From a virus, in IMG/VR virus record IMGVR_UViG_3300036820_000429, positions 1 through 27,123 of that record: a stretch of 27,123 nucleotides of DNA; one strand, 5' to 3'. Below are positions 1 to 27,123 of the stretch, piece by piece. Within the stretch, counting starts at the first letter, position 1. Each line of letters starts with the position of its first letter. The position numbers were made by a program, and so were the translations under genes. The notes under the pieces are model-generated. The model was given only the letters and a program-made list of their open reading frames with translations, was not told the DNA's origin and made no database searches.

Positions 1-86
1 TTAATCTCTTCCTGCCGCGCCGGGGGGGTGGGTGTTCGCCCGGGCCCGGGCGCCGCTTCTTGCTGTTCTGCGGGGCCTGCGATCAC
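1..86 (-). CDS. 5' end of an unidentified gene, truncated by the window edge
   Basis: A GTG codon at 86-84 overlaps the TGA stop of the upstream DUF6551-like gene in the pattern GTGA, the coupling used throughout this operon. From there the frame stays open for 28 codons to the window edge. The visible residues are rich in Ala, Pro, Gly and Glu/Gln (begins VIAGPAEQQEAAPGPG) and carry no recognisable domain. The call rests only on the coupled start and the open frame, so the product is unknown. Confidence 0.45.
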   Translation of the reverse strand, partial: MIAGPAEQQEAAPGPGRTPTPPARQEEI

Positions 87-967
87 GTCGTGAGCGGGAG
101 CTGGTTCGCACCCCGCTTGCCCTTGTTATATTCGCGGACGACGATGTGCGTGACACCCTGCGCCAGCGTCCTGATGCCGGGAGATGATCCCTTGAGGCCG
201 TTCGCGTTCTGTGCCAGAGTATTCGGGCCGCCGTCGAACTCCGCGAGGACCCGCGCCATCCGGGTGACATCGACTGCGTCGCCGTAGGTGTAGAAGATCG
301 CGCCGAGCCCGCCCACCACCGCGCGGTGCAGGGCGTCGGTGTTCCTGGCGTACCACTGGGGCTCGGACGGCCTCCAGGCCGTCTGGATGCACTCAAGGGT
401 CCGCTTCAGCGCCTGCGGCGGCCGCTTGGTCCCGCACTTCTGCTTGTCCCGCCGGTGCAGGACGCTCATCTCCTGCACGCACACCAGGACGCCGGGACCG
501 CGGTCCTTCCCGACCGCTAGCCCGGCGGCCTCGGCGATCCTGGAGATCTCGATCAGGGGTATGTCTCCTGCGGTGACGCCGGCCAGGAACTTCGATACGG
601 CGTCCACCCTGCGGTTGTCGTTCAGCCCGAGGAAGATCCTCGCTTCTTCCTCTGCCGTCAGGTGGAAGTAGACCCGGCATTCCACCTCCCTGTCGGCGTT
701 GAACTGCTTGATGATGAGCATCCTGCGGTTCCACCCGTCGAGGACGAAGTCCCCCTCCGGGCGCCCGTCGCTGCCGTCGCGGTGCGATACCGCCAGGACC
801 CCGATCTTGGGCCAGGAGAACGCCTCCCCGCTCCGGGCGGCGATCCAGGACGGGGCAGGGTCCCGCGGGTTGACGCGTTCGTCGCGCCGCAGGCTCCCCG
901 CCCGCATGTGCATGATCTTGCTGTCCTTCTCACCGACCGGGATAGTCGGCACGGTTGACTTCGGCAT
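83..967 (-). CDS. ParB-fold protein, DUF6551-like
   Basis: This 294-residue protein has a ParB/Srx-like core: FVLDGWNRR at about 74-82 matches the DGxHR-type loop of ParB N-terminal domains. It is followed by an EEEARIFLGLNDNRR segment (106-120), typical of the DUF6551 family. The C-terminal half is helical and otherwise unrecognised. The ATG is preceded by GAAAGG about 11 bases upstream. The gene starts 4 bases after the ParB-type gene, so the operon encodes two different ParB-fold proteins downstream of ParA. Inferred role: DNA binding or a nucleotide-dependent clamp in partition or transfer; this is not shown. Family placement is by motif only. Confidence 0.7.
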   Translation of the reverse strand: MPKSTVPTIPVGEKDSKIMHMRAGSLRRDERVNPRDPAPSWIAARSGEAFSWPKIGVLAVSHRDGSDGRPEGDFVLDGWNRRMLIIKQFNADREVECRVYFHLTAEEEARIFLGLNDNRRVDAVSKFLAGVTAGDIPLIEISRIAEAAGLAVGKDRGPGVLVCVQEMSVLHRRDKQKCGTKRPPQALKRTLECIQTAWRPSEPQWYARNTDALHRAVVGGLGAIFYTYGDAVDVTRMARVLAEFDGGPNTLAQNANGLKGSSPGIRTLAQGVTHIVVREYNKGKRGANQLPLTT

Positions 968-971
968 TTTC

Positions 972-1811
972 TCAGGTACCTTTCGTGCTTCTCAGTGACC
1001 GGCGCCATCGGATTAGTTTCTGGACCGAGACGGTTATCGCCTCGTCCCACTGCCGGATCTGCGCCGGCGCGGCATCGGGAGCCAGGGCCATGCCGCTGAT
1101 GCCCGCGGCCATGCCCGCCAGCCTGGCCAGGGCCGCGTCGACCTCCGGCCCGGCGGCGGGAGGTGCCTGCTTTGCAGGGGAGATCGCGAGGCGGTACCGC
1201 GCATAGGCGGGCTCGACTGCCCGCAGGTTGGCCGTCTCCAGCAGCTTCGCCGCCTCGCGCGCGACCGCGACCTTGTCCTCGTCATCCAGGGGGTGCAGGT
1301 AGTTCATGGCCCGCCGGAATCCGCTGGCGGCAAGGACTACCTCGTAGGCGCGGGTGTACTGGGTCGCATTGAGCCCGGCCCCGCGGGCGAGCTCGTGCCG
1401 GTGGTCTCCTGCCACTCCGCGGACCCCCTTGTTCTGCCCGGCCCGCGGCCACCACTTCAGCTCGTCGCGCATCTGCCAGTCACGGTAGATTCGCTCGGCG
1501 ACGGTCATCGTGAGGGCCTGCCGGGGATCCGCGTCTTCGCGGGCGAAGACCGCCAGCGCCTCGGGGACGGTTCCGATCGCCTCATAGGGGACCTCCTTCC
1601 ACCCCAGGTACTCGCAGGCAGCCAGGCGGCGCCGGCCGGTGATCAGCCCGTAGCCGGGGCCGATCACCACGGGATGGCGGAGCCCGGCGTCCCGGATGGA
1701 GTCGGCCAGCGGGACGATGTCACCGAGTGCCCGGTGCTCGCAGTGGCCGAGGCGGATCAGGCGGATATCCACCGCGCCTTTCTCGCCGGGCACGGCCTTG
1801 GCGATTCTCAA
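972..1811 (-). CDS. ParB-like partition / nuclease-domain protein
   Basis: A 279-residue protein. The N-terminal 80 residues fit the ParB N-terminal (Spo0J/RepB) domain: DIVPLADSIRDAGLRHPVVI, then the box ITGRRRLAACEYLGW at 57-71, with the GxRRxxA signature that binds CTP in ParB clamps. The C-terminal part is helical and lacks an obvious central helix-turn-helix of the Spo0J type, so the DNA site may be unusual. The start is a TTG overlapping the upstream stop (TTGA), with AGGAAAGGA about 7 bases upstream. It lies three genes downstream of ParA and directly before a second ParB-fold gene. Likely role: the DNA-binding partner in plasmid segregation. Confidence 0.75.
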   Translation of the reverse strand: MRIAKAVPGEKGAVDIRLIRLGHCEHRALGDIVPLADSIRDAGLRHPVVIGPGYGLITGRRRLAACEYLGWKEVPYEAIGTVPEALAVFAREDADPRQALTMTVAERIYRDWQMRDELKWWPRAGQNKGVRGVAGDHRHELARGAGLNATQYTRAYEVVLAASGFRRAMNYLHPLDDEDKVAVAREAAKLLETANLRAVEPAYARYRLAISPAKQAPPAAGPEVDAALARLAGMAAGISGMALAPDAAPAQIRQWDEAITVSVQKLIRWRRSLRSTKGT

Positions 1812-2401
1812 CGGGCATCCTTTCCTGCCACAGGGCGGCGGCGCGGCAGCGGACCGGGAGGATTGCCGCTTGCGGATATCTTTCCGCCATCTCCTGGCGA
1901 AGAGGATAGCTCCGGCGGCGCCTCTTTGCCAGCATCTCCCGTATTTCCTGCGGCGGCGGCGGGGACTGGCGCCTCAAGATCATCTCCGGCAAGCGCGGCG
2001 AGGACATCACGATGGCCGTCGAGGATGGCCTCCAGCGCCGTCTGGTCCGCCGACACGTCAAGTGCGAAAAGGTACTGTGCCGTAAGGGATAGCGGCTCCG
2101 GGAGCACGTGCAGGGTCCAGCGGAAAATGTCCGCGAATACCCTTTCCGGTACCAGATGTACCGGGCACAGGTTCACCAGGACAGCCACCGACGTCCCCGT
2201 GCGCCGGTAGGCAATGCCATTTGTCGCGAATGACCGCATATCTTCCCCTGGACACGCCTTGCAGACGGGTGCCCCGAGAAGCTCCGGCGGCGTTGCGAAG
2301 TGGAGGCTCTCGATGAGCTTGTTGACCTCGGCCAGGTCGTCATACGGCACCGGCTCGCTGTCGCCGATAACGACAGCGCTGCCGTCAATCGTGATCTTCA
2401 A
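1808..2401 (-). CDS. Unknown protein with a zinc-ribbon-like Cys/His motif
   Basis: I do not recognise this 197-residue protein. The chosen start is TTG at 2401 with GGGGGAAG about 6 bases upstream; it gives (M)KITIDGSAVVIGDSEP. Upstream in-frame extension would run into the preceding gene. A CKAC (about residues 45-48) and a later CPVH pair about 35 residues on could form one zinc site. The last 50 residues are a Pro/Gly/Ser-rich tail. The gene is coupled by TTGA to the ParB-like gene that follows, so it is probably part of the partition operon. Two consecutive TTG starts suggest deliberately weak initiation. Confidence 0.6.
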   Translation of the reverse strand: MKITIDGSAVVIGDSEPVPYDDLAEVNKLIESLHFATPPELLGAPVCKACPGEDMRSFATNGIAYRRTGTSVAVLVNLCPVHLVPERVFADIFRWTLHVLPEPLSLTAQYLFALDVSADQTALEAILDGHRDVLAALAGDDLEAPVPAAAAGNTGDAGKEAPPELSSSPGDGGKISASGNPPGPLPRRRPVAGKDAR

Positions 2402-2478
2402 TGGACTTCCCCCGTGAAACGCCTGCTCTGGCATGCGTGGCAGGAATGCTATCGCCTCAGGGTGCGCCCAAGTCAAGA

Positions 2479-3072
2479 TCAACTTAACTCGTCCTCGGCG
2501 TCCAGCCGGTCCAGCAGCCGCTCGATCGCGGCCGCCTGGACCTCCCACGCCCGGACCCGCTGCGCCCGCCGCACCTGCAGCTGGCCCTTCAGGTCGCGCA
2601 TCCGGTCAGCCGTGGCCCGGCGCATCCGCGGCCCGGTCGTCACGGCCTGCTCGCGCCCCGGGTGCGCGGCCGCGAATGCGATCCCCCACGCGGCCGCCGT
2701 GTCGATGTCGCCGGGGATCTCGCAGAGCGCCGCCTCCACGTAGTGGCACTCCGCAAGGTCCCAGTCCTGCAGCTGCGTGCGGTCGGCGAGCCACCTGGCG
2801 TCCATCCGCTCCTTCAGCGAGTCCGGGATGCGGATGGCGAACGAGCCCCACTCCCCCGGCCTGGTGCGGGCGGAGGCCTCGGCGCGCCTCACCATCTCGC
2901 GGGCCGTCATGAGCCCCGAGCGGGCAGGTGCCGGCGCCGGGGATGCGGGAGGTGCCGGGGCTGGCGGCGGCGCGGCGGGGGCGCCCTCGGCCACGTGCAG
3001 CCCCTCGGGGTGCCGCACGAGTCCTGACGTGGCCGGGGGGACCTCCCGGCCGGGGCGGCCGGGGCGGCTCAC
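2479..3072 (-). CDS. Candidate ParA partner protein with a ribbon-helix-helix-like segment
   Basis: This gene starts with a GTG that overlaps the ParA stop codon (GTGA), giving 197 residues. After a Pro/Ala-rich linker (about 25-55), the segment SFAIRIPDSLKERMDARW could form the beta strand and first helix of a ribbon-helix-helix fold, with a second helix around DWDLAECHYVEAALCEI. The C-terminal 60 residues are strongly helical and basic. Small RHH proteins are common centromere-binding partners encoded immediately after ParA ATPases, so that role is inferred from position and this segment. No direct homology is recognised, and it could be an unrelated helical protein. Confidence 0.6.
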   Translation of the reverse strand: MSRPGRPGREVPPATSGLVRHPEGLHVAEGAPAAPPPAPAPPASPAPAPARSGLMTAREMVRRAEASARTRPGEWGSFAIRIPDSLKERMDARWLADRTQLQDWDLAECHYVEAALCEIPGDIDTAAAWGIAFAAAHPGREQAVTTGPRMRRATADRMRDLKGQLQVRRAQRVRAWEVQAAAIERLLDRLDAEDELS

Positions 3073-3854
3073 CGGACGGCCCCGAGGTAGCGGCCGGCGA
3101 GTTCGTCGAACAGCGCCATGACCTTCCGGCCGTCCTGGCCGTAGGCGTCGAGCGGCTGGCCGGCGTTGTTGGCCTCGTGGATCACGGTCCGCAGCGGGAT
3201 CGCCGGCTCCCAGACGGCCTCGCCGAGCGAGGCGGGCATGTTCTCCAGCCACCACCGGTGCTCGGTCAGCCGCAGGTCCACCTGGCAGCCGACGTAGCCG
3301 GTGACCCGGAGCCCGGGATTACCCAGGTCCGCCGCATAGGCGCCGGCGAAGTCCCGCAGCCGGGTTGCTGCCTCCACCGCGTCGAAGGCCGGGTTGACGA
3401 CGCACAGCACCCCGTCTGCCGCGGCCAGGACCATCTGGGTGAGATGGCCGAACCCCGGCTTGCAGTCGAGGATCGTGAAGTCGTAGCCGTCGTCGGCGCC
3501 GTCCAGGACCCTGGCCAGCCTCCGCCACCAGCCGGTGCTCCCCTCGGAGTCACGGTTGGTGAGATCGGTGCCCGACGGGACGATGCCGATGCGCGCTGCG
3601 TACGGCACATCCCAGCCGCAGCCGGCGACAGCGGCGGCGGCGCAGCCCGCGGCACCGTCGCGGAGCGCGTCGTTGATGGTGGGCGTGGATTCGCTCATGA
3701 TGGCGCGCAGCCGCCGTGTGGCGTTCGCCTGCGGGTCCATGTCCACAACCAGTACCCGGTGATTGCGACGTGCGAGGCTTGCGGTGAGGTTCACGGCGAC
3801 GGTGGTCTTTCCCGGGCCGCCCTTGTCGTTACCGACCGCTTCACGTCGTGCCAT
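3069..3854 (-). CDS. parA: ParA-family partition ATPase
   Basis: A 261-residue ParA/Soj-type P-loop ATPase. The deviant Walker A motif is NDKGGPGKTT near residues 9-18, with the signature lysine of the family. VLVVDMDPQANAT follows (Walker A-prime), then DFTILDCKPGFG (Walker B/switch region). ParA dimerises on ATP and binds DNA nonspecifically to move ParB-bound plasmid copies. I chose ATG 3854 because the family usually starts a few residues before the P-loop; a GTG one codon upstream has an AGG at better spacing. The ATG overlaps the TGA of a small upstream ORF by one base. An 8-bp tandem repeat lies about 290 bases upstream and is a candidate centromere or operator. Confidence 0.9.
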   Translation of the reverse strand: MARREAVGNDKGGPGKTTVAVNLTASLARRNHRVLVVDMDPQANATRRLRAIMSESTPTINDALRDGAAGCAAAAVAGCGWDVPYAARIGIVPSGTDLTNRDSEGSTGWWRRLARVLDGADDGYDFTILDCKPGFGHLTQMVLAAADGVLCVVNPAFDAVEAATRLRDFAGAYAADLGNPGLRVTGYVGCQVDLRLTEHRWWLENMPASLGEAVWEPAIPLRTVIHEANNAGQPLDAYGQDGRKVMALFDELAGRYLGAVR

Positions 3855-4063
3855 CACGTTACCTGCGCCCATGCGCACGATGTTCGGGGGGTGCTCATGG
3901 CCACGGATGCTAGACCGCAGGCGCGTGATTCCGCAACCCTGCGGAAATCGCGGGCTCGCCGTACGCCCAGCCGCCTGAGGATCGCCCGCTCTCGTCGCGG
4001 GCCCAGATTGCAGTCCGGCACGCAGAAGCGGTTCCGGGTGCCGTGAGTTCCTGGTTCCTGCAT
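3854..4063 (-). CDS. Small 69-residue ORF translationally coupled to parA
   Basis: ATG at 4063 follows AGGAG with an 8-base spacer, and the TGA stop shares a base with the parA ATG. The product is basic (about a quarter Arg), with RNRFCVPDCNLGPRR near the N-terminus containing two cysteines, and has no known domain. Its third-position GC is lower than in neighbouring genes, so it may be a recently formed gene or a leader that sets parA translation. GGTTCC hexamers crowd its first codons and its ribosome-binding site. If it is not a gene, this stretch is simply the parA leader. Confidence 0.4.
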   Translation of the reverse strand: MQEPGTHGTRNRFCVPDCNLGPRRERAILRRLGVRRARDFRRVAESRACGLASVAMSTPRTSCAWAQVT

Positions 4064-4069
4064 GGTTCC
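4030..4069. repeat. Three GGTTCC hexamers around the start of the parA-leader ORF
   Basis: GGTTCC occurs at 4030-4035, 4053-4058 and 4064-4069. On the minus strand the last two give CAGGAACC on either side of the ATG. These are the same hexamers that mass in three genes elsewhere in the window. Confidence 0.6.
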
Positions 4070-4142
4070 TGCTCCTGTAATAGTGTCCGGCTGTGTGAGC
4101 GTAAATGCCTCTGGAGTGCAAGGACGGGACGGGTTGGCGATC

Positions 4143-4174
4143 TGCAAGTGTGTAAGCGCGTAAGAGCGCAAGCG
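4143..4174. repeat. Four tandem 8-bp direct repeats, consensus YGYAAGNG
   Basis: Read on the plus strand, the array is tgcaagtg, tgtaagcg, cgtaagag, cgcaagcg, with no spacer. Positions 2 (G), 4-6 (AAG) and 8 (G) are invariant. Possible degenerate copies (cgtaaatg near 4100, tgcaagga near 4117) lie closer to parA. The array sits in the only sizeable noncoding stretch of the left arm, between the lysozyme-like gene and the parA leader. Families of 8-bp repeats serve as TraB-recognition sites in Streptomyces conjugative plasmids. FtsK/SpoIIIE gamma domains also read 8-mers (GAGAAGGG in Bacillus), which share AAG and the final G with this consensus. A parS-like centromere or repressor site is equally possible. 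Confidence 0.65.
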
Positions 4175-4184
4175 TCTCGGATGA

Positions 4185-4694
4185 TCAGCAGGTCGCGGAC
4201 AGAGTGCCGTCGTAGTGATTGCTCGCCCATGGACTGTCCATGATCGCGTCGCACACGGCCTGCGCCGAGTCGCCCGCGCGGAGGGCGTCGATGATGTTCC
4301 CGTAGTCACCATTGCGCAGTGTCTTCACGGTGTACCGCAGGCCCGTGGCGGGGTCCGGGAACGCCCACGCGCCGATCACCGGACGGCCCGGCCAGTCCGT
4401 GCCGGGGGGCGGGTTGACGTTCAGCGGATCGTAGCTTGCCTGATTCCCGAACCCGCCGCCCTCCCGCACCTCCCACTCATTGACCGCAGCGAGGTCGCAG
4501 GAGGTCAGCGGCAGGCTGTCTGCGGCGAGGAAGGCGGCCGCCCATCCCGGCCGGGTGAGCAGGTTGCTGTCGCCGGGGATCACGATGTCAGTCGTGGTAG
4601 CGGTCGCGGCACCGTGGTCGCTGGCGCCCTTGCCGTAGGCCGCCAGCATGGCGACGGCAACCGCGATAACGGCGCGCTTCTTGAGCTTGCTCAT
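4185..4694 (-). CDS. Secreted peptidoglycan-hydrolase-like protein
   Basis: A 169-residue protein with a signal peptide: basic SKLKKR, hydrophobic VIAVAVAMLAAY, then a polar stretch. The mature part shows WEVREGGG (74-81) and YDPLN (88-92), a GLRYTVKTLRNGDYGNI segment (118-134), and a terminal SPWASNHY. This pattern is seen in actinobacterial glucosaminidase/lysozyme-like domains, which also carry a WExxEGG..NPLN core. Likely role: local cutting of the cell wall during DNA transfer or lysis, acting outside the membrane. It overlaps the upstream gene by ATGA and is the last gene before the repeat-bearing gap. No catalytic assay data exist, and residue assignment is by pattern only. Confidence 0.65.
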   Translation of the reverse strand: MSKLKKRAVIAVAVAMLAAYGKGASDHGAATATTTDIVIPGDSNLLTRPGWAAAFLAADSLPLTSCDLAAVNEWEVREGGGFGNQASYDPLNVNPPPGTDWPGRPVIGAWAFPDPATGLRYTVKTLRNGDYGNIIDALRAGDSAQAVCDAIMDSPWASNHYDGTLSATC

Positions 4695-4915
4695 CCTGCT
4701 TCCGCCTCGCGCCAGTGCTCGAGGTCGGCCTGCATCTGGCTGCCGCGCCCCTGCATGAACGCGAGCACGGTGGCCTCCTCGGCTTCAGCGGCCCGGTAGA
4801 CGTCCACGGCGGTAGACGCGGGATCCGCGATCGCCGCAGCAGTACGGGCCGTGGCCCGCCTCAGTTCGGCGGGAGAGGGCAGGCGCGGGCCTGCGGCGCG
4901 GGCCTGGCGTGACAT
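4691..4915 (-). CDS. Small helical protein of unknown function
   Basis: This 74-residue ORF starts at ATG 4915, 5 bases after the stop of the membrane peptide gene, and overlaps the lysozyme-like gene by ATGA. The sequence is Ala/Glu/Arg-rich and mostly helical (AELRRATARTAAAIADP, then YRAAEAEEATVLAFMQGRG). It has no signal peptide or membrane segment and no family is recognised. Position suggests a cytoplasmic accessory protein of the transfer operon. Confidence 0.6.
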   Translation of the reverse strand: MSRQARAAGPRLPSPAELRRATARTAAAIADPASTAVDVYRAAEAEEATVLAFMQGRGSQMQADLEHWREAEAG

Positions 4916-4920
4916 GCCGG

Positions 4921-5043
4921 TCACCCCTGCGGCCTGCGGGGGTGCCAGTGCCGGTACAGGACCGCGGCAACCGCAGCGAGCAGGAGCGGGACCGCCCGCT
5001 CGGCGACTATGGTCCAGTTGATTCCCAGGCTTACCAGCCACAT
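4921..5043 (-). CDS. 40-residue single-pass membrane protein
   Basis: The ORF begins MWLVSLGINWTIVAERAVP and continues with a hydrophobic segment (LLLAAVAAVLY) and a basic tail (RHWHPRRPQG), consistent with one membrane helix. AGAAGGG lies about 9 bases before the ATG. It is flanked by a strong hairpin upstream and a tightly spaced gene downstream. Tiny membrane proteins are frequent in actinobacterial transfer regions. Its function is unknown. Confidence 0.55.
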   Translation of the reverse strand: MWLVSLGINWTIVAERAVPLLLAAVAAVLYRHWHPRRPQG

Positions 5044-5087
5044 GGGAGGAAACCCTTCTATTCGGTCCCTTGACAGGGATTCTGGAA

Positions 5088-5134
5088 GGAGCGCGGCTCC
5101 CGTGGGTCTCAGGAGGGCCGGGGAGCCGCGCTCC
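5088..5134 (-). terminator. Strong 14-bp hairpin between two operon genes
   Basis: Arms GGAGCGCGGCTCCC (5088-5101) and GGGAGCCGCGCTCC (5121-5134) pair perfectly over 14 bp with a 19-base loop. In the minus-strand transcript it lies just after the stop of the 5142-5450 gene and about 45 bases before the start of the 40-residue membrane gene. There is no T-run, so it may be a partial terminator, a processing site or a stabiliser that sets different expression levels within the operon. Confidence 0.5.
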
Positions 5135-5141
5135 CGGATCT

Positions 5142-5450
5142 TCAGCGGCCTGGCACCGGGGTGCAGTTGCCCAGGACATCCCAGGCCGGGACCGGGCCTT
5201 CTGCGCTGCCGTCCGGCCTGATGACCGCCTCGCCCTCGGTGCCGCGGGAGTGCAGCCTGAAGAAGGGCTCGCTCCCGGGGCGCCCGACGTGCGTGAGGAC
5301 GAACAGGCTGGTGTCCGATGGTGTCATCAGGACCATCAAGCGGACGGCTCCGTCCTGGCTGACGGGACCGACTGCCACCGGGTAGTCGTCGAACAGTTCC
5401 TGGCACGTCTCGTACAGGGAGGTGCCTACCGTGGGGGCTGCGGCTTCCAT
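5142..5450 (-). CDS. Conserved-looking protein of unknown function
   Basis: 102 residues from ATG 5450, chosen because GAAAGG lies 8 bases upstream; a second ATG two codons earlier is too close to it. The sequence alternates short beta-prone segments (DGAVRLMVLMTP, TSLFVLTHVGR, EPFFRLHSRG) and looks like a compact globular alpha/beta protein. There is no membrane segment and no recognised family. A strong hairpin follows its stop. It sits among membrane and transfer genes, and a role there is only inferred. Confidence 0.6.
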   Translation of the reverse strand: MEAAAPTVGTSLYETCQELFDDYPVAVGPVSQDGAVRLMVLMTPSDTSLFVLTHVGRPGSEPFFRLHSRGTEGEAVIRPDGSAEGPVPAWDVLGNCTPVPGR

Positions 5451-5493
5451 GGCCATCGCCTTTCGCTGGGCGGGTTGGTGTTCTCTTGGTCTT

Positions 5494-6066
5494 TCAGGGG
5501 TGACGGACCCGCCGTCGGCGGAGCGCGAAAGCGACCGGCAGGAGGCCGGCCACGACCAGGAGCACCGCCGGGCCGAGAGGGATGGAACGGGCGGCATGCG
5601 CGACCGCAGTCAGGAATGTCGTGAGCCAGGAGTGAGCCGCCTGCACGGCCGCAGGCGGCACCCTGGGCGCCGGGTGAGTGACGACCGGGGCCGGGCGGGG
5701 CGCTGCCGGCACCTTCGGCTTCGGGGACGCCGTACCCGAAGCCCCGTGGAGCCTGAAGTGCAGCACTTTATCCGCAGCCCACAGCACGACGACGATGAGC
5801 ACGGCGTCGATGAGCGCGGCCGAGGCAAGCAGGCGGCCACCGCTGACGCGCCGGGCGGGTGCGCGGGACGCCCTGGCCCGGAGGGGTGCTGCGGACTCGA
5901 ACGGTTCCACCAGCGCCTGGCCGCGCGGGTCTGCCAGGACGGCTGTGGCGGCCTGCCTCTGCCGGGATATGGCACCTGCCAGCTTCCAGACCGCGACCAG
6001 CAGGAAGCCGATGATCCCGGCCATGGCCCAGAAGAGATCGTTGCCGGTGAAGGTCGTGGTGGACAT
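5494..6066 (-). CDS. Three-pass membrane protein, probable transfer-region protein
   Basis: 190 residues from ATG 6066 with AAAGGA upstream. Predicted membrane helices lie at about 10-30 (FWAMAGIIGFLLVAVWKL), 79-98 (LLASAALIDAVLIVVVLWAA) and 163-182 (LGPAVLLVVAGLLPVAFAL). A Pro/Ala-rich spacer covers 112-140 and the C-terminus is very basic (RRRRVRHP). No family is recognised. Actinobacterial conjugative elements typically carry several membrane spread (Spd) proteins next to the FtsK-like translocase; this could be one of them by position. Confidence 0.65.
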   Translation of the reverse strand: MSTTTFTGNDLFWAMAGIIGFLLVAVWKLAGAISRQRQAATAVLADPRGQALVEPFESAAPLRARASRAPARRVSGGRLLASAALIDAVLIVVVLWAADKVLHFRLHGASGTASPKPKVPAAPRPAPVVTHPAPRVPPAAVQAAHSWLTTFLTAVAHAARSIPLGPAVLLVVAGLLPVAFALRRRRVRHP

Positions 6067-6077
6067 CGGGGGTCCTT

Positions 6078-6437
6078 TCAGGTCGTGTAGATGAGCACGT
6101 CGGCGTAGTCGGCCAGGTACCGCGGCTCGGTGCCTGGCGGGACGAGGTCCGTGAGCAGGCAGAGTGCGTACCGCCGCAGCCACGCGTCCTCGTCGCCGTC
6201 AGCTTTCGACAGCCACCTCCTCAGGTGGCCCGCGTGCTCGGCCAGCTTGCGCAGCCTGTCGGCGTCGGCCCCGGAGAGCCGTGCCATCCGTGCCACGCAC
6301 GCGATCGCGCACACGCTGTCGGCAGTGCGCCTGTCCGGCCATGTCCGGCCGCGCGCGGAGCGGCGGTTCATGCCGGGCAGGGCCAGCCACCAGAACTCGG
6401 CGGGCCACGGGAAGGAATCGAGTGATAGTGCGCTCAC
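6078..6437 (-). CDS. Unknown cytoplasmic protein coupled to the FtsK-like gene
   Basis: 119 residues, starting at a GTG that overlaps the FtsK stop codon (GTGA). The sequence contains Trp-rich [14 protein letters not shown] near the start and a helical middle ([23 protein letters not shown]). The family is not recognised. Its coupling to the translocase suggests equal production and possible cooperation. Confidence 0.6.
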
Positions 6438-8563
6438 CGGGAAGCCTCCTCTGACTGCAGTGACAGGATCGTCTCGTCAAGATCTTCGGGCCGCACCAGC
6501 ACGTCGCGCGCCTGCGGGCCGTCGCTCGGCCCGACGATGCCGCGGCTTTCCAGCAGGTCCATCAGCCGGCCTGCCTTCGCGAACCCGACCCGGAGCTTGC
6601 GCTGCAGCATCGACGTCGAGCCGTGCTGGGTCGCGATGACCAGTTCCGCCGCTTCCAGGAGCAGCTCGAGGTCGTCGCCGATGCCCTCGTCGCGGGCCGC
6701 GGCAGCGTGCACGGGAAGGGCTGCGGCCGCGTGGCCTGCGGGAGGGAAGGCACCGGCCGCCGCAGGCGAGCCCTGCGCCTTCCAGTGCGCGACGATGTCC
6801 CGGATCTGCCTCTCTGACACGAAGGCGTTCTGCAGCCGGACCGGCTTGGACATGTCGGTCAGCAGCAGCAGAGCGTCGCCCTTGCCGGTCAGCTTCTCCG
6901 CGCCGCCCTGGTCCAGGATGACCCGGGAGTCGGTCAGCGATGAGGTGGAGAACGCGAGCCGGGACGGCACGTTGGCCTTGATCAGCCCGGTCACGACGTC
7001 CACGCTCGGGCGCTGGGTGGCCAGCACCAGGTGAATGCCGGCCGCCCGGGCCAGCTGGGCGATCCGCACGATTGTGTCCTCGACGTCGCGGGGCGCGACC
7101 ATCATCAGGTCAGCCAGCTCGTCGACGACCACCAGGAGATAGGGGTGCGGCCTGAGGATCCGCTGGCTGCCGGGCGGCGCCTTGAGGGCACCGGAGCGCA
7201 CCGCCGCGTTGAAGTCATCCACGTGCCGGAACCCGCCGGCGGCCAGGTCGTCGTAGCGCCGTTCCATCTCGCCCACGACCCAGTCCAGTGCCCCGGCGGC
7301 ATCCTTCGCATTGGTGATGATCGGCATGATCAGGTGCGGGATGCCGTCGTAGATGGTCAGCTCGACCCGCTTGGGGTCGATCAGGATCATCACGACCTCG
7401 TCGGGCGTGGCCCGGGTCAGGACCGACGTGATCAGCCCGTTCAGGCAGACCGACTTGCCCGACCCGGTGGCGCCCGCGATTATCACGTGCGGCATCGTCG
7501 CCGGGTTGACGACGATCGCATGGCCCTCGACGTCCTTGCCGAGCCCGACCACCATCGGGTGGCGGTCCCGGGCGGCCGCGTCGGACCTGAGCATGTCGCC
7601 GAGGCTGACGATCTCCCGGTCCTTGTTGGGGACTTCCACGCCGATCGCTGAGCGGCCGGGGATCGGGGAGACGATGCGCACGTCACTTCCGACCTCGTAC
7701 GCTATTCTCTTCGACAGGCTGGTAACCCGCTCGACCTTGGTCACCGGCCCGAGCTCGATCTCATACCTCGTCACGGCCGGGCCGCGGCAGTACCCCGTGA
7801 CCTGGGCGTCCACCTGGAACCGGCCGAGCATCTCCTGCAGGGCCCCCGCAATGCGGTTGTTCTCCTCGGTCTTGCTGTAGTGCACCGGGCCCGGCGGGAG
7901 CAGGTCCATGCTCGGCAGCACCCACCTGCGAGGCGCCGGCAAGCCGGCGGGGGGCGGGGCGGCCGGGGCGGGGTGTTCCGGGATGAGCACATCGAGGGCA
8001 GCGGATACCGCCGGTTCCGGCGAGACTCGCGCGTTGCCAGGAGGGGCCGGAGGCCATATCCGGCCGGAGAGCGGAACGCCATCCGGCTCGCTGACGGTCA
8101 GCGGCGGGGCGCCACGCTGGCCGCCCGGCGGAGCCTCGGCCACGACGCCGGCGGCGCGCGCGATGTCCGCGAGGCGCCGCCGGTGGGCGTTGTAGAACGC
8201 CGCCGGCAGCGCCGCCAGGATGTACACCGCCTGGATAATCCCGCGCGGGCCGCCGCCGAGGATTGTCGCCGCGAACCATGCCGACGCCAGGAATCCCGTG
8301 AGCACGATGGCATGCTTGCCCCCGGGGTCCTTCCGCACCGCTGCCGCCGCGATCGCCATCGCGGCCACCACGCCGATTACCGTCGCCGTGATACGGCCGT
8401 GCGGCTCCGGCTGGCGGTAGCCGATGACCGCGTACACATCCGCAGCGGCAGCCAGGACCAGCGGCCGGACCAGCCACGCATGCCCGGCACCTGGCGCCGG
8501 GGCGTGCTCTGGCTGGTCCGGCACCACGGGAGCGATCACCTCGGGCTCATGCCAGATGCCCAC
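6434..8563 (-). CDS. ftsK: FtsK/SpoIIIE-type DNA translocase
   Basis: A 709-residue motor that pumps double-stranded DNA. The N-terminus has about three to four hydrophobic segments between 31 and 124, then a Pro-rich linker (144-215). The alpha/beta motor follows: Walker A GATGSGKS at 364-371, DPKRVEL at 396-402, Walker [14 protein letters not shown] at 476-488, and ATQRPS at 515-520. The C-terminus (about 628-690) is a full winged-helix gamma domain ([20 protein letters not shown]), which in chromosomal FtsK/SpoIIIE reads 8-bp orienting sequences. Start is GTG with GGGGG upstream, 2 bases after the previous stop. Among membrane and wall-lysis genes, it is the likely DNA-transfer pump. A gamma domain this close to the chromosomal type is notable, since Streptomyces TraB proteins carry a more divergent one. 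Confidence 0.9.
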
Positions 8564-8565
8564 GC

Positions 8566-9006
8566 TCAGCCCCCGTTGCCCTTCTGGACGTGACTGAGGA
8601 CCTGGGTAAAGCCGTGCCCGTTGACGTCGGACTGGATGCCGTGCACGATGCCCGTGAGATTCGCGAACGTCAGCATCCCGGCGATGCCGAGCACGATCGC
8701 GGCATAGGCAGTGCGCTTCGCGTGGTAGTTACCGTGCTTCAGGGGCACCTGGAGCACGAAGTCGAAAAGTCCCCACGCAAGCGCGGCGCCGAGGATGAAT
8801 ATCCCGATCCCCGCCGAGGTGAACCGGTAAAGGCCGGGCCACCATACGGCGGCGCTGAATGTCACGGCAATCGCCGCGACCAGGAAGAGCCACATCCGGA
8901 GGGACTTCCCCTTGTCGTGCTTGTGCAGCCTGTAGGCCGCCACGCCGAGGAACGCCGCAGCGAAGGCCGCCGCGCCCAGGGTGTCGACTGTGCCGATGGT
9001 TCCCAT
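8566..9006 (-). CDS. Four-pass membrane protein of unknown function
   Basis: 146 residues with AAGGAG at ideal spacing before the ATG. Hydrophobic helices lie at about 9-24, 39-55, 64-87 and 102-120. Loops are short, with a basic HKHDKGK between the first two helices. It ends 2 bases before the FtsK start, so the two are cotranslated. The family is unknown; a membrane partner for the translocase is the natural inference. Confidence 0.65.
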
Positions 9007-9048
9007 TTCCCGTGCTCCTTCTTTTCTCTTTGCTTTCCGGGCCTTCTC

Positions 9049-9645
9049 TTACAGGACCAGGACCGCTATCGCGATGGCGACCAGGATGAGCACCGCTCCC
9101 GCAATGCACTGGCCGGGAACTGATGCGCCCAGGGCCGACAGGCCATTCCCTGCGGTATTCAGCGCCCTCCCGGTGGTGTGGAGCTGGAATCTCGCGGCGC
9201 CCTCGTGGCTGTTCGCGTGGACGTGATGCTCGGCCAGCGTCATCGGCTGGTACTGGTACGCGCGGTGAAGCGGGTGGCCGGGCGTCTCCGCCAGGCGGAG
9301 CAGTTCCGCCCCGGCCCCGCGGGCCGCCTTCAGAACCAGCCGGGCGATGCAGCGCAGAACCGGGCCGAGGATCTCCGGGGAACCGGCCGCGTCCCGGTTC
9401 TGGTTCTCGTCGGCCCCCGGTTCCGGAACCAGTCCGGTTCCGGGTTCCGGAGTGGCATCGGGACCGGAGGCGTTCTGGCGGTACGGCCATCCCGGGTTCT
9501 GGTTCCCGGCACCATCGAGCACCGTCATCCATGGCGGCCTCTGGGCCGACCGGTTCCGCGAACCAGGGTCCTGGGCCGGTGCCGCAGAACCATCGGTTCC
9601 GGGTTCCGGTTCCGCGTCCGGGTCATACCTGCGCACGAGCCTCAT
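9049..9645 (-). CDS. Low-complexity protein with a C-terminal membrane anchor
   Basis: 198 residues from ATG 9645 with GGAGGA upstream. The first half is a disordered linker built from Glu-Pro, Asn-Gln and Gly-Thr runs (for example DAEPEPGTDGSA and TPEPGTGLVPEPG), all encoded by GGAACC/GGTTCC hexamers in different frames. The middle (about 100-170) is helical with a His-rich stretch. The last 19 residues form a hydrophobic tail suggestive of a membrane anchor. No family is recognised. It overlaps the preceding gene by ATGA. The linker composition appears driven by the DNA repeat rather than by the peptide. Confidence 0.6.
   Translation of the reverse strand: MRLVRRYDPDAEPEPGTDGSAAPAQDPGSRNRSAQRPPWMTVLDGAGNQNPGWPYRQNASGPDATPEPGTGLVPEPGADENQNRDAAGSPEILGPVLRCIARLVLKAARGAGAELLRLAETPGHPLHRAYQYQPMTLAEHHVHANSHEGAARFQLHTTGRALNTAGNGLSALGASVPGQCIAGAVLILVAIAIAVLVL
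9379..9613. repeat. GGTTCC/GGAACC hexamer cluster inside a coding region
   Basis: Ten exact copies (eight GGTTCC, two GGAACC) occur in 235 bases, plus near-matches GGTTCT/AGAACC. They lie in the linker-coding half of the membrane-anchored protein gene and are read in all three frames. Spacing is irregular. Confidence 0.8.
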
Positions 9646-10025
9646 CGCGAATCCTCCTCTGCCTGGTAGCCCGGCATCTCCCGGACCAGGCGTATGTTCC
9701 GCTCGGTGAAGTACTGGTACAGCGCGACCGCATCTGCTGGGCGGCGCCGCGCTTCCCTGGCCAGGGCGGCACGCAGGGCCTGGACGGACGCATTGAAGGC
9801 GCCCTTGTGATCCCCTGCGGCCGCCAGTCCGCTGACCTGCACCTGGACCTGCGCGGCCTTCGCTGCGGCCACCTCGAGGTCGTGACCGAGAGTGACGGGA
9901 CTTGCCCCTCCCTCGGGCTGTGGTAGGGTCGGGCCCGCGGGCGCGCACATGCGGGCGCGTAGGGGACCGGATTCAGGCCTCCCGGTACTTGCGGGGGAGC
10001 GGGGGGTCCTTCTCGCTTCACTCAC
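9642..10025 (-). CDS. Helical protein of unknown function
   Basis: 127 residues from a GTG with an excellent GGAGGAGGT site 8 bases upstream. The first 45 residues are Pro/Arg-rich and probably disordered. The rest is helical, ending with QYFTERNIRLVREMPGYQAEED. No family is recognised. It is coupled by ATGA to the low-complexity membrane protein gene. The strong ribosome-binding site suggests high expression. Confidence 0.6.
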   Translation of the reverse strand: MSEARRTPRSPASTGRPESGPLRARMCAPAGPTLPQPEGGASPVTLGHDLEVAAAKAAQVQVQVSGLAAAGDHKGAFNASVQALRAALAREARRRPADAVALYQYFTERNIRLVREMPGYQAEEDSR

Positions 10026-10057
10026 TGTCGGTCACCTCCTCCTGTTTTCCGTAGTCC

Positions 10058-11128
10058 TCAGACCGCGACTTCCGCGGCGGGGGCCTGGGTCAGCCACTGG
10101 GTCAGCTTCAGGGCCTCGCACGCCACGGCCTTGGACTTGCCGAGTTCCTTGGCCAGCTGGGCTGCCGTCGGGCGCCTGCCGTGAACGGCAAGCCAGGTCG
10201 CGACGACTTCCTCCGCCCGGGGCTTCAGCTCCAGCGCGACGTCCCGGGGGCCGCGCGCCGGGCCGCGCCTGCGGGCAGCCGGTTCCGCCGACTCCCCTGT
10301 TCCGAGTTCCGGGTTCTGGTCCGCGACCGGCTCCGGTTCCGACAAGGGAGGCTGTGCTGGTTCTGGTTCCGGGATCCGCCCTGGTTCCAGTTCCGGTTCC
10401 GGCATTGCCGGGGCCTCGGTTCCGGAACCGGAACCAGCACCATTGCGGTTCTGGTTCCGATCGGAAGCCGGTTCTGGAACTAGCGCTGGTTCCAGTTCCC
10501 GGAGCGGCATAGCCGGAACTGCGACCGGTTCCGGAACCACCCCGGCATCCGGCCGGTTCTGGTTCCCGGTTCTGGTTCCGACTGCGACGATCGCTGCCGA
10601 CGGGTTCTGCTCGCCGATCCACGTGGCCCACCGCATGGCGCGGAAACTGCCGAGCGGATGCCAGAACCACCTAGTTGCCCCCAGCTTTACCGCGCGGCCC
10701 TCGAGGAGCCCGCGTTCCATGAAAAGATCGCGGCTGACACGGCGGCTGAACATCGACCACAGCCACGGCGACAATGCCGACAGCAGCCCCAGGCTCACGG
10801 CCTTCGCTGTCGGGTGCCAGTGGACTGAGAAGTGGCTGTAATTGAGCGCTCCCACTACCGCGCCGAGCGCATAGCTTGCCAGCTTCGTGCGCAGTGCGGA
10901 GTCGTTGTTCTTCTGTGACTGGTGCGCATGGGCGGCGACAGTCACCGCGATTGACTCGATCGTCGCCGCGTAAAGGATGTCGCCGGGCTTGTCCCACCCG
11001 AAATGCTCGGACGCGTAGCCGTACTGGCCGATGAACGCGACCGTATTCACCAGAAGCGATGAGGCCGCGAACGAGCACGTCGCGATACTGATCTTCCGGA
11101 GATCCACATCCGGCAGCCGGACGCTCAT
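10058..11128 (-). CDS. DUF2637-like membrane protein with a C-terminal helix-turn-helix
   Basis: 356 residues. The N-terminal 130 resemble the DUF2637 membrane family found on Streptomyces plasmids and integrative elements: hydrophobic helices at about 14-34, 51-68, 84-100 and 108-127, with a conserved-looking NYSHF between them. A long disordered section (about 180-290) consists of EPEPEP, NQNR and GSGSGT runs encoded by GGTTCC hexamers. The last 55 residues hold a helix-turn-helix (RRPTAAQLAKELGKSKAVACEALK). Start is ATG 11128 with GGGGAGG upstream, overlapping the previous stop by ATGA. Likely a spread/transfer membrane protein that also touches DNA. The family call is by pattern. Confidence 0.7.
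   Translation of the reverse strand: MSVRLPDVDLRKISIATCSFAASSLLVNTVAFIGQYGYASEHFGWDKPGDILYAATIESIAVTVAAHAHQSQKNNDSALRTKLASYALGAVVGALNYSHFSVHWHPTAKAVSLGLLSALSPWLWSMFSRRVSRDLFMERGLLEGRAVKLGATRWFWHPLGSFRAMRWATWIGEQNPSAAIVAVGTRTGNQNRPDAGVVPEPVAVPAMPLRELEPALVPEPASDRNQNRNGAGSGSGTEAPAMPEPELEPGRIPEPEPAQPPLSEPEPVADQNPELGTGESAEPAARRRGPARGPRDVALELKPRAEEVVATWLAVHGRRPTAAQLAKELGKSKAVACEALKLTQWLTQAPAAEVAV
10281..10579. repeat. Dense GGTTCC/GGAACC hexamer cluster inside a coding region
   Basis: Fourteen exact copies (eleven GGTTCC, three GGAACC) occur in 299 bases, with several CCGGTTCCGG and CCGGAACCGG cores and near-matches GGTTCT. All lie in the disordered linker of the DUF2637-like gene and are translated in all three frames (Glu-Pro, Asn-Gln/Arg, Gly-Ser/Thr). 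Confidence 0.85.
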
Positions 11129-11343
11129 TCTCCTCCCCTTTCCCTGCTGAAGGGGGCCCCGTAAAAACCGGACCCCAGGTCGTGGAAATGCTGCTCGCCG
11201 ATACGCATTCCGCTGACGGCGATGACCAGGTCTCCGCACTTCTTGTCCCGGTGACCGCAGGCGCTGCACGCATGCCGGAAACCGGAGGCGTCTCTTTCGG
11301 ACTGCCTCCGGTTTACCGGGTACGAGATGGCGGACTCGGGCAT
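11125..11343 (-). CDS. Small zinc-finger-like protein
   Basis: 72 residues starting at ATG 11343 and overlapping the DUF2637-like gene by ATGA. It carries CSACGHRDKKCGD and two His (EQHFHD), a plausible single zinc site. No strong Shine-Dalgarno is seen; the previous stop is 9 bases upstream, so coupled translation is likely. The family is not recognised. Small zinc-binding proteins with a CxxCGH motif are common in actinobacterial mobile elements. Confidence 0.6.
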   Translation of the reverse strand: MPESAISYPVNRRQSERDASGFRHACSACGHRDKKCGDLVIAVSGMRIGEQHFHDLGSGFYGAPFSRERGGE

Positions 11344-11352
11344 CGGCGTGAA

Positions 11353-11547
11353 CTATGACCGCCGGACGACAGCGGCCAGCAGGGCCACCGCCAGGAAAAG
11401 GAGGACGGCGCCGAGGAGCGCGCCGCCCGAGGTCCAGGTCTCCGTCGCGTAGTGCCACGAGCTGACGGGATGCGCCGGTGACGACGCCGGGGCCAGGACG
11501 CGGCTGAAGCTGGCGAGCAGCGCCTGGGTGTGGTCTGATAGCTGCAC
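11353..11547 (-). CDS. 64-residue single-pass membrane protein
   Basis: Start is GTG with AGGAG 8-9 bases upstream. The product has a soluble first half and a single hydrophobic helix (about 41-61, LLGAVLLFLAVALLAAVV) ending RRS. It is the first gene after a leader that contains a 12-bp hairpin. Function unknown; it fits the set of small membrane proteins of the transfer operon. Confidence 0.6.
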   Translation of the reverse strand: MQLSDHTQALLASFSRVLAPASSPAHPVSSWHYATETWTSGGALLGAVLLFLAVALLAAVVRRS

Positions 11548-11570
11548 GATCCGTTCTCCTTTGCGGGTCT

Positions 11571-11614
11571 GGACCCCCGGCCTTCGCCTTGGTGGGTTTG
11601 GTGGCCGGGGGTCC
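11571..11614 (-). promoter_or_regulatory. 12-bp hairpin in the leader before the small membrane gene
   Basis: Arms GGACCCCCGGCC (11571-11582) and GGCCGGGGGTCC (11603-11614) pair perfectly around a 20-base loop. It sits 24 bases upstream of the GTG start at 11547 in the minus-strand transcript. On the plus strand it is followed by tcttctct. It could act as an attenuator or processing site between the regulator genes and the transfer genes. Confidence 0.5.
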
Positions 11615-11633
11615 TCTTCTCTAGATGCTTGAG

Positions 11634-11699
11634 ACGAAATGCGACAGTTTGGCCGCTGCCGACCTCAGGAAGTCCCCGCTGTTGCTCACGAAATGAGAC
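11634..11699. repeat. Pair of 12-bp near-identical direct repeats
   Basis: acgaaatgcgac (11634-11645) and acgaaatgagac (11688-11699) match at 11 of 12 bases, 54 bp apart. The second copy overlaps the end of the 30-residue ORF. They lie between the MerR-like gene and the rest of the left operon, and could be a regulator site for a secondary promoter. I see no clear promoter hexamers next to them. Confidence 0.35.
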
Positions 11700-11778
11700 G
11701 CGCCTTGCGGGGACTCTCGATTACCCACCAGAGCACGAACGCGACGGCCAGGCGACCGAGGATCGCCTTGAGGCTCAT
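11686..11778 (-). CDS. 30-residue membrane peptide coupled to the MerR-like gene
   Basis: ATG 11778 overlaps the stop of the MerR-like gene by ATGA. The peptide begins MSLKAILGRLAVAFVLWWV and continues IESPRKARLIS: a short amphipathic start, one hydrophobic helix and a basic tail. Small proteins with a hydrophobic segment followed by a W-x-x-x-SP motif recur in actinobacterial genomes and elements. Function unknown. The ORF is short and would normally be missed, but its coupling matches the operon's rule. Confidence 0.5.
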   Translation of the reverse strand: MSLKAILGRLAVAFVLWWVIESPRKARLIS

Positions 11779-12017
11779 CCGGTCACCTCGGCAACTTCCG
11801 TGACTCGCGTACCAGGTGACCGGCGCGTCCTGAACGCGGCCAGGATCGCGGACGCCCTCCACCTGCGCTGGCCCCTCAGGGTCCGGCCCTCGGGAGATAT
11901 CAGGCCGGCTTCCTCATAGCGGAGCAGGGTCCTGGGATTCACTCCCGCGAGGTCTGCGGCCGCGCCGGTCCTCAGCAGAGGATCCGGACCCTGGTCCTGC
12001 CTTCGCGTCCTGGCCAT
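11775..12017 (-). CDS. MerR-like helix-turn-helix regulator / excisionase-like protein
   Basis: 80 residues from ATG 12017 (AAGGG 5 bases upstream; a GTG two codons earlier leaves no spacer). The fold is that of a MerR-type winged helix: LLRTGAAADLAGVNPRTLLRYEEAGLISP, then GRTLRGQRRWRASAILAAF. It has no effector domain, as in BldC-like regulators and in excisionases of integrative elements. It is the first gene after a near-consensus leftward promoter and the 36-bp shared motif, so it may regulate both arms. Excisionase function is possible, but no integrase is visible. Confidence 0.75.
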   Translation of the reverse strand: MARTRRQDQGPDPLLRTGAAADLAGVNPRTLLRYEEAGLISPEGRTLRGQRRWRASAILAAFRTRRSPGTRVTEVAEVTG

Positions 12018-12037
12018 GGCCACCCTTCAGTCCGGGG

Positions 12038-12073
12038 GATGAAGCCCTAATCACGGCTTCACGGGTTTCTCGG
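12038..12073 (-). promoter_or_regulatory. Shared operator motif, left copy
   Basis: Read on the minus strand, this 36-bp segment matches the plus-strand segment 15034-15069 at 29 of 36 positions. It contains CCGTGAAG and CCGTGATT as adjacent 8-bp direct repeats, preceded by CCGAGA. It lies 9 bp downstream of the leftward -10 box, so a bound repressor would block transcription. Its inner part (GAAGCC/GGCTTC) could also form a 6-bp hairpin in the leader. Confidence 0.7.
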
Positions 12074-12082
12074 CTGACACGG

Positions 12083-12111
12083 ACATTACGGCACCAGCGA
12101 CACCCTGTCAA
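12083..12111 (-). promoter_or_regulatory. Leftward sigma-70-type promoter
   Basis: On the minus strand, TTGACA (12111-12106) is separated by 17 bases from TAATGT (12088-12083), which is close to consensus. The transcript would start near 12076 and lead into the MerR-like gene and the left operon. The shared 36-bp motif lies immediately downstream. Confidence 0.75.
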
Positions 12112-12140
12112 GACTTGAACATGGAGGAAAAGGAAGCCGG

Positions 12141-12172
12141 GGAGTTCGAACTCCGCCGCGTTATGCCATAAT
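12141..12172 (+). promoter_or_regulatory. Promoter and palindromic operator of the GntR-type gene
   Basis: GGAGTTCGAACTCC (12141-12154) is a perfect 14-bp palindrome. It covers a possible -35 box (TTCGAA), 16 bases before a good -10 box CATAAT (12167-12172). A second palindrome, TTATG-C-CATAA (12161-12171), covers the -10 box. Two palindromes over the promoter of a GntR-type gene suggest autorepression. The -35 box is poor. Confidence 0.55.
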
Positions 12173-12211
12173 GACGGTGCAACAGGCTTCTGGCAGGGAA
12201 GGGAACCGCAG

Positions 12212-12994
12212 GTGAGCATCGCACCCGACCGGGGCGGCCCGGTAACAGACCGGATCGCATCCGACATGCGCCGCAGGATCGCGAGCGGCGACCTCAAGCC
12301 GGGGGAGACGCTGGGAACGGCGCAGCACCTGGCCGGGCACTACGACGCCGGCCTCACCACCGTCCGCGCCGCCCTCCTGCGCCTGGGGGAGGAGGGGCTG
12401 ATCCTGGCGGGCAAGGGCCGCTCGTACCGTGTGCGCGAAGAGCACACGAAACTCACCCTGGACCTGGGGTACGAGAGCCGCAGCCGCCACAAGATGATCG
12501 CCGGCGACCAGTGGGACGACATGGTCCTCGCCCAGGGCCACGAGCCCGGCCAGGAAATCGAGATGCTGGTCCGCTCGGCGGCGCAGGTGCCTCCCGAGGT
12601 CGCCCGGCTGCTCGGATCCGACGGCAAGATCGTCGTGCGCAGCCGGAAGCGGCAGGTCGACGGGCACCCGAGCATGCTCTCCGTGTCGTACTTCCCGTAT
12701 GACATCGTGAAGGACACGCCGCTGATGGAGCCCGAGGACGTCCACGTCCCCGGCGGGGTGCTCGCCGCCTACGGGCACCCGCAGGACCACCTTGACTGGA
12801 CCGTCATCCCCCGGATGCCGACCGAGGGCGAGGCCGCCTGGTTCGATCTTGCCCGCGGCGTGCCGGTCTCCGAGATCACGTGCACCGGCTACGAGGTGAA
12901 CGCCGGGCACCCTGATGGCCTGCCTGTCCGCGTGATGATCTCCATCGCCCCGGCCGACCGCTGGATAATCTCCGCGCGGATGGACGCCGCGTGA
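12212..12994 (+). CDS. GntR-family (HutC subfamily) transcriptional regulator
   Basis: 260 residues from a GTG with AGGGAAGGG upstream. The N-terminal winged helix (about 11-74) shows VTDRIASDMRRRIASGDLKP and GLTTVRAALLRLGEEGLIL. The rest (about 90-255) has the layout of a UTRA effector domain (GQEIEMLVRSAAQVPPEVA, SVSYFPYDIV, GVPVSEI). In actinobacterial conjugative elements such as pSAM2, GntR-type Kor proteins repress transfer and replication genes; this one may do the same between the two arms. The palindromes over its own promoter suggest autoregulation. It overlaps the next gene by GTGA. The ligand is unknown. Confidence 0.85.
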   Translation: MSIAPDRGGPVTDRIASDMRRRIASGDLKPGETLGTAQHLAGHYDAGLTTVRAALLRLGEEGLILAGKGRSYRVREEHTKLTLDLGYESRSRHKMIAGDQWDDMVLAQGHEPGQEIEMLVRSAAQVPPEVARLLGSDGKIVVRSRKRQVDGHPSMLSVSYFPYDIVKDTPLMEPEDVHVPGGVLAAYGHPQDHLDWTVIPRMPTEGEAAWFDLARGVPVSEITCTGYEVNAGHPDGLPVRVMISIAPADRWIISARMDAA

Positions 12995-13914
12995 GCCGGA
13001 GGAAGCTCGTCTGGTATGCGTCCTACGGGTCGAACATGCTCGAGTCCCGGTTCCTCTGCTACCTGCGGGGCGGCAGGCCCGAGGGCGCGGCCCGCACCTA
13101 TCCCGGTGCCCGCGACCGCGCCCTGCCGCTGGCCTCGGCCCCGCTGTGGCTGGCCGGCGGCGTCTACTTCGCGACCCGCTCCCCGGTGTGGGGCGGCGGC
13201 CGGGCGCTGTATGACCCGCAGCTTCCCCGCCGGGCCGCCGCCCGCGGCTACCTGATCACCGCAGGCCAGTTCTCCGACGTCGCCGCCCAGGAGATGTACC
13301 TCGAGCCGGGCGCGGACCTGGACCTCGGACCGCTGCTCACCGGGCAGGGCACGCGCCTGAAAGTGGGGGAGGGCCACTACCAGACCCTCATCCTCGCCGG
13401 CTGGCGGGACGGCGTTCCCGTCATCACCTTCACCGCGCCGTGGAGGTGCGGCGGCCTCGGCGCGCCGCCGCTTACCCCGCCGGGCGAGGCCTACCTGATC
13501 GTGCTCGGCCGCGGGCTGCGTGAATCCCGCGGCTGGAACGCCGAGGCCGCCGGCCGGTACCTCGCCGGGCTGCCGGGAGCGCGGGAGAAGTGGCGGTCCG
13601 GCCAGATCGCCCGGCTGCTCGACGGCTACCCCGAAAGCGCCGGGCGGCGCCGTGATGCCCCGGAACGGGCCGAGGCCCTGGCGCGGTTAGCAACCAAGAG
13701 GGGGGGGACTGCCGTGGCCATCTTCTGCCTGCTGCCTGAACTGGCGGCGGAACTGCAGGAACTGCAGGGCGCCTTTCCGGATCTGGACTTCGAGGCCTTC
13801 AGCGTCGGCGGCGCCGTGGTAGTCGCAGCCAGGAACCGCTCCAGGGACGCCCAGGTCGTCGCGGGCACTCCCGGGCAGCTGCGCAAGAAGCTCGACGAGG
13901 ACCCGCTCGGGTAA
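12991..13914 (+). CDS. YGSNM-motif protein (gamma-glutamylcyclotransferase-like fold), possibly two fused ORFs
   Basis: 307 residues. The N-terminal 220 begin VWYASYGSNM (8-16), the nucleotide-like binding loop of the gamma-glutamylcyclotransferase/AIG2 superfamily, and resemble Streptomyces proteins long annotated as histone deacetylase. The real substrate is unknown. The C-terminal 66 residues (from GTG 13714, VAIFCLLPELAAELQ...) look like a separate small domain. They follow an 8-G run at 13700-13707 and a Shine-Dalgarno-like stretch, so they may be an independent gene or the tail of a fusion. Coupled to the GntR gene by GTGA. Confidence 0.7.
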   Translation: MSRRKLVWYASYGSNMLESRFLCYLRGGRPEGAARTYPGARDRALPLASAPLWLAGGVYFATRSPVWGGGRALYDPQLPRRAAARGYLITAGQFSDVAAQEMYLEPGADLDLGPLLTGQGTRLKVGEGHYQTLILAGWRDGVPVITFTAPWRCGGLGAPPLTPPGEAYLIVLGRGLRESRGWNAEAAGRYLAGLPGAREKWRSGQIARLLDGYPESAGRRRDAPERAEALARLATKRGGTAVAIFCLLPELAAELQELQGAFPDLDFEAFSVGGAVVVAARNRSRDAQVVAGTPGQLRKKLDEDPLG

Positions 13915-13916
13915 TC

Positions 13917-13946
13917 TTGACTCCCCGCAGCCACCGCGCCTACCCT
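13917..13946 (+). promoter_or_regulatory. Possible promoter for the small membrane protein gene
   Basis: TTGACT (13917-13922) is followed after 18 bases by TACCCT (13941-13946), giving a transcript start near 13953, about 39 bases before ATG 13992. The boxes are moderate matches. Confidence 0.4.
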
Positions 13947-13991
13947 TGCCTACACTAAGTGGACGGAGGGGCAGGGGGGCGCGGCCGTACC

Positions 13992-14273
13992 ATGGAACAC
14001 GAGACCATCTTGCTGGCGGCCACAGCCGCGACCCTCTGGGGCGCTGCCGCCTTCGCCTTGTTCCGCAGCCGCCGTCCCGGCCGTGCCCAGGTGCTCGCCG
14101 CCTCCGCGGCTGCGATGACGGCTGCGACGGTGAGTTCCGTGCAGATGAGCCGGCTCGGGGATCGCGTCCGCGACTGCATGCTCTCCGTCATCGACCTGCA
14201 GGTCGAGCGCCCATCTGCGGACCGCCGTCCCGCGGACGAGCCGCGTCGCCTCTACCCGGTCACGCCTGCCTAG
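13992..14273 (+). CDS. Small membrane protein of unknown function
   Basis: 93 residues from ATG 13992, chosen over an upstream ATG whose added residues are Gly/Arg-rich and unlike a coding start. It has a hydrophobic helix at about 5-23 (TILLAATAATLWGAAAFALF), a second weaker one at 33-50, then a charged soluble tail. No good Shine-Dalgarno is visible. The stop overlaps, tail to tail, the end of the minus-strand helix-turn-helix gene. Function unknown. Confidence 0.5.
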   Translation: MEHETILLAATAATLWGAAAFALFRSRRPGRAQVLAASAAAMTAATVSSVQMSRLGDRVRDCMLSVIDLQVERPSADRRPADEPRRLYPVTPA

Positions 14274-14895
14274 CTGGCTGGAAGGCGACCCTGAGCGCCT
14301 CCGGGGGCGCCCCTTCCGGGGCGGGCCGGATTGCGGGCTGCGCCGCCTTCGCCCGAAGGGCCTGCTGGAGCACGCGCCTGTCGCGCGACCTGAGCGCACG
14401 CCGGGCGGCCAGCCTGTCGCCAAACGCCGCCTCGCCGCCGATCTCCGCAGCGATCGCGTCAGCGATCTCCGCGACGGTCAGCAGGTCTCGGTCGCGGGGG
14501 TGCAGCGCGCGGATCTTCGCGGCGGCGGCGCCTAGCACGGCCACCGCCGATCCGGACGTCTCCACGCTAATACCGGCCGCGCCGAATATGTCCCGCAGTG
14601 TCCGCTGGAGGCCGGTGGCGACCGCGCCCTCAAGCAGGCCCGGATCGCCGTGGTCCACTGCGGAACGCAGGGAGCCGGGCGGGTAGCCCAGGGTCCTCTC
14701 CAGGGCGGCGTAGGTGCTCGGGTAGTGGTTCGGGCCCCTGCCCGTCACCAGGTTCCAGACGGTGCGACCGCTGATCGACGCGGCCACGCCCAGGGCGTAC
14801 GGGTCGTCCGCGATCCCCAGTGCGACGGCGCGGGCCATGATCGCCGCGCCCACGGAGACGTAGGGGGTTGTGGGTCTACCGGGCAAGGGGTGCAC
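14260..14895 (-). CDS. Cro/C1-like (XRE) helix-turn-helix regulator
   Basis: About 211 residues. The start is uncertain: GTG 14895 follows GAGG closely, while GTG 14853 and ATG 14838 are alternatives without a clear ribosome site. The segment ALGVAASISGRTVWNLVTGR, followed by ALERTLGYPPGSL, matches the Cro/C1 helix-turn-helix and its following helix. The C-terminal 130 residues are helical, with an AEIADAIAAEIGG segment. It lies between the GntR and recombination modules on the opposite strand, and diverges from the right operon. It resembles an immunity-type repressor, so it could be the phage-like control protein of the right arm. Confidence 0.7.
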   Translation of the reverse strand: MHPLPGRPTTPYVSVGAAIMARAVALGIADDPYALGVAASISGRTVWNLVTGRGPNHYPSTYAALERTLGYPPGSLRSAVDHGDPGLLEGAVATGLQRTLRDIFGAAGISVETSGSAVAVLGAAAAKIRALHPRDRDLLTVAEIADAIAAEIGGEAAFGDRLAARRALRSRDRRVLQQALRAKAAQPAIRPAPEGAPPEALRVAFQPARQA

Positions 14896-15003
14896 ATCCT
14901 CACGACTGCGACGGCAATGGTGCGATCCTAGCTCAGCTACTGCCCGTCGGGACGCTCCGCGACGCCTGTCTTGCCTGACTTTTCCCCGCCGGGGACCGTG
15001 ATC

Positions 15004-15033
15004 TTGACAGGCCCGGCCATGGTCATGTACCGT
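15004..15033 (+). promoter_or_regulatory. Rightward promoter of the recombination/replication arm
   Basis: TTGACA (15004-15009) is followed after 18 bases by TACCGT (15028-15033). The -35 box is consensus; the -10 box is acceptable. The shared 36-bp motif begins immediately after. The predicted leader to GTG 15181 is about 140 bases and I see no other gene in it. Confidence 0.55.
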
Positions 15034-15069
15034 CCGAGATGTCCGTGAAACCGTGATTAAGACATCATC
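15034..15069 (+). promoter_or_regulatory. Shared operator motif, right copy
   Basis: This is the plus-strand partner of 12038-12073. CCGAGA is followed by the adjacent repeats CCGTGAAA and CCGTGATT, then a TCATC end. It abuts the -10 box of the rightward promoter. Both arms therefore seem to answer to one DNA-binding protein. Confidence 0.7.
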
Positions 15070-15180
15070 ATCATTCGTGCCGGGCGGAGAGCCGGGCGGG
15101 GTCCAGCCTTCTTGCAAGAGGGGCCGAACTCGGTAAGCTTTCCGCAATCTGCGGTGACGTGAAGCTGGGGGGCGCACGTT

Positions 15181-16089
15181 GTGATTGGTTCCGTATGCAC
15201 CGAAGATCCGCCCGAGCAGGGCGCCGCGTTCGAACCCGGGGTCTACGACGCCATGCCTGAGCATGTCTACCATGGCGACCCGGTACCCGGCGGCTCCCTC
15301 TCCTCTTCGGGCGCCCGCAAGCTGCTGCCCCCCTCATGTCCTGCCCGGTTCCGCCACGAGCGCGACCACCCGCCGGCGTCCACGCCGAGCATGGAGCGCG
15401 GCACCGCCGCCCACCGTCTCGTCCTCGGCACCGGCGCGGAGATCGTCCAGATCGCGGCGGCCGACTGGCGGAAGAAGGACGCGCAGGATGAGCGCGACAA
15501 GGCCCGTGCCGACGGGAAGGTCCCGCTGCTGGCAGCCGAGTACCGCAAGGTGCAGGACATGGCCGCCGCGCTCCGCGCGCACCCCTGGGGCTCCGCCCTG
15601 TTCGACCCGGGCAGGGGCCGGCCGGAGCAGTCGCTCTTCTGGCAGGACGCTGTCGCTGGCATCTGGCGCCGCGCCCGCCTCGACTGGCTGCCCGACGCCG
15701 ACGGGCGGAGCAGGCTCGTTCTCGTCGACTATAAGACTTCGGCCAGCGCCGACCCGGACAGTATCGCCAAGTCCGTCTACACCTTCGGGTACTACATGCA
15801 GGCGGACTGGTACCTGGACGGGGTCCGGGCGCTGGGCATCTCCGATGACCCCGCCTTCGTCTTCGTCTTCCAGGAGACGGCGGCACCGTACCTCGTCAAC
15901 GTCATCCAGCTCGACTGGCCCGCGCTGCGGTCCGGCCACGAGCGCAACCGGATCGCCATCGAGCGCTACCGGGACTGCATGAGCTCGGGCATCTGGCCGG
16001 GCTACAACCCCGACATCCGGGACATCCCCACGATCTCGCTGCCCCCCTGGGCCGCGCGCCGCCTCGACGAGGAAGCTGCCGCCGCATGA
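15181..16089 (+). CDS. RecE-like PD-(D/E)XK exonuclease
   Basis: 302 residues. A RecE/Cas4-like nuclease core is visible: GTAAHRLVLG at 74-83 (motif H), RARLDWL at 164-170 (the D motif), VDYKTSA at 182-188 (the D-x-K catalytic strand) and YYMQADWYLDG at 204-214 (the conserved Tyr/Gln helix). Such nucleases resect one DNA strand so that a paired annealing protein can act. It is followed directly, with ATGA overlap, by the candidate annealing protein, as in phage RecE-RecT pairs. The start is a GTG with GGGGGG upstream. An early GVYDAMPEHVYHGD segment fits the phage exonuclease VIII-like family. Confidence 0.8.
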   Translation: MIGSVCTEDPPEQGAAFEPGVYDAMPEHVYHGDPVPGGSLSSSGARKLLPPSCPARFRHERDHPPASTPSMERGTAAHRLVLGTGAEIVQIAAADWRKKDAQDERDKARADGKVPLLAAEYRKVQDMAAALRAHPWGSALFDPGRGRPEQSLFWQDAVAGIWRRARLDWLPDADGRSRLVLVDYKTSASADPDSIAKSVYTFGYYMQADWYLDGVRALGISDDPAFVFVFQETAAPYLVNVIQLDWPALRSGHERNRIAIERYRDCMSSGIWPGYNPDIRDIPTISLPPWAARRLDEEAAAA

Positions 16090-17249
16090 CCGCCGCCACT
16101 GACATCCAGCCCTATCTCACTCCCAGCCGGGTCGGCCAGGGTACCGCCGTCGAGCAGTCCCGCGCCGTAGCCGAGGTCCAGGCGGCCGTGATCGTCGCCC
16201 AGCAGTGCCCGCGCAGCATCGACCGGGCGGTGCGCGACATGCAGCGCTCGTGCGCCCAGCGCTCCCTGGCGGAGAGGGCGTTCTTCCGCTACTCCCGCGG
16301 CGGCAGCCAGATCTCCGGGCCGTCCGTCCAGCTGGCCAGGGAACTGGCCCGCTGCTTCGGCAACACCCAGTACGGCATCGTGGAACTGCGCCGCGACGAC
16401 GGCTTCGGCCAGTCCGAGATGCTCGCCTTCGCGTGGGACCTGGAGACCAACACCCGCAGCTCGACGACGTTCATCGTGCCGCACATCCGCGACACCAGGG
16501 ACGGCGCCAAGCAGCTCACCGACATGCGGGACATCTACGAGAACAACGCGAACAACGGCGCCAGGCGGCTCCGGGAGATGATCTTCGCGATCCTGCCCGG
16601 CTGGTACACCGAGGACGCCGTCGCCGGCTGCTACAAGACCCTGGCCGCCGACGACCGCGACGGCTCGACCGAGGCCGACCGCATCGCGCGCGCGATCGAG
16701 ATGTTCGCCGGACTCGGGATCACCGCCGGGCAGCTCGAGCAGAAGCTCGGGGCGCCCAGCGCCAGGTGGTCCCCTCACGACCTGGCGCAGCTCCGGGTGA
16801 TCTTCCGGTCCCTCGAGCGCGGCGAGATCCGCAGGGAGGACGAGTTCCCGGCAGCGCGGGCGCAGGGACTCGTCACGGTCCCCGAGATCACCGGCGGCCG
16901 CGGGGACCGGCCCGGGCCTGCGGAGCGCAAGCGCGACCCCGCCCCGGACGACGGGAATGAGCCTGGCAGCGCGGCGCCATCCCAGGTCGGCAGGCTCCAG
17001 AGCCTCTACCAGAACCGGTTCGGGTTCATCAGGAAAGAGCACGAGCAGACCCTGGTCGTATCCGAGCAGATCATCGGCAGGGAGCTTACCGGCCCGCGGG
17101 ACGGCCGCGCGTACGCCAACCTGTCGGCCCAGGAGGCGACGAAGCTGCTCGACACCCTGGACGGATTCGGCGACCGCGACGCCCTGATCATCTTCCTGGC
17201 CGAAGCGAATGCCGCGCGCGCGGCCGAGGGGGCACCTGAGCAGTCATGA
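16086..17249 (+). CDS. Putative single-strand annealing recombinase (RecT-like by context)
   Basis: 387 residues. The first 235 form a conserved-looking phage domain: AVAEVQAAVIVAQQCPRS, FFRYSRGGSQISGPSVQLAR at 66-85, AFAWDLETNTRSS, VPHIRDTRDGAKQLTDMRDI and NNGARRLREMI. I recognise this pattern from actinophage proteins that sit next to RecE-like nucleases. A charged linker follows (about 238-285), then a C-terminal helical domain (GRLQSLYQN to LSAQEATKLLDTLDGF). Annealing function is inferred from position after the nuclease and from the phage family, not from a classical RecT motif. It could instead be an accessory DNA-binding protein. Confidence 0.6.
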   Translation: MTAATDIQPYLTPSRVGQGTAVEQSRAVAEVQAAVIVAQQCPRSIDRAVRDMQRSCAQRSLAERAFFRYSRGGSQISGPSVQLARELARCFGNTQYGIVELRRDDGFGQSEMLAFAWDLETNTRSSTTFIVPHIRDTRDGAKQLTDMRDIYENNANNGARRLREMIFAILPGWYTEDAVAGCYKTLAADDRDGSTEADRIARAIEMFAGLGITAGQLEQKLGAPSARWSPHDLAQLRVIFRSLERGEIRREDEFPAARAQGLVTVPEITGGRGDRPGPAERKRDPAPDDGNEPGSAAPSQVGRLQSLYQNRFGFIRKEHEQTLVVSEQIIGRELTGPRDGRAYANLSAQEATKLLDTLDGFGDRDALIIFLAEANAARAAEGAPEQS

Positions 17250-17592
17250 CGAGGTCATCAACCCGGTCGACATCGAGCACGCCATCGGCGAGGTCACCGA
17301 GAGGATCGCCAACGGCGTCCGCATCATCACCGGCGCCGAGCGGAAGGCAATCCAGCTCCGCCGGGACTTCGACCTGGCCAGGGCCCTCGCCTATGTCGCT
17401 GCCGACGGCAGCATCAAGGACAAGGAAGCCCAGTCGGTCATCGAGACCATCGAGCCCCGGCGTCTCGCCGAGGAGGCAGAGGCCGAGTACCGGCACGCCC
17501 AGCGCACCGCAGCCGCGCTGGAGAGGCAGCTCAGCGGGCTGCAAGCGCAGGCAAAACTGGTGGGGGCCATGTACGGAGCGGTGCGCGCGTGA
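17209..17592 (+). CDS. Coiled-coil phage-type protein of unknown function
   Basis: 127 residues if ATG 17209 is used, which overlaps the previous gene by 41 bases. The only closer in-frame start is a CTG, so the start is uncertain. The sequence is a long helix with heptad-like spacing (ERKAIQLRRDFDLARALAYV, then LAEEAEAEYRHAQRTAAALERQ). Similar short helical proteins follow the annealing recombinase in actinophages, perhaps as nuclease inhibitors or recombination accessories; that is a guess. It is coupled by GTGA to the HNH gene. Confidence 0.6.
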   Translation: MPRARPRGHLSSHDEVINPVDIEHAIGEVTERIANGVRIITGAERKAIQLRRDFDLARALAYVAADGSIKDKEAQSVIETIEPRRLAEEAEAEYRHAQRTAAALERQLSGLQAQAKLVGAMYGAVRA

Positions 17593-18134
17593 GGAGGACC
17601 GGGCTTCACAGGGGCAAGTCCCTGCCTCCCGGCAAGCCACTGGGCCGCACGGGCGGCCTGAAGCGGGGGAGCGGACCCCGCCGAACGCCCCCGCCGGGTG
17701 GCCAGCCTGCGCGCAGGCCCGCGAAGGCGCCGACCGACACTGGCCCGTCGCGCAAGATCCGCAGGCTTGTGCTCGAGCGGGACGACTGGTGCTGCGTCCG
17801 GTGCGGCTGCGGGATCAGGGACCAGCCGTACAGCCTCCAGCACCGCGATGCCCGCGGCATGGGCGGTACCTCGGACCCGGAGATCAACTCGCCGGTCATG
17901 CTGATCGTCCTGTGCGGGACCGGCACGACCGGATGCCACGGCGACGTGGAGCACTTCCGCAAGGCGGACGACGGGCTGAAGGGCTACCGCCTGGAAACCG
18001 GGCAGGATCCGGCACTCACCCCGGTCTGGCGGACCAACGAGTTCGGTACCGCCCGGTGGGCGTGGCCTACAGACAAGGGGGCCTGGATCTATGAAGCTCC
18101 GGCGAGCAGGGGCACGGCAGGCGAGGCCGCCTGA
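17589..18134 (+). CDS. HNH endonuclease-like protein
   Basis: 181 residues. A basic, Pro-rich N-terminal tail (1-55) precedes an HNH-type core: VLERDDWCCVRCG at 61-73, with C69-x-x-C72 as half of a zinc site, then LQHRDARGMGG at 83-93 (catalytic His region), N100 in EINSP, and C109 and GCHG (115-118) completing the finger. HNH proteins in phage recombination or replication modules cut branched or duplex DNA. The order Cys-Cys, QHR, IN, CxxxxxxCH matches this group. It overlaps the next gene by 44 bases. Confidence 0.75.
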   Translation: MRRTGLHRGKSLPPGKPLGRTGGLKRGSGPRRTPPPGGQPARRPAKAPTDTGPSRKIRRLVLERDDWCCVRCGCGIRDQPYSLQHRDARGMGGTSDPEINSPVMLIVLCGTGTTGCHGDVEHFRKADDGLKGYRLETGQDPALTPVWRTNEFGTARWAWPTDKGAWIYEAPASRGTAGEAA

Positions 18135-18474
18135 CGGTGCCCGCTGGGACGAGGGTGACCCTGGTACCGGCCTGCCGGTCTTCGGCTGCCTGGCGCACGG
18201 CGTGCTGCTGGACTGGCTCGGCTACGAGGGCTCGGTCGTCGCGCACGGCCACGTCCCGCTGCTGGTGTTCGCGAAGGCCTGCGACTCGCTTGCCGAGCGC
18301 GACGGGTGCCCGCGGCCGACTGCGGACCTGCCGGCCTTTGCTGAAGACGTACGCCACGGCTGGGCGGTGCACGCTTTCGCGAGCGACCCCATTGACTGGC
18401 GGCTGCACTGGGACGGCATCGCGGCTGACACGCCCGGCGCGTTCCCGGTGACCATCTACGGAACCGGGTGGTGA
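18091..18474 (+). CDS. Unknown protein of the recombination operon
   Basis: 127 residues from ATG 18091, with a 44-base overlap with the HNH gene. The overlap region encodes a basic tail, so the true start might be later, but no good alternative start is visible. The body (FGCLAHGVLLDWLGYEGSVV onward) looks globular, with several Trp residues near the C-terminus (WAVHAF, WRLHWDG). No family is recognised. Its stop overlaps the start of the methyltransferase. Confidence 0.5.
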   Translation: MKLRRAGARQARPPDGARWDEGDPGTGLPVFGCLAHGVLLDWLGYEGSVVAHGHVPLLVFAKACDSLAERDGCPRPTADLPAFAEDVRHGWAVHAFASDPIDWRLHWDGIAADTPGAFPVTIYGTGW

Positions 18475-19772
18475 GCGCGATGAGCGGACCGAACCTCGCA
18501 ACGGGCGCGTCGATTGACGGCATGGTGGTGAATAGTGGCGCGATGAACACCCATTCCCTTCCTGACCCCTACCTGACCGGCGACGGCGTGGTCGCATACC
18601 TCGGCGACTGCCTCGACGTTATGGCAGCAATGCCCGTCGGCAGCGTGGACGCAGTGATCACCGATCCGCCCTACGGCCTGGCCGACCTGAAGCCGGAGAT
18701 CGTCACCAGGGCGCTGGCCGAGTGGCTGTCCGGCGACCGGTCATACGTGCCGGACGGCAAGGGCTTCATGAGCAGGGACTGGGACAAGTTCGTCCCGCCA
18801 CCCGCCGCGTGGGATGCGTGCTACCGGGTCATGAAGCCAGGCGCGTACCTGCTCGCGTTCGCCGCACCGCGCACTGCCGACCTGATGGGCATCTCCATCC
18901 GGCTGGCCGGCTTCGAGATCCAGGACAGCCTGCACTGGATCTTCGGCACGGGTTTCCCCAAGGCCAAGTCGAGGCTGAAGCCAGCACACGAGCCCATCAT
19001 CATGGCCCGCAAGCCCGCCAAGGCTAACCCGCCGCTGCCCGGGCTGGACAGCTGCAAGGTCTCTCATGTCAGCGAGGCCGACCTTGCCGAATCTGAAGGC
19101 AAGAACCGGCACGCCGACTTCGGCAGCGGGCCGCGCCGGCACAACGGCGTCTATCAGGGCATGCCCGCCGACGACCGGACACAGTACGACGGCACCGCGG
19201 GCCGCTGGCCGCCCAACCTCCTGCTCACCCATAGCGCGGAGTGCCGGGAGGCGGAGACGCGGGACTGCGCTCCCGGCTGCCCGGTGGCGGAGATGGACAC
19301 ACAGAGCGGGACCACCAAGAGTTCGGGCGGTTCGGGAGATAAGTCCGGCAAGACCGGCGCGCAGACATACGGCACGTACGCGCATGACCGGGTAGGACAG
19401 AACGCGGGCGGGCTAGGCGATACCGGCGGCGCGTCCCGGTTCTTCCCGCAGCTCGCCTGGTCGCCGGAGCACGACCTGCCGTTCATGTACTGCGCGAAGG
19501 CCCCCAAGTCCGAGCGGCCGCAGCTAGCGGACGGGACGACATGGCCGGCCGTCAAGCCGCTGGCCCTGATCTGCTGGCTCGTGCGACTCGTGACCCCGCC
19601 GGGCGGGATGGTCGCAGACCCGTTCGCCGGAACGGGAACGACGGGCCAGGCCTGCATCGCCGAAGGCTTCCCGTGTGTCCTGGTCGAGAAAGACGCGGTG
19701 GCCGCCGAGCTCATCCGGGAGCGCCTGAACAGTCCCGGCCAGCTCAGCTTTGACTTTGGCGGACCCCCGTGA
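18471..19772 (+). CDS. DNA adenine- or N4-cytosine methyltransferase (beta class)
   Basis: About 433 residues. The start is taken at GTG 18471, which overlaps the previous stop (GTGA); ATG 18480 and ATG 18543 are alternatives. The catalytic motif IV DPPYG lies near 65-69 and the SAM-binding motif I DPFAGTGTTG near 383-392, so the motif order is beta class. Between them is a long target-recognition region with a possible zinc cluster (THSAECREAETRDCAPGCPV), a feature of phage methyltransferases. It methylates N6-adenine or N4-cytosine; the target site cannot be read from the sequence. No cognate restriction enzyme is adjacent, so its use is likely protection or regulation. Confidence 0.85.
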   Translation: MSAMSGPNLATGASIDGMVVNSGAMNTHSLPDPYLTGDGVVAYLGDCLDVMAAMPVGSVDAVITDPPYGLADLKPEIVTRALAEWLSGDRSYVPDGKGFMSRDWDKFVPPPAAWDACYRVMKPGAYLLAFAAPRTADLMGISIRLAGFEIQDSLHWIFGTGFPKAKSRLKPAHEPIIMARKPAKANPPLPGLDSCKVSHVSEADLAESEGKNRHADFGSGPRRHNGVYQGMPADDRTQYDGTAGRWPPNLLLTHSAECREAETRDCAPGCPVAEMDTQSGTTKSSGGSGDKSGKTGAQTYGTYAHDRVGQNAGGLGDTGGASRFFPQLAWSPEHDLPFMYCAKAPKSERPQLADGTTWPAVKPLALICWLVRLVTPPGGMVADPFAGTGTTGQACIAEGFPCVLVEKDAVAAELIRERLNSPGQLSFDFGGPP

Positions 19773-19960
19773 ACCTGACCCCGGAAACGCATCCGGACAT
19801 GCCCGTCCCGCGCATCACATGTGGCACATGCGGTGAATACTGGCCCCATTACTGCGCGGGCATCGTGACGATCACCTGGCCCGAAGGCGCGCGTCGTCCT
19901 AGCGTGACCATCGTCGACCGGCCGCCAAGCCCAGTCCTCACGGCGGAGCGCGCGGCATGA
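19769..19960 (+). CDS. Small zinc-ribbon-like protein
   Basis: 63 residues from a GTG that overlaps the methyltransferase stop. It contains ITCGTCGEYWPHYC, with three cysteines and a histidine that could hold one zinc. The remainder is short beta-prone sequence. No family is recognised. It sits between the methyltransferase and two paralogous genes. Confidence 0.55.
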   Translation: MNLTPETHPDMPVPRITCGTCGEYWPHYCAGIVTITWPEGARRPSVTIVDRPPSPVLTAERAA

Positions 19961-20325
19961 CGGCGAGCGAGGGCATCGGTGCGATCAGGGCCGCGGCCTC
20001 CCTGCTGCTCGAGCAGGCCGCGCTCGTCCCCCGCGAGCCCTGGCACTGCAAGGAGGTCATCGGCCGGGTAGCGGTCTGCGACACGCCCGGCCGGGTCATC
20101 GCCTGGGCTCCCGGAGTCGCCGGCGCCGGCGCCGCGAAGTACATCGCGTTCCGCGACCCCGGCGGCGCACGGCTCGAGGCCGCCCTGCTGAACATGATCG
20201 CGGACGGGGCCGGGCACTTCCTGAAGCTGGTGCCTGACGCGATGACAGGCGACCTGGCCGAGCGGGTCCCCGGCTATACCGCGGCGCTCGAGCTGGCCCT
20301 GCACACCCTGGAGGCGGCGACGTGA
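19957..20325 (+). CDS. Unknown phage-type protein, first of a paralogous pair
   Basis: 122 residues from an ATGA-overlapping ATG. Its layout is a short helix, the motif VPREPWHC (about 24-31), a beta region ending in RVIAWAP, then KYIAFRDPGG and a long helix. The next gene has the same order of elements (VPCGPWHC, then a short IA/AECYE strand and YLALLSPG), so the two look like diverged duplicates. Function unknown. Confidence 0.6.
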   Translation: MTASEGIGAIRAAASLLLEQAALVPREPWHCKEVIGRVAVCDTPGRVIAWAPGVAGAGAAKYIAFRDPGGARLEAALLNMIADGAGHFLKLVPDAMTGDLAERVPGYTAALELALHTLEAAT

Positions 20326-20753
20326 ACACCGGCGGAGCGAACGAGATGACCCGCGCCGCAGGCATCGTGTCGGAGGCGCTGAGGCTGGTCCCGTGCGGCC
20401 CGTGGCACTGCACTCCGCTGGGGGCGAGGCAGTACCCCCAGCGCATCACCAGCAGCAGGGGGAGCCTCATCGCGGAGTGCTACGAGACGGCCGGGACCGG
20501 CGTTCACATCGGCCCGTACCTGGCGCTGCTCTCGCCCGGGGTCCTGATTCCCGTCGCCGACGGGCTGGCCCGCAAGGGCGCGGAGTGGGACGAGACCGTC
20601 GAGTGGAAGGACGGGTTCTATTTTCACGTAGGCGGGTGCGGCGGCACGGTCGGTCATGATTCACGAGGTGACGGCTGCGAGTGCTTCAGGGACGCGCTGG
20701 TGACCGCGCGGGCGGTACTGGCGCAGGCGGCAGCGGGGGAGCGGTCGCAGTGA
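20322..20753 (+). CDS. Unknown phage-type protein, second of a paralogous pair
   Basis: 143 residues from a GTG overlapping the previous stop. It shares with its neighbour the core RLVPCGPWHC and a following YLALLSPG segment; its C-terminal part carries four extra cysteines (GGCGGTVGH, DGCECFRD), so it may bind a metal. It ends a few bases from the stop of a convergent gene, and a short inverted repeat (TGACC/GGTCA) spans the two stops. Confidence 0.6.
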   Translation: MNTGGANEMTRAAGIVSEALRLVPCGPWHCTPLGARQYPQRITSSRGSLIAECYETAGTGVHIGPYLALLSPGVLIPVADGLARKGAEWDETVEWKDGFYFHVGGCGGTVGHDSRGDGCECFRDALVTARAVLAQAAAGERSQ

Positions 20754-20762
20754 CCGGGACGG

Positions 20763-21110
20763 TCAGCTGGCCTCGCGGAGAAGGCCCGGCTCGCCCAGGA
20801 TGGCATTCCAGTCAGGCTCGCGGGACAGGTCGTCGTCCGGGTGCTCCTGGGTCCAGGCCCGGTAGGTCCGCTCGTAGCGGGCTACGTCCTCCCGGCTCTT
20901 CGCGCCCACCTCGGCCTGGATGGCCTGCTGCGCGCCCCGGCCGAGCTGCCGGTAGGCCTCTGCGATCATGCGTCCGTACTGGGCATCCTGGCGCCGCGCG
21001 TATTCCTGGAAGATCGCCTTGGCGCGCTCCCGGGCGCTTCTCAGCTCCTGGCGGGCGGCCACGACGGCGGCCAGCGGGTCTCCGGCGCGCTCGTCAAGCA
21101 TCGCGGTCAT
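20763..21110 (-). CDS. Helical protein of unknown function, minus strand
   Basis: 115 residues starting at an ATG coupled by ATGA to a 13-residue leader ORF. The sequence is mostly helical with heptad character (AARQELRSARERAKAIFQEY, RRQDAQYGRMIAEAYRQL) and a conserved-looking C-terminal region (REDVARYERTYRAWTQEHPDDD). There is no signal or membrane segment. It is convergent with the plus-strand operon. The family is not recognised. Confidence 0.6.
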   Translation of the reverse strand: MTAMLDERAGDPLAAVVAARQELRSARERAKAIFQEYARRQDAQYGRMIAEAYRQLGRGAQQAIQAEVGAKSREDVARYERTYRAWTQEHPDDDLSREPDWNAILGEPGLLREAS

Positions 21111-21148
21111 CGGCGCAGCTCACCTTCCTCGCCGTCTATGTGCAACAT
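21107..21148 (-). CDS. 13-residue leader ORF with a strong ribosome site
   Basis: ATG at 21148 is preceded by AAAAGGATC. The ORF encodes MLHIDGEEGELRR and its stop overlaps the next start by ATGA. The excellent ribosome site and the coupling suggest it exists to load ribosomes for the helical gene, or encodes a regulatory peptide. It could also be only a leader with a fortuitous ATG. Confidence 0.4.
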   Translation of the reverse strand: MLHIDGEEGELRR

Positions 21149-21213
21149 GATCCTTTTGTCCTCGTTCACGGTACAGCCTACAGGATGAGCCGGGAGTGGT
21201 TCCAGCACCCGAC

Positions 21214-21243
21214 TTGCATAACCTTCATGCCTCAGCATACCAT
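21214..21243 (+). promoter_or_regulatory. Rightward promoter of the replication genes
   Basis: TTGCAT (21214-21219), an 18-base spacer and TACCAT (21238-21243) form a good plus-strand promoter, placing the transcript start near 21250 and an 80-base leader before the GTG at 21333. On the minus strand, TATGCT (21239-21234) in the same place could be a -10 box with a poor -35, so divergent promoters may overlap. Confidence 0.5.
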
Positions 21244-21278
21244 AGGCCGATGGCAGCGACAGGCCCGTCCTGTTTGTC

Positions 21279-21299
21279 GGCCTAGCGCTAGTTTAGGCC
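21279..21299. promoter_or_regulatory. Nested palindrome in the divergent promoter region
   Basis: CTAGCGCTAG (21282-21291) is a perfect 10-bp palindrome nested in GGCCTA...TAGGCC arms (21279-21284 and 21294-21299). A further TAGGCC lies at 21243-21248. It sits in the leader of the plus-strand operon and could be an operator or a leader hairpin. Confidence 0.4.
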
Positions 21300-21332
21300 T
21301 TTAGCCATGCTCCTTCCGACTGGAGGATACCC

Positions 21333-21401
21333 GTGCAGGTCATGATCATGCCGCATCTTGAGGCGGGGCGCACAGTGCAGGTCGAGAGCAGGCTCGCGTG
21401 A
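21333..21401 (+). CDS. 22-residue ORF coupled to the winged-helix/GIY-YIG gene
   Basis: GTG at 21333 follows GGAGG with a 6-base spacer. The ORF encodes MQVMIMPHLEAGRTVQVESR plus LA, and its TGA overlaps the GTG of the next gene (GTGA). It is the plus-strand counterpart of the 13-residue leader on the other side of the same promoter region. A regulatory leader or small peptide is likely; no homolog is recognised. Confidence 0.45.
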   Translation: MQVMIMPHLEAGRTVQVESRLA

Positions 21402-22051
21402 CCGCCATGGAGGCCGTCTCTGATGTCGCCCTGAAGCACGCCTGGGGATTCGACGCCGGCGACACCGGCCGCCAGATAATCCTGGTCTCCGTCGCGCTGT
21501 TCGCCAACGAGGACGGGACCGGTCGGTACGACATGCCGGACGGGCTGCTGGCCGATAAATGCAACATGCCCATGCCGCGCCTGAGGCGCGACCTCCGGTG
21601 GCTGCTGGAAAACGGCTACCTCCGCAGGCGGAGCGCAGATTCCCATGTCTACGACATCCCTCTGAGTGAATCTTCGCGGCAGGAGTGGCGGCAAGCCGCC
21701 GCCGGGCCGGACGGGCCACCTGTGCGGTACCGGCCGAACGGTCCGGATGGTTCATGGGTCGGCGGCCATCCCTCTAGGCCGGGCTGGGAGGCGGCGCCGA
21801 CGCCACAGCCCGGGGACTATGTCGTCTACTTTCTTTTCGACCACGCGGGCGATATCTGCTATGTCGGGAAATCAAAGAACTTCCGCAGCAGGGTCGGCGA
21901 CCATGCCCGCGACAAGACCTTCGAAAGCTGGCTGGCGCTACCCGTTTCCGGTCAGCAAGAAGCCTTTGCCTTTGAAACACGGTATCGCCACGAATATCGT
22001 CCGTACCTGAACATTGCGGGCATGAAGCCGACGGGGGAGGCGGATGAGTGA
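21398..22051 (+). CDS. Fusion of a winged-helix domain and a GIY-YIG nuclease domain
   Basis: 217 residues. The first 90 form a winged helix of the phage replication-initiator type (QIILVSVALFANEDGTGRYD, LRRDLRWLLENGYLRRR). After a Pro/Gly linker (about 100-138), residues 141-205 form a GIY-YIG core: YVVYFL (141-146), the CYVGKS strand (154-159), NFRSRVGDHA with catalytic-type Arg165, and a FETRYRHEYRPYLN helix containing a Glu at 193. The enzyme would nick or cut DNA at sites chosen by the winged helix. It immediately precedes a second winged-helix replication protein, which fits origin nicking or replication restart. The domain pair is unusual to me; novelty is unverified. Confidence 0.7.
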   Translation: MTAMEAVSDVALKHAWGFDAGDTGRQIILVSVALFANEDGTGRYDMPDGLLADKCNMPMPRLRRDLRWLLENGYLRRRSADSHVYDIPLSESSRQEWRQAAAGPDGPPVRYRPNGPDGSWVGGHPSRPGWEAAPTPQPGDYVVYFLFDHAGDICYVGKSKNFRSRVGDHARDKTFESWLALPVSGQQEAFAFETRYRHEYRPYLNIAGMKPTGEADE

Positions 22052-23003
22052 AGGCCTGCGCAAACGGAGGCGACCGTACCTCAACGTTCCCAGTGCGGCC
22101 GTCAATGACCGCCGTCTGTCCTATAAAGCCCGCGGCATTCATCACTACCTCCTGGACAAGCCCGCGGGATGGGACGTGAGATCCCTTGCCATCGCCGGTG
22201 ACAGCGACGCTGACGGCAAGGATTCCGTTCAGGCGGGGCTTAGGGAGCTTGCGCGGCTGGGCTACTACCGGATCGAGCGCCGACGCCTCCGGGACGGGCG
22301 CCTGCTCACGGGCACGGCTGTTTCCGAGTATCCGGATCCGGTATGGGCCGACCAGTATGCCGAGCATGAGGGGCCGGTCGACTGTGTTCAGCAGATGGAC
22401 GGGACGTTCCGCGTGCGGCGCAAGGACGGCACTCTCGTACCCGACGGGTTCGAGGACGATGAGGATCCATTCGACCCAAATGGCGGTGTTTGTGCAGGTC
22501 AGGCCGGAACCGGGTTTCCCGGCACCGGGCCAGCCGGTTCCGGTGCAGCCGGTTCCGGCCAAACCGGTGCCGGTCCAGCCGGAACCGGAAAACCCCGCGC
22601 CTCTACCAATACAGAGGAACCACTACGGGAACCTCCGGTTCCCTCGGGAGGTTCCGCGAGATCCGACGTCGAACGGCTCTGCGACCACCTCGCTGGCCTG
22701 ATCGAAGCCAACGGGTCCAGGCGGCCGACCGTCACGAAGAAGTGGCGCGATGCATGCCGCCTCCTGCTAGATGCCGATGGAAGGTCCGAGGAGCAGATCC
22801 GGAAAGCCATCGACTGGTGCCAGGCCGATGAGTTCTGGCGCGCGAACGTTATGTCGATGCCAACCCTGCGAGAGAAATACGACATGCTCCGCCTGAGGGC
22901 ACAGGCAAAGCGGAACGGCGACGCCAATGGACGCAATCAATCCCCCCGAGTGGACTATCCCGATGAGGAGTACGGCAGTGGCTTCACCCCCCGATCCGCA
23001 TGA
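22044..23003 (+). CDS. Winged-helix replication protein (replisome-organiser-like)
   Basis: 319 residues with GGGGGAGG before the ATG. The N-terminal 90 residues carry a winged helix (YLNVPSAAVNDRRLSYKARG, DSVQAGLRELARLGYYRIER), a form common in actinophage replication initiators. A Gly-Ser-Thr-rich linker (about 150-190) is encoded by GGAACC hexamers. The C-terminal region (KKWRDACRLLLDADGRSEEQ, CQADEFWRANVMSMPTLREK) resembles the C-terminal tail of phage replication proteins that recruit the helicase loader. It precedes a DnaC-like loader and the DnaB helicase, so it is likely the origin-binding protein. Confidence 0.75.
   Translation: MSEGLRKRRRPYLNVPSAAVNDRRLSYKARGIHHYLLDKPAGWDVRSLAIAGDSDADGKDSVQAGLRELARLGYYRIERRRLRDGRLLTGTAVSEYPDPVWADQYAEHEGPVDCVQQMDGTFRVRRKDGTLVPDGFEDDEDPFDPNGGVCAGQAGTGFPGTGPAGSGAAGSGQTGAGPAGTGKPRASTNTEEPLREPPVPSGGSARSDVERLCDHLAGLIEANGSRRPTVTKKWRDACRLLLDADGRSEEQIRKAIDWCQADEFWRANVMSMPTLREKYDMLRLRAQAKRNGDANGRNQSPRVDYPDEEYGSGFTPRSA
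22506..22655. repeat. GGTTCC/GGAACC hexamer cluster in the replication-protein linker
   Basis: Eight exact copies (four of each orientation) occur in 150 bases, several within CCGGTTCCGG or CCGGAACCGG cores. They encode Gly-Ser-Gly-Thr and Pro-rich residues between the two domains of the winged-helix replication protein. It is the same hexamer as in the left-arm genes but on the opposite coding strand. Confidence 0.8.
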
Positions 23004-23712
23004 CAGCCTGATCGACGATTTCCCCGGCGCGCTGAGCGCGGTCTGCGACGGCGACGGATGGGTCACCGTGAAGCACCCCGATCGCACCGCCGAGGCGCAC
23101 TGCCCGGTATGCACCGAGAGCCACCTGATCGAGGCCATCCGCCAGTTCATACCCCCTCGCTTCCGCGCCCCGTTCCAGCTGGACCCCCAGATCCTGACCT
23201 GGGCCTTCACCTCCCCCGGACGCGCAAAGAAGTCCGGCCTGATGCTCAACGGCCCGGTCGGGACCGGCAAGACGCACGCCGCCTGGCTGGCCACCGCGGA
23301 GTGGTGCGCGGCAACCGGGACGTACCCCTGGCCCGGGAGCGTGATCTTCCAGCGGGTGACCGACCTGCTCGACGCGTTCCGCCCGCAGGATGACCGCACG
23401 CAGGTCCGGGTCCGCGACTGCCAGGCCGCGGACCTCCTGGTGCTCGACGACCTCGGGGCCGAGAAGCCGTCGGAATGGGCGGCCGAGCGGCTCTACATGA
23501 TCATTGACGAGCGGTACGTCAGCTGCCGGCCGCTCATCGTCACCACGAACTACCCCGAGTCCAGGCTCGCCGCCCGGCTGTCGGGACTGCCTGACGGCGC
23601 GCCCGGCCGGTCGGTGGCGGAAGGCCCGGGATCCCGGATCGCGTCGCGGCTCGCCGAGATGTGCGCCGTGGTCCCCATGAAGGGTGCCGATCGCAGGATG
23701 GGTGCGGCATGA
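22978..23712 (+). CDS. DnaC-like AAA+ helicase loader
   Basis: 244 residues. I chose GTG 22978 (GAGGAG 7 bases upstream) over ATG 22927, which would overlap the previous gene by 77 bases. A possible zinc site (C23, CPVC at 42-45) precedes the AAA+ core: Walker A GPVGTGKT at 92-99, Walker B LLVLDDLGAE at 153-162, and the sensor-1 region IVTTNYPES. The arginine-finger region is near the C-terminus (SRIASRLAEM). Such loaders place DnaB on the origin. It is next to the DnaB gene and the winged-helix replication protein, forming a complete phage-style initiation set. Confidence 0.85.
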   Translation: MASPPDPHDSLIDDFPGALSAVCDGDGWVTVKHPDRTAEAHCPVCTESHLIEAIRQFIPPRFRAPFQLDPQILTWAFTSPGRAKKSGLMLNGPVGTGKTHAAWLATAEWCAATGTYPWPGSVIFQRVTDLLDAFRPQDDRTQVRVRDCQAADLLVLDDLGAEKPSEWAAERLYMIIDERYVSCRPLIVTTNYPESRLAARLSGLPDGAPGRSVAEGPGSRIASRLAEMCAVVPMKGADRRMGAA

Positions 23713-24197
23713 CCCATGCCCGCCTACGGCGAAGCCTTCGAGAAGGCCGCAGACCGGCCCCCGTTCAGCAACGGGTCCATGTGGGAAATCTGGTCGTGGG
23801 ACAACTGCAGGCACTGCGTCAACGACGGTATGGGCACCGCCCAGGACCAGGGGACTGCCCGTTCTGTGCCCGCATCGCCGCTGGCGAGTTCGAGTACTCC
23901 GACCCGGCAAGCGTCGCATTCCAGCCGCTGAATCCGGTGACGCCGGGTCATTTCCTCGTCGTGCCGAGACGCCACGTCTCGCATGCGCTCGAGTCGCCGC
24001 CCGCTGCGGGCCTGGCGCTCGAGTTCGCCGCGTACCTCGCGAACCGGATGGGGCTGGAGGCGTGCAACTTCATCACGTCCGCCGGGGCGCTGGCCAGCCA
24101 GACCGTTTTCCACTTGCATCTGCACGTGGTGCCCCGTCGCGAGGATGACGGCCTGGCACTCCCGTGGACCGGACAGCGGGAAGCAGGTACGACATGA
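23709..24197 (+). CDS. HIT-family protein (C-terminal frame of a probable frameshifted gene)
   Basis: From residue about 49 the frame encodes a HIT domain: DCPFCARIAAGEFEY, GHFLVVPRRHV, and the histidine triad FHLHLHVVPRR near 144-154. HIT proteins hydrolyse or transfer nucleotides; the substrate is unknown. The frame starts with an ATG overlapping the DnaC stop, but its first 48 codons have poor third-position GC (26 of 48) while the alternative frame is strongly coding. The real N-terminus is therefore probably in the 23716 frame, joined at the GGGG at 23850-23853 by a -1 shift. The 24194 gene overlaps its stop by ATGA. Confidence 0.7.
   Translation: MTHARLRRSLREGRRPAPVQQRVHVGNLVVGQLQALRQRRYGHRPGPGDCPFCARIAAGEFEYSDPASVAFQPLNPVTPGHFLVVPRRHVSHALESPPAAGLALEFAAYLANRMGLEACNFITSAGALASQTVFHLHLHVVPRREDDGLALPWTGQREAGTT
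23716..23931 (+). CDS. N-terminal coding frame of the HIT locus (FSNG...CRHC protein)
   Basis: This frame begins MPAYGEAFEKAADRPPFSNG and continues MWEIWSWDNCRHCVNDG. The FSNG...W..NC.xC.ND pattern is typical of a small cysteine-containing protein family in actinophages. Third-position GC is very high here (42 of 46 codons up to 23853), then falls (16 of 25) to the stop at 23931. A -1 slip at GGGG would give AQDQG joined to DCPFCARI and a single product of about 160 residues. It could instead be a separate truncated gene. Confidence 0.55.
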   Translation: MPAYGEAFEKAADRPPFSNGSMWEIWSWDNCRHCVNDGMGTAQDQGTARSVPASPLASSSTPTRQASHSSR

Positions 24198-24373
24198 GCG
24201 AGAGCCCGGTCGGCCCGGAGCCGTGCCAGTGCCACACGTCGGTCGCCGCAGTGTCGCCGGTCCACCCCGGCCACTGCTGCTTCCTGCCCGCCAGCCAGGA
24301 CTGCCACCGCGAAGAGGTCGAGGCGTGGGAGCGCTGGCGTGACCGGGCCTGGGGACGGGGGCCAGCCTCATGA
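24194..24373 (+). CDS. Small Cys/His-rich protein
   Basis: 59 residues from an ATG overlapping the HIT stop by ATGA. It carries CQCHTS and HCCFLPASQDCH, five cysteines and three histidines, consistent with one or two zinc sites. The C-terminus is a charged Trp-rich helix (EEVEAWERWRDRAWG). It overlaps the DnaB start by ATGA. Function unknown; small zinc-binding proteins are common between phage replication genes. Confidence 0.55.
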   Translation: MSESPVGPEPCQCHTSVAAVSPVHPGHCCFLPASQDCHREEVEAWERWRDRAWGRGPAS

Positions 24374-25842
24374 CCGCCAACGGAACCCACCTAGCCGATC
24401 CGTCGTCCATGCCCGACCTCAGCGAGATCCCGCACGACGCCGCTGCCGAGCGGTGCACGCTGGCCGCGATGATGCTGTCGAGGGACGCCATCGCCGACGT
24501 GCTCGAGGTCCTCCGGCCCGAGGATCACTACCGCCCGGCCCACCAGATGATCCACGAGGCGATATTCCGCCTGTACAGCCGCCCGGCAGCCGACGGCAAG
24601 CCGGTGCGCGTGGACGCGGTCACGGTCGCGGACGAGCTGGGGCGCACCGGCGAGCTCGCCCGGGTCGGCGGCGCCCTCTACCTGCACACCTGCATTCACG
24701 AGCTCCCGTCCGCCGCGAACGCCGGCCATTACGCGCGCATCGTCCGCGACCACGCGATCCTGCGGAGCCTGGACTCGGTCGGCACGCGGATCGTCCAGTC
24801 CGTCCGCGCCCGGCTCGACGCCGACCCGCGCGACCTGGTCGACCGGGCAGCCGCCGACCTCCTCGGCATCACCGTCGGCCGCGACGGCGACGAGCTCACC
24901 GCAGCCGCCGAGATCCTGCCGGGTGCGCTGGATGAGATCGAGGCGATCGCCCGCAACGGCGTGATGACCGGCGTGCCCACCGGGTTCGCGGACCTGGACG
25001 CCCTCACCAACGGCCTGCACCCGGGCCAGATGATCGTAGTGGCCGCCCGGGTCGGTTTCGGGAAAAGCACGGTCGGGATGGATTTTGCCCGCAGCGCGGC
25101 CATAAAGCACGGCCTGCCGACAGCATTCTTCAGCCTGGAGATGAGCCGCAACGAGCTCATGATGCGGATGCTGTCCGCGGAGGCCAGGGTCCCGCTGCAG
25201 GGCATGCGCACCGGCACCCTGACCGACGACGACTGGGACCGCCTGTCCCGGTTCTCGCCGGGCATCGCCGGGGCGCCCCTGTTCATTGACACGTCCCCGG
25301 ACATCTCGGTCTCCGCGATCCGGGCCAAGTGCCGCCGCCTGCAGCACCAGCACGGCCTGAAGTTCGTCATCGTCGACTACCTGCAGCTGATGTCCTCGCC
25401 GCGGCGCACCGAGAACCGGCAGGTCGAGGTCGCGGAGATCTCCCGGGGCCTCAAGCTCCTGGCGAAGGAACTGGACGTCCCTGTCGTCGCGATCTCCCAG
25501 CTGAACCGCGGGCCGGAGCAGCGGCAGGACAAGCGGCCCCTCATGTCCGACCTGCGCGAGTCGGGAGCCGTGGAGGCTGACGCCGATGTCGTCATCCTGA
25601 TCTTCCGCGAGGACGCCTACGACAAGGAATCCCCCCGCGCGGGGGAGGCGGACCTGATCGTGGCCAAGCACAGGAACGGGCCGACCGCGACGGTGACAGT
25701 GGCGGCGCAGCTCCATTATTCGCGGTTCGTCGATATGCACCGGGAGCCGAGTCCTCCGCCACGTGCCCACAGCCAGCCCGTCGCTGCCACCCCCCCGGAC
25801 TGGCCCTGGTCCCCGTCGAGGCCGGGGGAGGAGGACGCGTGA
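24370..25842 (+). CDS. dnaB: Replicative DNA helicase DnaB
   Basis: 490 residues, near the usual length. The N-terminal domain (about 20-160) contains AAAERCTLAAMMLSRDAI. The RecA-like C-terminal domain shows Walker A AARVGFGKST at 225-234 (first Gly replaced by Ala, as in many actinobacterial DnaB), FFSLEMSRNE at 253-262, Walker B VIVDYLQLMSS at 333-343, and the AKHRNGPT loop at 432-439. The hexamer unwinds DNA ahead of the fork, loaded here by the DnaC-like protein. The C-terminal 30 residues are a Pro-rich tail. ATGA and GTGA overlaps tie it to its neighbours. Confidence 0.95.
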   Translation: MTANGTHLADPSSMPDLSEIPHDAAAERCTLAAMMLSRDAIADVLEVLRPEDHYRPAHQMIHEAIFRLYSRPAADGKPVRVDAVTVADELGRTGELARVGGALYLHTCIHELPSAANAGHYARIVRDHAILRSLDSVGTRIVQSVRARLDADPRDLVDRAAADLLGITVGRDGDELTAAAEILPGALDEIEAIARNGVMTGVPTGFADLDALTNGLHPGQMIVVAARVGFGKSTVGMDFARSAAIKHGLPTAFFSLEMSRNELMMRMLSAEARVPLQGMRTGTLTDDDWDRLSRFSPGIAGAPLFIDTSPDISVSAIRAKCRRLQHQHGLKFVIVDYLQLMSSPRRTENRQVEVAEISRGLKLLAKELDVPVVAISQLNRGPEQRQDKRPLMSDLRESGAVEADADVVILIFREDAYDKESPRAGEADLIVAKHRNGPTATVTVAAQLHYSRFVDMHREPSPPPRAHSQPVAATPPDWPWSPSRPGEEDA

Positions 25843-26081
25843 GCGAGATCATGGACAGTCCCGTCCGGGACCTGTGGGCCGGCGAGCCGCCGTCCGCGCT
25901 CGCCACCACGGCCGCGAACGCATTGTTCCGCGCGGATATCTACACGGTCAGGGAGCTCACCGGGCGGACGGCGCAGGACCTGCTCGGCGAGCGGCAGATC
26001 GGTCCGGCCCTGCTGGCCGAGGTGCGGCGCGTGCTGAAGAGGCAGAAGCCCGCGCTGTACCTGAAGGGGGAGTCGCCGTGA
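25839..26081 (+). CDS. Helix-hairpin-helix protein (RNA polymerase alpha-CTD-like fold)
   Basis: 80 residues from a GTG overlapping the DnaB stop. The core LATTAANALFRADIYTVREL, then ERQIGPALLAEVRRVLKR, matches the helix-hairpin-helix layout of RNA polymerase alpha C-terminal domains and other DNA-binding HhH modules (a hydrophobic core plus IGPALLAE-like hairpin). It likely binds DNA without sequence specificity or contacts a replication protein. Function is otherwise unknown. Confidence 0.65.
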   Translation: MSEIMDSPVRDLWAGEPPSALATTAANALFRADIYTVRELTGRTAQDLLGERQIGPALLAEVRRVLKRQKPALYLKGESP

Positions 26082-26473
26082 GCGTCACCGCTGCCCCGCC
26101 CCGCCGCCAGGCCTCCGCAATGGACGTGCTCGCCGCGGCGATGAGCGAGGACGAGCTGCTCGCCTCGGTGACCTGCGGCACCCGCAGCAAGCCGGGCCTG
26201 TGCAGGCTGCTCGGCCTGAGGTGGTACCACCCATGGAACTCGAAACATAGCGTCGGCGGCTGGCCGGACCTCGCGATCGCGGGTCCCGATGCGATCCTGT
26301 TCGCCGAGCTGAAGAGTCAGCGCGGGCGCGTGTCGCCGGCCCAGAGGGAATGGATCGCCGCACTGGAGCGCGCGGGCCAGCGCGTGTGCGTCTGGCGCCC
26401 TGTTCAGTTTCTGTCGGGTGAGATCCAGCGCGAGCTCGCGGCGCTCGCGAAGCCGGAGAGGCGGGTCGCATGA
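26078..26473 (+). CDS. VRR-NUC-type nuclease
   Basis: 131 residues from a GTG overlapping the previous stop. The central segment is GGWPDLAIAGPDAILFAELK at 60-79: a Pro-Asp and then Glu-x-Lys, as in the PD-(D/E)XK core of the VRR-NUC family. A conserved-type Q89..W92 helix follows (SPAQREWIAALERAG). Such small phage nucleases cut branched DNA or DNA ends. It is next to a DNA methyltransferase and the replication genes, so recombination or repair of replicating DNA is the likely setting. Confidence 0.75.
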   Translation: MSVTAAPPRRQASAMDVLAAAMSEDELLASVTCGTRSKPGLCRLLGLRWYHPWNSKHSVGGWPDLAIAGPDAILFAELKSQRGRVSPAQREWIAALERAGQRVCVWRPVQFLSGEIQRELAALAKPERRVA

Positions 26474-27123
26474 CGGCGACACTTGAGCGCGACCAGTCCG
26501 GCCCGGTGCTCCTGGTCGGCTTCCCGAATGACCTCACGATCGGGTCCCTGTGCTCGGGCTACGACGGGCTGGGCGCTGCCGTCCGGTCAGTCATCGGCGG
26601 ACGGCACGTGTGGTTCGCGGACAACGACCCGGACGCGGCGGCACTGCTTGCCTGCCGGTATCCGGGCACGCCGAATCTCGGCGACATATCCGAGATCGAC
26701 TACTCTGCGGTCCCGTCGGTCGACGTACTTGAATTTGGCTTCAGCTGCCAGGACATAAGCCAGGCGGGCGGCCGCGCGGGCCTGCGCGAGGACACGCGCT
26801 CGGGTAATACCTGGGCGCATTGCTTCCGGGCGGTCGCAGAACTGCGGCCGTCTCTTGTGGTCATCGAGAACGTCAGGAGCCTGACCAGTGCAGACGCCGA
26901 TAGCGACCTGGAATTCTGCCCGGAGTGCATGGGAGACGGGTCAGCAGACCCTATGGTGCGAGCACTCGGAGTTGTTCTCGGGGACCTGGCCGGCATCGGG
27001 TATGACACGCAATGGTGTTGCGTACGAGCTTCCGATGCCGGCGCTCCCCACCGCCGGGAGCGCATCTTCATCCTCGCGTGGCCTGCTGCCGACCCCGGCG
27101 GCGGGGAATTTCAACGACGGGGA
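26470..27123 (+). CDS. C5-cytosine DNA methyltransferase, truncated by the window edge
   Basis: 218 residues seen; the frame is open to the edge. Motif I is LCSGYDGLG (27-35). Motif IV carries the catalytic Cys in FGFSCQDIS (Cys93), but the usual Pro before it is Ser. Motif VI is ENV at 133-135, and motif VIII is VRASDAGAPHRRERIF at 185-200. Between VI and VIII lies a CPEC that could hold zinc. It overlaps the VRR-NUC gene by ATGA. The target-recognition domain lies beyond the window. Phage-borne enzymes of this kind usually protect DNA from host restriction. Confidence 0.85.
   Translation, partial: MTATLERDQSGPVLLVGFPNDLTIGSLCSGYDGLGAAVRSVIGGRHVWFADNDPDAAALLACRYPGTPNLGDISEIDYSAVPSVDVLEFGFSCQDISQAGGRAGLREDTRSGNTWAHCFRAVAELRPSLVVIENVRSLTSADADSDLEFCPECMGDGSADPMVRALGVVLGDLAGIGYDTQWCCVRASDAGAPHRRERIFILAWPAADPGGGEFQRRG

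Follow-up and report, generated by a model that had tools for sequence, protein, structure and literature searches.

Which protein reads a short run of tandem 8-mers that stands beside the parA gene of a plasmid-like element, and what does the run do there? The window analysed here is an entire virus-collection record of 27,123 bp and about 70% GC, and its genes are those of a plasmid-like element of actinobacteria: we see genes for ParA, a ParB_N-like protein, FtsK, a GntR/UTRA regulator, a DUF3799 nuclease, an IstB-like ATPase and a DnaB helicase. A 15-bp tandem repeat (CCGGTACCGGTCCAG, 4.7 copies, 22519-22588) lies within ORF 22044-23003, before the IstB/DnaC-like gene. A preliminary description of the array preferred a transfer site of FtsK/TraB type and kept a parS role for the ParA/ParB proteins as its alternative. 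That alternative is the better supported half. We consider the array to be probably the four-unit parS of a type-I plasmid partition locus with an RHH ParB (type Ib in the older naming). In the portion of a recent survey drawn on here, 31,192 plasmids (52.1%) are counted as having no partition system or no identified one (PMC13245405).

Table 1. Features of the window that bear on the function of the array.
Feature	Position	Strand	Basis or remark
Candidate parS, four contiguous 8-bp direct repeats	4143..4174	+	sequence, shuffles
Isolated extra unit TGCAAGGA	4117..4124	+	26 bp from array
Degenerate unit CGTAAATG, one core mismatch	4100..4107	+	post hoc
Candidate parA promoter, TTGCGG-18-TAGCAT	3907..3945	-	by eye; putative
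parA, 261-aa Walker ATPase	3069..3854	-	Pfam AAA_31, E 2.4e-29
parB candidate P0001, 197 aa	2479..3072	-	directly behind parA
ftsK, alpha + motor + gamma domains	6434-8563		array ~2.3 kb downstream of ftsK

A short array of 8-bp units upstream of parA

The four units read, in order, TGCAAGTG TGTAAGCG CGTAAGAG CGCAAGCG, with the consensus YGYAAGNG, or CNCTTRCR on the minus strand, which is the sense of parA. Both their contiguity and the count of five invariant columns in eight (G2, A4, A5, G6 and G8) are exactly as first described, and Y1 and Y3 are two-state. The array has the top period-8 score of the whole window, a score that no Markov shuffle equaled, whether the whole window was shuffled (0 of 200; periods 5, 7, 8, 10 and 11) or the surrounding gap alone (0 of 2,000; periods 5-12). 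A second, stricter, lag-based statistic gave only p = 0.02, and the array is absent from the output of Tandem Repeats Finder at a minimum score of 30, so we regard it as real but short.

A nonfunctional minisatellite or a product of chance would agree with the low copy number and with the p value of the stricter test, and YGYAAGNG satellites with near-perfect copies exist in unrelated viral contigs. A pattern search of viral contigs for three units returned 17 stretches, very different in GC and context and mostly near-perfect satellites; the only one whose contig matches any window protein is L077 (DnaB, 31%). Against this explanation stand the two sets of shuffles and the place of the array beside parA, at which 8-bp arrays are found repeatedly, and we hold it to be very unlikely.

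The array sits in a 330-bp gap (3855-4184), 289-320 bp upstream of parA and 10 bp from the end of an ORF (4185-4694) whose earlier label of wall hydrolase finds no support in Pfam. The gap has no coding pattern by codon-position GC, which speaks against a coding repeat. A structured RNA or a terminator is disfavored too: there is no Rfam match, the fold is no better than that of shuffles (z 0.87), and a terminator search found none at the array. In addition, a search for DNA homologues of the gap among plasmids and phages found none. When the isolated extra unit is counted, YGYAAG occurs at 5 sites in the gap against 0.7 expected. Tandem stretches rich in GGTTCC/GGAACC occur both inside and outside genes of the window (4030-4072, 9417-9450, 9595-9623, 10383-10402 and 10553-10579).

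The candidate parA promoter is overlapped by CGCAGG (3916), CGCAAC (3932) and an inverted CGCAGG (3938), and these CGCA-type sites are a possible ParB operator; a promoter scan reported no promoter, this candidate included. RHH centromere proteins are described as doubling as repressors (PMC5016525, in the part considered here), and with a presumed promoter and more YGYA-type sites in the same gap the array itself could be just an operator, bound by ParB or by a different regulator, the GntR protein for instance, with no role as a centromere. The array is well away from the presumed promoter, however, at about 290 bp from parA, and contiguous 8-bp units are a better fit for several dimers bound side by side than for a single operator. 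We therefore think a purely regulatory role unlikely.

parA and the candidate parB behind it

The window's ParA is without an N-terminal HTH extension and carries KGGPGKTT near its N-terminus; the start of the gene was set through alignment to plasmid ParAs. Its stop overlaps the start of the next gene by 4 bp (GTGA, 3069-3072). The product of that gene, P0001, has a Pro/Ala-rich N-terminus, an RHH-like core at about residues 75-118 and a C-terminal extension. Searched alone, P0001 matched nothing in Pfam and nothing meaningful in the PDB, and a search of viral contigs gave no relatives. In plasmids, tblastn found 10 records, all of them actinobacterial and aligned within residues 55-125. Six were inspected: in all 5 that are annotated the match falls within the gene that follows a ParA, and in the sixth, unannotated record tblastn places a ParA at the corresponding position.

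With relatives from whole genomes, the core of the family reads approximately W-x-S-[YF]-x-x-R-[LI]-x-x-x-L-x-x-R-L ... A-x-x-H-Y-x-x-A-A-L, which looks like the strand-helix-helix of RHH proteins. A profile of 12 such cores matched, in hhalign, a profile of short ParBs, plainly of RHH type, from the same ParA clade (E 4.1e-5, probability 70%); the core profile alone matched no solved chain. Single-sequence models of P0001, of low confidence (mean pLDDT 51.2 and 61.8), place helices at about residues 84-100 and 106-117 after an extended stretch. On the strength of this pattern, one profile-profile match and these low-confidence models, we describe P0001 as RHH-like.

For the parS role that the preliminary description kept as its alternative, the reader is likely to be the RHH-like ParB behind parA and not the two ParB_N/DUF6551-like proteins farther along. 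The product of 972-1811 does have a weak ParB_N match (E 2.2e-4), and its gene runs in the same direction behind parA-parB. That match is below the curated cut-off, and the gene does not adjoin parA. Moreover, for the HTH-type ParBs of the Streptomyces plasmids SCP1 and SCP2 the sites are inverted repeats of 13-19 bp rather than tandem 8-mers, as far as the portions of the two sources used here go (PMC13245405, PMC12260392). A site for this protein or for its neighbor (83-967) is the explanation to which we give the least credence.

FtsK as a possible reader

TraB reads 8-bp sites, and the FtsK of the element carries a gamma domain, as first described (Pfam E 4.6e-22). GGGNAGGG, a KOPS-like motif, occurs in the window 8 times on the plus strand (853, 6375, 6713, 12196, 13342, 13366, 13969 and 15609) and once on the minus strand (14736). 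A clt- or KOPS-like transfer or translocation site read by the gamma domain would suit the position of the array downstream of ftsK, and among 29 FtsK-related contigs there are 5 with a period-8 array at a distance of 0.6-2.9 kb from ftsK, in 4 of the 5 on its downstream side.

The sequences of these arrays speak against such a site. The window, L004, L006 and L014 have near-identical reading segments in the gamma domain, with that of L023 similar, whereas the arrays of these four contigs are unlike (ATGCGCAT-, GTRYACGC-, CGCACACC- and CACGGGCA-like), and a conserved gamma segment does not fit unlike sites. Nor does a search over the whole element, as proposed in the preliminary description, favor such a site: YGYAAGNG occurs 13 times in the window against 11.5 expected, a chance level, and the copies outside the array (6 on the plus strand, 3 on the minus strand) show no marked strand bias. 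The transfer site that was first preferred is thus improbable. The arrays near ftsK (L004:12085-12138, L006:12802-12836, L014:13721-13753, L021:7449-8666 and L023:14423-14469) differ in their units, and ParA queries found no ParA near them in these five viral contigs; they may serve a different type of ParA as its parS, or they may be true sites of transfer.

Period-8 arrays beside related parA genes

Of the ParA loci gathered in plasmids, viral contigs and whole genomes, 98 were sorted by tblastn score. The plasmid-type set comprises 34 loci (E below 1e-34) after removal, before counting, of L002 and L180, apparent duplicates of L178 and L179. The control comprises 62 chromosomal Soj-type loci, those within set limits of length and E value from a ParA scan of genome contigs whose matches were mostly of this type. 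Arrays were sought by self-alignment at a fixed lag, compared with Markov shuffles, within 500 bp upstream and 800 bp downstream of parA. One plasmid-type locus (L258) has no upstream sequence and one control no downstream sequence, leaving 33 and 61 for the respective counts.

Upstream of parA, period-8 arrays were found in 14 of 33 plasmid-type loci versus 1 of 62 controls (11 versus 1 in an earlier run with other shuffles), leaving 19 plasmid-type loci with none on that side; downstream, the counts were 16 of 34 versus 0 of 61. Altogether 21 of the 34 plasmid-type loci have such an array on one side or the other. Among other periods in these loci, 7 and 10 gave 0 and 11 gave 2 and 0. The upstream arrays of the relatives lie mostly at -40 to -150 from parA, and that of the window is farther out than most. 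The exact 4-bp overlap of parA with the next gene recurs in 23 of 34 plasmid-type loci, and many of the genes behind parA share an N-terminal motif like RPGxSSxLxPxVEPI.

The units vary from plasmid to plasmid: CGTGCCAG in L262, GCTGGCTA in L088, GAGTCCCG in L084 and GTGCACAC in L257, for example, while in two Micrococcales plasmids, L274 and L278, the period is 9 rather than 8. In some loci 8-bp arrays run on into the parB coding sequence (the parB of L256; L084:4357-4415; L175:3915-3977). The L256 ParB has 8-residue repeats, as expected from three 8-bp units, so that a likely centromere is here written into the linker of a protein that may itself bind it. AT-rich 9-bp arrays (TAAACGNTA-like) occur upstream of chromosomal parA-like genes in five controls (L135, L138, L144, L145 and L158), relatives of Telluria, Janthinobacterium and Massilia.

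Which kind of protein works with this ParA clade is indicated by its ParBs. A profile built from the ParBs of the Micrococcales loci L272, L274 and L278 hits the solved structure 3no7, the ParB of pCXC100 (E 3.3e-9), and short ParBs of the clade match the RHH proteins 2kel (E 6.6e-8) and ParG (1p94, E 0.006). These matches indicate that RHH centromere proteins are the partners of the window's ParA clade. Hexamers overrepresented upstream of parA are also shared within ParB subfamilies (0.459) far more than between them (0.055; permutation p 0.0005), a result obtained after dropping pairs with DNA-similar upstream regions that holds before dropping as well. This test used 29 loci sorted by eye, namely 24 of the 34 plasmid-type loci together with L089, L091, L092, L093 and L094; L090 was omitted as near-identical to L091, and L176, L178, L179, L257, L258, L260, L261, L265, L267 and L273 fell outside the tested groups. 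The short RHH subfamily, with GCTGGC, shares its words most strongly and the window's ParB family weakly, and the upstream words of the window itself are not shared with its own family above background (own family versus others, 0.43 and 0.33 for 5-mers, 0.14 and 0.14 for 6-mers).

The window's ParB family and a possible 4-bp register

A Nonomuraea locus (L092/L281) has a ParB of the same family as P0001, at 33% identity, and it carries GTCGCAGG/GTCGTACG units at period 8 upstream of its parA, about 15 of them. Rotated to CGYASGGT, this unit resembles YGYAAGNG at six positions, a likeness that we treat as a lead and not a test. The close ParB relatives L264 and L266 have 12-bp spacing instead of 8-bp: GTTCGCAAAACG recurs at period 12 in L266/L280, and TCGCACA, located by eye, recurs at 12-, 20- and 12-bp steps in L264/L282.

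GCAACG-type units at 12-bp steps are found in the plasmids L089, L090, L091 and L093, and in L089, L090, L091, L093 and L094, which are Streptomyces and Streptantibioticus plasmids with the P0001-type ParB family, self-matches are in excess at each lag divisible by 4 from 4 through 32 bp (z up to 10.9), other lags being mostly negative or small. Upstream of parA this phasing extends for as much as about 1 kb, and in the titles and abstract beginnings of open-licence papers we found no description of it. It is possible, and we put it forward tentatively as a reading that we rather doubt, that the array is one of a family of centromeres in actinobacteria with a 4-bp register, in which one ParB family (L264, L266, L092, L089-L094) goes with site spacings of 8, 12, 16 or 20 bp and a recurring YGYA-type core. 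If such a register is real, one ParB fold would read a flexible grammar in fours, of which the window would be the shortest case. The phasing in Streptomyces plasmids makes it testable how RHH-like proteins count along DNA.

A probable partition centromere

The centromere reading is favored by several lines of evidence taken together: an array that exceeds chance, the 4-bp overlap between parA and an RHH-like gene, the plasmid matches of P0001 in genes that follow a ParA, the period-8 arrays beside related parA genes, the L092/L281 array, the sharing of hexamers within ParB subfamilies, the RHH matches within the ParA clade, and the positive control of mycobacteriophage RedRock described below. 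Its weak points are that there are only four copies, that P0001 matches no known RHH family, and that the window's upstream words show no link to its ParB family above background. The distance of the array from parA, the 12-bp spacing in L264 and L266, the 19 plasmid-type loci with no array upstream and the period-8 arrays near ftsK in contigs where the queries gave no ParA also count against it.

In such a centromere, dimers of P0001 would bind the 8-bp units side by side. By analogy with known systems, the bound protein would form a nucleoprotein patch that stimulates the ATPase of ParA, and ParA would move the patch over the nucleoid and so bring the plasmid into both daughter cells. P0001 would probably also repress parA through the related sites at its promoter. 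More generally, an 8-bp tandem array beside a parA of plasmid type, with a small RHH-like gene overlapping that parA, offers a rule by which candidate centromeres of actinobacterial plasmids are found from sequence, and it suggests partners for incompatibility tests.

Comparison with known partition systems

The ParB of mycobacteriophage RedRock is reported to bind arrays built of an 8-bp motif, which adjoin parA (PMC7157519, in the part used here). In the RedRock locus, which served as positive control, Tandem Repeats Finder shows 8-bp arrays on both sides of parAB, with lag-8 z values of 5.1 upstream and 4.6 downstream, the same kind of signal as in the plasmid-type loci. A directly repeated 8-bp centromere is thus already known in actinobacteria, and what appears to be new beside this known kind is the window's locus, the ParB family of that locus and the wide occurrence of 8-bp arrays among plasmids of actinobacteria; we found no description of these in the titles and abstract beginnings of open-licence papers. 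RedRock (cluster A) resembles the window in having a small ParB gene behind parA, whose product looks RHH-like in sequence, and 8-bp direct repeats, in RedRock its parS, near parA. It differs in its 185-aa ParA, which is 50% identical to that of the window (261 aa) over only 40 residues and is not closely related to it (E 6e-8 one-to-one), and in its two arrays of eight copies each (unit TCGAGTAG) flanking parAB, where the window has one array of four copies and no 8-bp array downstream of parA.

The direct repeats of the Leifsonia plasmid pCXC100 are 9 nt long. Its par locus, of type Ib, is described as having direct repeats only (PMC5016525, in part), as does the window, and ParBs of the pCXC100 type occur within the window's ParA clade (L272, L274 and L278). 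The period of 9 sets pCXC100 apart, as does a ParB of another subfamily with no profile link to P0001. In the TP228 ParFG-parH system of an Escherichia coli plasmid, an RHH centromere protein binds an array of short boxes, which the portion of the source used here gives as tetramers (PMC7308502). The likeness lies in the short ParB relatives within the window's ParA clade that match ParG; the degenerate tetramer boxes with AT-rich spacers are unlike the window. In the delta-omega par system of the Streptococcus plasmid pSM19035, each of the contiguous 7-bp repeats is read by one dimer, and full activation of its ParA is stated to need a minimum of four contiguous repeats (PMC9499535, in part). 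Its WATCACW units stand in both orientations at six sites, in contrast to the 8-bp direct repeats of the window, but that minimum of four is the copy number of the window's array.

Follow-up and report, generated by a model that had tools for sequence, protein, structure and literature searches.

Hexamer arrays in the coding regions of membrane-anchored helix-turn-helix proteins of actinobacterial plasmids and phages: candidate self-encoded DNA-docking sites

Introduction

Clustered sites for a DNA-binding protein are known from ParB-parS and other centromere arrays, and in the phage lambda ori the iterons lie inside the initiator gene O. Streptomyces conjugative plasmids carry clt, arrays of repeats beside the tra genes that are read by TraB or TraA itself (PMC3583192, PMC12857230). 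The SpdA2 protein of pIJ101 binds the sps palindrome inside its own coding region and affects plasmid stability, and the same source describes SpdB2 of pSVH1 as a spread protein that is integral to the membrane, binds DNA and interacts with TraB (PMC4170104). Here we report an analysis of the window, i.e., an entire IMG/VR record of 27,123 bases, in which a hexamer is massed inside the genes of an operon that also encodes an FtsK-like motor, and we compare it with related loci of plasmids and phages.

Results

GGAACC/GGTTCC is concentrated in a few places of the window

An exact scan of the window found 51 copies of GGAACC/GGTTCC, compared with 15.4±3.8 expected from dinucleotide-preserving shuffles and a largest count of 25 in 100 shuffles of the window. 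It is the top over-represented hexamer, GGTTCT is part of the same pattern, and GGTTCTGGTTCC occurs five times where about zero copies are expected. The copy numbers that the initial annotation had given for four clusters proved exact (Table 1). Its observation that the hexamer is read in all three frames was also correct, and both orientations occur in both left-arm genes. In the DUF2637-like gene, all three frames (0, 1 and 2) are used for GGAACC and two (0 and 2) for GGTTCC, which yields PEP, GNQ, RNQ, GTR, GSG and other peptides; the small membrane gene shows a comparable picture. The cluster near parA is apparently non-coding and precedes the likely start of parA by about 180 bp.

Pfam identified all three domains of the FtsK-like translocase (FtsK_SpoIIIE, 4.5e-64; FtsK_alpha, 1.2e-23; FtsK_gamma, 4.6e-22). 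A GntR-family regulator diverges at 12212, and the window also encodes ParA and a weak ParB_N match. No phage structural gene was seen among the proteins scanned in the window (1-27123), and a record with ParA, weak ParB_N, Rep, DnaC, DnaB and FtsK may represent a plasmid or phage-plasmid fragment.

Table 1. Arrays and neighbouring genes in the window
Feature	Position	Strand	Basis or remark
parA	3069 to about 3854	-	three GGTTCC upstream
Three GGTTCC upstream of parA	4030-4069	.	exact scan
FtsK-like DNA translocase; alpha, motor and gamma domains	6434-8563	-	Pfam
Gene of a small membrane protein, immediately upstream of ftsK	8566-9006	-	ORF, hydrophobic translation
Small membrane protein, second array in N-terminal part	9049-9645	-	ORF; permutation 0/5000
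Second array: 10 GGAACC/GGTTCC and 4 GGTTCT/AGAACC	9379-9613	.	exact scan
Short ORF	9642-10025	-	ORF
TM-linker-HTH gene, DUF2637-like, 356 aa; main array host, proposed reader	10058-11128	-	AlphaFold, alignments
C-terminal HTH code (aa 305-348)	10085-10216	-	AlphaFold model
Main array: 14 GGAACC/GGTTCC and 6 GGTTCT half-like sites	10281-10579	.	linker code; exact scan
Replication protein gene	22044-23003	+	third array in linker code
Third array: 8 hexamers, linker code of replication protein gene	22506-22655	.	scan and codon permutation

Selection acts on the DNA

The initial annotation had proposed selection on the DNA rather than on the peptide, and this was borne out by codon permutations in the window and by the orthologue groups of its relatives. 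Whole-gene synonymous-codon permutation gave a mean of 4.6 and a maximum of 11 hexamers for the DUF2637-like gene, where 14 are observed (0/5000), and a mean of 3.2 and a maximum of 9 for the small membrane gene, where 10 are observed (0/5000). For the Rep gene, the eight observed hexamers (mean 2.4) were matched by 6/5000 permutations. When permutation was confined to the linker, the observed number was reached in 0/5000 cases for all three genes. GAA makes up 75% of the Glu codons in the main linker versus 23% in FtsK, and the permutation analysis revealed no hexamer enrichment in the FtsK and DnaB genes of the window.

In the wider set, 45 of 50 elements exceeded all 400 whole-gene synonymous shuffles, and 38 of 39 in-gene arrays exceeded all 300 linker-restricted shuffles. 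Alignment of orthologues showed that array hexamers are retained more often than control hexamers in class A (77% vs 42%), class C (84% vs 48%) and class B (84% vs 60%), a comparison that is conservative because the control stretches can include conserved transmembrane (TM) code. The higher retention extends to third codon positions. The classes include an S. xanthophaeus plasmid (class A), Streptomyces NA02950 (class B) and K. fiedleri (class C). In class A2, the hexamer was kept in 44% and the overlying peptide in 38%, whereas the controls were reversed (20% vs 33%). The distances between adjacent sites fall into all three codon phases.

The main array lies in the linker code of a TM-linker-HTH protein

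The AlphaFold model of the main array host contains four TM helices (residues 10-43, 46-73, 78-103 and 108-138), a disordered linker (188-300, pLDDT about 37) and a C-terminal three-helix helix-turn-helix (HTH) domain with a pLDDT of about 82; the main array codes for about residues 184-283. The protein aligns with phage and plasmid relatives, with common residues in the TM part, and TM helices, linker and HTH are arranged alike in the model of a class A relative from Streptomyces. The label 'DUF2637-like' given in the initial annotation holds only by anatomy and by alignment with relatives, because the window protein has no match to PF10935 (DUF2637) at E up to 1; L016, a relative in the set, scores 61.4 bits against a cut-off of 22.8. 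Both the window HTH (Sigma70_r3, MarR_2) and the other HTHs of the set have only weak, varied HTH-like matches in Pfam. No close homologue of the window protein was found in the viral contigs, a scan of genome contigs with L092 gave no match, and a Foldseek search with the window protein model returned no significant match.

Related genes carry arrays of other motifs

We scanned 63 FtsK relatives in viral contigs as well as plasmid and phage loci; further loci, retrieved by TM domain alone, came from 32 genome contigs and 13 viral contigs. A gene of this type, encoding four TM helices, a disordered linker and a C-terminal HTH, occurs in plasmids, phages and phage-plasmids, often near an FtsK-like motor and with a dense hexamer array in the linker code or in the next gene. 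A same-strand FtsK-, TraB- or T4CP-like motor is present in the flanks of 24 of the 45 loci retrieved by TM domain alone. A GntR regulator adjoins the operon in several elements, an SsgA sporulation regulator is found in the context of pSROS01, and one TM type alone accounts for 68 PLSDB plasmid records.

The array motif varies by lineage. Those found in TM-linker-HTH genes include CGGTAC, GTAACG, CCGAACAC (about 60 copies in one gene, in all frames), CCGTACGG, GCGGAAC, GGACCG, GAACCG, GAGACC, GGAACG, TCGATCGA and others. In relatives, the second gene, corresponding to 9049-9645 of the window, bears the same motif as the TM-HTH gene, and in phage-type elements (Galactica, L137, L142, L144, L145 and L147) the array is in the next long gene. 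Clusters were restricted to the TM-HTH locus in the mapped replicons pSROS01 and K. fiedleri plasmid 3, as well as in the mapped stretches of the S. pogona phage-plasmid and Galactica; of the replicons mapped, only the window departs from this, having further clusters in rep and upstream of parA. A paired-site search in two host genomes exceeded the reversed-pattern control modestly in one genome and hardly at all in the other.

An array is missing from some TM-HTH or DUF2637 genes (L008, L094, L097, L098, L196 and L197). L094, L097 and L098 are generic Streptomyces DUF2637 plasmid genes, as is L096, which has an array just downstream. Chromosomal Streptomyces DUF2637 loci, in which a coiled-coil-like tail replaces the HTH, showed no comparable in-gene array; at some of them the selected ORF was in a frame other than that of DUF2637, and the surrounding stretch was scanned. 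Such a chromosomal relative, with no HTH and the conserved tail LTAEDDTxALPRLDSLERKLKDLEQQFG, is present in many Streptomyces genomes (L159-L186).

In class B plasmids, additional clusters lie downstream of the TM-HTH gene (L104:9298-9591, L149:8351-8489 and L134:8353-8491), with the hexamers CTTGCC and CGTCAA/TTGACG. On one 44.6 kb contig of G199, a TM-HTH gene recurs as L188, L189 and L190, which share their C-terminus; two of these copies have a one-frame GGAAGC repeat.

The motif covaries with the HTH

Across a covariation set of 51 non-redundant elements, motif similarity correlated with HTH similarity after TM similarity was removed (partial Mantel r 0.42, p = 2e-4); a weaker correlation of motif with TM domain persists (r 0.25, p = 0.002). 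The hexamer was identical in 65 of 74 HTH-similar pairs and agreed at five of six bases in another 8, and it was identical in none of 243 pairs with similar TM domains and dissimilar HTHs, these counts being descriptive because pairs are not independent. L006 has its HTH and motif in common with L104, L113 and L148 despite unrelated TM domains, and the same is true of L016 and L017.

Seven plasmid loci fetched after the covariation analysis served as a held-out test. The hexamer was predicted exactly by the HTH in five of the seven (L201, L203, L204, L205 and L207); for L202 the motif class was right, and for L206 five of six bases. In the four loci for which the TM domain predicted otherwise (L201, L202, L203 and L206), the prediction from the HTH was closer each time. 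Furthermore, L192, whose nearest HTH is that of S. pogona (TCGATCGA), carries GATCGA in all frames, in agreement with this relationship. These results suggest that the array is probably read by the HTH of the gene's own product. The window HTH has no near relative within the element set, so its assignment to GGAACC is by analogy; its own HTH would likewise be the reader of the window array.

In the class A HTHs L110, L129, L137, L144 and L145, residue changes in the NRxN-V/I/C or SKRSI stretch seem to track GGACC, GGATC or GGAAC-type motifs. This may be a specificity code, seen in few sequences.

The replication protein array

The cluster in the Rep linker code may be a separate, origin-like feature. 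Repeat arrays in linker code were also seen in relatives of the window Rep (L066:3708-3853, L078:9724-9942, L080:10013-10067 and L083:8715-8769), with CCGGTCA, AAGGGTTC and GGAACAG, in three frames, as repeat units. The arrays of these relatives are possibly origin iterons inside the initiator gene, and the lambda ori in gene O is a likely parallel for the window Rep-linker array.

Discussion

We consider it probable that the array consists of sites for the membrane-anchored HTH protein of its own gene, which would tether the element DNA beside FtsK. One gene would produce a protein in which a long disordered linker joins four TM helices to a C-terminal HTH, and the linker codons of this gene and of the next would spell many copies of the proposed HTH site. 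The HTH of the product would bind the array in trans, and many membrane-tethered HTHs on one cluster of sites could hold the element DNA at the membrane. The DNA gathered in this way would sit next to the FtsK-like motor encoded in the same operon, and its role might be that of a docking site for transfer (clt-like) or for segregation across septa (centromere-like). We propose this docking as the cellular role of the array; it is supported by the genomic context, namely motor genes, GntR regulators and the SsgA of pSROS01. The Rep array, which shares the hexamer and has no HTH-anchor reason to do so, counts against this explanation, as do the TM-HTH or DUF2637 genes that lack an array and the residual correlation of motif with TM domain.

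The window arrays conform to a pattern that recurs among plasmids and phages of actinobacteria. On balance, we favour the view that this pattern represents an undescribed, widespread locus of actinobacterial mobile elements, in which one gene encodes a tethered DNA-binding protein together with its own array, and array and HTH co-evolve. If so, 'hypothetical' and DUF2637 proteins would become a testable DNA-docking system with a target readable from its own gene. Plasmids and phages with near-identical FtsK motors could mark their own DNA, each lineage having its own DNA address, and the HTH-target pairs would be listed ready-made. Such pairs could be used to derive HTH specificity rules and as orthogonal DNA tags. 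The array stretch would be an unusually dense case of dual use, as protein code and predicted binding array.

The initial annotation had offered three readings of the hexamer, i.e., a protein-binding array, a restriction or modification motif, and a self-expanding repeat. The first is supported. A restriction or modification motif is disfavoured because the motif differs among relatives, tracks the HTH and clusters at a single locus in the other replicons mapped, and a self-expanding repeat is disfavoured because the spacing is irregular, the orientations are mixed and the sites are conserved between orthologues. As for the ParB or methyltransferases that it had named as possible readers, the HTH of the protein encoded by the array-bearing gene is a better candidate.

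The array might instead be read by a different DNA-binding protein from the vicinity (a small operon protein, a ParB-like protein or GntR), with the HTH correlation due to linkage. The window does have ParB-like and GntR genes, and the code for array and HTH is adjacent, so recombination could move the two as one block; such co-transfer may still have contributed. However, in phage-type and second-gene arrays the motif lies in a different gene and still matches the HTH class, which argues against mere linkage, and the array is absent where the TM protein has no HTH. We regard this alternative as unlikely.

The TM-HTH protein could also be a membrane-bound transcription regulator and the sites its operators. 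The architecture and the three sites upstream of parA would suit such a role, but the sites lie within genes at very high density (L020 has up to about 60), and a GntR regulator already stands beside the operon in several elements, making operators quite improbable.

A very improbable reader is the FtsK-like translocase itself, acting through its gamma domain in a KOPS- or TRS-like manner, as TraB reads clt. The translocase gene, gamma domain included, is in the same operon as the array, and TraB recognises the 8-bp clt repeats through its winged HTH (PMC3583192, PMC12857230). However, the recognition stretch of gamma shows almost no variation among elements whose motifs are CGGTAC, GCCACC, GGTAAC, GACCCC, CGTTAC and GGAACC, so the motif is not set by the motor. 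Elements with the same gamma did not share a motif in the way of KOPS/SRS, and the FtsK proteins of L004 and L017 are 92% identical over 387 aa while their motifs differ.

That the hexamer generally arises from peptide repeats or from the codon bias of disordered linkers is hardly credible: these linkers are rich in Pro-Glu and Gly-Thr, and a few genes have one-frame repeats (L093, L095 and L188) that may be peptide repeats, but the permutation nulls within genes and linkers, the use of several frames and both orientations, and the stronger conservation of DNA than of peptide in class A2 reject it.

No published description of self-encoded TM-HTH arrays was found in the literature searched, most subscription papers being outside its reach. 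ParB-parS and other centromere arrays, as well as the lambda ori, have no membrane-anchored reader encoded around the sites. The TM bundle resembles that of DUF2637, but the window protein differs in lacking a PF10935 match, and the chromosomal Streptomyces copies in lacking both HTH and array. Compared by description, SpdA2/sps is similar in that a plasmid DNA-binding protein has a site (here predicted) in its own gene; however, SpdA2 has a single conserved palindrome rather than a lineage-specific array of tens of sites. For SpdB2, DNA binding is reported to be non-specific, and no self-encoded array is described in the source consulted. In layout, the locus resembles TraB/TraA-clt (TRS), with an array by an FtsK-like motor gene, as seen in the window operon and at the 24 loci noted above, a plasmid-specific motif and a tie to a membrane DNA-handling system (PMC3583192, PMC12857230, PMC4170104). 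At clt, the motor reads the repeats with its own C-terminal winged HTH, and the arrays are small and mostly non-coding. In the loci described here, by contrast, the near-invariant gamma domains and differing motifs suggest that the motor is not the reader; the array is large and coding, and its motif follows a separate TM-HTH protein.
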